NCBI GenBank assembly: GCA_003583745.1
Contig: QXPY01000005.1
Location: 124,001-188,000, forward strand
DNA: 64,000 nucleotides
Direction of reading: 5' to 3'
From: Rhodocyclales bacterium GT-UBC
Lineage (GTDB): Bacteria; Pseudomonadota; Gammaproteobacteria; Burkholderiales; Rhodocyclaceae
The translations under genes were made by a program, and so were the position numbers. This document shows positions 1 through 64,000 of this stretch, in pieces; position 1 is the first letter of the stretch; each line of letters opens with the position of its first letter. Below the pieces are notes generated by a model that saw only the letters and a list, made by a program, of their open reading frames with translations, searched no databases and had not been told where the DNA came from.

Positions 1-636
1 GCGACGAATTCTTTTGTGATCGCCGGACATCAACACCTCCGGCACCGCCTCGCCCTCATAAACCTCGGGACGGGTGTAGTGCGGGCAATCCAGCAAACCA
101 CCGACAAACGAATCTTCCACCGCCGAAGCGGCATCTCCCAGGACGCCGGGCAACTGACGGACAACGGCATCAATCAACACCATCGCCGGCAACTCGCCGC
201 CGGAGAGTACAAAATCCCCGATCGAAATTTCCTCATCGACACAGCGCTCGATCAAACGCTCGTCAATGCCTTCGTAACGCCCGCAAAGCAGGATCAAGCC
301 TTCCTCGCCGGACGCCAACTGCATGACCCGTTGATGGGTCAGCGGCGCGCCTTGCGGCGAGAGGTAGATCACCCGACTGCTCGCCAGCCCGACTTCGCGT
401 TGCCGCGCCTTGGCTGCAAGCACCGCCTTCTCGAGCGGCCCGGGCTGCATCAGCATCCCCGGACCACCGCCAAAGGGGCGGTCATCCACCCGACGCCAGG
501 CATTTTCGGCAAAATCCCGAGGATTCCACCCCTGCCACTGCCAACGCTGTTCTTCCAGCGCCCGCCGGGTAATGCCACTTTCCGTTACTGCGACGAACAT
601 TTCCGGAAAGAGGGTAATGCAGTCAAACCGGATCAC
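1..636 (-). CDS. trmD: tRNA (guanine-N1-)-methyltransferase TrmD, 3' part missing
   Basis: TrmD methylates G37 of tRNAs that read CNN codons, using S-adenosylmethionine, and so prevents +1 frameshifting. The minus-strand frame begins [14 protein letters not shown] and contains [15 protein letters not shown] and [14 protein letters not shown], which are strong TrmD signatures in the knotted SAM-binding domain. The start is GTG at 636, overlapping the TGA stop of rimM, so translation is probably coupled. The gene runs off the left edge of the window, so about 212 residues are visible and the C-terminal part is absent. It is the third gene of the usual rpsP-rimM-trmD operon; rplS would be expected next, outside the window. 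Confidence 0.95.
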
Positions 637-1151
637 CAGTCGCTGCCCCACTCCACACGGATCAGTCCGCTTTCCTTATCCACCGCCAGCACGACCGCCG
701 AAACAAAAGGCAGCAGACGCTCGACCTCGTCATCGCCAACCACGCGCAAAACGTCGCTGGCGCCTGTCTCGATCAGACCGGCAACCTTGCCCAGTCTCTC
801 GTCGGCGGTATTCACCACATCCAGGCCAAGCAGGTCGGCCCAGTAAAACTCATCATCATCGGTGGTTGGCAAGGCTGCACGGGGCGCCCCCACCAACACA
901 CCTTTCATTACTTCGGCTGCAGTTCGATCCGGTACGCCATCAAGCAGCACCACCAGACCATTGCCGTGGACTTTCAGGCCTTTCAGCCCGCACTCGCGCC
1001 ACGTTTCGCCATCACTGCTGATCCACCAGACGGGCATTTGTGCCCAATCCAGCGGGTCATCGCCAAAAGCATGCAGCTTTAGCCAGCCTCGAATTCCGTA
1101 CGGTTCGGCAAGCCGCCCCAGGACGACGATATCGTTGCCAGTCAAAGCCAA
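633..1151 (-). CDS. rimM: Ribosome maturation factor RimM
   Basis: RimM assists assembly of the head of the 30S ribosomal subunit and binds ribosomal protein S19. The protein has 172 residues, the normal length. Its N-terminal domain starts [18 protein letters not shown], the typical RimM beta-barrel entry, and the C-terminal PRC-barrel part contains [12 protein letters not shown]. It lies 6 bases downstream of rpsP and overlaps the trmD start by 4 bases, so the three genes are one operon. Confidence 0.96.
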
Positions 1152-1157
1152 AACAAC

Positions 1158-1412
1158 TTAGGCAGCTTGCTTGGCAGCGTGTTGCTTGACCAGACGAGCA
1201 ACGGTCGGCGACAACTGGGCGCCATTACCTTGCCAGTAAGCCAGACGATCAGCAGCGATACGCAGGGATTCGGCGTTGCCGGAAGCAACCGGGTTGTAGA
1301 AGCCGATGCGCTCAACGAAACGGCCATCGCGACGGTTACGGGAGTCGGTAACAACCATGTTGTAGAACGGGCGCTTCTTGGCGCCACCACGGGCAAGACG
1401 GATAACAACCAT
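1158..1412 (-). CDS. rpsP: 30S ribosomal protein S16
   Basis: S16 is a small-subunit protein that stabilises the lower part of 16S rRNA during assembly. The 84-residue product starts [20 protein letters not shown], which is diagnostic. It is the first gene of the rpsP-rimM-trmD operon. The promoter should lie in the 168 bases between 1412 and the divergent gene at 1581, but I could not pick a convincing pair of hexamers there. Confidence 0.97.
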
Positions 1413-1580
1413 GAGAATACTTTCGTTAGCTGGAAAAAAGACCGGAGATTATAGCTGTTTATCAAGGAAAAACAAGCCACTTAGGAAGTACATAACATCC
1501 CCCTGAATTCTTCTCCTGAATCCCCGCTGCTTGAACGCTGGATAGCGAAAAGGTAAATTTTTGTTTATTCTCGCCCGACG

Positions 1581-3101
1581 ATGAGCAAACCGCCACCCAA
1601 TTCCTCAAACCAATCAGCCGAGTCAAGCATCAAGGGCATTCTTGAATGGCTGGCTTTGGCCCACGGGCGGAATGGCAACGAAGACACCGAACAGCTCCAC
1701 CAACAACTACAGACACTGCGCGCAGCCGCCGTCCCAACAGCACAACGACAGAAACTGCTGGATCTGCTTTTCAGCCAGGCCGAACGCATCGTCAACACCG
1801 ATCTGCTTGCTCTTCGGGAAATATCCCTCCCGGTATCGCGCAAACTTCGACAGCGCATTCGTGCAACACTCGAAATGCTGGGCACGCTGACTCAGGATTA
1901 TTTCAATACACTGGCGGACTTGTTCGACCCGCACAACACCGTCTCACCACGCCCGCCACAGGGGGCGCTGCGGCGAGTAATGCTCTGCTTGAACTGGCAA
2001 ATTCAGATCAGCTACCTGGTTGCGTCGCCAACCATCCTGGGCGTCTGGCAACAATTGCACGCCGCATTCCGTACCGCCCAACGCCTGGGCCTCAGCCATT
2101 CGGCGCCCGTCCGTGACGGACTATCGATCAGCCAAATCTATACCAACGCCTTACTCGCCGCGATCGCCCAGCCAGCCTCCTTCAGCTCGCGTGAACTCAG
2201 CTTTATCAATAGCTACATCGCCGTATGCAATCACGCTCTGGAGCTAAGCAGCGAGCCCGATCCCATCAAGGGTGACAATTCGATCTTCTGGATCGACCTC
2301 GACAAAGATGCACCGGCCCACGCCTTGATCCGACGCCTCCCCTCCGCGGAATCACCCACCCTGTACTTCTCCTGCGCAGCCGTCACAGAACTGGCAATGC
2401 ATCATTTGCGCGAACTACGGAGCGGTGCCACTGCGTCAAGCCTTGGACTCCCTGCATTTGCCGAGACACGCACCGGAAAGGCCGTGCTCAAACGCCTAGT
2501 AGAACTATGGGGTCGCCCCGCAAAACGCAAGTTCCCACGGCGCCGACAGTCCTACCGTGTACATTTTTGCGCCGGCCTGGAAAGCCTTTGGCAGCTGATG
2601 AAGCACCCCGAAAGCACAACTGCGCTGAGCGAGTGGATGGTAACCAACGAAAGCCCGGACGGTTACGCCCTCATGCACATGTCCGGACACACCAGGAACC
2701 TCGAAGTGGGGGACATTGCCGCCCTGCAACCGATCGGAGAACGCGCCGAAGCCGTACCACTTTGGCATGTCTGCATCGTTCGCTGGGCGCTCTCGGAAAA
2801 CCCCGAGCATATAGAACTGGGCTTACAGCTGCTCGCTTCAAGAGCCGTCGCCGCAGAAATTGCTCAGCCATTCGACCTCGACTCGCCCAGCATATCTGCC
2901 CTGATACTGCCGGAAACACCGCCACTCAGGCCATCCCAGGCTCTCATCGTCCCGACCGGGGCCTTGGGCGACGCGAAGCACAAAATCATCGTACTGGTCG
3001 AATCCGACAATCTGGCCATACGCGAAGTGAGAACCACCAGCATCGAAGAGCAGACATCGAGTATCGAAGTATTCAGCGTTTCGCCGGACGAGACACCTTA
3101 G
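1581..3101 (+). CDS. PilZ-like domain protein (putative c-di-GMP effector)
   Basis: This is a 506-residue protein without signal peptide or membrane segments. Residues 1-300 are mostly helical and unrecognised. Near the C-terminus there is an RxxxR motif (R322-R326, in a run of basic residues) followed by N356-x-S358-x-x-G361. Together these match the two c-di-GMP-binding motifs of PilZ domains, so residues 318 to about 425 are read as a PilZ-like domain. A role as a c-di-GMP receptor is inferred. The 3' end overlaps the convergent yihY-like gene by 29 bases. I do not recognise a named orthologue. Confidence 0.7.
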   Translation: MSKPPPNSSNQSAESSIKGILEWLALAHGRNGNEDTEQLHQQLQTLRAAAVPTAQRQKLLDLLFSQAERIVNTDLLALREISLPVSRKLRQRIRATLEMLGTLTQDYFNTLADLFDPHNTVSPRPPQGALRRVMLCLNWQIQISYLVASPTILGVWQQLHAAFRTAQRLGLSHSAPVRDGLSISQIYTNALLAAIAQPASFSSRELSFINSYIAVCNHALELSSEPDPIKGDNSIFWIDLDKDAPAHALIRRLPSAESPTLYFSCAAVTELAMHHLRELRSGATASSLGLPAFAETRTGKAVLKRLVELWGRPAKRKFPRRRQSYRVHFCAGLESLWQLMKHPESTTALSEWMVTNESPDGYALMHMSGHTRNLEVGDIAALQPIGERAEAVPLWHVCIVRWALSENPEHIELGLQLLASRAVAAEIAQPFDLDSPSISALILPETPPLRPSQALIVPTGALGDAKHKIIVLVESDNLAIREVRTTSIEEQTSSIEVFSVSPDETP

Positions 3102-3906
3102 CCGCGATCAAGCCGCCAAACAGCACAACAGCCCAGGACAAATGCAACCAGACCAGAAACACGGGGAAGGCAGCGAACGCTCCGTAGATACTTTTGAGTA
3201 TCGCTGAACTGGTCAGGAACAATTCGAATACCTTTTGCATCCCGGTGAAAGCAAGGCTTGCGAAGCCCCCCCCCGCCATCGCCGCGCGCCGGGATACCGC
3301 TGCATTCGGGACCGCGTAATACAAAAAAGAAAAAAACAAACCAAGCAACGTCATCGAAACGGTTTTCAGCATTAGGCGCCGAATCCAGGCCGGCTCATCC
3401 AGCCAGCCAAGGGAGGTTGTCACCGCGAATGACATTGCCACAGCAAGCGCCCCAAGAATAAATGGCCACACAGCCATCACAAATGCATACAAACGGAAAC
3501 GCGCCAGGATTGGCCGCGGCTTGACCCGCCAGAGATGATTGAACGCCCGCTCGATGGTGTTCATTAGCAAAAAGGCCGTGACGCTCAGAATACCGAGACC
3601 GGCTGCAGTCAGCTCCTGGGCACGATGCGAAAACTTGCCGATATTCCCGGCAATGGTGCCCGCCGCCCCCGCCGGCAATAGCGTCTCCTGAACGAGCAGA
3701 TCTAGGCGCTTGATCAACAAATCGAGATAAGGCACCGCACCAGCGACCGCCAACACCATCGTCACCAAAGGAACCAAAGCCATCAGCGTGGTGAACGCCA
3801 GTGCCGAACTGGTCTGCATCATGTTCTCGCTTAAAAAGCGATGGAATATTCCTTCGGCCTGATCATGAGCGAAGCGCGGCCTTCGATAGCGGGAGTGAGT
3901 CTGCAT
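3073..3906 (-). CDS. YihY/BrkB family inner membrane protein
   Basis: A 277-residue integral membrane protein of the YihY (UPF0761, formerly BrkB or 'RNase BN') family, with about six hydrophobic segments. The sequence SSALAFTTLMALVPLVTM and the later NTIERAFNHLWRVKPRP are characteristic. The family's function is not established; the early assignment to RNase BN was wrong. I chose ATG 3906 because the longer frame upstream is antisense to the wrbA-like gene. The gene is divergent from that flavoprotein gene, with only 21 bases between starts. Confidence 0.85.
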   Translation of the reverse strand: MQTHSRYRRPRFAHDQAEGIFHRFLSENMMQTSSALAFTTLMALVPLVTMVLAVAGAVPYLDLLIKRLDLLVQETLLPAGAAGTIAGNIGKFSHRAQELTAAGLGILSVTAFLLMNTIERAFNHLWRVKPRPILARFRLYAFVMAVWPFILGALAVAMSFAVTTSLGWLDEPAWIRRLMLKTVSMTLLGLFFSFLYYAVPNAAVSRRAAMAGGGFASLAFTGMQKVFELFLTSSAILKSIYGAFAAFPVFLVWLHLSWAVVLFGGLIAAKVSRPAKR

Positions 3907-3921
3907 GGGGCCGTATAATAG

Positions 3922-4889
<968 letters not shown>

Positions 4890-4916
4890 AGCGGCCCTTG
4901 ACTGGCAACGGTCAGC

Positions 4917-6458
4917 CTAGATGTCGCCTTGCGCCCTGACCTTGTCGAGGCTTGAATGCAGCTTGTTGAGCGCATTCAGGTAGGAACGGGCTGAGGCAAT
5001 CACGATATCGGTATCGGCACCGTTGCCGTTGACGATGCGCTCCGCCTTGGCCAGACGAGTCGTCACTTCACCCTGAGCATCCGTCCCCGTAGTGATCGCA
5101 TTGACCGAATAAAGCAGCAATTCGGCACCGCTACCGACAATGCTCTCGATAGCCTTGAACGTCGCGTCAACCGGACCGCCGCCGCCCGCCTCGCCTTTTT
5201 TCTCGACCCCACCGACATTCAGGATCACGCGAGCAAACGGCATCTCGCCGGTTTCCGAACAGACATTCGAGTAAACCAGCTTGTAGAACTCCTGGTCCGG
5301 TGTCACTACCTCGTCGGAAACCAACGCATGCAAATCCTCATCGAAGATTTCGTGCTTGCGATCGGCCAATTCCTTGAAGCGAGCAAATGCCGCGTTCAAT
5401 ACCTCATCGCTCTCGAATTCTATGCCCAATTCCAGCAAACGACTCTTGAAGGCATTTCGGCCCGAGTGCTTGCCCAGAACCAGCTTGTTCTGCGTCCAGC
5501 CAACATCCTGGGCACGCATGATTTCGTAGGTTTCGCGGTGCTTGAGCACGCCATCCTGGTGGATTCCCGACTCATGCGCAAAAGCATTGGCCCCCACCAC
5601 CGCCTTGTTGGGCTGCACCGGGTAACCGGTGATCTGTGACACCAGCTTCGAAGCCGGGACGATCTGCGTAGTATCGATCCGCGTTTCGACCGGAAAAATA
5701 TCGCTGCGCGTGCGCACCGCCATGACCACCTCTTCCAGAGAGGCATTGCCGGCCCGCTCGCCCAGCCCATTGATCGTGCACTCAACCTGACGCGCCCCGG
5801 CCATCACCGCACCCAGCGAGTTGGCAACCGCCAAGCCCAAGTCGTTATGGCAATGCACCGACCACACGACCTTGTCGGCGTTTGGCACACGCTGAATCAA
5901 TTGACGAATGGTTTCGGCGTATTGGTCCGGGATGTTGTAGCCCACTGTATCCGGCACGTTGATCGTGGTTGCCCCGGCCTTGATGACTTCATCAAAAATG
6001 CGGACCAGGAAATCGATCTCGGAACGCCCGGCATCTTCGGCCGAAAACTCGACATCATCGGTATATTCGCGCGCCCAGCCAATCGCTTTGACGGCCTGCT
6101 CGACCACCTGATCCGGCGTCATGCGCAGCTTCTTTTCCATGTGAATCGGCGAAGTCGCAATGAAGGTATGGATCCGCCCCGACTTGGCCGGCTTGATCGC
6201 CTCGCCGGCACGCCGGATATCGTTTTCGTTGGCCCGCGCCAGCGAACAGACGGTGGAATCCTTGATCGCATGGGCGATTGCCTGGATCGCATCGAAATCG
6301 CCGGGCGAAGCTGCGGCAAAGCCCGCCTCGATCACATCAACCCGCATCTTCTCCAGCTGACGGGCAACGCGAATCTTCTCTTCCTTGGTCATCGACGCGC
6401 CGGGGCTTTGCTCGCCATCGCGCAGCGTGGTATCGAAAATAACCAAATGCTGTTTCAT
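4917..6458 (-). CDS. leuA: 2-isopropylmalate synthase
   Basis: LeuA condenses acetyl-CoA with 2-oxoisovalerate, the first committed step of leucine synthesis. The 513-residue protein starts [20 protein letters not shown], has the [16 protein letters not shown] metal-binding motif of the HMGL-like TIM barrel, and ends in the LeuA dimer domain that binds feedback-inhibiting leucine. I chose ATG 6458; the reading frame upstream is antisense to pssA. It sits 16 bases after pssA in the same direction, extending the ilv group. Confidence 0.97.
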
Positions 6459-6474
6459 TTTTCTCTCCGTAGAA

Positions 6475-7227
6475 TCAGGCCGGCTTGCGCTTGAGCAAGC
6501 CCATGATCGCCAACACGTAGCCGGACAGCCCGTAAAGGACAAAGAAACCAAACAAGGTCATTTCCGGACTCAGCGAAACCAGCGCAAAGGCCAGTGCAAT
6601 CGCTGCAATGACAAAAAACGGCACGCTCTTGCGCAGATTAATGTCCTTGAAACTGTAATAACGGATATTCGAAACCATGGTGACCCCGGCCAGCAGAGTC
6701 AGGATGCAACCCAGCCAGCGGACGTCGCTACCGGGAATGCCGGAAACGATCATCACCCAGACCAAACCAGCCACCAACGCGGCCGCGGCAGGCGATGGCA
6801 AGCCCTGGAAATAGCGCTTATCGACGACTTCGAGGGTTGTATTGAAACGCGCCAGGCGCAAGGCTGCTCCGGCGCAATAAATGAAGGCAGCGATCCAGCC
6901 CAGACGCCCCATGTCGCGCAGCGCCCATTCGTACATCACCAGCGCCGGCGCAGCGCCAAAGCTGACCATATCGGACAGGGAGTCGTATTCGGCGCCAAAA
7001 GCCGACTGGGTATGGGTCAATCGGGCGACCCGACCATCCAGGCCGTCCAGGACCATGGCGATGAAAATAGCCATCGCCGCCCGTTCGAAGTCGCCCTGCA
7101 TGGCCTGGACGATGGCGAAGAAACCGGCAAACAAGGCCGCCGTGGTGAATAGGTTAGGCAGCACGTAAATGCCGCGACGTTTGAGTTCCGGATTAAACAG
7201 CGCTTTGCGGGGCTTGAGTTCGGTCAT
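6475..7227 (-). CDS. pssA: CDP-diacylglycerol-serine O-phosphatidyltransferase
   Basis: PssA makes phosphatidylserine from CDP-diacylglycerol and serine at the inner membrane. The 250-residue protein has several membrane segments and the CDP-alcohol phosphotransferase signature [26 protein letters not shown] (DGxxAR-x8-G-x3-D-x3-D type) at about residues 60-85. In many betaproteobacteria psd (phosphatidylserine decarboxylase) lies between ilvC and pssA. Here the 185 bases between ilvC and pssA contain no psd, so that gene must be elsewhere. Confidence 0.95.
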
Positions 7228-7296
7228 TGTTTACAGCTGTTGAGGCAGAGGGAGGTAGAGAATACACCTTTTGCAAAGGCACATCCCAGAAGCAAC

Positions 7297-7326
7297 TTGG
7301 GCGGTGAGGTTACCCACACCGCCCAA
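7297..7326 (-). terminator. Hairpin after ilvC, possible weak terminator
   Basis: A perfect 10-base inverted repeat (TTGGGCGGTG and CACCGCCCAA) with a 10-base loop lies 87 bases past the ilvC stop. On the transcribed strand it is not followed by a U-run, so it may be an attenuating or processing hairpin and not a full intrinsic terminator. Confidence 0.4.
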
Positions 7327-7412
7327 AGCATAAGCCAGACTAGATTTCAGGCTCGAAGAACAATGACACAGTCGACATTGTCAGCAAACTGAACCCTATA
7401 TCTCGAAGAAAC

Positions 7413-8453
<1,041 letters not shown>

Positions 8454-8945
8454 TTAGACTTTTAGAATTCGATCGCCACGACCGATGCCACAGACGCCGG
8501 TACGGACGGTTTCGAGAATCAGGCCGGCATCAAGCGCGGCGATGAAGGAATCGAGCTTGGAGCTTGCGCCGGTTAACTCGATGACATAGGTCGATTCCGT
8601 GACATCGATGATGCGGCCACGGAAGATATCGGCCATACGCTTCATCTCTTCGCGATCCTTGCCTGTCGCACGAACCTTGATCAGCATCAGTTCGCGCTCG
8701 ACGTGAGCAGCCTCGGAGAGATCGACCACCTTGACGACATCAACCAGCTTGTTGAGCTGCTTGGTGATCTGCTCGAGCACCTCGTCGGAACCCCAGGTCA
8801 GGATGGTCATCCGGGACAGCGAGGGATCTTCCGTCGGTGCCACGGTCAGCGATTCGATATTGTAGCCACGCGCCGAAAACAGGCCGGCAACGCGGGACAG
8901 TGCACCTGATTCATTCTCGATCAGGATGGAAATGATATGTCGCAT
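8454..8945 (-). CDS. ilvH: Acetolactate synthase small (regulatory) subunit
   Basis: This 163-residue subunit activates the catalytic subunit and confers valine feedback inhibition. It begins MRHIISILIENESGALSRV, the N-terminal ACT domain, and has the usual IlvH C-terminal domain. ATG 8945 is preferred over an upstream start six codons earlier because it matches the family N-terminus. It follows the large subunit gene by 18 bases. Confidence 0.96.
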   Translation of the reverse strand: MRHIISILIENESGALSRVAGLFSARGYNIESLTVAPTEDPSLSRMTILTWGSDEVLEQITKQLNKLVDVVKVVDLSEAAHVERELMLIKVRATGKDREEMKRMADIFRGRIIDVTESTYVIELTGASSKLDSFIAALDAGLILETVRTGVCGIGRGDRILKV

Positions 8946-8963
8946 ACTCTGTTCCTTCCTCAC

Positions 8964-10664
8964 TTACAGATCTTCAGCGAGGATCATTTCGGTCAGGCCC
9001 TTGCCCGCCGCAACCATCGGGAAAACATTGGCACCCGGATCGATGATGAAATCCATGAACACCAGATCGTTCTTGTGCTCGGTAAAGGCCTTGCGCAGAG
9101 CCGGCTCGACATCTTCCGGCTTTTCAATGCGCATCCCGACATGGCCATAGGATTCGGCAAGCTTGACGAAGTCGGGCAGCGAAGTAACGTAGGACTGCGA
9201 ATAGCGCTTGGAATAGAACATCTCCTGCCATTGGCGAACCATGCCCAGCATGCCATTGTTCAGATTGATGATCTTGATCGGCAAGCCATATTGCTTACAG
9301 GTCGACAACTCCTGAATACACATCTGGATTGAACCCTCACCGGTCACGCAGGCCACCTGCGCATCGGGATTGGCCATCAGGACACCCATCCCGTAAGGCA
9401 AGCCAACCCCCATCGTGCCAAGACCACCAGAATTGATCCAGCGCCGCGGCTTGTCAAACTTGTAGTACTGGGCGGCAAACATTTGATGCTGACCAACATC
9501 GGAAGTAATGAAGGCATCGCCACCAGTCACTTCGTACAGCTTTTCGACAACATACTGCGGCATGATGTGATCGCCCTGCTTGTAGCGCAAGGACTCGCGG
9601 CCACGCCATTCCTCAATTTGCTTCCACCAGTCGGCCACTTCCGGATCGGTCTTGAAACCGCCATCCATCAGCTTGAGAATTTCATCAAGCACATCATTCA
9701 CGTTGCCGACGATCGGCACATCAACCTTGACGCGCTTCGAAATCGACGACGGATCAATATCGATATGAATGACACGACGCTTCTCGCCACCGAAATGCTC
9801 GGGATTGCCGATCACACGGTCATCGAACCGGGCGCCGACGGCCAGGATCACATCGGCGTAATGCATCGCGTTATTGGCTTCGAACGTACCATGCATGCCC
9901 AGCATGCCAACAAACTGCTTGTCGGTCGCAGGATAGCCCCCCAACCCCATCAGGGTGTTGGTCACCGGGAAATTGAGCTTGCGCGCCAACTCGGTCAGCT
10001 TTTCCGCCGCATCCGACAGAATCACGCCACCACCGGTATAGATGATCGGGCGCTTGGCTTCCTGAAGCATTTGCACAGCTTTTTTGATCTGGCCGAGATG
10101 CCCCTTGACCACAGGATTGTAGGAACGCATCTGAATCGTCTTTGGATAATCGAACTCACACATCTGAGCCGTAATATCCTTGGGGATATCAACCACCACA
10201 GGCCCAGGACGTCCGGTTGCCGCGATATGGAATGCCTTCTTGATCGTGAGCGCCAGATCCTTGACGTCCTTGACCAGGAAGTTGTGTTTGACGCACGGTC
10301 GCGTAATCCCAACCGTGTCGCATTCCTGGAAAGCATCCTGACCGATGTATTGAGTCGGAACCTGACCGCACAACACGACCATAGGGATCGAATCCATGTA
10401 AGCCGTTGCAATGCCGGTCACGGTATTCGTTACACCAGGACCAGAGGTCACAAGCGCCACACCCACTCTTTGCGAAGAGCGAGAGTAAGCATCAGCGGCA
10501 TGAACGGCAGCTTGCTCGTGCCGAACAAGAATATGCTTGACCTGATCCTGCTTGAACAAGGCATCATAAATATGCAAGACCGACCCGCCTGGGTAGCCGA
10601 ACACACAATCAACCTTTTCTTCCTGCAGGCACCTGATTACAATTTCTGCACCGCTGATCATCAT
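8964..10664 (-). CDS. ilvI: Acetolactate synthase large (catalytic) subunit
   Basis: A thiamine diphosphate enzyme that condenses two pyruvates, or pyruvate and 2-oxobutyrate. About 566 residues: N-terminal TPP domain (VFGYPGGSVLHIYDALF; the catalytic Glu lies in VRHEQAAVHAADAYSR), central domain, and C-terminal TPP-binding domain with GEGSIQMCIQELSTC, a GEGS form of the usual GDGS motif. I chose ATG 10664; ATG 10661 is equally possible, and TTG 10676 is a longer, less likely start. It is first in the ilvI-ilvH-ilvC operon and divergent from the ECF sigma factor gene. Confidence 0.97.
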   Translation of the reverse strand: MMISGAEIVIRCLQEEKVDCVFGYPGGSVLHIYDALFKQDQVKHILVRHEQAAVHAADAYSRSSQRVGVALVTSGPGVTNTVTGIATAYMDSIPMVVLCGQVPTQYIGQDAFQECDTVGITRPCVKHNFLVKDVKDLALTIKKAFHIAATGRPGPVVVDIPKDITAQMCEFDYPKTIQMRSYNPVVKGHLGQIKKAVQMLQEAKRPIIYTGGGVILSDAAEKLTELARKLNFPVTNTLMGLGGYPATDKQFVGMLGMHGTFEANNAMHYADVILAVGARFDDRVIGNPEHFGGEKRRVIHIDIDPSSISKRVKVDVPIVGNVNDVLDEILKLMDGGFKTDPEVADWWKQIEEWRGRESLRYKQGDHIMPQYVVEKLYEVTGGDAFITSDVGQHQMFAAQYYKFDKPRRWINSGGLGTMGVGLPYGMGVLMANPDAQVACVTGEGSIQMCIQELSTCKQYGLPIKIINLNNGMLGMVRQWQEMFYSKRYSQSYVTSLPDFVKLAESYGHVGMRIEKPEDVEPALRKAFTEHKNDLVFMDFIIDPGANVFPMVAAGKGLTEMILAEDL

Positions 10665-10747
10665 TCTTGAGCCCAAAAAGCTGTTGCTTAAAAGGGCATA
10701 ACCTTAATCGACAGCCCCTTTTCGGTCAAGGTATCCCAGCATAACCA

Positions 10748-10753
10748 TATAAT
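10748..10753 (+). promoter_or_regulatory. -10 box (TATAAT) of the ECF sigma operon
   Basis: A perfect TATAAT lies 31 bases before the proposed CTG start of the sigma factor. No good -35 box is visible at the normal spacing (GTCAAG is in place). The position predicts a start of transcription near 10760, leaving a short leader that ends in the GGAAGAG ribosome-binding site at 10771-10777. Confidence 0.5.
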
Positions 10754-10783
10754 GCTCAAGGCTTTTTACTGGAAGAGACGACC

Positions 10784-11344
10784 CTGGCTTCACCCCACGA
10801 ACTATCAAACTTCCTCGAATCAGTCGAAAGACGTGCGTTCAAGCAAGCCATGTTTGCCGTGCACGAAGAAGACGCCGCTCTGGATATCGTTCAGGACAGC
10901 ATGCTCAAACTTGCGGAAAAATATGGCGACAAGCCTGCCGAAGAGTTTCCGATGCTGTTTCAACGCATTCTTCAGAACACGATTCGCGACTATTATCGGC
11001 GCAGCAAAGTTCGGTCGATGTGGACCACCTTGCTTTCCGCCTTCACACCAGACGACGACGAAGACCACGACCCGCTTGAAACGCTGGCAAGCGACGACGA
11101 CGATGCTCCTCGTACGCCGGAAAGCAAACTTCTTCAAGCCCAGACACTCAACATCATTGATGGAGAAATCAAAAAGCTGCCTGCACGTCAACGAGAAGCC
11201 TTTCTTATGCGTTATTGGGAAGACATGGACGTAGCCGAAACCGCGGCTGCGATGGGCTGCTCCGAAGGTAGCGTCAAAACCCATTGCTCTCGCGCAACTC
11301 ACGCACTGGCGGCAGCACTATCGGCGAAAGGAATCAAGCTATGA
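10784..11344 (+). CDS. ECF-type RNA polymerase sigma factor
   Basis: A sigma-70 family factor of the ECF type with region 2 (ALDIVQDSMLKLAEKYG, then IRDYYRRSKVRSMW) and region 4 (LPARQREAFLMRYWEDM, then AAAMGCSEGSVKTHCSRA). The first ATG, at 10850, would cut into the first helix of region 2. The frame is open upstream and reads MASPHELSNFLESVERRAFKQ from CTG 10784, which is preceded by GGAAGAG at a 6-base spacing. I therefore place the start at CTG 10784 (186 residues), with ATG 10850 (164 residues) as the conservative alternative. The stop overlaps the next start by ATGA. Its regulon is unknown; the downstream genes may include its anti-sigma partner. Confidence 0.8.
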   Translation: MASPHELSNFLESVERRAFKQAMFAVHEEDAALDIVQDSMLKLAEKYGDKPAEEFPMLFQRILQNTIRDYYRRSKVRSMWTTLLSAFTPDDDEDHDPLETLASDDDDAPRTPESKLLQAQTLNIIDGEIKKLPARQREAFLMRYWEDMDVAETAAAMGCSEGSVKTHCSRATHALAAALSAKGIKL

Positions 11345-11724
11345 ACGAAGAACGTTACGCCTATCGTATTCGGCAAGCGCTCAATCACGGCATTGCTGAC
11401 ATTCCACTTACCGCCTCTCGCCGCCTGGAAGCTGCACGCCACCTCGCTCTCGCACGGCAAAAACAAAGCATGCATGAAGTGGTTGGCACGTCATCACGCA
11501 CACTGGGCATCAAACTTTTCCATCAAACACCCTATCTGAAGCAGGCTCTCGCCATATTGGCGCTCCTGCTTGGCATGTGGATTTCCTTCTATTGGCATAG
11601 CATTCAATACGTCACTGAACTCGAAGATGTCGATAGCGCCCTCTTGGCAGACGACATCCCCCCCGAAGCTTTCATGGACAATGATTTCATCGAATGGCTA
11701 AAAGACGACTCATCGGAGGAGTAA
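11341..11724 (+). CDS. DUF3619 family membrane protein, putative sigma partner
   Basis: A 127-residue protein with one transmembrane helix at about residues 65-85 (LAILALLLGMWISFYW), an N-terminal cytoplasmic part and an acidic C-terminus. It matches the DUF3619 layout. It is coupled to the sigma factor by an ATGA overlap. A single-pass protein encoded right after an ECF sigma factor is often an anti-sigma factor, but that is inference here. ATG 11341 is chosen; the longer open frame upstream lies inside the sigma gene. Confidence 0.75.
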   Translation: MNEERYAYRIRQALNHGIADIPLTASRRLEAARHLALARQKQSMHEVVGTSSRTLGIKLFHQTPYLKQALAILALLLGMWISFYWHSIQYVTELEDVDSALLADDIPPEAFMDNDFIEWLKDDSSEE

Positions 11725-12212
11725 TCCTCTGTCTGTGCATGGCAAGCACGTACGCAGGACCACCAACAACGGCGGTCTTGGGTACGTTGCCGCAACCATC
11801 CTGGAATCAACTCACCACGCCGCAACAATCCGTTCTCGCCCCCCTAGCCGGCAAATGGGACGCAATGGATAACATTGGGAAGAAGAAATGGATTGGCATA
11901 GCTGAACGCTATCCGAATATGAAACCGGAGGAACAACAACGCATGCAAGCCCGCATGCGGGAATGGTCAAGCCTAACCCCCGAGCAACGCTCCAAGATTC
12001 GCGGCACCTACAAAGACTTTAACCAACTGCCGGCCGAGCAGAAACAGGTTGTCAAACAAAAGTGGCAAGCTTATTCCAACCTGTCGCCTGACGAGAAGCA
12101 GCGTGTCCGCGAACATGGCAAGTCGGCCCGATTACTTACGGCGCCAATTGAAACAGGCAGCTCGACAGAGCCCCCCTCCGACACATCAATCACCGAAACC
12201 ACAAAACCCTGA
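11694..12212 (+). CDS. DUF3106 family exported protein
   Basis: A 172-residue protein with a signal peptide (residues 1-21, basic start then ILCLCMASTYAG). After it come repeated short units of the type W..L.p.qr..l (WNQLTTPQQ, WSSLTPEQR, FNQLPAEQK, YSNLSPDEK), spaced about 20-25 residues apart, as in DUF3106. The function is unknown; the repeats recall periplasmic stress proteins such as CpxP/ZraP only in general form. It overlaps the previous gene by 31 bases. Confidence 0.8.
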   Translation: MAKRRLIGGVILCLCMASTYAGPPTTAVLGTLPQPSWNQLTTPQQSVLAPLAGKWDAMDNIGKKKWIGIAERYPNMKPEEQQRMQARMREWSSLTPEQRSKIRGTYKDFNQLPAEQKQVVKQKWQAYSNLSPDEKQRVREHGKSARLLTAPIETGSSTEPPSDTSITETTKP

Positions 12213-12625
12213 TGCAGCAAAATACCGTTAGCTGGGGGCGACGCCTCGCCTGCCTGCTTTATGAAGGACTGGTCGTCTTCGCCGTTCTGTTAATCGGCTT
12301 CTTTCTCCCGCAAACAGTGCTTTCCGGTTTCGGGCTGGGAGCCACCGGAAAAGGACTGTGGGCACACATCCTTGCCCTGCTGTTGGTTTATTTTGGTTGG
12401 TTCTGGCTGCATGGCGGCCAGACACTACCGATGAAGACCTGGAAACTTCAACTCATCAATGGCGAGGGCGGCAAAATCCGGCCAGCTCAGGCACTGTTGC
12501 GCTACCTGGCTGCCTGGCCCTCCATTTTATTGCTTGGCATTGGAATTTTTTGGGCTTTTTTTGACAAAGACAAGCAGTACCTGCACGACCGGATTGCAGG
12601 AACCCGCATTGTTGCCTCCAGTTGA
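12212..12625 (+). CDS. RDD family membrane protein
   Basis: A 137-residue RDD-domain protein with three membrane segments. It starts MQQNTVSWGRRLACLLYEG, where the R-R and following acidic residue belong to the motif that names the family, and ends with QYLHDRIAGTRIV. The start overlaps the previous stop by one base (TGATG). It is last in the sigma-DUF3619-DUF3106-RDD operon and convergent with lptG. The function is not established. Confidence 0.85.
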   Translation: MQQNTVSWGRRLACLLYEGLVVFAVLLIGFFLPQTVLSGFGLGATGKGLWAHILALLLVYFGWFWLHGGQTLPMKTWKLQLINGEGGKIRPAQALLRYLAAWPSILLLGIGIFWAFFDKDKQYLHDRIAGTRIVASS

Positions 12626-12637
12626 ACAACCGCCAGC

Positions 12638-13723
12638 TTAACGCCGCTCAACCCACCACAACATCGCAATGGCTGCAAAAAGAAACATGGCGGACGGTGC
12701 CATTGCACTTGCGAAAGGCGGCCAAGAATTGATGACCCCTAGATTGGAAAACAAACCGTTCAAGGCGTAAAACAGGATTCCCATCATTACGCCGGCAAAA
12801 ATTTTCAAACTCACCCCCCCCACCCGGTTGTGCGAATAACCGAACGGCAAGGCCAAGGCCACCATCACCAGCGCAGCCAACGGGTAAATCATTTTTTTCC
12901 AGATGGCAATCTCGTAACGTTCAGTCTTCTGGTGATTCTCCATCAGATGTCGAGTGTAGCCAACCAAGCCAAACAAGGACATTCGCTCCGGGGTGACCAT
13001 CAGCACCGAAAGCAGGTCCGGCGTGACGGCTGAATGCCACTCACCCGCTTCCGCCCGTTCAACCCGGGAGACCTCTCCATCCAAAATAGTCCTTACCACC
13101 CCACGCAATGCCCAGTGCGACGGCGGAGTAAAGCTCGCCTCTTCTGCCTCCGTTACTGATTCAAGCGCATTGTTCGAATCAAACTTGTAGATCCGAATTC
13201 CTTGCAATCTCGAATCTGGCGTAGCTTTTCGAATATTGATGAAACTCCGCCCATCCTTGACCCATAGCCCGGTCTGAAATCCGCTTTGAGCAATAACCTT
13301 ACTCAAAGCCTTGGCACGAATCTCCTGCGCCAGGCGCTCCGAAAATGGCACCAACCCTTCACCAACAACGAAGGTAAGCAACGCCAGCAAACCTGCCACC
13401 CGAAATAGCGTCATCAGCAAATCACGAGTTGCCAAACCGGAAGCCCTGAGCACTGTTATTTCCGAATGACGAGCCAGGGTCGACAACGCATACAAACTGC
13501 CGATCAAGGTCGCAATCGGAATCAATTCATAGACCAAGCCCGGCAAGCTCAAGGAAACAAAAAGCAAGGCATGACTGAGTTGGTATTCGCTCTTGCCAAT
13601 GTTGCGCAACTCATTGATCAGGTCGAAAAAGCTGAACAAGGTCAAGAAGGCAGCCAACACCAGAAACACGGCCGCCAGCGTTTCCCGCATCAAATAGCGC
13701 TGATAAAGATTGAGCCGGAACAT
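12638..13723 (-). CDS. lptG: LPS export ABC transporter permease LptG
   Basis: LptG and LptF form the inner-membrane channel that, with the ATPase LptB, extracts lipopolysaccharide and sends it to LptC and the periplasmic bridge. The 361-residue protein starts MFRLNLYQRYLMRETL, has three N-terminal membrane helices, a periplasmic beta-jellyroll region (about residues 110-270) and three C-terminal helices. ATG 13723 overlaps the lptF stop by one base. The longer open frame upstream is a shadow of lptF. Confidence 0.93.
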   Translation of the reverse strand: MFRLNLYQRYLMRETLAAVFLVLAAFLTLFSFFDLINELRNIGKSEYQLSHALLFVSLSLPGLVYELIPIATLIGSLYALSTLARHSEITVLRASGLATRDLLMTLFRVAGLLALLTFVVGEGLVPFSERLAQEIRAKALSKVIAQSGFQTGLWVKDGRSFINIRKATPDSRLQGIRIYKFDSNNALESVTEAEEASFTPPSHWALRGVVRTILDGEVSRVERAEAGEWHSAVTPDLLSVLMVTPERMSLFGLVGYTRHLMENHQKTERYEIAIWKKMIYPLAALVMVALALPFGYSHNRVGGVSLKIFAGVMMGILFYALNGLFSNLGVINSWPPFASAMAPSAMFLFAAIAMLWWVERR

Positions 13724-14805
13724 CAGGAAGCGCTCCGCTGCCACGGCATACGAACGGCAATACGGCGATAGAACAGCCAGGCCAGCGGCACCAGCATCAG
13801 CACATGAACTACCCAGACACCTACCCAGAAGGACAATTTTCCCTGGGCCACCCAAGCCTGACAAACCGAGATCAAATTGCTGTATATCGCGTAAATAAGA
13901 ATGGCGATCAACATGTTTGCCGAACGCCCGGCACGCGGATTAACGTAGGAAAGCGGAATAGCCAAAAGCGCCAGGATCAGTGCCGATACCGGCATGCCAA
14001 TCCGCCACAACAACTCGCCCCGCGCCGAATTGCTGTCATCGAGAAGCAATTCGGTAATTGGCATACGATTGGGCAGCCTTTCGGAAGGCTTCGCTTCGCC
14101 ATCCTCGGTCCTCACCTTGTAGCGCTCGAACTCCATCACCTTGAACTCTGGCGATCCAGGCTCAACCTCGTATCGACGCCCATGTTCAAGAACCACAAAG
14201 CGATCACCGTTCGGTGCAAACTCCTGATATCCAGAGTTGGACATCACCACACCCAGTTTGCCATCCTGCATTGACGCCACAAAAACATTGCCGACCTGGC
14301 TCGCATCATCAGCCAGCGCTTCAACGAAAAAGATACGCTGCCCCTTCTTCGCTTCACGAAACGCTCCCGGAGAAACCTGCGACACATCACTGCGCGCCGA
14401 CAATTGCTGCTTGTATTCAGCCGTGTTGTAATTTGCCCACGGCGAGAGAAAACCCGAAAGCACCGCTATCGCCAAAACGATAGGCAAAGCAAACCGAAGA
14501 ACCGGCCGCACCCAAGCCGTCAGCGGCTGGCCACAGGAAAACCATACCACCATTTCCGAATCCCGGTAGGCGCGCGACAAACTCAGCAAAATTGATACGA
14601 AAAGCGTCAGAGACAGAAGAATCGGCATGAAATTCAATGCCGCAAACCCGAGAAGCGAGAGCACAGCCTCGGGCGCAATCGTTCCTCCGGCAGCATCTTT
14701 CAGCAATCGGATCAATTGGGTGGAGGTCAGGATGGCCAGCAGGGCAACGCTAATGCCGGCGGCTGCCTGAGCGAACTCACGCCGGACGGCGCGCTCGAAT
14801 ATCAT
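13723..14805 (-). CDS. lptF: LPS export ABC transporter permease LptF
   Basis: Partner of LptG in lipopolysaccharide extraction. 360 residues, beginning MIFERAVRREFAQAAAG, with the same arrangement of three helices, periplasmic domain and three helices. GLSPWANYNTAEYKQQL-like sequence at the first periplasmic boundary is typical of LptF. It is divergent from pepA, with 71 bases between the two starts, an arrangement usual in proteobacteria. Confidence 0.93.
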   Translation of the reverse strand: MIFERAVRREFAQAAAGISVALLAILTSTQLIRLLKDAAGGTIAPEAVLSLLGFAALNFMPILLSLTLFVSILLSLSRAYRDSEMVVWFSCGQPLTAWVRPVLRFALPIVLAIAVLSGFLSPWANYNTAEYKQQLSARSDVSQVSPGAFREAKKGQRIFFVEALADDASQVGNVFVASMQDGKLGVVMSNSGYQEFAPNGDRFVVLEHGRRYEVEPGSPEFKVMEFERYKVRTEDGEAKPSERLPNRMPITELLLDDSNSARGELLWRIGMPVSALILALLAIPLSYVNPRAGRSANMLIAILIYAIYSNLISVCQAWVAQGKLSFWVGVWVVHVLMLVPLAWLFYRRIAVRMPWQRSAS

Positions 14806-14876
14806 GTTTTGACGAAACCAAAAAAATGCGAGGATAATCCCGCGAATACTGATATTTCCCTGATCAGGAGCAGCCT

Positions 14877-16373
14877 GTGGAATTTAGCATAAAAAGCGGT
14901 AGCCCGGAAAAACAGCGCAGTGCTTGCGTTGTTGTTGGGGTCTTCGAGTCACGCAAGCTAACCTTGCCTGCAGAATTGCTCGACAAGGCTGCGAATGGCT
15001 ACATTTCCGACATCATTCGGCGTGGGGACATGGAAGGAAAGTCCGGCACGACCTTGCTGCTGCATAACGTGCCCGGTACCTTGTGTGATCGCGTCCTGCT
15101 CATTGGCTTGGGCAAGGAAAAGGACTTCCGAGAAAAAGAGTTCTGCTCGGCAGTTCGGACTGTCGTCAAAACACTCAATGAAACCGGTGCTTTCGACGCC
15201 TCGATTTTTCTGACTGAACTTGCCGTCAAGAAGCGCAGCGTCGCTTGGCGCGTCCGCCAAACGGCAATTGCCGCACTCGATGCGACCTACAAATTCGATC
15301 AATTCAAGAGCAAAAAGGACGAGGTCCGTCGCCCCCTGCGCAAGCTGACGCTAGGCGTCGAACGCCGCAACGAGCTGGCGCTGGCCGAAGAAGCGTTAAG
15401 CCAGGGCATTGCCATCGCCGAAGGCATGGCGCTGACCAAGACCCTCGGCAACCTGCCACCGAATGTCTGCCACCCGACCTATCTCGCCGAGCAAGCCTTG
15501 GGAATGGCCGCCGAATTCAAGCTTGGCTGCGAAGTCCTTGAACGCAGTGACATGGAAAAGCTGGGCATGCACTCCCTGCTCTCCGTCGCCAAAGGCTCCC
15601 ACCAGCCACCCAAGTTAATCATCCTGACCCACAAGGGCGGCAAAGCCAGTGAAAAGCCGGTAGTTCTGGTCGGCAAGGGCGTCACCTTCGACACCGGCGG
15701 CATCTCGCTGAAACCGGGCGCCGAGATGGATGAAATGAAGTACGACATGTGCGGTGCGGCCAGCGTTTTGGGCACCATGCAGGCGGTAGCCCGCATGGGA
15801 CTGCCGATCAACTTGACCGTCGTCGTCCCGGCTACCGAGAACATGCCTGGTGGCGGCGCGACCCGACCGGGCGACATCGTCACATCGATGTCCGGCCAGA
15901 CCATCGAAATACTCAACACCGACGCCGAAGGCCGTCTGATCTTGTGCGACGCCCTGAGCTACGCCGAGCGCTTTGAACCGGATACCGTCATCGACGTCGC
16001 CACGCTGACCGGCGCTTGCGTCGTCGCGCTCGGCCATATCGCGACCGGCCTGTTCTCCAACAAGGACAGTCTTGCCCGCGACCTGCTCGACGCCGGCGAA
16101 GAGTCGCACGACCGTGCCTGGCACATGCCGCTCTGGGACGACTATCAGGAGTTGCTGAAGAGCCCGTTCGCCGACATGGCCAACATCGGCGGCCGCTGGG
16201 GCGGAGCAGTTACTGCTGCCTGCTTCCTGGCCCGATTCACCAAAAAATTCGACTGGGCTCATCTGGACATCGCCGGCACCGCCTGGAAATCGGGCAGCGA
16301 CAAGGGGGCCACGGGCCGGCCGGTCCCCTTGTTGACGCATTACCTCTTGCAACGCGCCGGCAAACTCAATTGA
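14877..16373 (+). CDS. pepA: Cytosol (leucyl) aminopeptidase PepA
   Basis: A di-metal M17 aminopeptidase that releases N-terminal residues from peptides; in some bacteria it also binds DNA. The 498-residue protein has a variable N-terminal domain and the catalytic domain with GKGVTFDTGGISLKPG and the signature NTDAEGRLIL, which together supply the metal ligands. It begins with GTG at 14877. Its stop overlaps the TTG start of holC, as in many proteobacteria. Confidence 0.96.
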   Translation: MEFSIKSGSPEKQRSACVVVGVFESRKLTLPAELLDKAANGYISDIIRRGDMEGKSGTTLLLHNVPGTLCDRVLLIGLGKEKDFREKEFCSAVRTVVKTLNETGAFDASIFLTELAVKKRSVAWRVRQTAIAALDATYKFDQFKSKKDEVRRPLRKLTLGVERRNELALAEEALSQGIAIAEGMALTKTLGNLPPNVCHPTYLAEQALGMAAEFKLGCEVLERSDMEKLGMHSLLSVAKGSHQPPKLIILTHKGGKASEKPVVLVGKGVTFDTGGISLKPGAEMDEMKYDMCGAASVLGTMQAVARMGLPINLTVVVPATENMPGGGATRPGDIVTSMSGQTIEILNTDAEGRLILCDALSYAERFEPDTVIDVATLTGACVVALGHIATGLFSNKDSLARDLLDAGEESHDRAWHMPLWDDYQELLKSPFADMANIGGRWGGAVTAACFLARFTKKFDWAHLDIAGTAWKSGSDKGATGRPVPLLTHYLLQRAGKLN

Positions 16374-16792
16374 CCCAAGTCTTCTTCTACCACGGGGCGG
16401 CGGACCGGATTGCCGCCGCCTGCGCCCTGCTGGGTGGCGCCTGCGCGAAAAAGAAGGCGATGCTGGTCTATGCCCCCGACAAAGACGTTGCCAACCACCT
16501 CGACCGCATGCTGTGGACCCACCCGGCACTGAGTTTTGTCCCGCACTGCGCCGCCAACTCGCCGCTGGCCAGCGAAACGCCGGTGCTGATTGCCGACTCG
16601 CTGGAAGCCATTACCCAGGACGAGCGCCTGATGAACCTGAGCCGCGAAATCCCGCCCGGTTTCTCCCGCTTCCAAAGCCTGATCGAAGTCGTTGGACAGG
16701 AAGAAGCCGACCGTACTGCCGCCCGCGACCGCGTCAAGTTTTACAAAGATCACGGCTGCGAAGTGCGCTATTTTGACCTGAACGACCGTTAG
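16370..16792 (+). CDS. holC: DNA polymerase III chi subunit
   Basis: HolC (chi) links the clamp loader to SSB during replication. The 140-residue protein starts MTQVFFYHGAADRIAAACALL and contains KKKAMLVYAPD and DRMLWTHPALSFVPH, which are clear HolC features. The start is TTG 16370, overlapping the pepA stop (TTGA). A much longer open frame upstream is a pepA shadow. The order pepA-holC-valS is conserved in proteobacteria. Confidence 0.92.
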   Translation: MTQVFFYHGAADRIAAACALLGGACAKKKAMLVYAPDKDVANHLDRMLWTHPALSFVPHCAANSPLASETPVLIADSLEAITQDERLMNLSREIPPGFSRFQSLIEVVGQEEADRTAARDRVKFYKDHGCEVRYFDLNDR

Positions 16793-16800
16793 GATCGCCC

Positions 16801-17202
16801 GTGCCCAGTCCAATCATCGCCCGCGCCGACGCACTGATGCAACGCCGTCGTCAGAATTCGGCTCCCGGCGACGATATCCCGGTTTTAACCGACAGCATCA
16901 ATGACGATGATGACATTCCTGTACTAGTTGATGCAGAAGCACCACAACTCGTAGAGATGCCGATCATCGCCCCCACCGCCAGCAGCGAATCAAGCGATGC
17001 CGAAAGGGATCTTGGCGACCAGAACGAATCCCTCGCCGTACCGGCCTTTGACTCTGCACTGCGCGACATCATTACCCATGAACTGGCTCGACGCATCGAG
17101 CAACGCCTAAGTGCCGAGTTGCCGAGATTGATCGAAGCCACTGTTCGCGACTACCTCACCGAACAGGACTTGGTAGCACGCCTGCAAGCACGCGACGAAT
17201 AG
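16801..17202 (+). CDS. Acidic hypothetical protein between holC and valS
   Basis: A 133-residue protein starting at GTG 16801, 8 bases after holC. The N-terminal half is acidic and probably disordered, with two IPVL repeats (DDIPVLTD at about residues 24-31, DDIPVLVD at about 37-44). The C-terminal 50 residues are predicted helical (ALRDIITHELARRIEQRL). The layout resembles DUF2486 proteins of betaproteobacteria, but I cannot confirm this. No function can be given. Confidence 0.6.
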   Translation: MPSPIIARADALMQRRRQNSAPGDDIPVLTDSINDDDDIPVLVDAEAPQLVEMPIIAPTASSESSDAERDLGDQNESLAVPAFDSALRDIITHELARRIEQRLSAELPRLIEATVRDYLTEQDLVARLQARDE

Positions 17203-17266
17203 ATAGGGCCGGAACCGGAGCCCGCCTCCGGTATAATTTTGGGTTTTCCCCTTTTCCGACAAGCCC

Positions 17267-20107
17267 ATGGAACTCGCCAAAGCCTTTGAACCAGCCGATA
17301 TCGAACGCCGCTGGTATCCCGAGTGGGAAGCCCAGAATTATTTCGCTGCCGGCGTAGACGACAGCAAGACCGACAACTTCTGCATCCTGCTGCCGCCGCC
17401 CAACGTCACCGGCACGCTGCACATGGGTCACGGCTTCAACCAGACGATCATGGATGCGCTGACCCGCTACTATCGGATGCGCGGCCACAACACGCTGTGG
17501 CAGCCGGGTACCGACCACGCCGGTATTGCCACCCAGATCGTCGTCGAACGCCAACTGGACGCCCTGGGCATCTCCCGCCACGACCTCGGCCGTGAGAAAT
17601 TCCTGGAGAAAGTCTGGGAATGGAAGGAATACTCCGGCAACACCATCACCAAGCAGATGCGCCGCATGGGCACCAGCCCGGACTGGAAGCGCGAGCGCTT
17701 CACGATGGACGCCGGCCTCAACAAGGTGGTGAACGAAACCTTCGTCCGCTTGTACAACGAAGGCCTGATCTACCGTGGCAAGCGCCTGGTGAACTGGGAC
17801 CCGAAACTGAACACCGCCGTCTCCGACCTCGAAGTGGTGCAGGAAGAAGAAGACGGCTTCATGTGGCACATCCGCTATGCGCTGGCCGATGGCTCGGGCA
17901 GCCTGGTGGTGGCCACCACCCGCCCGGAAACCATGCTCGGCGATACCGCAGTGATGGTTCACCCCGAAGACGAGCGCTACAAGCACATGATCGGCAAGCT
18001 GGTGAAGCTGCCGCTGACCGATCGCGAAATCCCGATCATTGCCGACAGCTATGTCGATCTCGAATTCGGCACCGGCTGCGTCAAGGTCACTCCGGCGCAT
18101 GACTTCAACGACTACGCAGTCGGCCAGCGCCACAACCTGCCGCTGATCTCCATCCTGACCCTGGATGCCAAGATCAACGACAACGCCCCGGAAAAATATC
18201 GCGGCCTGGACCGCTTCGACGCCCGCAAGGCCGTCGTTGCCGACCTCGAAGCCCTCGGCATCCTCGAAAAGACCGACAAGCACAAGCTCAAGGTGCCGCG
18301 CGGCGATCGGACCAATGTCGTCATCGAACCGATGCTCACCGACCAGTGGTTTGTCGCCATGTCGAAGCCGGGCGACGATGGCAAATCGATTACCGAAAAG
18401 GCGCTCGATGTCGTGCATTCCGGCGAGATCAAGTTCTACCCGGAAAACTGGGTCAATACCTACAACCAGTGGCTGAACAACATTCAGGACTGGTGTATTT
18501 CCCGCCAACTGTGGTGGGGCCATCAGATTCCCGCCTGGTACGGCGACAATGGCGAAATTTTCGTTGCCCACAACGAAGAAGAAGCCCGTGCCGCCGCGGC
18601 GAAACAAGGCTATGCCGGTGCCCTCAAGCGCGACGACGACGTCCTCGACACCTGGTTCTCGTCTGCCCTGTGGCCGTTCTCGACCCTGGACTGGACCGGT
18701 GACGCCGCCATCGACGCGGCCAATCCGCTGCTCAAGCAGTACCTGCCGTCATCGGTGCTGGTCACCGGCTTCGACATCATCTTCTTCTGGGTCGCCCGCA
18801 TGGTCATGATGACCAAGCAGATCACCGGCCAGATTCCCTTCAAGCATGTCTATGTACATGGCCTGATCCGCGATGGCGAAGGCCAGAAGATGTCGAAGTC
18901 CAAGGGCAACGTGCTCGACCCGATCGACCTGATCGACGGCATCGGCCTCGATGCGCTGATCGAAAAGCGCACCACCGGCCTGATGAACCCGAAGCAGGCT
19001 GAGAGCATCGCCAAGAAAACCAAGAAGGAATTCCCGGAGGGCATCCAGTCCTTTGGTACCGACGCGCTGCGCTTCACCTTTGCCAGCCTGGCTTCGCCGG
19101 GCCGCGACATCAAGTTCGACCTGAACCGTTGCGACGGCTATCGCAATTTCTGCAACAAGCTGTGGAATGCCACCCGCTTCGTACTGATGAATGTCGAAGG
19201 CCACGACCTGGCACTCGATCACCAACAGGGCCGCGGCGGCGTCTGCAAACTGCCAGCCGGCGAACCTCGCCTCAAATTCAGCTTTGCCGACCGCTGGATC
19301 GTCAGCCAGCTGCAACGCGTCGAGCAGGAAGTCGAGCGCCATTTCATCGACTACCGCTTCGACCTGGTCGCCCAGAGCATCTACAAGTTCGTCTGGGACG
19401 AGTTCTGCGACTGGTACCTGGAAATCGCCAAGGTTGAAATCCAGACCGGCGACGAAGCCCAGCAACGCGGTGCCCGCCGTACCCTGATCCGGACGCTGGA
19501 AGCCGTGCTGCGCCTGGCCCACCCGCTGATCCCGTTCATCACCGAAGAACTGTGGCAGACCGTCGCTCCGATCGCCGGCCGCAAGACACACGACTCGATC
19601 ATGCTCGCCGCCTACCCAACCAGCGAACCGAGCCGTATCGACGAAGCCGCCGAAGCCAAGGTCGAGCGCCTCAAGGCTCTGGCCTACGCCTGCCGCAACC
19701 TGCGTGGCGAAATGAGCCTGTCACCGGCACAACGCATGCCGCTGCTGGTTGCCGGCGGCGGCGCCGAGATGGCTGAATTCGCGCCGATCCTGCAGGCACT
19801 GGGCAAGCTTTCCGAGGTTCAGATCGTCGATGACATGCCGGCCGACGCCATGGCACCGGTGGCCGTGGTGGGCGAAACCCGCCTGATGCTCAAGGTCGAA
19901 ATCGACGTTGCCGCCGAGAAGATCCGCCTGGCCAAGGAAATCGAAAAGCTGGAAAAGCAGATCTCGATCGCCCAGGGCAAGCTGAACAATGAAGGCTTCG
20001 TTGCCCGCGCCCCGGCCGCCGTGATCGACCAGGAAAAGCAGCGCGTGGCCGATTTCACGGCCACGCTGGAAAAGCTCAAGCCGCAACTCGCCAAGCTGGA
20101 CAACTGA
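17267..20107 (+). CDS. valS: Valyl-tRNA synthetase
   Basis: A class I synthetase of 946 residues that charges tRNA-Val and edits threonine. The HIGH motif is [16 protein letters not shown] at about residue 45, the KMSKS motif is QKMSKSKGN at about residue 545, and the CP1 editing domain lies between them with [13 protein letters not shown]. The C-terminal coiled coil ([14 protein letters not shown] onwards) is complete. It follows holC and the small acidic protein. Confidence 0.98.
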
Positions 20108-20108
20108 G

Positions 20109-20606
20109 ATGAGCCAGCCCCCCATCAATAACCGCTTTGGCCAGATTTTCAAGGCGCTAATGCTTTTCTGCGGCCTGATCTGGGTCTGGGGCATGGCGCT
20201 GATGGCGCTCTGGCCATGGCACAAGGGGGGCGAATGGCTGGCCGAATTCCCGATCGTCGCCGTCTGCGCACCGGAAACGGTGTGCGCGGTGCCGATCGGC
20301 GAATTGTCCCAAGCCCGCGCCGAAGGCAAGCTGATTTCGCTGCAGCCGCCCGGTGAAGGAGGAGAACTGGCCTACGAGGCCCTGCATCTGCAATGGAAAC
20401 CGGGCAAGAATCTGATCGAGAGCAAGGTATCGGCCTGGAACTTCCAGACCACCGTACGTTACCGGATCGAAAACGAGACCCCGGTCCTGCTCGAATACCA
20501 GGAGATCAGTGCCAAGGTCTTCCTGGCCGCCATCGCCGGTGCCCTGCTCAGCCTGATCGGCATTTATTACCGCAAGCTGCGTCCGGCCAGGAAAGCCGAA
20601 GCCTGA
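20109..20606 (+). CDS. Small membrane protein of unknown function after valS
   Basis: A 165-residue protein one base after valS. It has an N-terminal membrane helix (residues 14-35, ALMLFCGLIWVWGMAL), a soluble domain of about 100 residues with VCAPETVCAVPIGEL (two cysteines seven residues apart), and a second membrane helix near residue 140 followed by a basic tail. The middle domain is therefore probably periplasmic. I do not recognise the family. Confidence 0.65.
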   Translation: MSQPPINNRFGQIFKALMLFCGLIWVWGMALMALWPWHKGGEWLAEFPIVAVCAPETVCAVPIGELSQARAEGKLISLQPPGEGGELAYEALHLQWKPGKNLIESKVSAWNFQTTVRYRIENETPVLLEYQEISAKVFLAAIAGALLSLIGIYYRKLRPARKAEA

Positions 20607-20619
20607 AGTCCGGCATGGC

Positions 20620-22362
20620 TCAGGGCTGAAGCGTCACCCGCAGCAGCCCGCGCAAGGCATTGCCCAGCCAGAAGCCAGCAGCCAGATCCTCTGGCCATAA
20701 AACGCACTCGCGGGCCAGACCGCCAGCCAGCATCTCGGCACGCAACACCCCTGGCAAAGCACCACTGGCCAGGGGCGGCGTCAGCCAGACACCATTCCGC
20801 TCGACAAACACGGTGCTGCGCGCCCCTTCGGCTACCTCGCCGCGCTCGTTGAGAAAAACCAGATCGAACAAAGCCGGCTCGCCGACCAGTTCGTTGAGGG
20901 CCGCATCGTAGAACGACCGCTCGGTGGTCTTGTGATGCCGCAAAGGATCGCCCGAAGCAATCGGCGCCCCGGCAAGACGGGCAAAGCGCGGCCCCATCGG
21001 TTCCTCGCCTAGCGTGAAGGCCTGTACATCGAGATCGCCCGCCTTACCCAAGGTCACTCGCACCCGCCACACTCCGTCAGCCGGCAAGGCCGAGATGTGC
21101 TGCAGCAATGCTTCCTGGTCGAAGGAAAAGCCGAACCACGCTGCCGAACGGCGCAAACGTGCCAAGTGCCCCTCTAGTTTCGGGCATACCCCGTTTTCCC
21201 GGCGCAAGGTCTCGATCAGCCGCAAGCCCGGCGGACAGTCACGCAGGAAGCGCGATTTAAGCTGACATTCGGCCCACTCGGCCGGCGGACTGGAGTCGGC
21301 GACAATGCCACTACCGACCCCCATCTTGCCGCGGCCATCCGCTTCCAGTTCAAGCGTCCGGATCGCCACATTGAGGCGAAAATCGCCATTCGGCCCCAAC
21401 CAGCCCAGTGCCCCGGTATAGAGCCCGCGCGGACCTGACTCAAGCTCGGCAGCGATTTGCATGGCGCGAATTTTGGGCGCCCCGGTAATCGAACCGCAAG
21501 GAAACAACGCCGACAAGATCTCGCTCAGGCTGGCGTTACCGATATCGGCCGAGATTTCCGAAACCATCTGCCAAACGCTGGGGTAAGCCTCGATATCAAA
21601 GAGGTGATCAACCTGGACACTGCCGTTCCTGGCGATCCGCCCTAGATCGTTGCGCAGCAAATCGACAATCATCAGATTCTCGGCCCGATCCTTGACCGAG
21701 TTCCGCAGCACATCAGCCGGCTCGGTGCGTGGCGCCGTCCCTTTCATCGGCCGGGTCAACAGACGATCACCATGACGCAGCAGGAACAGTTCAGGCGACA
21801 AGGAAACGACCGCCTCGCGGTCATTGCCGACAAAGCCGCCGTACCGTACCGGTTGGCGTTGTCGCAAGCGGGCATAAAGCGCAAGTGGCGCACCGAACCA
21901 CTCGAAATGCAGCGGAAAGGTGAAATTGACCTGATAGCAATCGCCCTCGCCAATCCATTGTTGAATTCGCTCGACTGCGGCCAGATAATCCGCCTCGGAA
22001 AGCCCCGGCGTCAGCCCGCCGACGCCGGCCGCTGCACCGTCCGTGGCATCGTCCAGCCAGCGATCCAGTTCATCCGCAGACATCTGGATGCAGCGTTCAA
22101 ATCGCCAGGCGCGCAACAGAGGGCGTTTTCCACCCCCCGGCCAATTTGCCGGCGCCGCCTTCGGTTCAAGCAAGTAGCCGAGTTCGTAGTCGATGGCCAA
22201 AACGGACCAGCCGCCTTCTTTCTCCAGTACAGCCAGGACCTCGGCCAATGACGCGGCGTCATGCGCCGTCCGGCAATCGATCAGGCCTTCGAAGCGCCAA
22301 GCGGCAGGATCGCCCGGCGGCGCCTGCCTGTCTTCAAGGAGTGCGTAAAACGGCGGAGTTAT
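20620..22362 (-). CDS. pabB: Fused aminodeoxychorismate synthase I / aminodeoxychorismate lyase
   Basis: A PabB-PabC fusion for p-aminobenzoate, the folate precursor. The PabB part has MKGTAPRTEPADVLRNSVKDRAENLMIVD and CGSITGAPKIRAMQ, the chorismate-binding motifs. The C-terminal 200 residues are a PabC-type PLP lyase, with RLIETLRRENG at the start and the PLP lysine in HHKTTERSFYD. The first canonical start is TTG 22248, but coding similarity continues upstream (FYALLEDRQ, then RFEGLIDC) to the tusA-like stop. There no ATG, GTG or TTG is present, only an ATA at 22362 overlapping that stop (ATAA). I extend the gene to 22362 but the start codon is uncertain. Confidence 0.82.
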   Translation of the reverse strand: MTPPFYALLEDRQAPPGDPAAWRFEGLIDCRTAHDAASLAEVLAVLEKEGGWSVLAIDYELGYLLEPKAAPANWPGGGKRPLLRAWRFERCIQMSADELDRWLDDATDGAAAGVGGLTPGLSEADYLAAVERIQQWIGEGDCYQVNFTFPLHFEWFGAPLALYARLRQRQPVRYGGFVGNDREAVVSLSPELFLLRHGDRLLTRPMKGTAPRTEPADVLRNSVKDRAENLMIVDLLRNDLGRIARNGSVQVDHLFDIEAYPSVWQMVSEISADIGNASLSEILSALFPCGSITGAPKIRAMQIAAELESGPRGLYTGALGWLGPNGDFRLNVAIRTLELEADGRGKMGVGSGIVADSSPPAEWAECQLKSRFLRDCPPGLRLIETLRRENGVCPKLEGHLARLRRSAAWFGFSFDQEALLQHISALPADGVWRVRVTLGKAGDLDVQAFTLGEEPMGPRFARLAGAPIASGDPLRHHKTTERSFYDAALNELVGEPALFDLVFLNERGEVAEGARSTVFVERNGVWLTPPLASGALPGVLRAEMLAGGLARECVLWPEDLAAGFWLGNALRGLLRVTLQP

Positions 22363-22586
22363 TTGCGCTTCAGGAAAAACTCGAAGACGCGATTTTCTTC
22401 GGACTGGCCGATCAGCTCATTGCCGGTCTGCTTGGCAAAAGCCGGGAAGTCCTTCAGCGCCCCCGCATCGGTGGCTTGAACACGCAGAACCTGCCCCGAC
22501 TCCATCTCGGCCAAAGCCTTCTTGGTCCGCAGAATGGGCAAAGGGCAATTCAGTCCCTTAACATCAAGATCGCGATCAAATTCCAT
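22359..22586 (-). CDS. TusA-family sulfur carrier protein
   Basis: A 75-residue protein of the TusA/SirA fold. The sulfur-carrying cysteine is C14 in the C-P-L-P motif (GLNCPLPILRTKKAL). Such proteins relay persulfide sulfur for tRNA thiolation, molybdenum cofactor or sulfur oxidation. Which role applies here is not clear. It ends by overlapping the coding region of pabB. moaC and soxYZ are nearby but on the other strand. Confidence 0.88.
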   Translation of the reverse strand: MEFDRDLDVKGLNCPLPILRTKKALAEMESGQVLRVQATDAGALKDFPAFAKQTGNELIGQSEENRVFEFFLKRK

Positions 22587-22624
22587 GGTCGGTTAGCCGG
22601 GTTACAAGGTGGGCGATTTTAACC

Positions 22625-24073
22625 CTAATTCCGCTTTTCCTTGATTTCCTCGATACGCAGGCGCTTCAACTCGCGCAAGCGGGCATCGATTGCCGACATG
22701 TCGTAAAAACTGGCATCGGCAGCCCTTTGCGCCAGTTCCAACTGCTCGATCGCTGCCTGGGTCTGCCCTTGTAGAGCAAAGACCTCGGCCGTCGCCTGAT
22801 GCAGTTGCGCCACCTTGCCCAGTCCTGCACTACTTTCAGCCCGCATCTTGTACAAACGGACATCATGTGGATTAGTCTGCAATTGAGCGTCGGCAAAACG
22901 CAACGCCTCGTCGAAACGCTTAAGAGCTATCAGCGCGCCGCCATAGCCATAAACCAAGCCGAGATTCAGCGGAAAACGAACCATGGCATCGCGATAGATA
23001 AGCAGCCCGCCCTTGACATCGCCCTGAGCCAAGCGAATCTCGGCATACAAACGTTCCAGCATGGCGGAAGAGGTCTTTAAACGACGCGCCGCCAGGACTT
23101 CGCGCTCAGCCCCCAACCAATCTCGCCCACGATATAGCGCGTAAGCCAGACCATAATGCGCCGCCGCTTCGGACGCATATTTCTTGTCGCCCAACAAGGT
23201 CGAGAAATCCCGGACCGCCTCGGAAGGAATTCCCTGCATCGCCCGCAATTTGGCCCTGACCAGGGAAAAATCGGCACTGTCGCGCACCTGCCGATACGGC
23301 ACGGCCTGCTCCCTGTTCTGCATGTCGGTCAAGCGCTCGCCGGTCAGCGGATGCGTCCGCAAGTAAGCCGTGGCATTGTTCTCGTAAAGACGTACTGCAC
23401 GTTGCAAGCGCTGGAAGAAGGCAGACATGCCACGCACGTCAAATCCCGACTTGCGCATGATTTCGAACCCAGAGCGATCCGCTTCACGTTCGAAGTCGCG
23501 CGAAAACGCCAACTGCGCCGACATGGCACCGGCCTGCGTCGTGGCAATGGCAGCCCCGGCGACCTGTCCATTCGAGCGCGCTGCCAGCAATGCCAGACCC
23601 ATAGCCACCATCGAGGCAATCCCCAATTGCCTGGACTGAAAAACCTGCCGGGCGATATGCCGCTGGGTAACGTGCGAAATTTCGTGGGCAAGAACGCCGG
23701 CCAATTCGGACTCCGATTCCGCCGACAGGATCAAACCGGTATGCACGCCGATGAAGCCGCCCGGCATCGCGAAGGCATTGATACTCGGATCGTTGATGGT
23801 AAAGAAATAGAAACCTATCCCTGGGTCGTTGCTGACCGCGACCAAGCGCCCCCCCAATTGATTCAGGTAAGACTCGATGTCGGCATCGTCGAGATAGGCG
23901 TTATCGCGCCAACGAATCTCGTGCATGATCTGCTGACCGATTTTTTTCTCGGTACTCAAGGAGAGGTCGCCTCCGGCAACATCGCCCAACTCCGGCAGAT
24001 CGTCAGCCCGCAAGGGCTGAATCAACAAGGTCAAGGCAAGCAGTCCGGCTGCTAAACGGCGAAGAAAAGGCAT
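22625..24073 (-). CDS. Periplasmic M48 metalloprotease, BepA/YfgC-like, with TPR
   Basis: A 482-residue exported protease and chaperone of the BepA type, which helps outer-membrane protein assembly and degrades stalled LptD or BAM clients. The signal peptide covers residues 1-23. The zinc motif HEISH is at 130-134, with a further Glu in DFEREADRSGFEIM (EREAD). From about residue 300 there are TPR-like helical repeats. Full length for the family. Confidence 0.9.
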   Translation of the reverse strand: MPFLRRLAAGLLALTLLIQPLRADDLPELGDVAGGDLSLSTEKKIGQQIMHEIRWRDNAYLDDADIESYLNQLGGRLVAVSNDPGIGFYFFTINDPSINAFAMPGGFIGVHTGLILSAESESELAGVLAHEISHVTQRHIARQVFQSRQLGIASMVAMGLALLAARSNGQVAGAAIATTQAGAMSAQLAFSRDFEREADRSGFEIMRKSGFDVRGMSAFFQRLQRAVRLYENNATAYLRTHPLTGERLTDMQNREQAVPYRQVRDSADFSLVRAKLRAMQGIPSEAVRDFSTLLGDKKYASEAAAHYGLAYALYRGRDWLGAEREVLAARRLKTSSAMLERLYAEIRLAQGDVKGGLLIYRDAMVRFPLNLGLVYGYGGALIALKRFDEALRFADAQLQTNPHDVRLYKMRAESSAGLGKVAQLHQATAEVFALQGQTQAAIEQLELAQRAADASFYDMSAIDARLRELKRLRIEEIKEKRN

Positions 24074-24136
24074 GGTGCTATGATAACGCGGCCCGACTGA
24101 CCGCTTTCGGACAGATCGTAACCTAACTCATTTGCC

Positions 24137-24628
24137 GTGACCTACCAAAACCTCACCCACTTCGACAACGCCGGCCAAGCTCACATGGTCGACGTCGGCA
24201 ACAAGGCCGACTCAGCCCGCACCGCACGCGCTGCCGGCAGTATTTTCATGCAACCCGAAACGCTAGCCCTGATTGCAGGTGGCTCAGCCAAGAAGGGCGA
24301 CGTCATCGGTATCGCCCGAATCGCCGCCATCCAGGCTTCCAAGCGCACTGGGGATCTGATTCCGCTCTGCCACCCAATCGCCCTGACCCGCGTCACCGCC
24401 GAATTCGCTATCGACGAATCCAACAACGCCGTTCACTGCGAAGTGACGGCCGAGTGCCATGGCAAGACAGGGGTCGAGATGGAAGCGCTCACAGCAGCCT
24501 CGATCGGCCTGCTCACCATCTACGATATGTGCAAGGCCGTCGATCGCGGCATGCGCATCGAAAACATCCGACTGCTCGAAAAGAAGGGCGGCAAATCCGG
24601 CCACTGGTTGGCCGAAGACAAGGGATAG
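24137..24628 (+). CDS. moaC: Cyclic pyranopterin monophosphate synthase
   Basis: MoaC converts 3',8-cyclo-7,8-dihydro-GTP to cyclic pyranopterin monophosphate in molybdenum cofactor synthesis. The 163-residue protein begins at GTG 24137 ([20 protein letters not shown]) and contains [18 protein letters not shown] and [23 protein letters not shown], the active-site segments. It is divergent from the bepA-like gene and stands alone among moa genes here. soxY follows after 9 bases, possibly in the same transcript. Confidence 0.96.
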
Positions 24629-24637
24629 AACGGCCCC

Positions 24638-25111
24638 ATGCAAGCACTTAGACGCAAATTGCTCAAGGGCGGCGCCTCAACGGCATTGCTTGCCCCCTTC
24701 ATCGGGAGCGGGCTACTTAGCCCCAAAGCCTTGCTGGCAGCCGAATGGCAACGTGGCGCCTTTTCAGCCCGATCGGTGACTGAAGCCCTGAAAGCGCATG
24801 GCAGTTCGGTCGCTCAGGAAACGCGGGATATCGTCATCACCGCTCCGGAAATCGCCGAAAATGGCGCAAAAGTCGAAGTCGACATTAGTTGCAGCCTGCC
24901 AGGAGCGAAAAGCCTGGCCGTATTTGCCGACAAGAATCCACTACCTTTGTGTGCGTCAATCGATTTTTTACCGCCAGCCCTCCCCTTTGCACGCATCCAA
25001 CTGAAATTGGCTGAAACAACGCGCATTAGAGCCGTTATCAGAACCGCGGATGGAAAAAACCACGTCGCCTTCCGGGAAGTCAAAGTCACGCTGGGCGGCT
25101 GCGGAGGTTAA
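24638..25111 (+). CDS. soxY: Thiosulfate oxidation carrier protein SoxY
   Basis: SoxY carries sulfur intermediates on a C-terminal cysteine during periplasmic thiosulfate oxidation. The 157-residue protein has a Tat-type signal (RRKLLKGG near the start, cleavage near residue 35) and ends in the swinging-arm GGCGG, with the sulfur-carrying Cys three residues from the end. soxZ follows after 2 bases. No soxX, A, B, C or D gene is in the window. Confidence 0.93.
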   Translation: MQALRRKLLKGGASTALLAPFIGSGLLSPKALLAAEWQRGAFSARSVTEALKAHGSSVAQETRDIVITAPEIAENGAKVEVDISCSLPGAKSLAVFADKNPLPLCASIDFLPPALPFARIQLKLAETTRIRAVIRTADGKNHVAFREVKVTLGGCGG

Positions 25112-25113
25112 GC

Positions 25114-25431
25114 ATGCCAGAACAAATCAAGATCCGCACCCTGACTCAGGGCGACATCACCGATATACGCATCCTGTTGCAGCACCCGATGGAAACAGGG
25201 CAGCGTCGCGACGATAAAGGCCAGAGCTTTCCGCCCCATTACATCCAGCTATTCAATGTACTGCTCAATGGGAAGCCACTGATTGAAGGACAGTTGAATA
25301 CCTCGATCTCGAAAAATCCTTTATTTACCTTCAAGGCGAAAGGCATTCGACCGGGAGACAAACTGACCGTGAACTGGACCGACAATCTAGGTGACAAACG
25401 CCAGGATGAATACACGGTCAGCCAGACGTAA
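25114..25431 (+). CDS. soxZ: Thiosulfate oxidation carrier complex protein SoxZ
   Basis: SoxZ is the immunoglobulin-like partner that presents the SoxY arm to the Sox enzymes. The 105-residue protein contains DIRILLQHPMETGQRRD, a typical SoxZ segment, and has no signal peptide, as expected because it is exported with SoxY. It is followed by a strong terminator. Confidence 0.94.
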   Translation: MPEQIKIRTLTQGDITDIRILLQHPMETGQRRDDKGQSFPPHYIQLFNVLLNGKPLIEGQLNTSISKNPLFTFKAKGIRPGDKLTVNWTDNLGDKRQDEYTVSQT

Positions 25432-25451
25432 CCCAACCATGAAACACAATG

Positions 25452-25482
25452 AAAAAAGCCCGTCTTGAAGACGGGCTTTTGC
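25452..25482. terminator. Bidirectional intrinsic terminator between soxZ and csp
   Basis: Arms AAAAGCCCGTCTT (25454-25466) and AAGACGGGCTTTT (25468-25480) form a hairpin with A-run and U-run on opposite sides, so it can end both soxYZ (plus) and the cold-shock gene (minus). Confidence 0.9.
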
Positions 25483-25500
25483 TTGTAAGCGATCCGGTGC

Positions 25501-25704
25501 TTAGGCGCGCTGGATGTTGGAAGCCTGCTTACCCTTGGGGCCTTGCACGACTTCGAAGGAAACCTTTTCGCCTTCCTTCAGGGTCTTGAAGCCATTCATG
25601 TTGATGGCGGAGAAGTGGGCGAAGAGATCTTCGCTGCCATCATCAGGAGTGATAAAGCCAAAACCTTTGGAATCATTAAACCACTTGACGGTGCCAATTG
25701 CCAT
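25501..25704 (-). CDS. Cold-shock domain protein, CspA family
   Basis: A 67-residue single-stranded nucleic acid binding protein with RNP1 KGFGFITPD and RNP2 LFAHFSAI. It acts as an RNA chaperone; expression may be general or cold-induced. ATG 25704 gives the standard N-terminus [18 protein letters not shown]. The 270 bases between this gene and clpS (25705-25974) contain no gene; they must hold the leader and promoter of csp and the clpS promoter. A long leader would fit cold regulation, but no structure was proven. Confidence 0.95.
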
Positions 25705-25974
25705 GTCTGAAACTTTCTTACAAAAAACTAACAAATTACGGGTCTCCCCGACTCCCTGTTTGAGCTCAGCAACCCGGCGCTTGCGGCATTTCCGATGCAT
25801 CACGAATCCAAACACGTCTTGCTTTCTACGCCAAACGAATTATCGCGTCAACATTTTTTGATGCTGCTCTGCAGCATTGCAATTTGCAAAACCACACCAA
25901 TATATTGACAAAGCGACAAAACACAGCCTCTCGTTTCTGTTGCAGAATGAAGGCGACTGTATAGAATCGAAATC

Positions 25975-26283
25975 ATGGCTACAAAGCATCAGGATGGCGG
26001 ACTACTCGAGGCACAACATGCCAAGTTGCAACCGCCAAAAATGTACAAGGTAATGTTGTTGAACGACGATTTCACGCCGATGGATTTCGTGATTCTCGTA
26101 CTCCAGCGTTTTTTTTCTCTGGACACTGAACAAGCGACGCGAATCATGCTCAAAGTTCACAACGAAGGTCGTGGCGTTTGCGGGGTATACCCTCGCGACA
26201 TCGCAGCCACCAAGGTTGAACAGGTGAGTGCATTCGCCCGCCAGCACCAACACCCGCTTGCTTGCGTAATGGAGGAAAACTGA
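25975..26283 (+). CDS. clpS: ATP-dependent Clp protease adaptor ClpS
   Basis: ClpS delivers N-degron substrates to ClpAP. The 102-residue protein contains [20 protein letters not shown], which forms the N-degron pocket (the D-D and M residues), and ends near the family C-terminus. Its stop overlaps the clpA start by one base (TGATG). Confidence 0.97.
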
Positions 26284-28541
26284 TGATTGCCCAGGAACTC
26301 GAAGTCAGCCTGCACATGGCTTTTGTCGAGGCGCGTCAAAAACGCCACGAGTTCATTACCGTCGAACACCTCCTGCTGGCGCTGATCGACAACCCGTCTG
26401 CCGCCGATGCCTTGCGTGCCTGCGGCGCCAAGCCCGATGCGCTGCGCAAGGACCTGTCCAACTTCATCGGCGAGCACACGCCCACCGTATCCGGCGAAGA
26501 CGATATCGACACGCAACCGACGCTCGGTTTTCAACGTGTCATTCAACGCGCCATCCTGCACGTCCAGTCGTCTGGCAAGAAGGAAGTGAATGGCGCCAAC
26601 GTACTCGTTGCAATCTACGGCGAAAAAGACTCGCATGCCGTTTATTTCCTGCAAAAGCAAGGCGTCACCCGACTCGACGTCGTGAACTACATCTCGCACG
26701 GCATCAGCAAGGTCCCGCAACCCAAGGCACCGGCCGAGGGCGAGACTGAAGCCGAGGGAGATCAAGTTCAGGCTGGACCGCTCGAGCAATACACAATCAA
26801 CCTCAACGCACTGGCTCTGCAAGGCAAGATTGATCCGCTGATCGGCCGCGACAAAGAACTGGAGCGCGTCATCCAGACGCTGTGCCGCCGCCGCAAGAAC
26901 AATCCGCTGCTGGTCGGCGAAGCCGGCGTCGGCAAGACGGCGATTGCCGAAGGCCTTGCCCGCCGTATCGTTGAAAGCGATGTACCGGAAATCCTGGCCA
27001 AGGCCAATGTCTACTCGTTGGACATGGGTTCGCTATTGGCCGGCACCAAGTACCGGGGTGATTTCGAGCAGCGCCTGAAAGGCGTTCTCAAGGCGCTGCA
27101 GGACAACCCGCATGCCATCCTGTTCATTGACGAAATCCACACCCTGATCGGTGCCGGCTCTGCCTCCGGCGGTACGCTTGATGCGTCCAACCTGCTCAAG
27201 CCGGCGCTGTCTTCTGGCCAGCTCAAGTGCATCGGCGCCACCACCTACACCGAGTTCCGCGGCATTTTCGAAAAGGACAGTGCGCTTTCCCGCCGCTTCC
27301 AGAAGATCGACGTCAACGAGCCGTCGGTGGCCGAAACCGTCGAAATCCTCAAGGGTCTGAAAGCACGCTTTGAGGCACACCACGGCATCAAATACTCAGC
27401 CACGGCGATTTCGTCGGCAGTTGAACTGGCTGCCCGCTACATCACCGACCGTCATTTGCCCGACAAGGCCATCGACGTCATCGACGAGGCCGGTGCCGCA
27501 CAGCGCATCCTGCCCAAGTCGAAACAGAAGAAGACGATTGGCAAACAGGATATCGAGGAGATCGTCGCCAAGATCGCTCGCATCCCTTCGCAGCACGTAA
27601 CGATGGACGATCGCGGCGCATTGAAGAACCTCGACCGCGACCTGAAAGCCACCGTTTTCGGCCAGGACAAGGCGATCGACGCACTGGCCCAGGCCATCAA
27701 GATGGCCCGTTCCGGTCTCGGCAACCCGGGCAAGCCGATCGGCTCCTTCCTGTTCAGCGGCCCGACCGGGGTCGGCAAGACGGAAGTCGCCAAGCAACTG
27801 GCCTATTGCCTCGGTATCGAGCTGATTCGCTTCGACATGTCGGAATACATGGAACGCCACGCGGTATCCCGCCTGATCGGCGCGCCACCGGGTTACGTCG
27901 GTTTCGATCAGGGCGGCCTGCTCACCGAAGCCGTGACCAAGAAGCCGTACTGCGTACTGCTGCTCGATGAAATCGAAAAAGCCCATCCGGACATTTTCAA
28001 CATCCTGCTGCAGGTCATGGATCACGGCACCCTGACCGACAACAACGGACGCAAGGCTGATTTCCGGAACGTCGTCATCATCATGACGACCAACGCCGGC
28101 GCAGCCGAACTGCAAAAGTCGAGCATGGGCTTCACGTCCTCGAAGCAAACCGGCGACGAGATGGCGGAAATCAAGCGCCTGTTCACGCCGGAATTCCGCA
28201 ACCGCCTGGATGCCACGATTTCCTTCGCACCGCTTGATCACGAAGTCATCCTGCGCGTGGTCGACAAATTCCTGATGCAGCTTGAAGAACAGTTGCACGA
28301 GAAGAAGGTTGAGGCGCACTTCACCGATGGCATCAAGGAAATGCTGGCCGAAAAGGGCTTCGATCCGCTGATGGGCGCCCGCCCGATGGCTCGCCTGATT
28401 CAGGATACCATCCGTTCGGCGCTGGCCGACGAGTTGCTGTTTGGCCGCCTGGCTAGCGGCGGCCACGTCACCGTCGGTCTCGACAAGGATGGCAAGATCA
28501 AGCTCGATTTCGAGGAAGAAAAAGACGAAGCTGTCGTTTAA
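26283..28541 (+). CDS. clpA: ATP-dependent Clp protease ATP-binding subunit ClpA
   Basis: A hexameric AAA+ unfoldase that feeds ClpP. The 752-residue protein has the N-terminal double Clp repeat domain (residues 1-140), a first AAA module with Walker A GEAGVGKT and a second with GPTGVGKT. I use ATG 26283, which gives [15 protein letters not shown] strong terminator follows. Confidence 0.98.
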
Positions 28542-28562
28542 ACTCCGACCACTCATTCAAAC

Positions 28563-28589
28563 AAGCCATGCGATGCATGGCTTTTTTTT
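28563..28589 (+). terminator. Intrinsic terminator after clpA
   Basis: Arms AAGCCATGC and GCATGGCTT with a 3-base loop, then a run of T up to 28589. It lies 21 bases past the clpA stop and 15 bases before rraA, so it separates the two genes. Confidence 0.85.
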
Positions 28590-28604
28590 GCCAGGGAGAC
28601 AAGC

Positions 28605-29096
28605 ATGACATTCAAAACCCCCGATCTATGTGACGAATTTGAAGCCGAACTCGGCCAGAGCGTCCGTATCGTTGCCCCGATGTTCCAGCAATACGGCGGC
28701 CGCAGGTGCTTCAGCGGCCAGATCGTCACGCTGAAGATTTTCGAAGACAACTCGCTGGTCCGCGAAGCCTTTGCCGAAGACGGCAAAGGCAAGGTCCTGG
28801 TGGTCGACGGTGGCGGCTCCTTGCGTTGCGCCCTGGTCGGCGACCAACTTGCCATCCTCGCGCAGAGCAAAGGCTGGGAAGGCGTGGTCGTTTATGGCTG
28901 CATTCGCGACTCGGCCGACATCAACGGCATCGACATCGGCGTCCGCGCCCTGAATACTCATCCGCAGAAGAGCATCAAGAAGGGTGTGGGCGACAAAAAC
29001 ATCGCCGTGACTTTCGGCGGCGTGACTTTCAAGCCGGGTGAATATCTCTATGCCGACGAGGATGGCATCCTGGTCAGCAGCAAAGCTTTGTGCTGA
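28605..29096 (+). CDS. rraA: RraA family protein (RNase E activity regulator type)
   Basis: A 163-residue RraA-like protein. RraA binds RNase E and lowers its activity. Proteins of this fold may also be oxaloacetate decarboxylases or HMG aldolases when they keep GxxxD and RxD catalytic residues. Here [19 protein letters not shown] and [15 protein letters not shown] are present, as in RraA. It stands between clpA and aceA with its own promoter likely at the terminator boundary. Confidence 0.9.
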
Positions 29097-29192
29097 TGCA
29101 GCGCGTTTGTATTTCACAAACGCAAACAACGTTTCACATTACGAAACGGCGGCAACAAGCCGCTGTTTTCATTGATAAAAATATTGTCTTAT

Positions 29193-29206
29193 GTCTTATA
29201 TAAGAC
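29193..29206. promoter_or_regulatory. Perfect 14-base palindrome before aceA, probable operator
   Basis: GTCTTATATAAGAC is a perfect palindrome, preceded by one further GTCTTAT half-site at 29186-29192. It ends 3 bases before the -35 box of the aceA promoter, a position suited to an activator or repressor. I do not know which regulator binds. Confidence 0.6.
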
Positions 29207-29208
29207 TA

Positions 29209-29237
29209 TTGCTGCCCTGCGCAAAACTCACTATACT
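29209..29237 (+). promoter_or_regulatory. Sigma-70 promoter of aceA
   Basis: TTGCTG (29209-29214) and TATACT (29232-29237) with a 17-base spacer. Transcription would start near 29244, about 68 bases before the aceA ATG. Confidence 0.65.
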
Positions 29238-29311
29238 TTCCTCCATCGACGTTGCAACAGGAACACCGGTTCAACGCCGTCCCCGAAATCAATTCACTTG
29301 AGGAATTCACA

Positions 29312-30610
29312 ATGAGCACTCGCGAACAGCAAATCGCCGCCCTCGAAAAAGACTGGGCTGAAAATCCCCGCTGGAAAGGCATCAAGCGCGGCTACTCCGC
29401 AGCTGACGTCGTCCGTCTGCGTGGTTCGTTCCAGGTCGAGCACACCCTGGCTCGCCGCGGTGCCGAGAAGCTCTGGGATCTGGTCAACAACCAGCCGTAC
29501 GTCAACTGTCTGGGCGCCCTGACCGGCGGCCAAGCCGTTCAGCAAGCCAAGGCCGGCATCAAGGCCATCTACCTGTCGGGCTGGCAAGTTGCTGCCGACA
29601 ACAACGAATACGCCGCCATGTACCCGGACCAGTCCCTGTACCCGGTTGATTCCGTGCCGAAGGTTGTCGAGCGCATCAACAATGCCTTCAACCGCGCCGA
29701 CGAAATCCAGTGGTCCAAGAACATCAATCCGGGCGATGCCGGGCACGTCGAATACCACCTGCCGATCGTTGCCGATGCTGAAGCCGGTTTCGGTGGCGTG
29801 CTCAATGCCTACGAGCTGATGAAGGCGATGATCCGTGCTGGCGCAGCCGGCGTGCATTGGGAAGACCAACTGGCTTCCGTCAAGAAGTGCGGCCACATGG
29901 GCGGCAAGGTACTGGTCCCGACCACCGAAGCCGTGCAGAAGCTGATCGCTGCCCGTATGGCTGCCGATGTCTATGGCGTGCCGACCCTGGTTATCGCCCG
30001 TACCGATGCTGAAGCGGCCGATTTGATCACCTCCGACTATGACGAGAACGACAAGCCCTTCCTGACCGGCGAGCGCACCGCCGAAGGCTTCTACAAGACC
30101 AAGAAGGGTCTGGAGCAAGCCATCTCCCGCGCCATTGCCTACGCCGACTACGCCGACCTGGTGTGGTGCGAAACCGGTACGCCGGATCTGGAATTTGCCC
30201 GCAAGTTCGCCGAAGCCGTGCATGCCAAGCACCCGGGCAAGATGCTGGCCTACAACTGCTCGCCGTCCTTCAACTGGAAGAAGAACCTGGACGATGCCAC
30301 CATCGCCAAGTTCCAGCGCGAACTCGGCGCCATGGGCTACAAGTACCAGTTCATCACCCTGGCTGGCATCCACTCCATGTGGTACAACATGTTCGATCTG
30401 GCCCAGGACTACGCCAAGCGCGGCATGTCGGCCTACGTCGAAAAGGTTCAGGAGCCGGAATTCGCCGCCCGCGACCGTGGCTACACCTTCGTTTCGCACC
30501 AGCAGGAAGTCGGTACCGGCTACTTCGACGACGTCACCACCGTGATCCAGGGCGGCAAGTCCTCCGTCACCGCGCTGACCGGCTCGACCGAAGAAGAGCA
30601 GTTCCACTAA
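29312..30610 (+). CDS. aceA: Isocitrate lyase
   Basis: Splits isocitrate to succinate and glyoxylate, the first step of the glyoxylate bypass, used on acetate or fatty acids. The 432-residue protein has the active-site loop [11 protein letters not shown] with the catalytic Cys and the usual TIM-barrel segments ([25 protein letters not shown]). I chose ATG 29312, which has GAGGA 9 bases upstream; the longer frame has no better site. The partner malate synthase gene is 4.3 kb away. Confidence 0.97.
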
Positions 30611-30649
30611 GAATGAAGCTTTGAATTTGCTGCCTTACCAGGCGGCAAC

Positions 30650-30682
30650 AAAGGCCGGCACCCACAAGGCGCCGGCCTTTTT
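30650..30682 (+). terminator. Intrinsic terminator after aceA
   Basis: AAAGGCCGGC and GCCGGCCTTT arms with an 11-base loop and a short T-run. It lies 39 bases past the aceA stop and just past the 3' end of the convergent EAL gene, which it may also serve weakly. Confidence 0.85.
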
Positions 30683-30694
30683 CATTGGCTGGAC

Positions 30695-32947
30695 TTATTG
30701 CAACAATTGCTCGATTTGCTGCACTTCCAGCGGCTTGTGATAGTAATAACCTTGGAACAACTCGCAGCCAATCGATTTGAGGAAGCGTTCCTGCACTTCA
30801 TTCTCGACGCCCTCGGCAATGCTGACGCAGGACAACAGGTTGGCGAGCGAGACAATCGCCTTGATGATCAGTTCGCTCTTGTCATTTTCGCCGATACGCA
30901 TGACAAAGGACCGATCGATCTTGATCTTGTGGATGGGAAAGCTGCTCAACTTCGACAGCGAGGAATAGCCGGTTCCGAAATCGTCAATGGCAATACTGAA
31001 ACCGCGCGTTTTCAAAGCCTGCAAATGCGAAATGGCCAGCACTTCGCTGCCGATCAGCCCCGTTTCGGTAATCTCGAATTCCAGCATGGCCGGGGGAATG
31101 GCGTAGCGCGCAGTCAGCGCGTCGATCAGATCGATCAGGTCGTGGCGAACGATATCGATTGCTGACAGGTTCAGGGCGACGGGGGGACAATCCTGGCCCT
31201 GATCGATCAGGCGACGTATGAAAATACACACTTCCTCGATGACGAAGCTGGTCAGGTCGTGAATCAAGCCAGCACGTTCTGCAATCGGGATGAACTCGGC
31301 TGGCGAAATGCTGCCCATCGTCGGCGACTGCCAGCGAATCAACGCCTCCATGCCAACCAGTTGTCGATTGGCATCGACCTTGGGCTGGTAAACCAAGCGG
31401 AATTCGTGATTCCGCAATGCCGAGACAATGCCCAGTTCGATATCCACACTGCGTCGAATCAAGGCGGCATCGGCCTCGGAAAACAGTGTCGGTGAATCTT
31501 CTTTCGACCGTCTCGCACTTTCCAGTGCCACTTCGCAGCGGCGAATCAATTCTTCGGGCGACACCTCACCCTGGCGAGCCAGAGCGATGCCGGTGGAAAA
31601 CTGGACGTGGACATCGTTACCGCTTATTTCGAACTCTTGTGGAAAAGCCAGGCGAAAGCGCTCGATCTGCCGAATCGCCTCGGTCGGCGATTCATAGGAC
31701 GGCAAAATTGCCAAAAAAGTAATGCTGCGCAAGCGAGCGCAATAACTTCCCGGCGGCAACAGGCGGCGCATCTCGTCGGCAAAATACTGAATCAACAAAT
31801 CGCCGATTCCATTCCCGAACTTTTCATTGGCGTGGCGAATGCTCCCCAAGCGCAAGGCGACCAGCGGCGTGACTTTTCCCGCCTCCTGCAAAGGCAGGGT
31901 TTCCATCAAATGGGCGCGCAACTTGGCACGGTTGGGCAAGCAGGTCAGCGCGTCGTGATACATCAGGAATGCTTCGCGCTCGTGACTGCGCTTCAAGGCC
32001 TCCTTGATCATGTACACGCCGGAAGCATCACGTAACACCACAATGAAACTGTTTTGTGCGGTACGCGTCACATACTCGACAAGGATCTGGCGCTCGTCAT
32101 CGGTTTGCCAGTGCCACCCGGTAAACTCTTCAAGGCGCTCGGTGTCGACCTGCTCGGGCAGCCGATCGCCGCGACCGCGCAGGCATGACGCTAGAGAACG
32201 CCCGACCAGTTGATCGTGCTCGGCATCCAGTAAGGAAAGCGCCATCCGGTTTGCCTGCAGGATAAGCCCTTCACGGCTGCACAGCAGAATCGCCCCGCCG
32301 GCATTCTCAAAAAACTCCCGATACTGGGCATTGCTGACCTCGAGTGCCGCACTGGTCTGATGGTGGCGCAGGGCCGACTTATCGAAAGCGTGCAACACCC
32401 GGAAAACTGCCAGGGGAACGCAGACATTGAAGAACAGGAACACCAGGGACTGCAAATAGGTATGACTTCCCGGCAAAGTCATGTTGAGCGGCAAGTAATG
32501 AACGAACGGCCCGTTCTGCAAGAGATAGAAGAATGGCAGGAAATTGAAGGCCATCAAGGCGACGGCCAAGCGTCCGCCAAAAAAAAGCCGCGCGATGATC
32601 GGCGTCGTGTAGATGAAAATGATGCCCAGTTTCGCCAATTCATCGACATTGACCAGGAACAGGATAGTCGTGCCCGCCGCATACACGGCAAACAAAAGGA
32701 TGGCAGCGGCCAGGTTCGGCCTTTTCGCGGTATGAAAAACGCCAATCGCAAGCACGAGATAGAAGGCCACCACCACCACCACAATGTGGTAAGCCGCAAT
32801 GGCAATCGCATCAAGCGCGACGTGCAGGGCAACCGCTGCTTCCAGAACAAGTCCGGAAATCAGGATGATGCGCAGCGCGCTGACCCGCCAACGGGCATGT
32901 TCGGCTGGAGAGAGTGCGTTGTCGTTGAGAAATAACCAGTCGAACAT
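30695..32947 (-). CDS. Membrane-bound PAS-GGDEF-EAL protein, probable c-di-GMP phosphodiesterase
   Basis: A 750-residue signalling protein. Residues 1-200 hold about six membrane helices, then a PAS-like domain (QYREFFENAGGAILLCSREGLILQANRMALSL), a GGDEF domain in which the catalytic GGDEF is replaced by RLRSITF, and a complete EAL domain (YQPKVDANRQLVGMEALIRW, EFEITETGL, DDFGTGYSSL). The protein is therefore expected to hydrolyse c-di-GMP, not make it. I chose ATG 32947, preceded by AAGG; the longer frame upstream lacks a family-like N-terminus. The 259 bases up to 33206 contain no gene. Confidence 0.88.
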   Translation of the reverse strand: MFDWLFLNDNALSPAEHARWRVSALRIILISGLVLEAAVALHVALDAIAIAAYHIVVVVVAFYLVLAIGVFHTAKRPNLAAAILLFAVYAAGTTILFLVNVDELAKLGIIFIYTTPIIARLFFGGRLAVALMAFNFLPFFYLLQNGPFVHYLPLNMTLPGSHTYLQSLVFLFFNVCVPLAVFRVLHAFDKSALRHHQTSAALEVSNAQYREFFENAGGAILLCSREGLILQANRMALSLLDAEHDQLVGRSLASCLRGRGDRLPEQVDTERLEEFTGWHWQTDDERQILVEYVTRTAQNSFIVVLRDASGVYMIKEALKRSHEREAFLMYHDALTCLPNRAKLRAHLMETLPLQEAGKVTPLVALRLGSIRHANEKFGNGIGDLLIQYFADEMRRLLPPGSYCARLRSITFLAILPSYESPTEAIRQIERFRLAFPQEFEISGNDVHVQFSTGIALARQGEVSPEELIRRCEVALESARRSKEDSPTLFSEADAALIRRSVDIELGIVSALRNHEFRLVYQPKVDANRQLVGMEALIRWQSPTMGSISPAEFIPIAERAGLIHDLTSFVIEEVCIFIRRLIDQGQDCPPVALNLSAIDIVRHDLIDLIDALTARYAIPPAMLEFEITETGLIGSEVLAISHLQALKTRGFSIAIDDFGTGYSSLSKLSSFPIHKIKIDRSFVMRIGENDKSELIIKAIVSLANLLSCVSIAEGVENEVQERFLKSIGCELFQGYYYHKPLEVQQIEQLLQ

Positions 32948-33206
32948 CAGGCCCTTGCCGTCACCCAGTAAATCGCCCGACAGGTCGGGACGAACAAAAA
33001 ACAGTCCGGGACAAATCGGATACGCATGAACCGGGAGACTTTGCCATGGGCATTCGGCAATCCCGCTGCCATAGGATGAACCTTTAGGCCGGTGACTTTG
33101 CGTACCCGGCTTTCGCCCGGGGTTGCTATTAACGGGGCCGATACTAACCGACGAGATACATGACAATCAATTCAATTTGACTGTCAATGCGAAAGAGTCC
33201 GAAAGA

Positions 33207-34109
33207 TCAGCTCAACTCCCAATAGCTGGCTCGACTGTAGGTCTCCTTGAGCAAGTCGATGAACAAACGCACCCGCAAAGGCAGATGCCGGCGCTGCGGA
33301 AAGACGGCGTAGATGCCCATTGGCTGGGCCTGCCAGGCATCGAGCACCGAACTCAGCCGGCCTTCCTGCAGATCCTGCCCGACCTCCCACAAGGAACGCC
33401 AGGCCAGGCCACGACCGGCCAAGGCCCACTCATGCAGGACCGCGCCGTCATTGCACTCGAAGCTGCCGCTCACTTTATACGTATCGACCGCAGCAGTTTC
33501 CGGATTTCGGAAGACCCAACCCCGCTGCTGGCCGAGCGACAGGCAGTTATGTCCGGCCAGATCAGCCGGCTCGCGCGGCACGCCGTGCGCCACCAGGTAA
33601 GCCGGACTGGCCACCACGACGCGACGCATTTCGCCCAGGCGCACGCTGACCAGGCTCGAATCGGTCAATTCGCCGATGCGGATGGCGCAGTCGATATTTT
33701 CGTTGAGGAGATCAACAAGGCGGTCGGAGAGATTGAGAAAGACGCGCACCTCCGGGTTGGCCTGCATGAATTCACCGACCAGCGGCGCCACGTGCCGTCG
33801 GCCGAAGCCCGACGGTGCCGACACGCGCAACTGGCCGCTGGCGCGCACGCTGCCCAGCGACACCGCCGCCTCGGCATTGGCCAGATCGTTGAGCACCTTC
33901 TGGCAATCTTCCAGGAACGCCTGCCCCTCAAAGGTCAAGGTGAGCTTACGCGTGGTACGGATCAGCAACTTCACATGCAAACGGGCTTCCAAAGCGTCGA
34001 GTCGCCGCCCGATAATGGCGGGCGTGACACCTTCCGCACGTGCCGCTGCAGATAACGAACCACGGGTAGCGACATTGACGAAGGCGGAAATCTGCTTGAA
34101 GGCATCCAT
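33207..34109 (-). CDS. LysR family transcriptional regulator
   Basis: A 300-residue LysR protein with the N-terminal winged helix (ISAFVNVATRGSLSAAARAEGVTPAIIGRRLDALE) and a substrate-binding domain from about residue 90. It is divergent from the haloacid dehalogenase and malate synthase genes, 77 bases away, with a palindrome next to its start, so it probably controls itself and those genes. The ligand is unknown; a haloacid or glycolate is a guess. Confidence 0.92.
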   Translation of the reverse strand: MDAFKQISAFVNVATRGSLSAAARAEGVTPAIIGRRLDALEARLHVKLLIRTTRKLTLTFEGQAFLEDCQKVLNDLANAEAAVSLGSVRASGQLRVSAPSGFGRRHVAPLVGEFMQANPEVRVFLNLSDRLVDLLNENIDCAIRIGELTDSSLVSVRLGEMRRVVVASPAYLVAHGVPREPADLAGHNCLSLGQQRGWVFRNPETAAVDTYKVSGSFECNDGAVLHEWALAGRGLAWRSLWEVGQDLQEGRLSSVLDAWQAQPMGIYAVFPQRRHLPLRVRLFIDLLKETYSRASYWELS

Positions 34110-34110
34110 T

Positions 34111-34127
34111 TTTTACTCAAAGTAAAA
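34111..34127. promoter_or_regulatory. Perfect inverted repeat, likely LysR operator
   Basis: TTTTACT and AGTAAAA arms with a 3-base centre lie next to the LysR start codon and 60 bases before the dehalogenase start. The spacing and T/A ends fit a LysR binding site. Confidence 0.6.
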
Positions 34128-34186
34128 GATATAACGCTGATTTTGCCACTTATCCCTTCAATCGAGTATCAATAAACTACGAGACC

Positions 34187-34900
34187 ATGATGACCGCAAG
34201 CCCTGCCAACGCCCCTGCCGCTCCGATCAAGGCCATCGCCTTCGACGCGTACGCCACGCTGTTCGACGTCTATTGCATGGAAAGGCTGGCTGAGGATTAT
34301 TTTCCCGGCCAGGGCCGCGCGCTGACCACCCTCTGGCGCCAGAAGCAGGTCGAATACACCCGCGTGCGCACCATGAGCAGTCAGTTCAAGACTTTCTGGG
34401 AAGTCACCCGCGACGCGCTGATCTACGCCGCCCGCGCCCTGCAGCAGCCGATGAGCGACAGCCAGCGCCAGCACCTGATGAACCAGTACGCCTGTCTGCG
34501 CCCCTTCCCGGAAAACCTGGCGACGCTGGAAGCGCTGGTGGCCATGGATATTCCGCTCGCGATCCTGTCCAACGGCACGGCGCCGATGCTCGACATCGCC
34601 GTCAAGTTCAATGGCATGAAGGATCTCTTCCAGCACATCCTGTCGGCCGACACGGTGCGCAAGTTCAAGACCTCGCCCGAGGTATATCAGCTGGCGGTTG
34701 ATGCCTTCCACCTGCCAGCCGAGGAAATCCTCTTCGTTTCGTCGAACGCCTGGGACGCCTGCGCCGGCACCTGGTTCGGCTTCCACACTTTCTGGGTCAA
34801 CCGCAGCGACCAGCCCGCCGAGGAACTCGACATTGCCCCGCACGCCAGCGGCCGCGAACTGTCCGACGTCCTCGCCTACGTCCAGGGCCTGTACGGCTAG
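34187..34900 (+). CDS. Haloacid dehalogenase, type II
   Basis: A HAD hydrolase of 237 residues, the size of L-2-haloacid dehalogenase, which turns haloacids into hydroxyacids with inversion. The nucleophile Asp is in AFDAYATLFDV. SNGTAPMLD, KTSPEVYQL and SSNAWDACAGTWFG supply the other HAD motifs. Malate synthase follows after 42 bases, so the product of haloacetate breakdown (glycolate, then glyoxylate) could enter central metabolism. The true substrate is not known. Confidence 0.88.
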   Translation: MMTASPANAPAAPIKAIAFDAYATLFDVYCMERLAEDYFPGQGRALTTLWRQKQVEYTRVRTMSSQFKTFWEVTRDALIYAARALQQPMSDSQRQHLMNQYACLRPFPENLATLEALVAMDIPLAILSNGTAPMLDIAVKFNGMKDLFQHILSADTVRKFKTSPEVYQLAVDAFHLPAEEILFVSSNAWDACAGTWFGFHTFWVNRSDQPAEELDIAPHASGRELSDVLAYVQGLYG

Positions 34901-34942
34901 CCCCCCGTTTTCACCACTTCAAATCCAACGCAAGGAGAGACC

Positions 34943-36541
34943 ATGAGCATCAACCTGCCCGCCGGCATGCAAATCACTGCCCCAATCAAGCCCGAATGGG
35001 AATCCATTCTGACGACCGAAGCCCTCGAGTTCGTTGCCAAGCTGCACCGCGCCTTCGAAGGCCGCCGCCAGGAACTGCTCAAGGCCCGCATCGAACGCCA
35101 GGCCCGCATCGATGCCGGTGAAATGCCGGACTTCCTGCCGGAAACCGCCCACATCCGTAACGGCGACTGGAAAGTTGCTCCAGTGCCGGCCGCGCTGCAA
35201 TGCCGCCGCGTCGAAATCACCGGCCCGGTCGAAGCCAAGATGATCATCAACGCCTTCAACTCGGGCGCTGACTCCTACATGACCGACTTCGAGGACTCCA
35301 ACAGCCCGAACTGGGAAAACCAGATCCAGGGCCAGGTTAACCTGTACAAGGCCATCCGCCGCGAACTGTCGTTCAAGAACGAGAACGGCAAGGAATACAA
35401 GCTCAACGACAAGATCGCCACCCTGCAGATCCGTCCGCGCGGCTGGCACCTCGACGAGAAGCACGTGCTGGTCGACGGCCAGCGCGTTGCCGGCGGCCTG
35501 TTCGACTTCGGCCTGGTCTTCTTCCACAACGCCAAGGAACAGATCGCCCGCGGCGCCGGCCCGTTCTACTACCTGCCGAAGATGGAAAGCCACCTCGAAG
35601 CCCGTCTGTGGAACGACGCCTTCGTCATGGCCCAGGACCATGTCGGTTTGCCGCAAGGCACCATCAAGGCCACCGTGCTGGTCGAAACCATCCTCGCCAC
35701 CTTCGAGATGGAAGAAATCCTGTACGAACTGCGTAACCACTCCGCCGGCCTCAATGCCGGTCGCTGGGACTACATCTTCTCCTGCATCAAGAAGTTCAAG
35801 AAGAACAAGGACTTCTGCCTGGCCCAGCGCAGCGCCATCACCATGGAAGTGCCCTTCATGCGCGGCTATGCCCTGGCCCTCGTCCAGGCTTGCCACAAGC
35901 GCGGCGCCCCGGCCATGGGCGGCATGTCGGCCCTGATCCCGATCAAGAACGACCCGGTTGCCAACGAAAAGGCCCTGGCCGGCATCCGTCACGACAAGAC
36001 CCGCGACGCCAACGACGGCTTCGACGGCGGCTGGGTGGCCCACCCGGGCCTGGTGCCGATCGCCATGGAAGAGTTCGTCAAGGTCCTTGGCGACCGTCCG
36101 AACCAGTTCGAAAAGCAGGTTGAAGGCAAGTTCGGTCCGGCCCAGTGGCTCGACTTCCAGCCGACCACCCCGATCACCGAAGCCGGCCTGCGCAACAACA
36201 TCAACGTCGGCATCCACTACCTCGGCAGCTGGCTGGCCGGCAATGGCTGCGTCCCCATCCACAACCTGATGGAAGATGCCGCCACCGCCGAAATCTCCCG
36301 CTCGCAAGTCTGGCAGTGGGTGGTGTCGCCGAAGGGCGTCCTCGACGACGGTCGCAAGGTCACCGTTGAAATGGTCCGCCCGATGATCGCCGAGGAACTG
36401 GCCAAGGTGAAGGCCACCGTCACCGCCCAGGGCGAGGACACCGCCTCCTACGACCAGGCCGCCGAAATCTTCGACCGCATGTCGCTGACCCCGGATTACC
36501 CGGAGTTCCTGACCCTGCCGCTGTACGAAGCGATGGCCTAA
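34943..36541 (+). CDS. aceB: Malate synthase A
   Basis: Condenses glyoxylate with acetyl-CoA. The 532-residue length and the motifs KMESHLEARLWNDAF, FKKNKDFCLAQR and MRGYALALVQACHKRGAPAMGGM mark the A isoform. It is preceded by the dehalogenase gene and not by aceA, and ends with a strong terminator. Confidence 0.97.
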   Translation: MSINLPAGMQITAPIKPEWESILTTEALEFVAKLHRAFEGRRQELLKARIERQARIDAGEMPDFLPETAHIRNGDWKVAPVPAALQCRRVEITGPVEAKMIINAFNSGADSYMTDFEDSNSPNWENQIQGQVNLYKAIRRELSFKNENGKEYKLNDKIATLQIRPRGWHLDEKHVLVDGQRVAGGLFDFGLVFFHNAKEQIARGAGPFYYLPKMESHLEARLWNDAFVMAQDHVGLPQGTIKATVLVETILATFEMEEILYELRNHSAGLNAGRWDYIFSCIKKFKKNKDFCLAQRSAITMEVPFMRGYALALVQACHKRGAPAMGGMSALIPIKNDPVANEKALAGIRHDKTRDANDGFDGGWVAHPGLVPIAMEEFVKVLGDRPNQFEKQVEGKFGPAQWLDFQPTTPITEAGLRNNINVGIHYLGSWLAGNGCVPIHNLMEDAATAEISRSQVWQWVVSPKGVLDDGRKVTVEMVRPMIAEELAKVKATVTAQGEDTASYDQAAEIFDRMSLTPDYPEFLTLPLYEAMA

Positions 36542-36567
36542 AAAAATACGAAGTGGAGAGAGACCAG

Positions 36568-36594
36568 AACGCCGGGGCAACCCGGCGTTTTTTT
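36568..36594 (+). terminator. Intrinsic terminator after aceB
   Basis: AACGCCGGG and CCCGGCGTT arms with a GCAA tetraloop and a T-run to 36594, 26 bases past the aceB stop. Confidence 0.9.
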
Positions 36595-36636
36595 ATTCTG
36601 TCTCATGTCTGGCGCCGACTGAAACACCGCCCAGGA

Positions 36637-37587
36637 TCACCCACTTGAGATCCGTTTGACAGCCTGCGGCACGGGCACCGGCTGCGGCATGGCGCGCCAT
36701 GCCGCGGGAGTAAAACCGGTATCCCGCTTGAATGCACGCTGAAACGCCGCTTCAGAGGCATAGCCGACCGCTTCGCCGACCGTCGCCACGGACAGCTCGG
36801 AATCGCGTAGCAGGCGGCCGGCTTCGGCCATGCGCAGACGGGTCACAAACTCGGCCGGTGCAATCCCGGCCACCGCAACGAAATTGCGAATCAAGGTCGA
36901 GCGCGACATGTTGGCGATACTGGCCATCGCCTCAAGTGTCCAACTTGAACCGGGTTGCGCCATAATCTGCAAGGCCAGTTCGCGCAGTCGTGGATGCGCC
37001 GACAAGGCGAGCATGCCCGGCGGTGGCTCGCTGGCGCTGGCCGCGGCACGCAGCGCGAGACCGAACAAGGCAGCGGAAAGATGGCGCAGTACGGCAGTGC
37101 TGCCGGGGAGCGGCCCCTCCGTTTCCTCGCGCATCAAGGCCAGCACCCTTCCCAGACGAGACTCCGCCGGGCCATCCATTTCTGGCCGGGCACGAATCAC
37201 CACGCAGGGTGGTAACAAGGCCTGGCAAAGGCGCCAGACGGCCTGCGTCAAGACGATCCGGCCACACAACAAGGTCGTGCTCGCCGCCGGGATCGCTCGC
37301 CCCTCGGGTTCTTCTCGCCCGACACCGCCTTTTCCCGCCAGCGCAGGGCGATCCAGGATGCGATGCGGCAGGGCAGAGGGGAGCAGCAGCACATCCCCCG
37401 CCTGCAGGGTGATCGGCGGCAAACCATGTCCCTCAATACTGGCGCCCCCTTCAAGCAAGACGTGAAACGGCATTTCGCGCAGCCCCGGGCGCTCGTTATC
37501 CAGCACCCAGTCGCCCCGCATCTCGCAACGCACATCGAGATAGCCATCAATGGCACCGAGGTTGAGCAGTCGATCAAGCAGATCCAT
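36637..37587 (-). CDS. RclR-like AraC family redox regulator
   Basis: A 316-residue AraC regulator with an N-terminal cupin of the RclR type and a C-terminal double helix-turn-helix (WTLEAMASIANMSRSTLIRNF, VGEAVGYASEAAFQRAFKRDTGF). E. coli RclR senses hypochlorous acid through cysteines that include Cys21. This protein also has a Cys at residue 21 (DVRCEM) and another at 108 in LLCGR, where RclR has its second redox Cys region. ATG 37587 gives that numbering; ATG 37599 is an alternative. It is divergent from an AhpD-like gene, its likely target. Confidence 0.82.
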   Translation of the reverse strand: MDLLDRLLNLGAIDGYLDVRCEMRGDWVLDNERPGLREMPFHVLLEGGASIEGHGLPPITLQAGDVLLLPSALPHRILDRPALAGKGGVGREEPEGRAIPAASTTLLCGRIVLTQAVWRLCQALLPPCVVIRARPEMDGPAESRLGRVLALMREETEGPLPGSTAVLRHLSAALFGLALRAAASASEPPPGMLALSAHPRLRELALQIMAQPGSSWTLEAMASIANMSRSTLIRNFVAVAGIAPAEFVTRLRMAEAGRLLRDSELSVATVGEAVGYASEAAFQRAFKRDTGFTPAAWRAMPQPVPVPQAVKRISSG

Positions 37588-37716
37588 GGCATTCACCATA
37601 GATGAAACGATCGGGCATGTTAATGCGCCCGTCGAGCATTCAGCCCAAAGGCGGGATTTTTTAAAGTTCTCCCACCGCAGCAAGCGGTTTCAATCAACCG
37701 ATACAAGGAGAACACC

Positions 37717-38253
37717 ATGTCCCGTCTTCCCTCGAAACCTGCCGAACACATTCCCGAAAGCGCCCAAACCCTGTTCGAGCAAATCCGCAAATCCCTCGGC
37801 AAGGTGCCCAATGCCTACGCACTGATCGGCAGTCATAGTCCCGCCTCGCTCGGCTTTCTGCTGAACGGAGACAGCCTCCTGAGCCAGGGGCAGCTGACGC
37901 GCAGCGAAATTGAAGCGGTACGCCTCGCCGTCAGCGAGTTCAACGGTTGTGACTATTGCGTCGCGGCGCACGCCACGGTCGGCAAGCTGGTCGGCCTCAA
38001 GCCCGCGGAAATCGGCCAGTTGCGTGCCGGCGAGCCGACAGGGCATGCGCGACGCGATGCGCTGGTATCTTTTGCACGAAATGTTGCGGGTAGCCGCGGA
38101 CTGGTCGATGAATCCGTCGTGCAGACAGTGATGGCAGCCGGTTACTCCCCGGGACAAATCATCGAAGTCCTGCTCACCATTGCGCTGATCGGCTTCACCA
38201 ACCTGGTCAATCGGGTCAACGACACGCCGATCGACTTTCCCAAGCCGGAATGA
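37717..38253 (+). CDS. Carboxymuconolactone decarboxylase family, AhpD-like peroxidase
   Basis: A 178-residue protein of the AhpD/CMD fold. The redox active site is C78-D-Y-C81 with H85 four residues on and E74 upstream (SEFNGCDYCVAAH), which is the AhpD thiol peroxidase motif and not the decarboxylase type. It probably removes peroxides or other reactive species. It is divergent from the RclR-like regulator and starts a group of redox genes. Confidence 0.88.
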   Translation: MSRLPSKPAEHIPESAQTLFEQIRKSLGKVPNAYALIGSHSPASLGFLLNGDSLLSQGQLTRSEIEAVRLAVSEFNGCDYCVAAHATVGKLVGLKPAEIGQLRAGEPTGHARRDALVSFARNVAGSRGLVDESVVQTVMAAGYSPGQIIEVLLTIALIGFTNLVNRVNDTPIDFPKPE

Positions 38254-38299
38254 AGCCAGCCTCAAAACGGGGGCCGTGCGGCCCATTCTCAGGGCCACG

Positions 38300-39247
38300 T
38301 CAGGCCCGCACCCGCCCCTCGCGTCTTACCGCCTGGGGCGGGATGCCAAAACCGCGCATGAACGCCTCCCGCAAATGGCGGCGATCGCGAAAACCGGTCT
38401 CGTGCGCCACTACTTCCAGCGGATGGCGGCTCTGTTCGATCATCAGGCGCGCCGCTTCCAGGCGCAGCCCCTCGATCGCCTTGGCAGGCGACTGACCGGT
38501 TTCGGCCGTAAAAACCCGGCTGAACTGACGCGGACTCAGATGTACTGCCTCGGCCAATTCGTCGACCGACAGCGGACGATGCAGATTCTTGCGGGCGTAG
38601 TCGAGCGCGTTCTGGATACGGTCCGACTTCGGCGCCAGATCGAGCAATTCCGAATGCTGCGACTGGCCGCCCGAGCGACGCTGATGCATGACCAGCTTGT
38701 GCGCCACCGAACGGGCGATCTCCGCCCCCAAGTCCTTCTCGACCATGGCCAGTGCCAGGTCGAGGCCGGCCGTCATGCCGGCCGATGTCCATATCGGGCC
38801 ATCGATGATGAAGATCCGATCGTCTTCAACTTCAATTTCCGGATACAGATTCTGCATGTCGCGGGCGTGCGCCCAATGGGTCGTCGCCCGCCGCCCGTTT
38901 AGCAGCCCGGCTTCGGCCAGCACGAAGGCGCCGGTGCAGATGGCGGCGATACGCCGGGCCCGCTGGCTCGCCTGACGGGCGAAAGCCAGTTCGGCGGCCG
39001 GGGTCGGACGACACAAGGGGGCCACGACGCCAGTGAAGATCCAGGTATCGGCAGCGCTGGCGGCATCAAGCCGATGCGTACCGACCGATAAACCGAGCGA
39101 GGCACGCACCTCGCCCCCCGCCGCCGAGTAGTTCTGCAATTGATAGAAGGGCTCGCCGGTCACGACGTTGGCGAACTCAAAGACAGATTGCGGCGCCAGC
39201 GCCAATACCTGAAAGCCCTCCGTCAACACATAGCCGATCCGATGCAT
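38300..39247 (-). CDS. GlxA-type AraC family regulator (DJ-1/PfpI domain)
   Basis: A 315-residue regulator with an N-terminal DJ-1/PfpI-like domain (residues 1-180, with AAICTGAFVLAEAGLLNGRRATTHW, including the nucleophile-elbow Cys region) and a C-terminal AraC domain (LSVDELAEAVHLSPRQFSRVF). ATG 39247 gives the family N-terminus MHRIGYVLTEGFQVLALAP. It is divergent from two short-chain dehydrogenases and an 8-base inverted repeat lies between. Confidence 0.88.
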   Translation of the reverse strand: MHRIGYVLTEGFQVLALAPQSVFEFANVVTGEPFYQLQNYSAAGGEVRASLGLSVGTHRLDAASAADTWIFTGVVAPLCRPTPAAELAFARQASQRARRIAAICTGAFVLAEAGLLNGRRATTHWAHARDMQNLYPEIEVEDDRIFIIDGPIWTSAGMTAGLDLALAMVEKDLGAEIARSVAHKLVMHQRRSGGQSQHSELLDLAPKSDRIQNALDYARKNLHRPLSVDELAEAVHLSPRQFSRVFTAETGQSPAKAIEGLRLEAARLMIEQSRHPLEVVAHETGFRDRRHLREAFMRGFGIPPQAVRREGRVRA

Positions 39248-39264
39248 GGCAAACGCCCTCTTCA

Positions 39265-39286
39265 AGTCATGTCCTAAAACATGACT
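39265..39286. promoter_or_regulatory. Inverted repeat, likely operator for the GlxA-type regulator
   Basis: AGTCATGT and ACATGACT arms are perfect, 6 bases apart, and sit 18 bases before the regulator start, between it and the dehydrogenase genes. Confidence 0.55.
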
Positions 39287-39364
39287 ATATACGTCATTTA
39301 CGCCATTCTCAAGCGCTCCTAACATGCATCCATCGATTCACCACACCACCTCAAGGAGTCCAAC

Positions 39365-40165
39365 ATGACGCAAGCACAACTGGGCACAGCCCTCATCACC
39401 GGCGCCTCTTCCGGCATCGGTGCGATTTACGCCGAACGCCTCGCCCGCCGCGGTTACGACCTGATCCTGGTCGCCCGCAACCGTGACCGCCTCAACAGCC
39501 TGGCCAAGCGCATCAGCGCAGAAACCGGCCGGACTGTCGAGGTTTTCGATGCCGACCTCAACGAGGTCGGCCAACTGGCCGAGGTCGAAGCCAAGCTGCG
39601 CCAGGATGCGAGCATCACCCTGCTGGTCAACAACGCCGGGGTCGGCACGCATACGCCGCTGCTGCAAAGCGACGTCGACGCCATGACCCGGCTGCTCGAA
39701 CTCAACGTCATCGCCCCTACCCGCCTGACTTACGCTGCCGTTCCGGGCTTTGTCGCCCGCGGCAAGGGCGCCGTGATCAATATCGCCTCCATCGTCGGCA
39801 TCGCGCCTGAACTGCTCAATGGCGTCTATGGCGGCAGCAAGGCTTTCGTGCTCGCCTTCAGCCAGTCGCTGCACCACGAGCTGGCCGCCCAGGGCATCCG
39901 CATTCAGGCCGTACTGCCCGGCGCGACCGCCACCGACTTCTGGGCCACCGGCGGCCTGCCGGTCGAGAACCTGCCGGCACAGATCGTCATGCGTGCCGAA
40001 GACCTGGTCGATGCAGCGCTGGTCGGCTTCGACCGGGGCGAACTGGTCACCATTCCCTCGCTACATGCCCAGGAGGAATGGGAGGCCTATGAAGCCGCCC
40101 GCCAGGCCATGGCCGCCCACCTGTCCAGCAACACCCCGGCCGCCCGCTATCTCGCGACCAACTGA
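39365..40165 (+). CDS. Short-chain dehydrogenase/reductase (SDR)
   Basis: A 266-residue classical SDR with the coenzyme loop TGASSGIG (residues 14-21), NNAG, and the catalytic S..Y-x-x-x-K as IASIVG..YGGSK. RNRDRL after the second strand suggests NADP(H). The substrate is unknown. It is first of a likely operon with a second SDR, an MFS pump and a thioredoxin, spaced 37-65 bases apart. Confidence 0.88.
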   Translation: MTQAQLGTALITGASSGIGAIYAERLARRGYDLILVARNRDRLNSLAKRISAETGRTVEVFDADLNEVGQLAEVEAKLRQDASITLLVNNAGVGTHTPLLQSDVDAMTRLLELNVIAPTRLTYAAVPGFVARGKGAVINIASIVGIAPELLNGVYGGSKAFVLAFSQSLHHELAAQGIRIQAVLPGATATDFWATGGLPVENLPAQIVMRAEDLVDAALVGFDRGELVTIPSLHAQEEWEAYEAARQAMAAHLSSNTPAARYLATN

Positions 40166-40210
40166 TTCCGTCACTTCACAACTTCATACCTCTCCAGCAA
40201 AGGACCCATC

Positions 40211-40969
40211 ATGCAACTCACCGACAACACCATCCTGATCACCGGCGGCGCCTCCGGCATCGGTCGCGGCCTGGCCGAAGCCTTCCATCGGCTGGGCAAC
40301 AAGGTCATCATCGCCGGCCGCCGCAAGGCACTGCTCGACGAAGTGGTGGCAGCCAATCCGGGCATCGAGGCGATCGAACTCGATGTCGCCGATCCGGCCA
40401 GCATCGAGACGGCGGCGCAAACCCTGATCGCCCGCTACCCGACGCTCAACGTCCTGATCAACAACGCCGGCATCATGCCTTTCGACAATGCCGGCGGCGT
40501 GATGGACGACAAGGTTTCGCAGGCCATCATCGACACCAACCTGCTCGGTCCGATTCGCTTGAGCTCGGCGCTGATCGAGCATCTCAAGCGCCAGCCGCGT
40601 GCCACCATCATCAACAACACGTCGGTGCTGGCCTACCTGCCACTGGCTGTCACCGCCGTCTATTCGGCAACCAAGGCCGCCCTGCACTCCTACACCCTGT
40701 CGCAACGCTTCATGCTGCGCGAAACCAGCGTCAGCGTTCAGGAAATCGCCCCGCCCTGGGTCGATACCGACCTCGTCAAGAAGAGTGGCGATCCGCGGGC
40801 CATGCCGCTCGATGCCTTCATCGCCGAAACCATGGCCGGACTGGCCAGCGAAGCCGAAGAAGTGATCGTCGAGGCCATCCGTCCGATCCGCGCCAATCCG
40901 GGGCCGGGCGAGCACGCGCTGGTCAATGCCTTCAACGCCGACCTGCTGGCCAATCCGATCCCGACCTGA
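40211..40969 (+). CDS. SDR family oxidoreductase, DltE-like
   Basis: A 252-residue SDR with TGGASGIGRGLAEAF, NNAGIMPFD, and the active-site YSATK. The sequence resembles the COG3967 (DltE) group of uncharacterised oxidoreductases. It sits 45 bases after the first SDR. The substrate is unknown. Confidence 0.86.
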   Translation: MQLTDNTILITGGASGIGRGLAEAFHRLGNKVIIAGRRKALLDEVVAANPGIEAIELDVADPASIETAAQTLIARYPTLNVLINNAGIMPFDNAGGVMDDKVSQAIIDTNLLGPIRLSSALIEHLKRQPRATIINNTSVLAYLPLAVTAVYSATKAALHSYTLSQRFMLRETSVSVQEIAPPWVDTDLVKKSGDPRAMPLDAFIAETMAGLASEAEEVIVEAIRPIRANPGPGEHALVNAFNADLLANPIPT

Positions 40970-41034
40970 AAACCGGGCAAACATCGCGGCCGCCGGTACG
41001 GGGCCGCATTCCACCATTCAAAACGAGAAAAGAC

Positions 41035-42273
41035 ATGTCCAAGGCAAGCCCCTCCGAAGCGGCCCTCGACCCGCCTAAGGCCTACCCCAGCGCCCATGAC
41101 TCCTACTGGCCGGCGATCTTTTTCGCGCTCGGCACCTTTGCCATCGGCACCGAAGGCTTCATGATCGCGCCGCTGCTGCCCAGGATGGCGGCCGACTTCG
41201 CCATGAGCGTCCCGGCGGTGGCCATGCTGGTCGTCGTCTTTACCCTGGCCCTGTCACTCAGTTCGCCGCTCACCACGGTCGCCACCAGCCGCCTCAACCG
41301 GCGCGACATCCTGCTCTTGGCAATGGGCGTTTTCACGGTCGCCAATCTGGTCGCCGCAACCTCATCCAGTTTCTCCAGCCTGCTGTTCTCGCGCCTGATG
41401 ATGGCGGTGGCGGCCGGACTCTACATTCCCAATGCCAACGCCCTGGCCGGCACGGTGGTTGGCCCCGAACGGCGCGGCCGGGCGCTCGCCATCGTCAGCG
41501 GCGGGATGACCATCGCCATCGCCCTCGGCCTGCCCCTGGGCTCGCTCGTCGGGCACGCCTTCGGCTGGCGGTCGACTTTTCTCGCCGTCGCTGTCATGGG
41601 GGCCGTGGCATTTACCGGCATTTTGGGCGGCGTCGGACGCGCCGCCGGCAAGCAGATGCACGTCGCCAGCCTGGCCGAGCGTCTGGGCGTGATCGGCCAG
41701 GCCGAGGTCCGTCGCTTGCTGGTCGTCACCCTGTTCTGGTCGGTTGGCGCCTACATGACTTACCCCTACATCGCCCCCTATCTGGCGGCAGTGCTCGATT
41801 TCGGCGAAACCGGCATCAGCGCCACCGTCAGCCTGTGGGGCACTTTCGCCGCCATCGGCGTAATGACGGGCGGCAGCCTCACGGATCGTCTTGGCTCAAA
41901 CCGGGTCGTACGTGGCTCGCTCCTGATGCTGGCCGCTGCCTTCTGGACCATGGCCGCCGCGGTAAGCCTCTCGCCAAGTCGCGCACAGATCCCCGCCTTG
42001 CTGGCCATCGCCGCCTGGGGCTTCAGCGTCTGGTCGTTTTTCCCGGCCCAGATGGCCCGTCTGATTGCCGCCGGCTCCCCCCAACAGGCGTCGGTCGCCC
42101 TGTCGCTCAACACCTCGACCATGTATTTCGGGTTCTCCTTGGGCAGCGCCTTGGGGGCAGCCGTTCTCGACACCGGGGCAATCTGGGGCATTGGCCTGCT
42201 GGCCGGCCTCTCGGCCGTTATCGGGTTAAGACTGACCAGTCCGGGCCAGAAAAATCGGCCGTCCGGTTCATGA
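41035..42273 (+). CDS. MFS transporter, DHA1 drug-efflux type
   Basis: A 412-residue major facilitator protein with 12 predicted helices. GTEGFMIAPLLPRMAADF in the first helix and GRALAIVSGGMTIAIALGLPLG in the fifth resemble the AraJ/CmlA-type exporters, the latter being motif C of antiporters. It probably exports a small toxic compound handled by the neighbouring oxidoreductases. Confidence 0.86.
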   Translation: MSKASPSEAALDPPKAYPSAHDSYWPAIFFALGTFAIGTEGFMIAPLLPRMAADFAMSVPAVAMLVVVFTLALSLSSPLTTVATSRLNRRDILLLAMGVFTVANLVAATSSSFSSLLFSRLMMAVAAGLYIPNANALAGTVVGPERRGRALAIVSGGMTIAIALGLPLGSLVGHAFGWRSTFLAVAVMGAVAFTGILGGVGRAAGKQMHVASLAERLGVIGQAEVRRLLVVTLFWSVGAYMTYPYIAPYLAAVLDFGETGISATVSLWGTFAAIGVMTGGSLTDRLGSNRVVRGSLLMLAAAFWTMAAAVSLSPSRAQIPALLAIAAWGFSVWSFFPAQMARLIAAGSPQQASVALSLNTSTMYFGFSLGSALGAAVLDTGAIWGIGLLAGLSAVIGLRLTSPGQKNRPSGS

Positions 42274-42310
42274 GCCTTCGGCACAACCATTTCCAACCAG
42301 GAGAAGCATC

Positions 42311-42655
42311 ATGCAGCAATCCTCACCTTCCCAGGTCTTTGCTACTGACGACCGGACTTTCGACGAGAAAGTCCTGAAATCGGCCAAGCCGGTCCTTGTC
42401 GACTTCTGGGCCGAGTGGTGCGCCCCGTGCAAGGCGGTCAGCCCGGCCGTCGAAGCCGTTGCAGCCGGTTACGGGGAGCGCCTGGACGTCGCCACGCTCG
42501 ATGTCGACGCCAACCCGGCGACGCTGGCGGCCTATGGCATTCGTGGCATTCCGACGCTGATGCTATTCAAGGATGGCGAAGTCCGCGCAACGCATGTCGG
42601 CTCGCTGGCCACGTCGCAGCTCGAAGCCTTCCTCGAAACTCATCTGGGTCATTGA
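42311..42655 (+). CDS. Thioredoxin-family protein with WCAPC active site
   Basis: A 114-residue thioredoxin fold. The active site is W36-C37-A38-P39-C40-K instead of the usual WCGPC, with the cis-proline in GIRGIPTLMLF. Exchange of Gly for Ala usually changes the redox potential slightly. It ends the SDR-SDR-MFS-Trx group and is probably an accessory disulfide reductant, not the main TrxA. Confidence 0.9.
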   Translation: MQQSSPSQVFATDDRTFDEKVLKSAKPVLVDFWAEWCAPCKAVSPAVEAVAAGYGERLDVATLDVDANPATLAAYGIRGIPTLMLFKDGEVRATHVGSLATSQLEAFLETHLGH

Positions 42656-42704
42656 TCGCCAGCCTTGTGGTGACTGGGTCGGCGACCGAGTTTCAGCAAC
42701 CGAC

Positions 42705-43631
42705 TCAAACCGCTGCCGCCAACCCGAGCGCCCGATCCCAAGGCGCCGGCTCGCCGGCGAAGCGTTCCGCCAGGAAATCGACCAGCAGGCGCAGGGCCAG
42801 CGGTTGGTGCTGGCGCGAAAGATAGATGGCGTGGATGCCCAGCACCTCGGGCTCGTAGTCGGGCAGCAGATGCACCAGCCGGCCGGCCCGCAGGTCGTCG
42901 CCCAGGTAGTAGGTCGGCAGCATGCCGATGCCGGCGCCGGACAGTGCCGCCCGGCGCAGCACGGCCGTCTCGTTGGTGTGAAAGCGCCAATCGACCGGCA
43001 CGCTGATCGTCTCGCCGTTGCGGCTCAGGCGGTATTGCTTGCCGATGCCGAAGGCGTGCGCAATGCAGCGATGCTGCCGCAGCTCCTCGGCGGTGCGTGG
43101 CAGGCCGTGGCGCTGCAGGTATTCGGGCGAGGCGCACAACATCGAGCGGCAGCGCGCCAGCGGCCGGGCGATCATCGCCGGGTCGAGCGTATTGGTGATG
43201 CGCACCGCCAGATCGACCCGCTCGGCCACCAGGTCGGTCGGCTTGTCGCCCACCGACAGCACGATTTCCACCTGCGGGTACTGCTGCTGAAAGTCGATCA
43301 GCACCGGCGTCAGCTGGGCATCGGCAAAGGACGCCGCCGTGGTCACCCGCAGCACCCCGGCCGGTTCGCGATTACGCTCGGCGGCGATGAAGCGCGCCTC
43401 TTCGGCCAGGTCGAGCATCTGCCGGCAGGCGGGCAGCGCCGCCAGCCCGGCATCGGTGAGGCTGACCTTGCGGGTGGTCCGGTGCAGCAAGCGGGCCTCG
43501 AACCAGTCCTCGACGGCGGCGAGATAGCGGCTGACCATGGCCGCCGACATGTCGAGATGATCGGCCGTCTGGGTCAGGCTGCCCCGGTCGGCGACTTCGA
43601 CAAAGACACGTACGGCAGTCAGGCGATCCAT
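42705..43631 (-). CDS. LysR family transcriptional regulator
   Basis: A 308-residue LysR protein starting MDRLTAVRVFVEVADRGSLTQTADHLDMSAAMVSRYLAAVE, with the effector domain from about residue 90. It is divergent from the metallo-beta-lactamase-fold gene, with a perfect 10-base dyad between them. The inducer is unknown. Confidence 0.92.
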   Translation of the reverse strand: MDRLTAVRVFVEVADRGSLTQTADHLDMSAAMVSRYLAAVEDWFEARLLHRTTRKVSLTDAGLAALPACRQMLDLAEEARFIAAERNREPAGVLRVTTAASFADAQLTPVLIDFQQQYPQVEIVLSVGDKPTDLVAERVDLAVRITNTLDPAMIARPLARCRSMLCASPEYLQRHGLPRTAEELRQHRCIAHAFGIGKQYRLSRNGETISVPVDWRFHTNETAVLRRAALSGAGIGMLPTYYLGDDLRAGRLVHLLPDYEPEVLGIHAIYLSRQHQPLALRLLVDFLAERFAGEPAPWDRALGLAAAV

Positions 43632-43665
43632 TTCATCGATCTACGCAATAAATATTCAACTGATT

Positions 43666-43702
43666 CGAACTTTATCAACCATTTTGCAAAACATAAAGTT
43701 CG
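43666..43702. promoter_or_regulatory. Long perfect dyad between LysR and MBL genes
   Basis: CGAACTTTAT (43666-43675) and ATAAAGTTCG (43693-43702) are perfect inverted copies 17 bases apart, centred in the 106-base divergent promoter region. Typical of LysR or a dimeric repressor. Confidence 0.6.
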
Positions 43703-43737
43703 CTCCGTACCCCATTACCCCATTTACGGAGACCACC

Positions 43738-44631
43738 ATGATCACCCCACGCCAACTTTCCCGCCTGCTCCTGCCCGCCCTGATGACGCTGGGCGTTGTT
43801 GCATCAAGCGGCGCCCAGGCCGAACCGGCTGCCCCGCTCAGCATCAAGACCTATAACGCCGACGCCAACAGTTTTCACGTCAATGCCGTGGTGGTCAGCG
43901 GCAAACATGAAGCTGTCGTCATCGACAGCGGTTTCACCCGCGCCGATGCGCTGCGCGTTGCCGCCAACGTGCTCGATAGCGGCAAGACGCTGAAAACCAT
44001 CTTCATCAGCAATGCCGACCCCGATTTCTACTTTGGTGCCGAAGTGCTCAAGGGCCTCTTTCCGCAAGCCCAGGTGCTGACCACCCCGGCCGTACGCGAA
44101 AAAATCCAGGCCAAGCTGGCCGGCAAGGTGGCCTTCTGGGGTCCGAAGATGGGCGCCAACGCGCCGCAGCAGCCGATCGTCCCCGACCTGCTGACTGGCA
44201 CCACGCTGAGTGTCGATGGCGAAAGCATCGAAGTCCGCGGCACCGCCGGCGAACTGGCCCACCGCCCTTACGTGTGGATTCCGTCGATCAAAACTGTAGC
44301 CGGCAATATCGCCATTTTCGGCAACCTGCATGTGTGGACCGCCGACACCCAGAAGCCGAGCGAACGCCAGGCCTGGATTGCCCAGCTCAATGAAATCGAA
44401 GCGCTCAAGCCGGCCACCGTCGTCCCCGGCCACATGGCTCCCGGCACGCCGCTGGACGCCAGCACCATCCGCTACACCCGCGACTACCTGCAGCGCTTTG
44501 AGATTGAAGCCGGCCAAGCAAAGAACGCAGCCGCATTGATCGAAGCTATGAAGAAGGCCTACCCGCAAGCCGGCGAAGGCCTGGCGCTGGACATCGGCGC
44601 CAAGGTGAACAAGGGCGAAATGAAGTGGTAA
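43738..44631 (+). CDS. Exported metallo-beta-lactamase-fold protein with degenerate metal motif
   Basis: A 297-residue protein with a signal peptide (residues 1-28) and an MBL fold (VVSGKHEAVVIDSGFTR, then VVPGHMAPG). The usual HxHxDH zinc motif is replaced by N92-A-D94-P-D96-F97 (ISNADPDFYFG), while a later His (GELAHRPYV) and the GH of VVPGHMAPG remain. It may bind one metal or none, or use a different site. ATG 43738 has GGAG 8 bases upstream. The reaction is unknown. Confidence 0.82.
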   Translation: MITPRQLSRLLLPALMTLGVVASSGAQAEPAAPLSIKTYNADANSFHVNAVVVSGKHEAVVIDSGFTRADALRVAANVLDSGKTLKTIFISNADPDFYFGAEVLKGLFPQAQVLTTPAVREKIQAKLAGKVAFWGPKMGANAPQQPIVPDLLTGTTLSVDGESIEVRGTAGELAHRPYVWIPSIKTVAGNIAIFGNLHVWTADTQKPSERQAWIAQLNEIEALKPATVVPGHMAPGTPLDASTIRYTRDYLQRFEIEAGQAKNAAALIEAMKKAYPQAGEGLALDIGAKVNKGEMKW

Positions 44632-44726
44632 TCAGCTGAACCCGTTCCCGCTCCCCCCGAATGGGCGGAGCGGGAAACCGAAAGCCCTTTCACGTATCCA
44701 AGCACCATTCAACCGGAACTCAGACC

Positions 44727-45416
44727 ATGACGACCCTGCATTACATCTACGACCCGCTGTGCGGCTGGTGCTACGGCGCCGCCCCGCTACTCAAGGCGGC
44801 CCGCCAGGTCCTCGCCGTCCAGGCCCACGGCGGCGGCATGATGACCGGCGCCAACCGCCAGCCGGTCACGCCGCAACTACGCGCCTACGTCCAGCAGCAC
44901 GACGCGCGGATCGCCCAACTGACCGGCCAGCCCTTCGGCCCGGCCTATAACGACGGCCTGCTGCACGATACCGACGCCATCCTCGACTCGGAACCGCCCA
45001 CCGCCGCCGTGCTCGCCGCCGAGGCCATCGCCGGACGCGGACTGGACATGCTGGCGGCGGTGCAAACCGCGCACTATGTCGATGGCCGGCGGATTGCCGA
45101 ACGCGCCACCTTGATCGCAATCGCCGGCGAAATCGGCCTCGATGCCGCCGCCTTCGCCGGGGAATACGACAGCCAGTTGGGCGAAGCGGTGCACCGCCAC
45201 ATCCAGACCACCCGCCACCTGATGGCCCAGGTCGGTGCCCGCGGCTTTCCCAGCTTCGTGCTCGAAACCGATGGCGTGCTGCACAGCATCGACCTGGCCG
45301 CCTATCTGGGCAACCCGCAGGCTTTCCAGGACTGGCTGCGCGGCCGGGCCGAGGCATCGGCCGGCCACGGCAAGGCAGCCGCGCCGGCCTGCGACATCAA
45401 TGGCTGCGCCCTGTGA
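44727..45416 (+). CDS. DsbA-family thioredoxin-like protein (CGWC)
   Basis: A 229-residue cytoplasmic protein with the DsbA fold (FrnE/HCCA2-like group). The active site is C12-G-W-C15 right after the first strand (HYIYDPLCGWCYG), and the cis-proline is in GARGFPSFVLE. No signal peptide. It ends in a short Cys-containing tail (ACDINGCAL). It probably acts on disulfides or glutathione adducts. The next gene starts within its stop (GTGA). Confidence 0.86.
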   Translation: MTTLHYIYDPLCGWCYGAAPLLKAARQVLAVQAHGGGMMTGANRQPVTPQLRAYVQQHDARIAQLTGQPFGPAYNDGLLHDTDAILDSEPPTAAVLAAEAIAGRGLDMLAAVQTAHYVDGRRIAERATLIAIAGEIGLDAAAFAGEYDSQLGEAVHRHIQTTRHLMAQVGARGFPSFVLETDGVLHSIDLAAYLGNPQAFQDWLRGRAEASAGHGKAAAPACDINGCAL

Positions 45417-45823
45417 AGCCGCAGTCACCGATGCGCAGCAATCTGCAGATCGTCGCCGACCACTACGCCGCATCGGCCCGCCAGGACCTGGCCGGCATGA
45501 TGGCCGACGTTTCAGCCGAGGTGGCGTGGACGGAAATGGCCGGTTTTCCCTGTGCCGGCACCTGGATCGGCCCGGATCAGGTCATCGCCCAGGTGTTTGC
45601 CGTACTGGGCGATGAATGGGAAGACTATCGCTTCACGCTGGAAAAGTTGATCGACGGCGGCCAACACATCGTCGGCGTCGGCAACTACAGCGGCTGCCAC
45701 CGGCAGACTGGCAAGGCCATGCAGGCACGCGTCAGCCATGTCTGGCAGCTGGCCGGCGGCAGGATTGTCGCCTTCGAACAATTCACCGACACCTTGCTGG
45801 TGGCGCAGGCCAGCCAGGTCTGA
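45413..45823 (+). CDS. SnoaL-like/NTF2-fold protein
   Basis: A 136-residue protein of the SnoaL/NTF2-like fold (NLQIVADHYAASARQDLAGMMADVSAEVAWTEM, ending WQLAGGRIVAFEQFTDT). These small barrels bind or isomerise hydrophobic ligands. The start is GTG 45413 coupled to the DsbA-like stop, or ATG 45431. The function is not known. Confidence 0.78.
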   Translation: MKPQSPMRSNLQIVADHYAASARQDLAGMMADVSAEVAWTEMAGFPCAGTWIGPDQVIAQVFAVLGDEWEDYRFTLEKLIDGGQHIVGVGNYSGCHRQTGKAMQARVSHVWQLAGGRIVAFEQFTDTLLVAQASQV

Positions 45824-45871
45824 CAGCCCGGCCCGGTTTGCCGCCGGGTCCGGACGGTAGGGCTTACCCGC

Positions 45872-46525
45872 TTAGATGTGGCTGATGACCACGTCGGCCG
45901 GCAGGCGGGATTTCGGCAGCTTGGCGTTGAAATCCTCGCTGCTGTGATAACCGAGACCGGCCAGCACGACGCTGGTCAGGCCCTTGGCGCTCAAGCCGAG
46001 TTCCTCGTCGAGCAGCTTGGCATCGAAACCTTCCATCGGGCAGGCATCGACTTCCAGCGCAGCGGCGCCCAGCAACAGGGTGCCGAAGGCCAGGTAGAGC
46101 TGCTTCTCGGCCCACGACTGGGCGTCCTTGTACTCGTTGCGGTGCAGGTCGACATAGAAGCTGCGCGACTTGTGCTGCCCGGCCTTGGCTTCCGGCGTGG
46201 CAAAGCGGCCGTCCTTGTCTTCCTGCGCCAGGATGGCGGCGAGATGCTCGGCATCGAGGTCACGGCGGATGCAGAAGACGACGACGTGCGAAGCGTTGCG
46301 GATCTTCGGCTCGTTGTAGGCATAGCCGCCCTGCGCCGCCTTGGCGACGCGCGCCTTGCCTTCATCAGTACTGGCAACGACGAAATGCCAGGGTTGCGAA
46401 TTGACCGACGAAGGGGCATAACGGAGCAGGGTTTCGAATTGCGCGAAGGTTTCGGCCGGAATCTTGCGGCTCGGGTCGAATGCCTTGCTGGTGTAGCGGG
46501 TCTTGACGAGTTCGGAGAGGTTCAT
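45872..46525 (-). CDS. Oxygen-insensitive NAD(P)H nitroreductase, NfsB-like
   Basis: A 217-residue FMN enzyme of the NfsB type (YTSKAFDPSRKIPAETFAQFETLLRYAPSSVNSQPWHFVV). It reduces nitroaromatics and quinones by two electrons. It is the last gene of a minus-strand set with a quinone reductase and a small monooxygenase, controlled probably by the divergent LysR at 48002. Confidence 0.9.
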   Translation of the reverse strand: MNLSELVKTRYTSKAFDPSRKIPAETFAQFETLLRYAPSSVNSQPWHFVVASTDEGKARVAKAAQGGYAYNEPKIRNASHVVVFCIRRDLDAEHLAAILAQEDKDGRFATPEAKAGQHKSRSFYVDLHRNEYKDAQSWAEKQLYLAFGTLLLGAAALEVDACPMEGFDAKLLDEELGLSAKGLTSVVLAGLGYHSSEDFNAKLPKSRLPADVVISHI

Positions 46526-46549
46526 GCTGTTGTGTCCTTGATGGGGAAA

Positions 46550-47566
46550 TCAGAATCCTTCGAGAATGATCTTGCCGCGTGCCTTGCCGGTTTCGAGCAA
46601 GGCGTGGGCGCGCTTCAGGTTGGCCGCGTTGATCGACCCGAAATGTTCGCCGACCGTGGTCTGGATCACCCCGGCATCGACCAGCGCAGCGACCTCGTTG
46701 AGCAGTTGATGCTGGGCAATCATGTCGGCCGTCTTGAATAGCGAGCGGGTGAACATCAGCTCCCAGTGCAGCGAAATGCTCTTGGCCTTGAGCTTCATGA
46801 CATCGAGCGGCGCCACCGGGTCGTCGATCAGCGCCAGCTTGCCCTGCGGCGCGATCACCTCGGCCAGTTGCGCAAAGTGCGCCTCGGTCTGGGTCAGGCT
46901 GGCGACATGGCTGACGTTGTCCAGGCCGATACGCTTCAACTCCTCGCCCAGCGGCCGGCTGTGGTCGATCACCTGGTGGGCGCCGCGCGCCTTCACCCAG
47001 TCGCGGGTTTCCGGTCGCGAGGCGGTGCCGATCACGGTCAGCGCCGTCAGGCGGCTGGCCAGCTGGGTCAGGATCGAACCCACCCCGCCGGCCGCGCCGA
47101 CGATAAGCAGTTGCTGATTGCCCGGCCGCTTGCCCGGCGCCACGCCGAGCCGGTCGAAAAGCAGTTCCCAGGCGGTGATGCTGGTCAGCGGCAAAGCGGC
47201 GGCACTGGCGAAATCGAGGCTGTGCGGCATCTGGCCGACAATGCGCTCATCGACCAGTTGCAATTCGGCATTGCTGCCCGGGCGGGTGATATCGCCGGCA
47301 TACCAGACGCGGTCGCCGGGCTTGAATAACGTTACCTCCGGCCCGACGGCACGGACGATCCCCGCCGCATCCCAGCCCAGCACCTGCCAATGGCCGGCCG
47401 GCGGCGTCCGCCCGCTGCGGATCTTGGTATCAACGGGATTGACCGATACGGCGCGGACCTCGACCAGCAGGTCATGGCCGGTCACCACCGGATCAGGCAG
47501 GCTGATGTCCTGCAAGGCATCGGCCTGCTCGATGGGCAGCGGGGTTTGATAGGCAACGGCTTTCAT
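46550..47566 (-). CDS. Zinc-independent quinone oxidoreductase, MDR family
   Basis: A 338-residue medium-chain reductase (ZADH/QOR group) with the Rossmann loop IVGAAGGVGSILTQLA. The zinc ligands of alcohol dehydrogenases are absent, as in quinone oxidoreductases. It lies between the small monooxygenase gene (18 bases) and the nitroreductase gene (24 bases), forming one operon. Confidence 0.88.
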   Translation of the reverse strand: MKAVAYQTPLPIEQADALQDISLPDPVVTGHDLLVEVRAVSVNPVDTKIRSGRTPPAGHWQVLGWDAAGIVRAVGPEVTLFKPGDRVWYAGDITRPGSNAELQLVDERIVGQMPHSLDFASAAALPLTSITAWELLFDRLGVAPGKRPGNQQLLIVGAAGGVGSILTQLASRLTALTVIGTASRPETRDWVKARGAHQVIDHSRPLGEELKRIGLDNVSHVASLTQTEAHFAQLAEVIAPQGKLALIDDPVAPLDVMKLKAKSISLHWELMFTRSLFKTADMIAQHQLLNEVAALVDAGVIQTTVGEHFGSINAANLKRAHALLETGKARGKIILEGF

Positions 47567-47584
47567 CGCGGTTCTCCTGCCGGA

Positions 47585-47872
47585 TCAGGACAGCAGATCG
47601 AGGCGGTTGATATCGACGCCGACCACCTTGCCATCCAGCGCGGCGCCCAATGCCGCAAAGTGGGTGCTGGCCATGTGACGATCCAGGGTTGCATCGTCCT
47701 GCCAGCGTTCGATCATCACGAAACGCGCCGGATTGTCCCGGGCAAGGTGCAGATCGTATTGAATGCAGCCGGCCTCGGCCTGGCTGGGCGGCACGACGGC
47801 CAGCAGCGCCTGACGGACGGCATCGGCAAACTCGGGCTTGGCGGTAATGGTGGCAACGACGCTGAGCGGCAT
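47585..47872 (-). CDS. Antibiotic biosynthesis monooxygenase (ABM) domain protein
   Basis: A 95-residue ferredoxin-like dimeric alpha/beta barrel of the YgiN type (VVATITAKPEFADAVRQALL, then MIERWQDDATLDRHMASTHF). YgiN is a quinol monooxygenase that works with a quinone reductase, which fits the next gene. First gene of the quinone set. Confidence 0.88.
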   Translation of the reverse strand: MPLSVVATITAKPEFADAVRQALLAVVPPSQAEAGCIQYDLHLARDNPARFVMIERWQDDATLDRHMASTHFAALGAALDGKVVGVDINRLDLLS

Positions 47873-48001
47873 GCTGAAACTCCAATGAATGATCGACGGG
47901 CCGATGATGGCCGAATTCGACCTTCGAAAAAACCCGCATTCAGGAAAATAACTTTCAAATAATTTTTAACAATGGCACCTGGCCGGTCTTACAATTTCCG
48001 C

Positions 48002-48916
48002 ATGAATACCCTGCGCGATTTCGAACTCTTCCTGCTCGTCGCCGACTACGGCAGCCTGTCTGCCGCGGCCCGCCGCCTCGACATCACCCCCGCCGCCGCC
48101 AGCGTCGCGCTCAAGCGACTGGAGGGCGAAGTCGGCGTCCGCCTGTTTCTGCGCTCGACCCGCAGCCTGCGCCTGACCGACGAAGGCGTGATCTTCCTCG
48201 AACACTGCCGGCAAGCCATGCAACTGCTGACCGATGGCCGGGAAGCCGCCCTCACCGGCTCGGCCGCACTGCGCGGCGTCCTGCAACTGGCGCTACCCTC
48301 CGATTTCGGACGCAACGCCATGCTGCCCTGGCTGGACGAATTCCAGGCCCAGCACCCGGAACTGACGCTGCGCCTGCTGCTCAGCGACCACAAGACCGAC
48401 ATCTACCGCCAGCCAGTCGACCTCGCCTTCCGCTACGGCGCCCTGCCGGATTCCGCCCTCGTCGCCCTGCCCGTCGCGCCGACCAATCGGCGCATCCTGT
48501 GCGCCTCCCCGGCCTATCTCGAACGCCACGGCGCACCGACCCAGCCGCAGGAACTGGTCAATCACAACTGCCTGTGTTTCCTGCTTGGCGACTACGTGCA
48601 TGATCGCTGGCGCTTCTTCCGCGATGGCCAGGAGTTGTCGGTGCAGGTCAAAGGCAACCGCATCTCGGACGACGGCGACGCCGCCCGGCGCTGGGCCGTT
48701 GCCGGGCAAGGCATCGCCTACAAATCCGCCCTCGACGTCGCCGACGACCTTGCCGCCGGCCGCCTGATCCGCCTCTGCCCCGACTACACCGGCGAACCAG
48801 CCCCCCTTCACCTGCTGTGCGCCGACCGCCGCCAGATCAGCCCGCTGGTCAAGGCGCTACGCGAGTTCATGGCGGAGCGCTGCCGCCTGCTACTGGCCGG
48901 GGTGTTTGGCCAGTAG
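48002..48916 (+). CDS. LysR family transcriptional regulator
   Basis: A 304-residue LysR protein starting MNTLRDFELFLLVADYGSLSAAARRLDITPAAASVALKRLE. ATG 48002 matches the family N-terminus. It is divergent from the monooxygenase-quinone reductase-nitroreductase operon, 129 bases away, and probably controls it. It converges with rtcA. Confidence 0.92.
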   Translation: MNTLRDFELFLLVADYGSLSAAARRLDITPAAASVALKRLEGEVGVRLFLRSTRSLRLTDEGVIFLEHCRQAMQLLTDGREAALTGSAALRGVLQLALPSDFGRNAMLPWLDEFQAQHPELTLRLLLSDHKTDIYRQPVDLAFRYGALPDSALVALPVAPTNRRILCASPAYLERHGAPTQPQELVNHNCLCFLLGDYVHDRWRFFRDGQELSVQVKGNRISDDGDAARRWAVAGQGIAYKSALDVADDLAAGRLIRLCPDYTGEPAPLHLLCADRRQISPLVKALREFMAERCRLLLAGVFGQ

Positions 48917-48932
48917 GCGGAAGATGCCCGGT

Positions 48933-49946
48933 CTAGGCGACGCTTACCCTGACCTGTTGTTCAAGCGGCTCGAAGCTGAAACGCACCGGCAGGAATGCCT
49001 CGATCACCTCGCAGTTGGTCCGCAGGTGCGACGACAGCACCGTCGTCGTCAGGCTGCCCTGGCCGGCCAGGGCCATCGGCAACAACAGCTGGTCGGCCAG
49101 ATACTCGCCGACCGGCGCGCCACTGGCACGGAACAGCCGGGCCTCGCGCGCCGCCCGGTCGGCCACCACTTCGGCGGGCACGCCGCGTTCGCCAAACGCA
49201 GTGAAGACCTCGCTCACCTCCGGGTAGTCGAGCACCAGCATCAAGACGTTGCCCGGCCCCTCGTTGCTCGGCAGCACGCGCAACTCCTCGTCGAGCACGC
49301 CGAGCTGGCCGGCCGCCCGCTGCATCTCGCGTTTGGCAACCTCGGCCGGCACGCCGGCCACCACCCCGACCGCCGCCTGACGCCGCAGATCGCCCCGCGT
49401 ATTCAGGCGCAAGGGTTGCCAGGCGGCGACCGGCGCCGTCGCCGCCAGTACCTCGCCGCCACCCGCCGGGTAAAAGCCGTGGCGCAGCAACTGGATATCC
49501 AGCGTCACGCCCATGCGGCGCAGCAGCGGCTGCCAGCTGCGGATCAGGAAATCGGCCGGCGGCGCGGCCGGGTTATGCGTGCCGCCGCTGACCCGCAGGG
49601 TGCTCGGGCCATCGGCAAACCACAGCGCCGGCAACACCGTCTGCAGCACCAGGGTGGAACTGCCGGCCGAGCCGATGGCATGGCGATAATCCCCACCCCG
49701 CACCGGCCCCGGCGTGAAACGCAGTTGCTGCGAGCCGGCCACCGCCCCTTCCACCTCGGCCCCGCACACCGCCGCCGCAGCCTGCACCGCCGTCAGATGC
49801 TGGCGCAACAGCCCTGGCTTCTTGCGCCCGGCCCGAATGCGCTCGATGGCAAAAGGCGTCCCGGTAATCATCGACAGGCTCAAGGCTGTCCGCAAAATCT
49901 GGCCCCCGCCCTCACCGCGGGAACCATCAAGTTCTAAGCATTCCAT
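48933..49946 (-). CDS. rtcA: RNA 3'-terminal phosphate cyclase
   Basis: RtcA converts RNA 3'- or 2'-phosphate ends to 2',3'-cyclic phosphate with ATP through a covalent His-AMP. The 337-residue protein has EGGGQILRTALSLSMITG, GGTHNPAAPPADFL and the catalytic His at about 307 in SSHLRTN. It is the last gene of the RNA repair operon, 15 bases after the nucleotidyltransferase gene. In Salmonella RtcA activity is needed for induction of the operon. Confidence 0.95.
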   Translation of the reverse strand: MECLELDGSRGEGGGQILRTALSLSMITGTPFAIERIRAGRKKPGLLRQHLTAVQAAAAVCGAEVEGAVAGSQQLRFTPGPVRGGDYRHAIGSAGSSTLVLQTVLPALWFADGPSTLRVSGGTHNPAAPPADFLIRSWQPLLRRMGVTLDIQLLRHGFYPAGGGEVLAATAPVAAWQPLRLNTRGDLRRQAAVGVVAGVPAEVAKREMQRAAGQLGVLDEELRVLPSNEGPGNVLMLVLDYPEVSEVFTAFGERGVPAEVVADRAAREARLFRASGAPVGEYLADQLLLPMALAGQGSLTTTVLSSHLRTNCEVIEAFLPVRFSFEPLEQQVRVSVA

Positions 49947-49961
49947 ATCTTTTCTTTTTCG

Positions 49962-50783
49962 TTATCCAGACACCGCCAACACCGTCCGCATCAGAAACGC
50001 ATCCAGTTCGACGGCATCGCCTTCCGGCTTCTTGTAATCGGCATCGACCACACCCCGCGCCAATTCACTTTCGATGAAAGCGTGAATATGCGGCCAGCGC
50101 GGGCTGTATTCGGCCTCGCCGGCGCGCATCTTGATGGCCAGCAGGGCGTTGATTTCTTCGCGCAGCGCCGCGTCCGTCACCAGCTGTTCGGCCAGATCGG
50201 CGAAGCGCATCGGCGGCTGGCCGAGGCTGCGCTCGATCCATTGCACTGCCAGTAGCGGACGCAGCACGTAGAGGTACTTCTTTAGCCGCACCCGGTCGCC
50301 TTGCAAGTGCTCGCGAAAATTACGCCGCGCCATCGCCAGATAGTGATAGCGCCCGCGCTTTGGGGAAAACCACTGCCTTGCCAAATCGCGAATGCCTGCG
50401 CTCAAGGCCTTGTCCTCCCGATAAACCACCGGCGAATCCAGCCACTCGAGCAGCACCGGATTGGCCCGCCGCAAGAGGCGCAGCGCCTTGCGCAACTCCC
50501 AGCCGCCGACGTCGAGTTCGTCGCTGATCGGCAATTCGATCACATCGCGCTTCGCCTCGACGGCCAGATACCACGGCAGGCGATGGACGTAGAGAAAACG
50601 CACGTCGTAATCGCTGTCCGGCGAGGCGAAACCCCATCCCCGGCTGCCCGACTCGCAGGCGTAGAGGACCGTGACATCGTGTTCGGCCTCGATCTCCTCC
50701 AGCGCCTGCATGACCCGCCGGCGAACCGCTGGGTCGATCGGGTGGGCGCTGAGGACCTTGCGGCCTTCCAAACATTCAGACAT
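49962..50783 (-). CDS. Predicted nucleotidyltransferase in the RNA repair operon
   Basis: A 273-residue protein of the YcgL-type nucleotidyltransferase family (COG3541). The metal-binding motif is GSRGWGFASPDSDYDVRFLY (GS, then DxD). It lies between rtcB (3 bases) and rtcA (15 bases). Its reaction is not known; adding nucleotides to, or adenylylating, damaged RNA ends is one possibility in this setting. ATG 50783 is preferred to GTG 50786. Confidence 0.85.
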   Translation of the reverse strand: MSECLEGRKVLSAHPIDPAVRRRVMQALEEIEAEHDVTVLYACESGSRGWGFASPDSDYDVRFLYVHRLPWYLAVEAKRDVIELPISDELDVGGWELRKALRLLRRANPVLLEWLDSPVVYREDKALSAGIRDLARQWFSPKRGRYHYLAMARRNFREHLQGDRVRLKKYLYVLRPLLAVQWIERSLGQPPMRFADLAEQLVTDAALREEINALLAIKMRAGEAEYSPRWPHIHAFIESELARGVVDADYKKPEGDAVELDAFLMRTVLAVSG

Positions 50784-50786
50784 CAC

Positions 50787-52004
50787 TCATCCTTTCACAC
50801 ACACCACCTGCCGCAAGGTATGCACCACTTCCACCAGCTCGCGCTGGGCGTGCATCACGGCGTCGATATCCTTGTAGGCCATCGGGATTTCGTCGATCAC
50901 GTCGCTATCCTTGCGGCATTCGACGTGGGCGGTGGCCTTGATCTGGTCGTCCACGGTGAAACGGCGTTTCGCCTCATTGCGGCTCATGGTGCGACCGGCG
51001 CCGTGGCTGCAGGAGCAGAAGGATTCTTCGTTACCCAGGCCGCGCACAATGTAGCTGCGGGCACCCATCGATCCCGGAATGATCCCGAGTTCGCCCTTCT
51101 TGGCCGACACCGCGCCCTTGCGCGTCACCAGCACCTCGCTACCGAAGTGGGTTTCGCGCTGCACGTAGTTGTGGTGGCAGTTCACCGCTTCGATATCGGC
51201 CGCGAACGGCTTGGCGATGACCTGACGGGCCGCGGCAACCACGTTGACCATCATCGCGTCGCGGTTGCGGCGCGCGTAGTCCTGCGCCCAACCGACGGCT
51301 TCGACGTAATCGGCGAAGTGCTCGGAACCTTCCTCGAAGTAGGCGAGATCCTTGTCCGGCAGGTTGGCGAGGTGCTGGCGCATATCGGCCTGGGCCAGTT
51401 CGATGAAATGGCTACCAATGGCGTTTCCCACCCCGCGTGACCCGGAGTGCAACATGAACCAGACCTGATCGGCCTCGTCCAGGCACACCTCGATGAAGTG
51501 GTTACCGGTTCCCAGGGTTCCCAGGTGCTTGTAGTTATTGGTGTTCTTCAGGCGCGGATACTTCTCGGTGATGCGCTCGAAACCCGGGCGCAGCGCGGCC
51601 CACATCGCGTCGACCACGGCCGGCGGGTTTTCCCAGGAACCTTTATCGCGGCGACCCTGCGTCACGGTGCGCCCGTGCGGCACGGCGGCCTCGATGGCCG
51701 AGCGCAGGCCGTGCAGGTTATCCGGCAAATCGGCGGCGGTCAGCGTCGTGCGGGCCGCCATCATTCCGCAACCGATATCGACCCCGACCGCAGCCGGGAT
51801 GATCGCGCCCTGGGTCGGGATTACGCTACCGATGGTCGAACCCTTACCCAGGTGCACGTCCGGCATCACCGCCAGGTGGCGGAAGATGAAGGGCATTCTG
51901 GCCGTATTCATCAACTGCTTGCGTGCGTCATCCTCGACCGGCACGCCTTCGGTCCACAACTTGATCACCTTGCCTTGGCTCACTGCCTGAGTCTGGTACG
52001 TCAT
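50787..52004 (-). CDS. rtcB: RNA-splicing ligase RtcB
   Basis: RtcB joins RNA 2',3'-cyclic phosphate or 3'-phosphate ends to 5'-OH ends using GTP and manganese. The 405-residue protein has GVDIGCGMMAA (metal-binding Cys), HSGSRGVGN, and CSHGAGRTMSR with the His that takes GMP. ATG 52004 has AAAGGAAAAG upstream. A 285-base gap before it holds a tRNA-like RNA. Confidence 0.97.
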   Translation of the reverse strand: MTYQTQAVSQGKVIKLWTEGVPVEDDARKQLMNTARMPFIFRHLAVMPDVHLGKGSTIGSVIPTQGAIIPAAVGVDIGCGMMAARTTLTAADLPDNLHGLRSAIEAAVPHGRTVTQGRRDKGSWENPPAVVDAMWAALRPGFERITEKYPRLKNTNNYKHLGTLGTGNHFIEVCLDEADQVWFMLHSGSRGVGNAIGSHFIELAQADMRQHLANLPDKDLAYFEEGSEHFADYVEAVGWAQDYARRNRDAMMVNVVAAARQVIAKPFAADIEAVNCHHNYVQRETHFGSEVLVTRKGAVSAKKGELGIIPGSMGARSYIVRGLGNEESFCSCSHGAGRTMSRNEAKRRFTVDDQIKATAHVECRKDSDVIDEIPMAYKDIDAVMHAQRELVEVVHTLRQVVCVKG

Positions 52005-52069
52005 TTTCTTTTCCTTTCTAACCCGCAGCGCGATGGTAACGGCTGCGCGGCAATTCATATTGCATTAGT

Positions 52070-52153
52070 TGGTGGGCACGGCGGGACTCGAACCCGCAGT
52101 AAGCCGCCATCGGGCATTACACCGATGTGCGGAGAAGCTTTAAACGCGCGCCA
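52070..52153 (-). ncRNA. tRNA-like RNA with encoded CCA between zinc-ribbon gene and rtcB
   Basis: On the minus strand TGGCGCG (52153-52147) pairs with CGTGCCC (52080-52074) except for the first position, giving an acceptor-like stem followed by A and an encoded CCA (52070). A canonical T arm (GCGGG, loop TTCGAGT, CCCGC) precedes the 3' strand. The centre is one long hairpin: CCGC and GCGG plus CATCGG and CCGATG with an 8-base loop. No D arm is visible. It is 84 bases, co-transcribed with the repair genes. The rest of the 285-base gap holds no gene. It is not a normal tRNA; a YrlA-like role is possible. Confidence 0.7.
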
Positions 52154-52289
52154 TTCCTGGAACCTTGCGCAGACCCCGGAACTGCATCCTCAAATACCGC
52201 TCCCCGCCGAAGCTTTCGGTTTTACCCTTCACCGGTCTCGTCACCTGTTTACCGGCCGCTCGCCGTTTCGCGTTCGTGCCCTTGTTCGT

Positions 52290-52715
52290 TCACCGCCCAC
52301 AGGCCGTTTCCGCCAGCCACGCCAGTTTCCGCAAGCGGCCGGCCAGCGAGGTCTGCCGCGCCTGTTCCTTGCGCTGGCGTTCCCTGGCCCGGCAGGCGGC
52401 ACAGCGCTTGGCCCGCGTGTATTGCCCGCCGCCGGCGGTTTCGTACCACCAGCGTTGCCGTTCGGCGGTCCAGATCTCTGCGGCACCGCAATCGCAGCAG
52501 GTGAAGGCTTGATCGACGTAATAGCCGCGCAGGGCGAAATCGCTCATGCCGTAGCTGTTGTCGATGGCCAGCTTGCTGTAATCGACCAGGACGATACGGC
52601 CCGTCGGACGTAGCGCCGCGACCCGCCGGGCCGCCCCCGCCAACTGGCGGCGGGCCAGCCGGGCGGCCCTGATTTCGGCCCGGCGCTGCTTGCAGCTTTT
52701 TCGTACTTTCGTCAT
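52290..52715 (-). CDS. Zinc-ribbon protein in the RNA repair operon
   Basis: A 141-residue basic protein. The first 30 residues are very rich in Arg and Lys (MTKVRKSCKQRRAEIRAARL) and could bind RNA. A zinc ribbon is formed by C73/C74/C76 and C105-x-x-C108 (FTCCDCGAAE and RCAACRARER). ATG 52715 has AGGAG 9 bases upstream. It lies 34 bases after the slipin gene. A role in recognising damaged RNA is inferred. Confidence 0.78.
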   Translation of the reverse strand: MTKVRKSCKQRRAEIRAARLARRQLAGAARRVAALRPTGRIVLVDYSKLAIDNSYGMSDFALRGYYVDQAFTCCDCGAAEIWTAERQRWWYETAGGGQYTRAKRCAACRARERQRKEQARQTSLAGRLRKLAWLAETACGR

Positions 52716-52749
52716 GCCTTCTCCTTTCTGCCGGCAATCCGGCCCATTC

Positions 52750-53886
52750 TTACTTCGTCAGCGTCACCAGCCCGTTCAACACCTGATCGAGGCCACCGAA
52801 GACCGAGATGCGGTCGATCCGTTCGGCCACCCGTTCCAGGGTTTCCAGTTCTTTCAAGCGCAAGGCAACCGGGTTGTCTTCCATCACCTTGGCGGTATTG
52901 AGCAACGAACGGGTCGCCGCCGTTTCCTCGCGCCGGCGCAAGACATTGGCTTCCGCCGCCTTGCCGGCTTCCACCACCTGCGCCAGGATGGCTTTCATCT
53001 CGCCCGGCAGCACGATGTCCTTGACGCCGACGCCGCCGATTTCGAGACCGAACCCAGCCAGTTTTTTGGCGACATGCTGGCTCACCACCTCGTCGATCAA
53101 CTGTTTGCTCTCCAGCAATTCGTCGAGGTTGCGCGTGCCGACCACCGCCCGCAGGCCGAATTGCAGCTCGCGGTAGAGGTGTTCGGCCGGCTTCGCCAGC
53201 TTGGCGAAAGCCGTGCTCACGTCGTCAAAACGCCAGGTGGCGGCGAGGTTGAGACGCAGCCCGACCTTGTCGCGGGTAAGGATTTCCTGGCCGCTCACTT
53301 CCATGGTCTGCCAGCGCAGATCGACCAAATCCACTTGCAGATCGCGGTTGAAGCGCCAGTAGGCGGTCACGCCCGGCGACAGCAAGGGCTGTTGCACGCC
53401 GTCGATACGCAGCAAGCCGACATGCGCCGCCGGCACCTGCACGACCAAAACGCCGTTCAACCCCGACACCGGGCGACCGCGCAGCGACGGCTGCAACAGG
53501 CGTTTCACCATGACAGCCGGCAAGGCGGCACTGGTACGCAGATCGACCTTCTCCAGCCGATGCGCCACCACCCCGCGCCAAAAGAAGCGGCGGGCGGCCG
53601 GCGGCAACACTTCAACCAGGACTTCGTTTTCGTAACGCAGCCCGACTTCGTCCTCATTCATTTCCATGCAAACGAAATGGCGCTCGGCTTCGGCCGGCTC
53701 GTTCTGGCGCAGGTAATCGACGAGATCGCTATCGAGCATCGGCGTATCGGTGTGCCACACGGTCAGCGACAGCTCGTTGAACGGGTCAAACAGGTAGTGA
53801 CGACCCGGATTGAGGATGCGCTGGAAATCGCCATTGCGCAGCAGGGCGGCCCGTTCATTCTTCTTCACGATGAAACGCTTCAACAT
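52750..53886 (-). CDS. Slipin (SPFH/band 7) family protein
   Basis: A 378-residue SPFH-domain protein. The N-terminus (MLKRFIVKKNERAALLRNGDFQRILNPGRHYLFDP) has the slipin beta-barrel start but no clear membrane helix, and the band 7 core is at about residues 155-300 (LLSPGVTAYWRFNRDL onwards), followed by a helical tail. Slipins form rings or scaffolds on membranes. It is the first protein gene of the RtcR-controlled operon. ATG 53886 has AGGGAGAAG upstream. Confidence 0.85.
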   Translation of the reverse strand: MLKRFIVKKNERAALLRNGDFQRILNPGRHYLFDPFNELSLTVWHTDTPMLDSDLVDYLRQNEPAEAERHFVCMEMNEDEVGLRYENEVLVEVLPPAARRFFWRGVVAHRLEKVDLRTSAALPAVMVKRLLQPSLRGRPVSGLNGVLVVQVPAAHVGLLRIDGVQQPLLSPGVTAYWRFNRDLQVDLVDLRWQTMEVSGQEILTRDKVGLRLNLAATWRFDDVSTAFAKLAKPAEHLYRELQFGLRAVVGTRNLDELLESKQLIDEVVSQHVAKKLAGFGLEIGGVGVKDIVLPGEMKAILAQVVEAGKAAEANVLRRREETAATRSLLNTAKVMEDNPVALRLKELETLERVAERIDRISVFGGLDQVLNGLVTLTK

Positions 53887-54171
53887 TTTTCTTCTCCCTC
53901 TTTGACACACATCGTCTTCAAAATTCGTCATTCAACTTGCCGGCTCACGCCGGTCCGGCGGGCGTTCCGGTCGGCTCCTGCGGGGGAGCCGCCGGTGCGG
54001 GCAATCCGGGCTGGCAGCGGCCGGGACATCGCCCCGGCCACGCGGCCCGCTTGCCCTGACACCGACTGCCCTGCCGCACAAGCGGACCGAAGCGCCGGGC
54101 CGGACCGGCGGCGGGTGCTTGCGCATGCCGCAGCCGACGGGTACTGCAACTTCACTGTCGTTAAAGGACAG
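53887..54171 (-). other. Hairpin-rich leader of the RNA repair operon
   Basis: No protein gene. On the transcribed strand several perfect hairpins follow the tRNA: ACTGTC/GACAGT with a 7-base loop (next to the tRNA end), GGCCGGG/CCCGGCC with a 7-base loop (54019-54039), CGGCTCC/GGAGCCG with a 6-base loop (53972-53991), and CCGGC/GCCGG with a GTGA loop (near 53940-53953). They may protect, process or regulate the transcript between the tRNA and the slipin start. Confidence 0.5.
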
Positions 54172-54244
54172 TTTTGGAGCGGGAGTCGAACCCGCGACAG
54201 ACCGTTGATGAGACGGTTGCTCTACCCGACTGAGCTATCCAAAG
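54172..54244 (-). tRNA. tRNA with CAU anticodon inside the rtc operon leader
   Basis: A complete cloverleaf on the minus strand, 73 bases: acceptor CTTTGGA/TCCAAAA (6 pairs, first pair C-A mismatched), D stem GCTC/GAGC with loop AGTCGGGTA, anticodon arm ACCGT-CTCATCA-ACGGT (anticodon CAT in DNA), 5-base variable loop, T arm GCGGG-TTCGACT-CCCGC. CCA is not encoded. The C1-A72 mismatch recalls initiator tRNA, but the D stem C-G pair and the lack of three G-C pairs in the anticodon stem do not. It may be a Met/Ile2-type elongator or a dedicated decoy. It abuts the upstream tRNA-like segment with no gap. Confidence 0.8.
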
Positions 54245-54372
54245 GGGGGATGACCGGGAATCGAACCCGAACGAACCACCTGGCACCCCGATATCGCTTT
54301 CCCGCGACGGCGGCATACGGCGGAATGACCGGATTGCTCCGAACCCCACCGCACCGGCGGGGTGGAACCCCC
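54245..54372 (-). ncRNA. tRNA-like segment with T arm, first element of the rtc transcript
   Basis: On the minus strand there is a good T arm (TCGGG, loop TTCGATT, CCCGG at 54270-54254) followed by a 3' acceptor-like strand TCATCCCC. GGGGGT at 54372-54367 can pair with ATCCCC, enclosing 128 bases, too long for a tRNA. Inside are a CCCCGCCG/CGGTGGGG hairpin and a weaker copy of the T-arm/acceptor block (GGTCATTCC near 54325-54345), as if two tRNA 3' ends were repeated. It is probably a degenerate or fused tRNA-like element. Confidence 0.45.
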
Positions 54373-54413
54373 TGCCCGTCGGCCTTGCCGCAAGTCGGCG
54401 ATGGCTTTCTTAT

Positions 54414-54429
54414 TGCGAGAGATGTGCCA
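54414..54429 (-). promoter_or_regulatory. Sigma-54 promoter of the RNA repair operon
   Basis: TGGCACATCTCTCGCA on the minus strand matches the sigma-54 consensus TGGCAC-N5-TTGCA with one change, with GG and GC exactly at -24 and -12. Transcription should start near 54403, just before the tRNA-like elements. RtcR, encoded divergently, is the expected activator. Confidence 0.85.
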
Positions 54430-54512
54430 GGACGTGAAAAATCAACTAATCCACTGAATCAATTGGTTTTATTAAAAACCCAGGCAAATGAATAAGGAAA
54501 TATTCCAATCCT

Positions 54513-54540
54513 TTGCTATAGTGATTTATCCATTTATATA
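54513..54540 (+). promoter_or_regulatory. Probable sigma-70 promoter of rtcR
   Basis: TTGCTA (54513-54518) and TATATA (54535-54540) with a 16-base spacer, in an AT-rich stretch. A near-palindrome GGAAATATTCC (about 54497-54507) lies just upstream and could be part of an RtcR binding site. Confidence 0.5.
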
Positions 54541-54596
54541 AACCCGGGCAGGACTTTGGCGCTCCGCCCAACTTGCCCACGGAAGATCCTCGCAGC

Positions 54597-56204
54597 ATGA
54601 AAAAAACGGTCGTCATCGGTTTTCTCGGCACCCAGCTCGACTACGCCGGCAAGGGCAGCCCGCGCTGGGACAAATGGCGGCCGACGGTGGCGCTGTGCCA
54701 GCAGGAAGATCTGGTCGTGCATCGGCTGGAACTGATCCACGATCTGCGCAACCGCAGCCTTGCCGAGCGCATCGGCAACGACATCGCCCGCATTTCGCCG
54801 GAAACCGAGTTCAAGCGGCTGGAAATGGAATTGCGCGACCCCTGGGATTTCGAGGAGGTCTACACCGCCCTGCACGAACTGGCGCGCAACTATCCCTTCG
54901 ACACCGAGAACGAGGATTACCTGATCCACATCACCACCGGCACGCACGTCGCGCAGATCTGCTGGTTCCTGCTCGCCGAGGCGCATTACCTGCCGGCCCG
55001 CCTGCTGCAGACCTCGCCGCCGCGCAAGAAGGAGATTGCCAACAGCGTCGGCAGCTACGAGATCATCGACCTCGATCTGTCGCGCTACGACCGCATCGCC
55101 CAGCGCTTCGCCCGCGAGCGCGACGACAACCTGTCCTTCCTCAAATCCGGCATCGCCACCCGCAACCCGGCTTTCAACCGGATGATCGAGCAGATCGAAC
55201 AGGTCGCCGGCCGCTCGCGGGCGCCGATGCTGCTGGTCGGCCCGACCGGCGCCGGCAAGTCCTTCCTCGCCCGCCGCGTCTTCGAACTGAAACGCCAGCG
55301 CCAGCAACTGAAAGGCCGTTTCATCGAGGTCAATTGCGCCACGCTGCGCGGCGATTCGGCGATGTCCACGCTCTTCGGCCACAGCAAGGGGGCGTTCACC
55401 GGCGCCCAGCAGGACCGGCCGGGCCTGCTGCGCTCCGCCGACGGCGGCCTGCTCTTTCTCGACGAAATCGGCGAACTCGGCCTCGACGAACAGGCCATGC
55501 TGCTCAAGGCCATCGAGGAAAAGCGCTTCTTCCCCTTCGGCAGCGACCAGGAAGCGAGCAGCGACTTCCAGCTCATCGCCGGCACCCACCGCGACCTGCG
55601 CCAGTGGGTGCGCCAGGGCAAGTTCCGAGAAGACCTTTACGCCCGCATCAACCTATGGACCTTCGACCTGCCCGGCCTCAGCGGCCGCCCGGAGGACATC
55701 GAACCCAACCTCGACTACGAACTGGAGCGCTTTGCCGCCGAACACGGCCAACTGGTGCGCTTCAACGTCGAGGCGCGGCGTCGCTACCTCGCCTTCGCGA
55801 CCTCGGCCAACGCCGCCTGGCGCGGCAACTTCCGCGAACTCGGTGCCTCCCTCACCCGTCTGGCGACGCTCGCCACCGCCGGACGCATTACCGAAAGCGA
55901 CGTCACCGACGAAATCGCCCGCCTCACCCACAGCTGGCGCGACGAAACCGCCGCCGATGCCTGCACGCAGGTACTCGGCAGCGCCGCCGAACAACTGGAC
56001 CTGTTCGACCGCTGCCAGCTCAATACGGTGATCGCCGTCTGCCGGACCAGCAGCAGCCTGTCGGAAGCCGGGCGACGCCTTTTCGCCAGCTCGCGGGTCG
56101 AAAAAAAGCAAAGCAACGATGCGGATCGACTGCGCAAATACCTGGCGCGCTTCGCACTCAAATTCGAGCTGTTGCGCCAGAATGTTCAGATCGCCATAGA
56201 CTGA
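54597..56204 (+). CDS. rtcR: RtcR, sigma-54 dependent activator with CARF sensor domain
   Basis: RtcR activates the RNA repair operon. In Salmonella its divergent CARF domain binds 5' tRNA fragments ending in 2',3'-cyclic phosphate. Here residues 1-180 are the CARF-like domain (VVIGFLGTQLDYAGKG, DYLIHITTGTHVAQICWF), followed by the AAA+ domain with Walker A GPTGAGKS (215-222), GAFTGA (265-270) for sigma-54 contact and LLFLDE (285-290), and a C-terminal helix-turn-helix near residue 490. Length 535, start ATG 54597. It is divergent from the operon. Confidence 0.95.
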   Translation: MKKTVVIGFLGTQLDYAGKGSPRWDKWRPTVALCQQEDLVVHRLELIHDLRNRSLAERIGNDIARISPETEFKRLEMELRDPWDFEEVYTALHELARNYPFDTENEDYLIHITTGTHVAQICWFLLAEAHYLPARLLQTSPPRKKEIANSVGSYEIIDLDLSRYDRIAQRFARERDDNLSFLKSGIATRNPAFNRMIEQIEQVAGRSRAPMLLVGPTGAGKSFLARRVFELKRQRQQLKGRFIEVNCATLRGDSAMSTLFGHSKGAFTGAQQDRPGLLRSADGGLLFLDEIGELGLDEQAMLLKAIEEKRFFPFGSDQEASSDFQLIAGTHRDLRQWVRQGKFREDLYARINLWTFDLPGLSGRPEDIEPNLDYELERFAAEHGQLVRFNVEARRRYLAFATSANAAWRGNFRELGASLTRLATLATAGRITESDVTDEIARLTHSWRDETAADACTQVLGSAAEQLDLFDRCQLNTVIAVCRTSSSLSEAGRRLFASSRVEKKQSNDADRLRKYLARFALKFELLRQNVQIAID

Positions 56205-56233
56205 CTCTTCCTCACTCCAACAGCACACACGAC

Positions 56234-56584
56234 GTGGACACCCTGATCGCACTTTTTTCAAGCCCGGCGCTGGACGCGGAGATCGTTTCGGGAATCAGCT
56301 ACGCCTTTGCGCTGATCTTTTTCGGGCCGCTTCTGGTTGTGACGGCAGCATTCTTCGTCTACTGCCTGTTGGCCAGGAAAAGCGCGTTACGTCCGGCCAG
56401 GATTCTCAGCGTGCTTTGGTTGATTGCCTGCCTACCGGCCGCGCTACTCATCACGATGGGTTACGCCTTCAACTCTGCAAAAATGAACCCCTTGCTATCC
56501 ATCCCGCTGTGGGTCGTGAGTGGCTTGATCTTCATTTGGCTGCCGGTAGCGCTACGCGCGCTGGTGCGCCGCGGACCGATTTGA
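56234..56584 (+). CDS. Small hydrophobic membrane protein
   Basis: A 116-residue protein with three predicted membrane helices (SYAFALIFFGPLLVVTAAFF, LSVLWLIACLPAALLIT, PLWVVSGLIFIWLPVA). It starts at GTG 56234, 29 bases after rtcR. The longer open frame upstream is a shadow of rtcR. I do not recognise a family, and a link to RNA repair is not shown. Confidence 0.55.
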   Translation: MDTLIALFSSPALDAEIVSGISYAFALIFFGPLLVVTAAFFVYCLLARKSALRPARILSVLWLIACLPAALLITMGYAFNSAKMNPLLSIPLWVVSGLIFIWLPVALRALVRRGPI

Positions 56585-56675
56585 GTTCCGAGCATGCAGA
56601 CGATTTGCTGCCCACCATCCGAAGAAGCGAGCAAGTCATTGATCCAGCCCCGAACCAACCCTACACGGACAAAAA

Positions 56676-56939
56676 ATGGGTCTTGATACCGTTGAACTTG
56701 TCATCTCCGTCGAAAAGATTTTTGCCATCGAGCTTTCCGACGAAGTGGCCGCCCGCCTGCTGACCGTGGGCGACCTGCATGAATTCGTGGTGGCGGAACT
56801 GATCCGGCGCCAACGGCCGGACGTGAACCGCGACATCGTCTATGACTTGTTGCGCAATATCATCTGCATGCAACTGGGCGTCGCCCCCGAGCAGGTCACC
56901 CCCGGTGCCCGCTTCGTCCAGGACCTGCATGCCGATTAG
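56676..56939 (+). CDS. Acyl-carrier-protein-like protein with swapped halves
   Basis: An 87-residue protein. Residues 1-38 (MGLDTVELVISVEKIFAIEL) resemble the part of ACP that starts at the DSL motif, with Gly in place of the phosphopantetheine Ser. Residues 50-87 (DIVYDLLRNIICMQLGV, ending ARFVQDLHAD) resemble the N-terminal helix of ACP up to the residue before DSL. The order of the two halves is thus reversed and the prosthetic-group site is absent. A stop follows exactly where Ser would come. It may be a structural, non-carrying relative. Confidence 0.65.
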   Translation: MGLDTVELVISVEKIFAIELSDEVAARLLTVGDLHEFVVAELIRRQRPDVNRDIVYDLLRNIICMQLGVAPEQVTPGARFVQDLHAD

Positions 56940-56964
56940 CCTGTCTCGCCACGGCCTTTTTTCG

Positions 56965-57384
56965 ATGAAACTCGCCCCCACCCTCGCCCGCATTCGCAGC
57001 AATGGTTCGGCGCCCTTGCTCGGCCTCTGCCTGCTCCTGGCCGTCCTCCTCGGCGCCCATGCCGGTGGCTTGCTGCCGCCGCCCAAAGCGGGCACGACGA
57101 TTTACCGGCTTCTCGCCCACCCCGAAATCATCTGGAGCCTGGCCGTACTGATTTTTTGCGCGCTGCTGCTACTGCTCTTTTGCCGGATCGAACATACCCC
57201 GCGCCATGCGCTCTTCCTGGCCGGCATGCTGTCCGGCATCGGCCTCACCAATGCCCTGTTTTTCGACCCCTGGCTCGGTGTCTTCCTGTTCGGCGGCGCG
57301 GCGCCGCTGTTTCGCCGCGCATGGTCGAACCAAGCGCCACCAGGACAAACTCCCCGAAGAAGGGCCAGCCATGACTGTCGATAA
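56965..57384 (+). CDS. Membrane protein of unknown function
   Basis: A 139-residue protein with about four hydrophobic helices and a basic C-terminus. It starts at ATG 56965, 25 bases after the ACP-like gene, and overlaps the next gene by 14 bases. I do not recognise it. Confidence 0.55.
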   Translation: MKLAPTLARIRSNGSAPLLGLCLLLAVLLGAHAGGLLPPPKAGTTIYRLLAHPEIIWSLAVLIFCALLLLLFCRIEHTPRHALFLAGMLSGIGLTNALFFDPWLGVFLFGGAAPLFRRAWSNQAPPGQTPRRRASHDCR

Positions 57385-57901
57385 GGCACAGCTCCTGCGA
57401 CAGATCGAAAACGCCTTTGCCGCGACGCGTAGAGGCGATGGCGTTTCCTTGCATGAGGCGGTGGCCATCGACGACCATGCCTCGGAAGCCGAACGCCGGG
57501 CAGCACGCCTCAAGGATGGCGATACGCATTGGCGCGAGGTGCCCGACGAGCATATCGCCCGGCACAGCGCCGTCTTCTCCTTCCTCGACCTGCGCGGTCA
57601 CGTTTATTACGCCCCGGCCTACATGTGCTGGCTGCTTCGAACCGGCTACGACACGTCGTCGAACTCGGTCGAATCGGCCCAATTCGCCTTCGATCCCTGG
57701 GGCAAACATGAAGGCGGCCGCCACTACAAGCCCGACGAGATGTTTACGCCGGAACAGTGCGCCTGCATCGCCTGCTATCTGCACTACATCTACGAAGTAC
57801 TCGACGAACGCTCCTGCTGCTCAACCGCGAAGGAATACCTCGATGCTTACTGGTCGAGATATCTCCGAGGCGATCACGACATGTTCAATGCCCCCTCCTG
57901 A
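57371..57901 (+). CDS. DUF6714-like hypothetical protein
   Basis: A 176-residue soluble protein with a conserved-looking core (SFLDLRGHVYYAPAYMCWLLR) and ARHSAVFSFLD just before it. The layout resembles DUF6714 proteins, but I cannot confirm this. Cysteines cluster near the end (QCACIACYLHY, ERSCCS). ATG 57371 is chosen over the longer frame, which is a shadow of the previous gene. Confidence 0.6.
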   Translation: MTVDKAQLLRQIENAFAATRRGDGVSLHEAVAIDDHASEAERRAARLKDGDTHWREVPDEHIARHSAVFSFLDLRGHVYYAPAYMCWLLRTGYDTSSNSVESAQFAFDPWGKHEGGRHYKPDEMFTPEQCACIACYLHYIYEVLDERSCCSTAKEYLDAYWSRYLRGDHDMFNAPS

Positions 57902-57906
57902 AAACC

Positions 57907-58134
57907 ATGAGCAAATCCCAATCAAAATGGCATAGCGGCCGGATCATCGAAGCCAGTCTGTACCTGATCGAAGGCGCAGCAGCCTTTGGCTTGCTGAGCG
58001 GAGCCGCCGTCGTCGCAGCCGTCGGCAAGTTTCTGCTGGGCGGCATGCTTGGGGTGTTGGGACTCGGCGTACTTGCCCGAATGAGCCGGCGCACCAGGAC
58101 GAAAGCATCGCCTCGCAGGAAAACCGAAACATGA
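57907..58134 (+). CDS. Small membrane protein
   Basis: A 75-residue protein with two hydrophobic segments (LYLIEGAAAFGLLSGAAVVAAVG and LLGGMLGVLGLGVLA) and a basic C-terminal tail (RRTRTKASPRRKTET). ATG 57907, 5 bases after the DUF6714-like gene. Function unknown. Confidence 0.45.
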   Translation: MSKSQSKWHSGRIIEASLYLIEGAAAFGLLSGAAVVAAVGKFLLGGMLGVLGLGVLARMSRRTRTKASPRRKTET

Positions 58135-58153
58135 CCCTTTCGGCATGAATCGA

Positions 58154-58175
58154 TGACGAATCGAGTAATTCGTCA
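58154..58175. repeat. Perfect hairpin without T-run
   Basis: TGACGAAT and ATTCGTCA arms, 6 bases apart, in the 124 bases before the secreted-protein gene. It lacks a T-run, so it is more likely an operator or mRNA hairpin than an intrinsic terminator. Confidence 0.4.
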
Positions 58176-58258
58176 CAGCGGAGCGAACAATCGAGCGAAG
58201 CCGGAACCCCTTTGATTTAAAATGAGTAAATAAATTTCAAAACACAAGGGAGAGTCCG

Positions 58259-59164
58259 ATGGCCACAGTAACGCTGTACGATTTCTATGATTTTTCGAGC
58301 AATGACGGCAATGGCTGGTCGATTAGCGGCAGCAACGCAACAACGATCAATCTTTCCGATAGCAGCCATCAGAAAACCATCACTTTCTCGGGCTCTTTCA
58401 CGCAATCCGGCAACAGCATCTCGGGCACGGTGAATGGACTTTCGCTGAGCCAAAACGGCACCAGCATCTTCACCATCTCCGGCCTCAACCTGGATGCCGC
58501 GACGACACAAAGCAAATTTCTCGGCGACAACCAGGCTTTCAAGTCCTGGCTGCTTTCCGGCGACGACACCTTCATCGTCAACACCAAGGCGATGGGCGGT
58601 ACGATGAACGGTTACGGTGGCAGCGACACGCTCGTCTTCGCCGCACCTCGCGGCGATTACGCGGAAAGCGTCAACATCGTCGGCCCGACCTTCAAGCCGA
58701 CCATGGGTAGCGGCTCATCCGGGCAACTGGCCAAGGAAAACATGTCGCAGATCGTCAGCGTGCAAAACATCGAGACGATCCGCTTTTCCGACAGTGCGAT
58801 CCGCCTCGACAGCGGCGGCAACAGCGCCAAGACGATGGAGTTCATCGGTACGGTGGCACCTTCTCTGCTCAACGACCTGGCAGTCCGCCGCGAAATCCTC
58901 AAATTTTTCGACAGCGGCTACAGCATGGAAAGCCTTTGCCAACTGGCACTCAACGCCAAACTGGTCCCGACCACCAACGAAGCACTGGCGGCGGCAGTCT
59001 TCCAGAACGTCGTCGGCTCAGCGGCACCGGCCGGTACCGTCAAGGCGCTGGTCGACTATATCGACACCCACTCCCAGGCCAATTTCCTGGCCACGGTTGC
59101 CGAAATGCACCTGAACGTCGATGTGGTCGGCATTGCCCAATCCGGGATGAGCTACGCTTTGTAA
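58259..59164 (+). CDS. Probable secreted RTX-like / DUF4214-type protein
   Basis: A 301-residue acidic protein without a classical signal peptide. Residues 1-100 are rich in Ser, Thr, Asn and Gly. About residues 100-130 carry hemolysin-type repeat features (LSGDDTFIVN, GGTMNGYGGSDTLVF). The C-terminal region (ANFLATVAEMHLNVDVVGIAQSGMSYAL) resembles the end of DUF4214 proteins, which are often type I secretion substrates. Export is inferred; no type I transporter is in the window. Confidence 0.6.
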   Translation: MATVTLYDFYDFSSNDGNGWSISGSNATTINLSDSSHQKTITFSGSFTQSGNSISGTVNGLSLSQNGTSIFTISGLNLDAATTQSKFLGDNQAFKSWLLSGDDTFIVNTKAMGGTMNGYGGSDTLVFAAPRGDYAESVNIVGPTFKPTMGSGSSGQLAKENMSQIVSVQNIETIRFSDSAIRLDSGGNSAKTMEFIGTVAPSLLNDLAVRREILKFFDSGYSMESLCQLALNAKLVPTTNEALAAAVFQNVVGSAAPAGTVKALVDYIDTHSQANFLATVAEMHLNVDVVGIAQSGMSYAL

Positions 59165-59258
59165 ACCGGCCGGACGAAGATTGAACGCCGAACATACGCG
59201 ACGGTCATAGCAGGCATTGAAGCTGACGCGCTTCCCACCGCGCTTCGAGGAACCTCCT

Positions 59259-60029
59259 ATGACCCCCCAACCCGCTCCCTTCGTCTGGCACGACCTGATC
59301 ACCACCGATCCCGCAGCAGCCCGGCAGTTTTACCGTGCCGTTTTCGGCTGGAACATGCAGTCCTTCTCACCCGACAACGACTACACCGTGCTGTCGGCCG
59401 GCAAGGTCGGGGTGGGCGGGATCATGGCGATTCCGCCGGATGCGCTTGAGCGGGGGGCACCGCCGTGTTGGCAGGGTTACATCGCAGTCGACAATGTCGA
59501 TGTGTACGCCGGCCGGATCGGCGCCAGCGGCGGAAACATCCTGCGGGCGCCGGCCGATATTCCCGAGGTCGGCCGATTCGCGCTGGTGACCGATCCGCAG
59601 GGCGCCGTCTTCATCATTTTCAAGGCGGCCAGCAGCGAACCGATTCCGACAGCGGTGCCCGGCGCGCCGGGTCTGGTCGGCTGGAACGAGTTGCATGCGG
59701 TCGATGGCCTGAAAGCCTTCGACTGGTATTCGGCGCTGTTCGGCTGGACGATCAGCCAGGATATGGACATGGGTCCGCTCGGCATCTATCGGCTGTTTGC
59801 GGCGGGTGGCGAGCCAATTGGCGGGATGATGACCAAGTTGCCGGACATGCCTTACCCATTCTGGGCCTATTACATCAATGTCGAATCGCTCGACGCGGCC
59901 ATCGAGCGCACGCTGCAGGCCGGCGGCAAGCTGATGCACGGGCCGCAGGAAGTGCCCGGGCCGATGTATATCGCCAACTGCCAGGACCCGCAGGGCGCCT
60001 GGTTCTCGATGGTGGCCCCCCGGCGCTGA
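59259..60029 (+). CDS. VOC family protein, two glyoxalase-like domains
   Basis: A 256-residue protein made of two VOC modules, starting FVWHDLITTDPAAARQFYRAVFGW and VGWNELHAVDGLKAFDWYSALFGW. VOC proteins include glyoxalases, fosfomycin-resistance enzymes and dioxygenases. The substrate here is unknown. ATG 59259 has GAGGAA 9 bases upstream. It converges with a LysR gene. Confidence 0.88.
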   Translation: MTPQPAPFVWHDLITTDPAAARQFYRAVFGWNMQSFSPDNDYTVLSAGKVGVGGIMAIPPDALERGAPPCWQGYIAVDNVDVYAGRIGASGGNILRAPADIPEVGRFALVTDPQGAVFIIFKAASSEPIPTAVPGAPGLVGWNELHAVDGLKAFDWYSALFGWTISQDMDMGPLGIYRLFAAGGEPIGGMMTKLPDMPYPFWAYYINVESLDAAIERTLQAGGKLMHGPQEVPGPMYIANCQDPQGAWFSMVAPRR

Positions 60030-60048
60030 GGCAACAGGCCCCGCAAGC

Positions 60049-61044
60049 TCAGGCCGGCTGGCTGTCGACAATGTGGCTGGCGGCCGCCCGCACCACCTCG
60101 ACAAAACGCCGCAAGCGGGCCGGATAGAAGCGGGCATAGGGATAGACGATGCTGACCGGCAGCGGTGCCGCCTGCCATTGCGGCGCGAGCTGAACCAGGC
60201 GCCCGGCGGCGATGTCGTCGGCCAGCACCCAGGCCGAACCGACGCAAACACCGAGGCCTTCTACGGCGGCGCTGCGCAGGGCGTACAGGCTGTCGGTACT
60301 CATCCGCGGGTTGATCGCGATGCGCTTTTTCTTGCCGCTTTCAACGTGGGTCAGCGTCACCTCGTTACGGTAGTAGGTGCGCAGGGCCAACCAGGGCAGC
60401 CCGGCCAGTTCGGCCGCATCGCCCGGCACCGGCGCCCCGTTGAGCACGCTCGGCGCGGCGGCGACAATGCGCGGCACTTCCGACAGGCGGATGGCAACCA
60501 GGCCGGGATCGGTCACTTCGCCGACCTGGATAGCGCAGTCGATGCCAGCCGCAATGTAGTCCTGGATCGCCCGGTCGTCGTGCAGCAGCCATTCGACGGT
60601 CATGCGCGGGTGGCGGTTGAGATACTCGGCCAAGGGCTTGATCAGGCGCTCCTGCCCAAAGGCGTGCGGCACGATGACGCGCAGGATGCCTTCCGGCTCG
60701 TCGCCGGCGCCGCGCAACTCGGATTCGAAGGCGGCCCAGTTGCTCAACAGTTCGCGCGCCCGCTCGTAACAGCGCTCGCCATCGACCGTCAGGCGCATGG
60801 TGTGGGTTGTCCGCTGCAACAGGCGCAAACCCAGTGAGCGTTCCAGCATTTGCAGGCGGCGACTGACCGTGGGCTGGGTGGTGCCGAGTTGGGCGGCCGC
60901 CGCCGAAAGGCTGCCGGCTTCGACGATACGGACGAAGGTCTGCATCAGTTCGATGCGATCGCCGGTCACGACGGCGCCTGGCGAGGAAACGCTGGCGGCG
61001 GCGGTGGTCGATGCGGTAGAAATCGGTTCTGCGGAATCTGTCAT
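60049..61044 (-). CDS. LysR family transcriptional regulator
   Basis: A 331-residue LysR protein with an extra Ala/Thr/Ser-rich N-terminal extension of about 30 residues before the winged helix (LMQTFVRIVEAGSLSAAAAQLGTTQPTVSRRLQMLE). It is divergent from an MFS transporter, 99 bases away, and probably controls it. ATG 61044 is chosen; the extension could mean a start further inside. Confidence 0.88.
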   Translation of the reverse strand: MTDSAEPISTASTTAAASVSSPGAVVTGDRIELMQTFVRIVEAGSLSAAAAQLGTTQPTVSRRLQMLERSLGLRLLQRTTHTMRLTVDGERCYERARELLSNWAAFESELRGAGDEPEGILRVIVPHAFGQERLIKPLAEYLNRHPRMTVEWLLHDDRAIQDYIAAGIDCAIQVGEVTDPGLVAIRLSEVPRIVAAAPSVLNGAPVPGDAAELAGLPWLALRTYYRNEVTLTHVESGKKKRIAINPRMSTDSLYALRSAAVEGLGVCVGSAWVLADDIAAGRLVQLAPQWQAAPLPVSIVYPYARFYPARLRRFVEVVRAAASHIVDSQPA

Positions 61045-61143
61045 GCAAAAAATGTATAACAAATGTACGAAGTGCGCTACTACCCGCCAGCTGCCATAGC
61101 GATGAAAATGCGCTGCATATCGGATTAATTAAAGAGGTCAGCC

Positions 61144-62361
61144 ATGTCTTCCATTCAATTAGCGCATGAAAATACGCATGAAAGCGCCTTGCCACCGTCG
61201 CTGGTGCTGCTACTCGCTGCCGGCGCCGGCCTGGCCGTCGCCTCCTTGTATTACAGCCAGCCAATGCTCGGCATTCTTGGCGCGGATATCGGGGCATCGG
61301 AACGCGCCGTCGGCCTGGTGCCGACCCTGACGCAACTCGGCTACGCCCTCGGCATCCTGCTGCTGGCGCCGCTTGGCGACCGCCACGACCGGCGCAACAT
61401 CATCCTGATCAAGGCCGCCCTGCTGGTCGCAGCGCTGCTGCTCGGCGGCCTGGCCCCCTCGATCGGTACCTTGCTCGCCGCCAGCCTGGCCATCGGCCTC
61501 ACTGCCACCCTGACCCAGGACATCGTGCCGGCGGCAGCGACGCTGGCCCCGGTAGCGCAGCGCGGCAAGGTGGTCGGCACGGTGATGACCGGGTTGCTGC
61601 TCGGCATCCTGCTGTCGCGCGTCGTCAGCGGTTTCGTCGGCGATCAGTTCGGCTGGCGCGCCATGTACCTGGGCGCAGCCGCCAGCATCGCGCTGATCGG
61701 CCTTGCCGCCTGGCGCGGCCTGCCCCGTTTCGCACCGACGACGCAACTGCCTTACGGCGCCCTGCTCGGCTCGCTGCGCACGCTGTGGCTGCGCCATGCC
61801 GCGCTGCGTCAGGCGGCACTGGCCCAAGGCCTGCTGTCGGTCGGTTTCAGCGCCTTCTGGTCCACGCTGGCCTTGATGCTGCAAGGCGAACCCTTCCACC
61901 TCGGCGGCACCGTTGCCGGCGCCTTTGGCCTGGCCGGCGCCGCCGGCGCGCTGGCCGCCCCGCTGGCCGGGCATCTCGCCGACCGGCGCGGCCCGGAGCT
62001 GGTTACCCGCCTGGGCACCGGCCTGACCGCCCTGTCCTTCGCGGCGCTGTGCTTTGCCCCGCTGCTCTCGCCGGCGGCTCAACTGGTCCTGCTCGGCATC
62101 GCCGCCATCGGCTTCGACCTGGGCGTTCAGGCCACGCTGGTCGCCCACCAGACCATCGTTTACGGCATCGAACCCGGCGCCCGCAGCCGCCTCAATGCCG
62201 TCCTGTTCGTCGGCATGTTCATCGGCATGGCTAGCGGCGCGGTACTGGGCAGCCAGTTGCTGGCGCAATGGGGCTGGATCGCGGTCACCGCCATGGCGAC
62301 CCTGAGCGCGCTGGCCGCCCTCGCCGTCCGCTGCCGCAAGATCGCGCCGGAACTGGCCTGA
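61144..62361 (+). CDS. MFS transporter
   Basis: A 405-residue major facilitator protein with 12 predicted helices. LAPLGDRHDRRNII after the second helix is motif A. ASLYYSQPMLGILGADIGASERAVGLVPTLTQ resembles the DHA1 efflux group. The substrate is unknown. Divergent from the LysR gene. Confidence 0.87.
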   Translation: MSSIQLAHENTHESALPPSLVLLLAAGAGLAVASLYYSQPMLGILGADIGASERAVGLVPTLTQLGYALGILLLAPLGDRHDRRNIILIKAALLVAALLLGGLAPSIGTLLAASLAIGLTATLTQDIVPAAATLAPVAQRGKVVGTVMTGLLLGILLSRVVSGFVGDQFGWRAMYLGAAASIALIGLAAWRGLPRFAPTTQLPYGALLGSLRTLWLRHAALRQAALAQGLLSVGFSAFWSTLALMLQGEPFHLGGTVAGAFGLAGAAGALAAPLAGHLADRRGPELVTRLGTGLTALSFAALCFAPLLSPAAQLVLLGIAAIGFDLGVQATLVAHQTIVYGIEPGARSRLNAVLFVGMFIGMASGAVLGSQLLAQWGWIAVTAMATLSALAALAVRCRKIAPELA

Positions 62362-62429
62362 ACCGCCGCCGACACAAGACCGCCACGATGCAACACAGCG
62401 CCGGCCCGGCCAGGCCGGCGTTGTGACGT

Positions 62430-63422
62430 TTACTCGATACCGACCATGCCGGCCTCGGGATAGCGGCTGCCCGCCACCCTTTCGACCGCGAAGATCCGGT
62501 CCAGCTCGGCGACCTCGGCCGGACTCATGACGTAATCGGTGGCGGCGGCGTTCTGCTGCAGATAGGCGATGCGCCGCGTACCGGGGATAGGAATGACTTG
62601 CGGATGCTTGGCGAGCAGCCAGGCCAGCGCCACCTGGGCATTGGTCAGATGGCGGGCGGCGGCAAAGCCCTGCAGCTCGGCGACCAATTCGCGGTTGATC
62701 TGCTCGGCCTGGCCGACGAAACGCGGATTGTTCTTGCGAAAATCGCCCTCGGCCAACTGGCTGCTGTCCACGGCGCCGGTCAGGAAGGCACGGCCGAGCG
62801 GGCTGTAGGCGACAAAGCTGACGCCCAGTTCGGCGCAGGCGGCGAGCATGCCCGGCTCGGGATCGCGCGACCACAGCGAATACTCACTCTGCACGGCGGC
62901 AATCGGATGCACCGCATGCGCCCGCCGCAAGGTCTCCGGCGACACCTCGGAAAGCCCGATCTGGCGGACCTTGCCGGCCGCCACCAGGGCGGCCATGGCG
63001 GCAACCGTCTCCTCGACCGGCACCGCCGGGTTGCGCCGGTGGCAGTAATAGAGGTCGATCTGCTCGACGCCCAGGCGCTGCAAGGAGGCATCGCAAGCCT
63101 GGCGGATGTAGTCCGGGCTGTTGTCGATACGCCGCTCATACTTGCCGACTTCGCGGACGATACCGAACTTGGTGGCCAGCACCATCTGCCGCCGTCGTCC
63201 CGGGCCGCCCTGGCGGATGAACTCGCCGAGCAGGCGTTCGTTGTGGCCGAGCCCGTAGGTGTCGGCGCTGTCGAAGAAATTGATGCCGAGATCGAGCGCC
63301 GCCGCCAGCGTCTGTAGCGACGCAGCATCGTCGGCCGGCCCGTAGAACTCGGACATGCCCATGCAGCCGAGCCCGAGGGCGGAGACCGGCTGTTGTTGCG
63401 AACCCAGATGACGTGTTTGCAT
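62430..63422 (-). CDS. Aldo-keto reductase
   Basis: A 330-residue AKR of the YajO/GSP69 type (QTRHLGSQQQPVSALGLGCMGMS). The catalytic Asp-Tyr is in FFDSADTYGLGHNE and the His in DLYYCHRRNPAVPVEETV. It reduces aldehydes or ketones with NADPH. It lies 9 bases after the SDR gene on the minus strand. Confidence 0.9.
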   Translation of the reverse strand: MQTRHLGSQQQPVSALGLGCMGMSEFYGPADDAASLQTLAAALDLGINFFDSADTYGLGHNERLLGEFIRQGGPGRRRQMVLATKFGIVREVGKYERRIDNSPDYIRQACDASLQRLGVEQIDLYYCHRRNPAVPVEETVAAMAALVAAGKVRQIGLSEVSPETLRRAHAVHPIAAVQSEYSLWSRDPEPGMLAACAELGVSFVAYSPLGRAFLTGAVDSSQLAEGDFRKNNPRFVGQAEQINRELVAELQGFAAARHLTNAQVALAWLLAKHPQVIPIPGTRRIAYLQQNAAATDYVMSPAEVAELDRIFAVERVAGSRYPEAGMVGIE

Positions 63423-63431
63423 GCGGACTCC

Positions 63432-64000
63432 TTACTGGACGGTATAACCGCCATCGATGGTCAGGCTCTGCCCGCTGATGTAGCTGGCGGCGGACGAGAG
63501 CAGGAAAAGCACGGGGCGGGCGATTTCGTCCGGCGTACCGGGGCGACCGGCCGGGCTGCCCTTGAGCGCGGCTTCGAGATTATCCAGGCCACCGAAGCCG
63601 ATCTCGGCCATCGGCGTGACAATCGGCCCCGGGCTGACCGCATTGACCCGGATGCCCTGTTGAAAGCCTTCCAGCGCCGCGCTGCGCGTCAGCCCGAGCA
63701 CGGCATGCTTGCTGGCGACGTAGGGGCCGAAGTTGGCAAAGCCGATCTCGGCGACGATGGAGGCGGTATTGACGATCGCCCCGCCACCGCTTTTTTGCAT
63801 CGCCGCCATCTCGTGCTTGAGCGACCAGAACACGCCATACACGTTGGCCTGCATGACCTCGGCGAAGTCGGCGCTGTCCAGCGCCGTCAGCGGCCCCAGC
63901 TTGCCGAGCACGCCGGCATTGTTGAAGGCGCCGTCGAGGCGCCCGAAGTGGGCGACGGTGCTATCCACGGCATTTTTGATATCGGCCTCGACCGTGACGT
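63432..64000 (-). CDS. SDR family oxidoreductase, cut by the window end
   Basis: The C-terminal 188 or so residues of a classical SDR, with NNAGVLG, YVASKHAV (Tyr and Lys of the active site) and SGQSLTIDGGYTVQ. The coding frame continues to base 64000, so the N-terminal coenzyme loop is outside. The internal GTG at 63968 is not the true start. It is probably in one operon with the aldo-keto reductase. Confidence 0.88.
   Translation of the reverse strand, partial: VTVEADIKNAVDSTVAHFGRLDGAFNNAGVLGKLGPLTALDSADFAEVMQANVYGVFWSLKHEMAAMQKSGGGAIVNTASIVAEIGFANFGPYVASKHAVLGLTRSAALEGFQQGIRVNAVSPGPIVTPMAEIGFGGLDNLEAALKGSPAGRPGTPDEIARPVLFLLSSAASYISGQSLTIDGGYTVQ

What the first reader, a model, noticed from the sequence alone, without database searches (positions are those of the whole stretch)
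48933..54429. RNA repair operon that carries its own tRNA and tRNA-like RNAs
One sigma-54 promoter appears to drive a tRNA-like segment, a full CAU-anticodon cloverleaf, slipin, zinc-ribbon, another tRNA-like RNA with CCA, RtcB, a nucleotidyltransferase and RtcA. Seen in sequence: all elements lie on one strand without a terminator between them. Known: RtcR is activated by 5' tRNA fragments with cyclic-phosphate ends, and RtcB/RtcA work on such ends. Inference: the encoded tRNA may be a sensor or decoy for an anticodon nuclease, so that its cutting amplifies the signal to RtcR and its repair by RtcB ends it.
Basis: partly seen in the sequence, partly recalled or inferred. Interest (0 to 1): 0.88.

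Follow-up and report, generated by a model that had tools for sequence, protein, structure and literature searches.

The report
tRNA-mimic RNA in RNA-repair operon
A bacterial operon that repairs broken RNA also seems to make a large folded RNA holding two tRNA look-alikes that probably cannot read codons; in relatives it goes with one scaffold-like protein, so it is more likely that protein's RNA partner than a working tRNA or a damage sensor.

Summary
In detail: after a sigma-54 site one strand runs tRNA-like element, CAU cloverleaf, Band-7 protein (slipin), zinc-ribbon protein, CCA-ended tRNA-like element, rtcB, rlaP, rtcA, with rtcR divergent. The double tRNA-like unit tracks slipin, not RtcR: it lies before slipin in 74 of 92 loci at 61 bits or more and was hit in 21 of 21 testable loci of a phylum sample, but not in 12 rtcR loci without adjacent slipin; where slipin follows rtcB it still sits before slipin. 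Its helices covary strongly, also in 18 loci not used for the model. The anticodon arm is hypervariable (7-nt loop in 39, short loop in 29 of 70) and CCA is hardly ever encoded. A cut-anticodon sensor is thus unlikely as the general role; an RNA partner of the Band-7 protein is likelier, a cis-acting leader the main rival. Burroughs & Aravind 2016 (not held; abstract recalled, cited by a preprint seen in passages) reported ncRNAs with Band-7/vault-like proteins in RtcB operons, so this is a new member of a known kind. Extra: some relatives carry arrays of divergent spare tRNAs.

The parts
54597..56204 (+). rtcR, sigma-54 activator with CARF-like domain, divergent
   Evidence: Pfam RtcR + Sigma54_activat; NCBIfam NF038308 845 bits, cut-off 650
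54414..54429 (-). sigma-54 (-24/-12) site
   Evidence: TGGCACATCTCTCGCA, 1 mismatch; such a site in 57 of 61 relatives' leaders
53932..54400 (-). structured leader RNA, from the inferred start site to the slipin gene
   Evidence: MFE z -6.1 for 53890-54402, 100 shuffles; covariation
54246..54289 (-). tRNA-like 1: reduced tRNA (acceptor + T-arm, little between)
   Evidence: T-arm pairs in A2; acceptor partner found in 39 of 62 relatives tested, 6.5 expected; the window's own pairing scored 4.5, under the 5.5 threshold
54172..54244 (-). tRNA-like 2: CAU cloverleaf, C37, C73, no CCA
   Evidence: ARAGORN, Rfam tRNA 54.1 bits, R1 124.3 bits together with tRNA-like 1 (the window is one of the model's rows)
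54201..54217 (-). hypervariable anticodon arm of tRNA-like 2
   Evidence: 5 of 5 pairs with changes on both sides; loop classes over 70 loci
53948..54110 (-). 3' domain: long-range helices 54098-54110/53948-53959 and 54068-54083/53974-53989
   Evidence: 22 of 25 pairs with changes on both sides; score 0.537 against 0.240 shuffled (coordinates)
52750..53886 (-). slipin-like SPFH/Band-7 protein without an obvious membrane segment
   Evidence: Band_7 2.7e-28; KD19 maximum 1.45; AF2 model matches stomatin SPFH domains, less strongly the major vault protein
52290..52715 (-). zf_Tbcl zinc-ribbon protein
   Evidence: Pfam 2.3e-10
52070..52152 (-). element 3: CCA-ended tRNA-like RNA, no clear D-arm, long hairpin, ends 65 nt before the rtcB ATG
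   Evidence: sequence; T-arm before rtcB in 6 of 61 loci
50787..52004 (-). rtcB RNA ligase
   Evidence: Pfam RtcB 2.3e-132
49962..50786 (-). rlaP, RNA-repair nucleotidyltransferase
   Evidence: Pfam RlaP 1.8e-95
48933..49946 (-). rtcA RNA 3'-phosphate cyclase
   Evidence: Pfam RTC 4.6e-79

Best explanation
The leader of the operon is a large structured noncoding RNA (about 400-470 nt) built round two end-to-end tRNA mimics that keep the tRNA elbow (D-arm and T-arm) but, in most relatives, not a working anticodon or aminoacyl end. It is the cognate RNA of the operon's SPFH/Band-7 protein: when RtcR senses cut tRNAs, sigma-54 transcription makes the RNA and the protein together, the protein assembles as a cage or ring on it, and the tRNA-shaped handles bring tRNA-binding repair or decay enzymes (RtcB, RlaP, perhaps PNPase) and damaged tRNAs to one place, much as Y RNA works with Rsr/Ro60. 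Shown here: an RNA fold under selection, a sigma-54 site, linkage to slipin rather than RtcR, loss of decoding features. Inferred: that it acts as a separate RNA, the RNA-protein complex, and its job in repair.
For: Covariation: A2 0.396 vs 0.137 shuffled and at most 0.10 slid; A3 0.537 vs 0.240 and at most 0.11; 18 loci outside the model 0.543 vs 0.145 and at most 0.12, on an alignment fitted to the model. Linkage to slipin: 74 of 92 sources at 61 bits or more upstream of slipin, 9 weaker, 9 none (39 rows built the model, so partly circular). Phylum sample of 398 genomes: 23 have slipin; of 22 loci scanned (own left out) 19 hit at 74 bits or more, 2 at 38, 1 (L191) lies at a contig end and is untestable; L174 and L184 come from genomes already seen; 7 of 7 testable loci of other classes hit. 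Control: no match over 17.7 bits in 12 rtcR loci without adjacent slipin. Where slipin lies after rtcB (G015, G028, L056) the RNA sits before slipin. Decoding features: CCA in register in 1 of 70 and one base early in 4 of 70, seven acceptor pairs in 9 of 70, C73 in 44 of 70. Weak Rfam YrlA hits across the junction in 5 of 12 loci. Slipin model resembles stomatin and, less, the major vault protein; [quoted passage not shown]
Against: No binding, expression or knockout data. The unit was always seen just before slipin on the same strand, as a cis-acting leader would be, and the long-range helix ends about 60 nt before the slipin start. Either half can be missing: only element 2 is matched in the five Variovorax loci and L185, only element 1 is seen in L071 and six enterobacterial loci, neither in L038. 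A tRNA-like element also sits before rtcB in 6 of 61 loci. YrlA scores (28-34 bits) are far under the gathering score of 69. MVP Z of 11-12 is only 1-2 above ribosomal-protein rows at about 10, and the N-terminal half of slipin alone gives no clear match.
Confidence: 0.5

Rival explanations
1. Cis-acting leader: the tRNA-like and long-range folded region controls slipin translation or read-through, for instance by binding a tRNA-processing or tRNA-repair enzyme (RNase P, RtcB) that competes with the ribosome.
For: Seen directly upstream of slipin on the same strand in every locus with the unit; long-range helix next to the slipin start with strong covariation; position follows slipin, not the promoter.
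Against: Very large for a leader switch; tRNA mimicry is known in the Y RNA YrlA, which was studied as a separate RNA (PMC7790460, passages). The letters CCA lie between the T-arm of element 1 and element 2 in 26 of 62 loci, which a released tRNA-like RNA could use, but this was not tested against chance.
Confidence: 0.25
2. One reading: tRNA-like 2 is a sensor or decoy for anticodon nucleases; its cut 5' half activates RtcR and RtcB repair ends the signal.
For: 5' tRNA fragments with cyclic phosphate bind RtcR (PMC7790460, passages); 39 of 70 keep a 7-nt loop, U33 in 30 of 39, 16 different anticodons, as an arms race might give; 16 of 18 in the phylum sample keep 7 letters in the loop; [quoted passage not shown]
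Against: Not found in 12 of 12 rtcR loci without adjacent slipin; short loop in 29 of 70, GNRA 16, UUCG 4; at least 11 switches on the slipin tree; in Salmonella fragments of YrlA were not detected (PMC7790460). Odds raised from 0.10 to 0.12 because of the phylum sample's loops.
Confidence: 0.12
3. Remnant or seed of a spare-tRNA reserve: such operons once carried arrays of divergent tRNAs to replace cut ones, and the tandem unit is the stable rest.
For: 8 loci hold co-oriented further tRNAs before the unit; most end in CCA, and where checked they duplicate anticodons found elsewhere in the genome at 51-78% identity.
Against: Most loci show no array; the unit is conserved where arrays are absent and lacks decoding features.
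Confidence: 0.08
4. Ordinary tRNA gene parked in the operon and used in translation.
For: ARAGORN and Rfam accept it as a tRNA.
Against: C37, C73, no CCA, C1-A72; relatives with tetraloops in place of the anticodon.
Confidence: 0.03

Closest known systems
Band-7/SPFH (MVP-like) proteins with cognate ncRNAs in RtcB operons (Burroughs & Aravind 2016, NAR 44:8525; not held, abstract recalled as naming 'a novel tRNA-like molecule'; cited to this effect in PMC13404743, passages)
   Same: Band-7 protein, ncRNA in the same operon, RtcB and its repair partners.
   Different: I could not read how their RNA is drawn; the two-element unit, the hypervariable anticodon arm, the covarying 3' domain and the arrays could not be compared.
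Salmonella rsr-yrlBA-rtcBA operon with YrlA Y RNA (PMC7790460, passages)
   Same: RtcR-regulated operon with a tRNA-mimicking ncRNA and an RNA-scaffold protein gene.
   Different: The scaffold is Rsr (TROVE), not Band-7; YrlA reaches at most 34 bits in the loci tested here. TROVE was found in 1 of 150 genomes of the order, weakly.
Anabaena TrcR regulon (PMC10272220, passages)
   Same: Controls a reserve tRNA operon, rtcB and a slipin gene; derepressed by translation-blocking antibiotics.
   Different: Repressor control, genes at separate loci, cyanobacterium, no RtcR.
Phage tRNAs altered in the anticodon loop (PMC10264068, abstract)
   Same: Extra tRNAs that keep the anticodon but differ around it, like the array tRNAs.
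   Different: Phage genes, not an RNA-repair operon.

Membership tests
RtcR-controlled RNA repair operon | RtcR (CARF-like + sigma-54 activator) divergent from rtcB/rtcA with a sigma-54 site between | tested here: met
Band-7-associated ncRNA of RtcB operons (Burroughs & Aravind) | Band-7/SPFH gene with a tRNA-like ncRNA in an RtcB operon | tested here: met
   that the RNA is a separate ncRNA is inferred; definition from the recalled abstract plus PMC13404743 passages
Band-7-associated ncRNA of RtcB operons (Burroughs & Aravind) | Same RNA architecture as the one they describe | not testable with these tools
   paper not held
YrlA-type bacterial Y RNA (RF02553) | Match over the Rfam gathering score (69 bits) | tested here: not met
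   best 33.6 bits in 12 loci; window 32.0
YrlA-type bacterial Y RNA (RF02553) | Partner TROVE/Rsr protein in the genome | tested here: not met
   no TROVE match in the window's genome
Decoding tRNA | Match over the Rfam tRNA gathering score | tested here: met
   54.1 bits, gathering 29
Decoding tRNA | Purine 37, full acceptor stem, CCA or usual discriminator, conserved anticodon in orthologs (criteria recalled) | tested here: not met
   C37, C1-A72, C73, no CCA in the window; short loop in 29 of 70 relatives
Vault (MVP) protein | Shoulder-like SPFH domain without membrane anchor, preceded by beta repeats | tested here: inconclusive
   VIA Z 11-12 to MVP, close to unrelated rows at about 10; no KD19 peak in the N-terminus; N-terminal part alone only weak, MVP Z 3.8

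The most novel reading that the evidence does not exclude
RNA-repair operons with a vault-like Band-7 protein make a whole counter-kit against tRNA-cutting toxins: a scaffold RNA with tRNA mimics, in many lineages without an anticodon, that such toxins or repair enzymes bind but cannot cut, and in some lineages an inducible reserve of divergent, toxin-resistant tRNAs (tRNA-His in every array seen) that replaces the cut ones while RtcB mends them.
Probability: 0.15. Interest if true: 0.85.

Novelty: new member of a known kind. Interest (0 to 1): 0.55.

Why it matters
It turns a vague 'tRNA-like molecule' into a defined, searchable RNA linked to one protein, and shows which reading to test first. 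If the RNA is the Band-7 protein's partner, RNA repair in bacteria may use a vault-like ribonucleoprotein, which bears on the open question of what vaults are for. The spare-tRNA arrays suggest that some bacteria may answer tRNA-cutting toxins by replacement as well as by repair.

Tried and rejected
A closing helix between the conserved ATGCCG motif upstream of tRNA-like 1 (found in 61 of 70 leaders) and the stretch after tRNA-like 2: good in some Rhodocyclales-like loci but not general, mean best score 4.97 vs 4.65 shuffled; rejected. R1 as a stand-alone genome-wide detector: rejected, because matches up to 89 bits occur in genomes where no slipin was found (G121; what they are was not looked at); the place next to slipin is what counts. 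First attempt at tRNA-like 1 acceptors failed by a script slip, repeated correctly. The statement that the cloverleaf is the less conserved half was dropped: either half can be missing. Invariance of the D-stem in A2 was not used as evidence, since the loci were picked by a pattern that asks for it; it was seen again in 18 loci picked by the model, which also leans that way. The vault reading of the slipin N-terminus: the N-terminal model alone had no Foldseek match under E 0.001, so it stays a lead. Phage origin: no slipin match in 50,697 phage records at E 1e-5. Plasmid records: 4 weak matches to the leader. PADLOC names only RtcR among the five proteins given. Literature: ten searches; no listed row was seen to describe such tRNA arrays inside rtcB operons; that is no proof of absence, as most subscription papers, Burroughs & Aravind 2016 included, are not held.
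Full report
The window lies in a genome of 4.68 Mb (G000, contig 4). Among the 80 named loci returned, the nearest slipin (89% identity) is in a Rhodocyclales MAG (L014); the organism is thus probably a betaproteobacterium of that group (inference). The one same-genus genome in the sample (G111) has no match to slipin or RtcR, so the operon is accessory.

Parts. On the - strand lie rtcA, rlaP, rtcB, a zf_Tbcl protein and a Band-7 protein (slipin); rtcR is divergent (NCBIfam equivalogs for RtcR and RtcA). Upstream of slipin ARAGORN and Rfam find one tRNA, CAU, 54171-54244. End to end before it lies a second, shorter element with a full T-arm (54246-54289). A weak Rfam hit to YrlA spans the junction of the two (32.0 bits). 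Between the zinc-ribbon gene and rtcB lies a third tRNA-like RNA ending in CCA (52070-52152).

Promoter. The sigma-54 site at 54414-54429 has one mismatch to TGGCAC-N5-TTGC (consensus recalled). Of 61 relatives with rtcR divergent from slipin within 1.2 kb, 57 have such a site with at most one mismatch, 54 of these at 135-162 nt from the rtcR hit start; 0.6 would be expected in mononucleotide shuffles. The pattern scan found no sigma-70-type promoter on the - strand and no strong terminator between the elements.

Relatives. A slipin search of 150 genomes of the order found 12 including the window's. Gene order by tblastn with ARAGORN shows tRNA-like calls some 250-330 nt before slipin in many loci, with anticodons that differ from locus to locus. 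Leaders were read directly (the print was cut in the middle).

RNA evidence. From 39 loci the unit (part of tRNA-like 1 and all of tRNA-like 2) was aligned (A2). RNAalifold gives the T-arm of element 1 and the cloverleaf of element 2 with a short acceptor. Pair counts: 92.5% of cells paired, 16 of 26 pairs with changes on both sides, score 0.396 vs 0.137 in shuffles (0 of 500) and 0.06-0.10 when slid. The anticodon stem changes on both sides at 5 of 5 pairs. The loci had been picked by a pattern that asks for the D-arm and T-loop, so the invariance of these says little there. In 18 loci of the phylum sample, not used in the model and aligned to it, the score is 0.543 vs 0.145 (slid at most 0.12), the D-stem is invariant in 18 of 18 and the anticodon stem again changes at 5 of 5 pairs. 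The stretch from element 2 to slipin (A3, 22 loci) has a long-range structure with 22 of 25 pairs changed on both sides, 0.537 vs 0.240, slid at most 0.11; the structure was derived from the same alignment, which favours it over slid versions. The window leader folds at z -6.1.

How common. The covariance model R1 over 92 sources (window, 11 loci, 80) gives a hit at 61 bits or more before slipin in 74; weaker hits (23-46 bits) in 9 (L009, L011, L047, L059, L062, L066, L068, L072, L091); none in 9 (L012, L038, L071, L076, L084, L088, L089, L092, L093). L076 cannot be tested (contig edge) and L012 holds only part of a slipin; L007 and L081 are one contig. Thirty-nine rows built the model, so this count is partly circular. 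A later test used a distant slipin (L010) on 398 genomes of the phylum: 23 have slipin; of 22 loci scanned, 19 hit at 74 bits or more, L174 and L185 at 38, and L191 is at a contig end. All 7 testable loci of other classes hit. As a rough null, the window's genome has 65 tRNA matches in 4.68 Mb, so a given 700-nt stretch would hold one in about 1% of cases (own estimate).

It follows slipin, not RtcR. RtcR was found in 16 of 150 genomes of the order. In the window and three loci with slipin beside rtcR the unit scores 92-124 bits; in the other 12 the best match is 17.7 bits, a 17-nt piece. These loci show only about 1.5 kb upstream of the RtcR domain; in four of them (L101, L102, L112, L113) neither slipin nor RtcB was recognised, and L112 and L113 are distant RtcR-like proteins. 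In G015 and G028 rtcB comes first and slipin later; there the unit lies between rtcB and slipin (G028 79 bits; G015 38 bits). L056 has the order rtcB-rlaP-rtcA-tRNAs-unit-slipin. L036, L046, L051 and L078-L081 have the unit and slipin but no RtcR match within 8 kb upstream; L046, L079 and L081 also show no RtcB in the locus. TROVE is nearly absent from the order: 1 of 150, weak, in a genome (G083) that also has slipin.

Not a decoding tRNA in most loci. Element 2 could be cut out by pattern in 70 of 92 loci (the other 22 were dropped). CCA follows position 73 in 1 of 70 and starts one base early in 4; seven acceptor pairs in 9; C at position 73 in 44. Anticodon arm: 7-nt loop in 39 with 16 different anticodons, U33 in 30 of 39, A37 in 25 and C37 in 11 of 39; short loops (4-5 nt) in 29, of which 16 GNRA and 4 UUCG; 2 other. 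On a slipin tree (70 rows, quick method, 22 open forks) at least 11 changes between 7-nt and short are needed; L048 (UUCG) and L049/L050 (7-nt) have nearly identical slipins. Against this: in the 18 loci of the phylum sample 16 keep seven letters in the loop and only 2 are shorter (by eye), so the short loops are concentrated in part of the family. Element 1 is reduced in steps: a matching acceptor strand is found in 39 of 62 (6.5 expected; 8 more loci had no T-arm by the pattern), with 13-16, 21-30 or 36-44 nt left between acceptor and T-arm; the window's own element scored below that cut.

Either half can go. Only element 2 (without acceptor) is matched in the five Variovorax loci and L185. 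L071 and six enterobacterial leaders keep a T-arm of element 1 but show no element 2; L038 has no recognisable tRNA part but keeps the ATGCCG motif and the start of the 3' domain (by eye).

Element 3: a T-arm before rtcB was found in 6 of 61 loci: window, L014, L015, L059, L066, L068; a 22-nt R1 match at the like place in L062 lay outside the stretch counted.

Slipin. Sequence relatives in the PDB are stomatins, QmcA, HflK and HflC. No KD19 peak above 1.0 starts in the first 60 residues of 11 proteins, unlike membrane-anchored slipins (recalled). The AF2 model (pLDDT 79.5, pTM 0.58) matches stomatin SPFH domains best (VIA Z up to 17.4) and also the major vault protein (Foldseek E 4e-11 with TM only 0.36; VIA Z 11-12), but ribosomal-protein rows reach Z 10. 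The N-terminal 195 residues alone match only weakly.

Arrays. In 8 loci (L006, L033, L036, L051, L056, L075, L078, L080) further tRNAs stand before the unit on the slipin strand; all 8 include tRNA-His(GUG). L175 and L178 of the phylum sample also show tRNA-His upstream. L016 also has tRNAs, but beyond rtcR, and was not counted. Most end in CCA; His copies end in CCCA or CCCC. For three loci, tRNAs elsewhere in the genome were fetched in part (ARAGORN found 37, 26 and 32 tRNAs in the stretches taken from genomes with 57, 49 and 54 Rfam matches): a copy with the same anticodon was found for 5 of 5 (L051), 7 of 12 (L078) and 5 of 5 (L056), at 51-78% identity, and the anticodon stem-loop differs in 17 of 17 comparisons, in two of them by only one or two bases. 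So these are extra, divergent tRNAs that keep the anticodon. Of the three, only L056 has RtcR in view; whether any array is induced is unknown.

Literature. [quoted passage not shown] RtcB shares operons with MVP homologs), PMC13086221 (an SPFH gene, PaFlo8, lies in the P. aeruginosa rtc locus; the word tRNA does not occur in the main text), PMC10272220 (TrcR controls a tRNA operon, rtcB and a slipin in Anabaena), PMC9650030. Seen as abstract and outline: PMC10264068. Recalled only: the abstract of Burroughs & Aravind 2016, naming SPFH/Band-7 modules with cognate ncRNAs including a novel tRNA-like molecule.

Verdict. The kind was very probably reported in 2016. The partner-RNA model is favoured at about one in two, with a cis-acting leader the main rival.

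Noticed in passing
L006, L033, L036, L051, L056, L075, L078, L080 (upstream of slipin): Further tRNAs before the unit; where checked (L051, L056, L078) divergent copies with kept anticodons; tRNA-His(GUG) in 8 of 8, unexplained.
   Followed up: partly
window 52070-52152 (-): CCA-ended tRNA-like RNA before rtcB; T-arm there in 6 of 61 loci (window, L014, L015 and three Variovorax loci).
   Followed up: partly
L078:9226-10323, L079:9206-10333: An AAA ATPase gene follows slipin in two loci without RtcR.
   Followed up: partly
leaders of 61 of 70 loci: ATGCCG motif upstream of tRNA-like 1 without a general pairing partner.
   Followed up: partly
7-nt loops of tRNA-like 2: U36 in 29 of 39 while 34 and 35 vary: most keep NNU anticodons, as t6A-modified tRNAs do (recalled); common descent not removed.
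   Followed up: no
window 33053-33137 (-): c-di-GMP-I riboswitch, 67.5 bits, gathering 35.
   Followed up: no
window 25451-25758 (-): cspA thermoregulator-like match, 66.5 bits, under the gathering score of 78.
   Followed up: no
L026:2853-2977, L077:9334-9478: Weak R1 matches (22 and 19 bits) after slipin, perhaps further tRNA-like elements.
   Followed up: no
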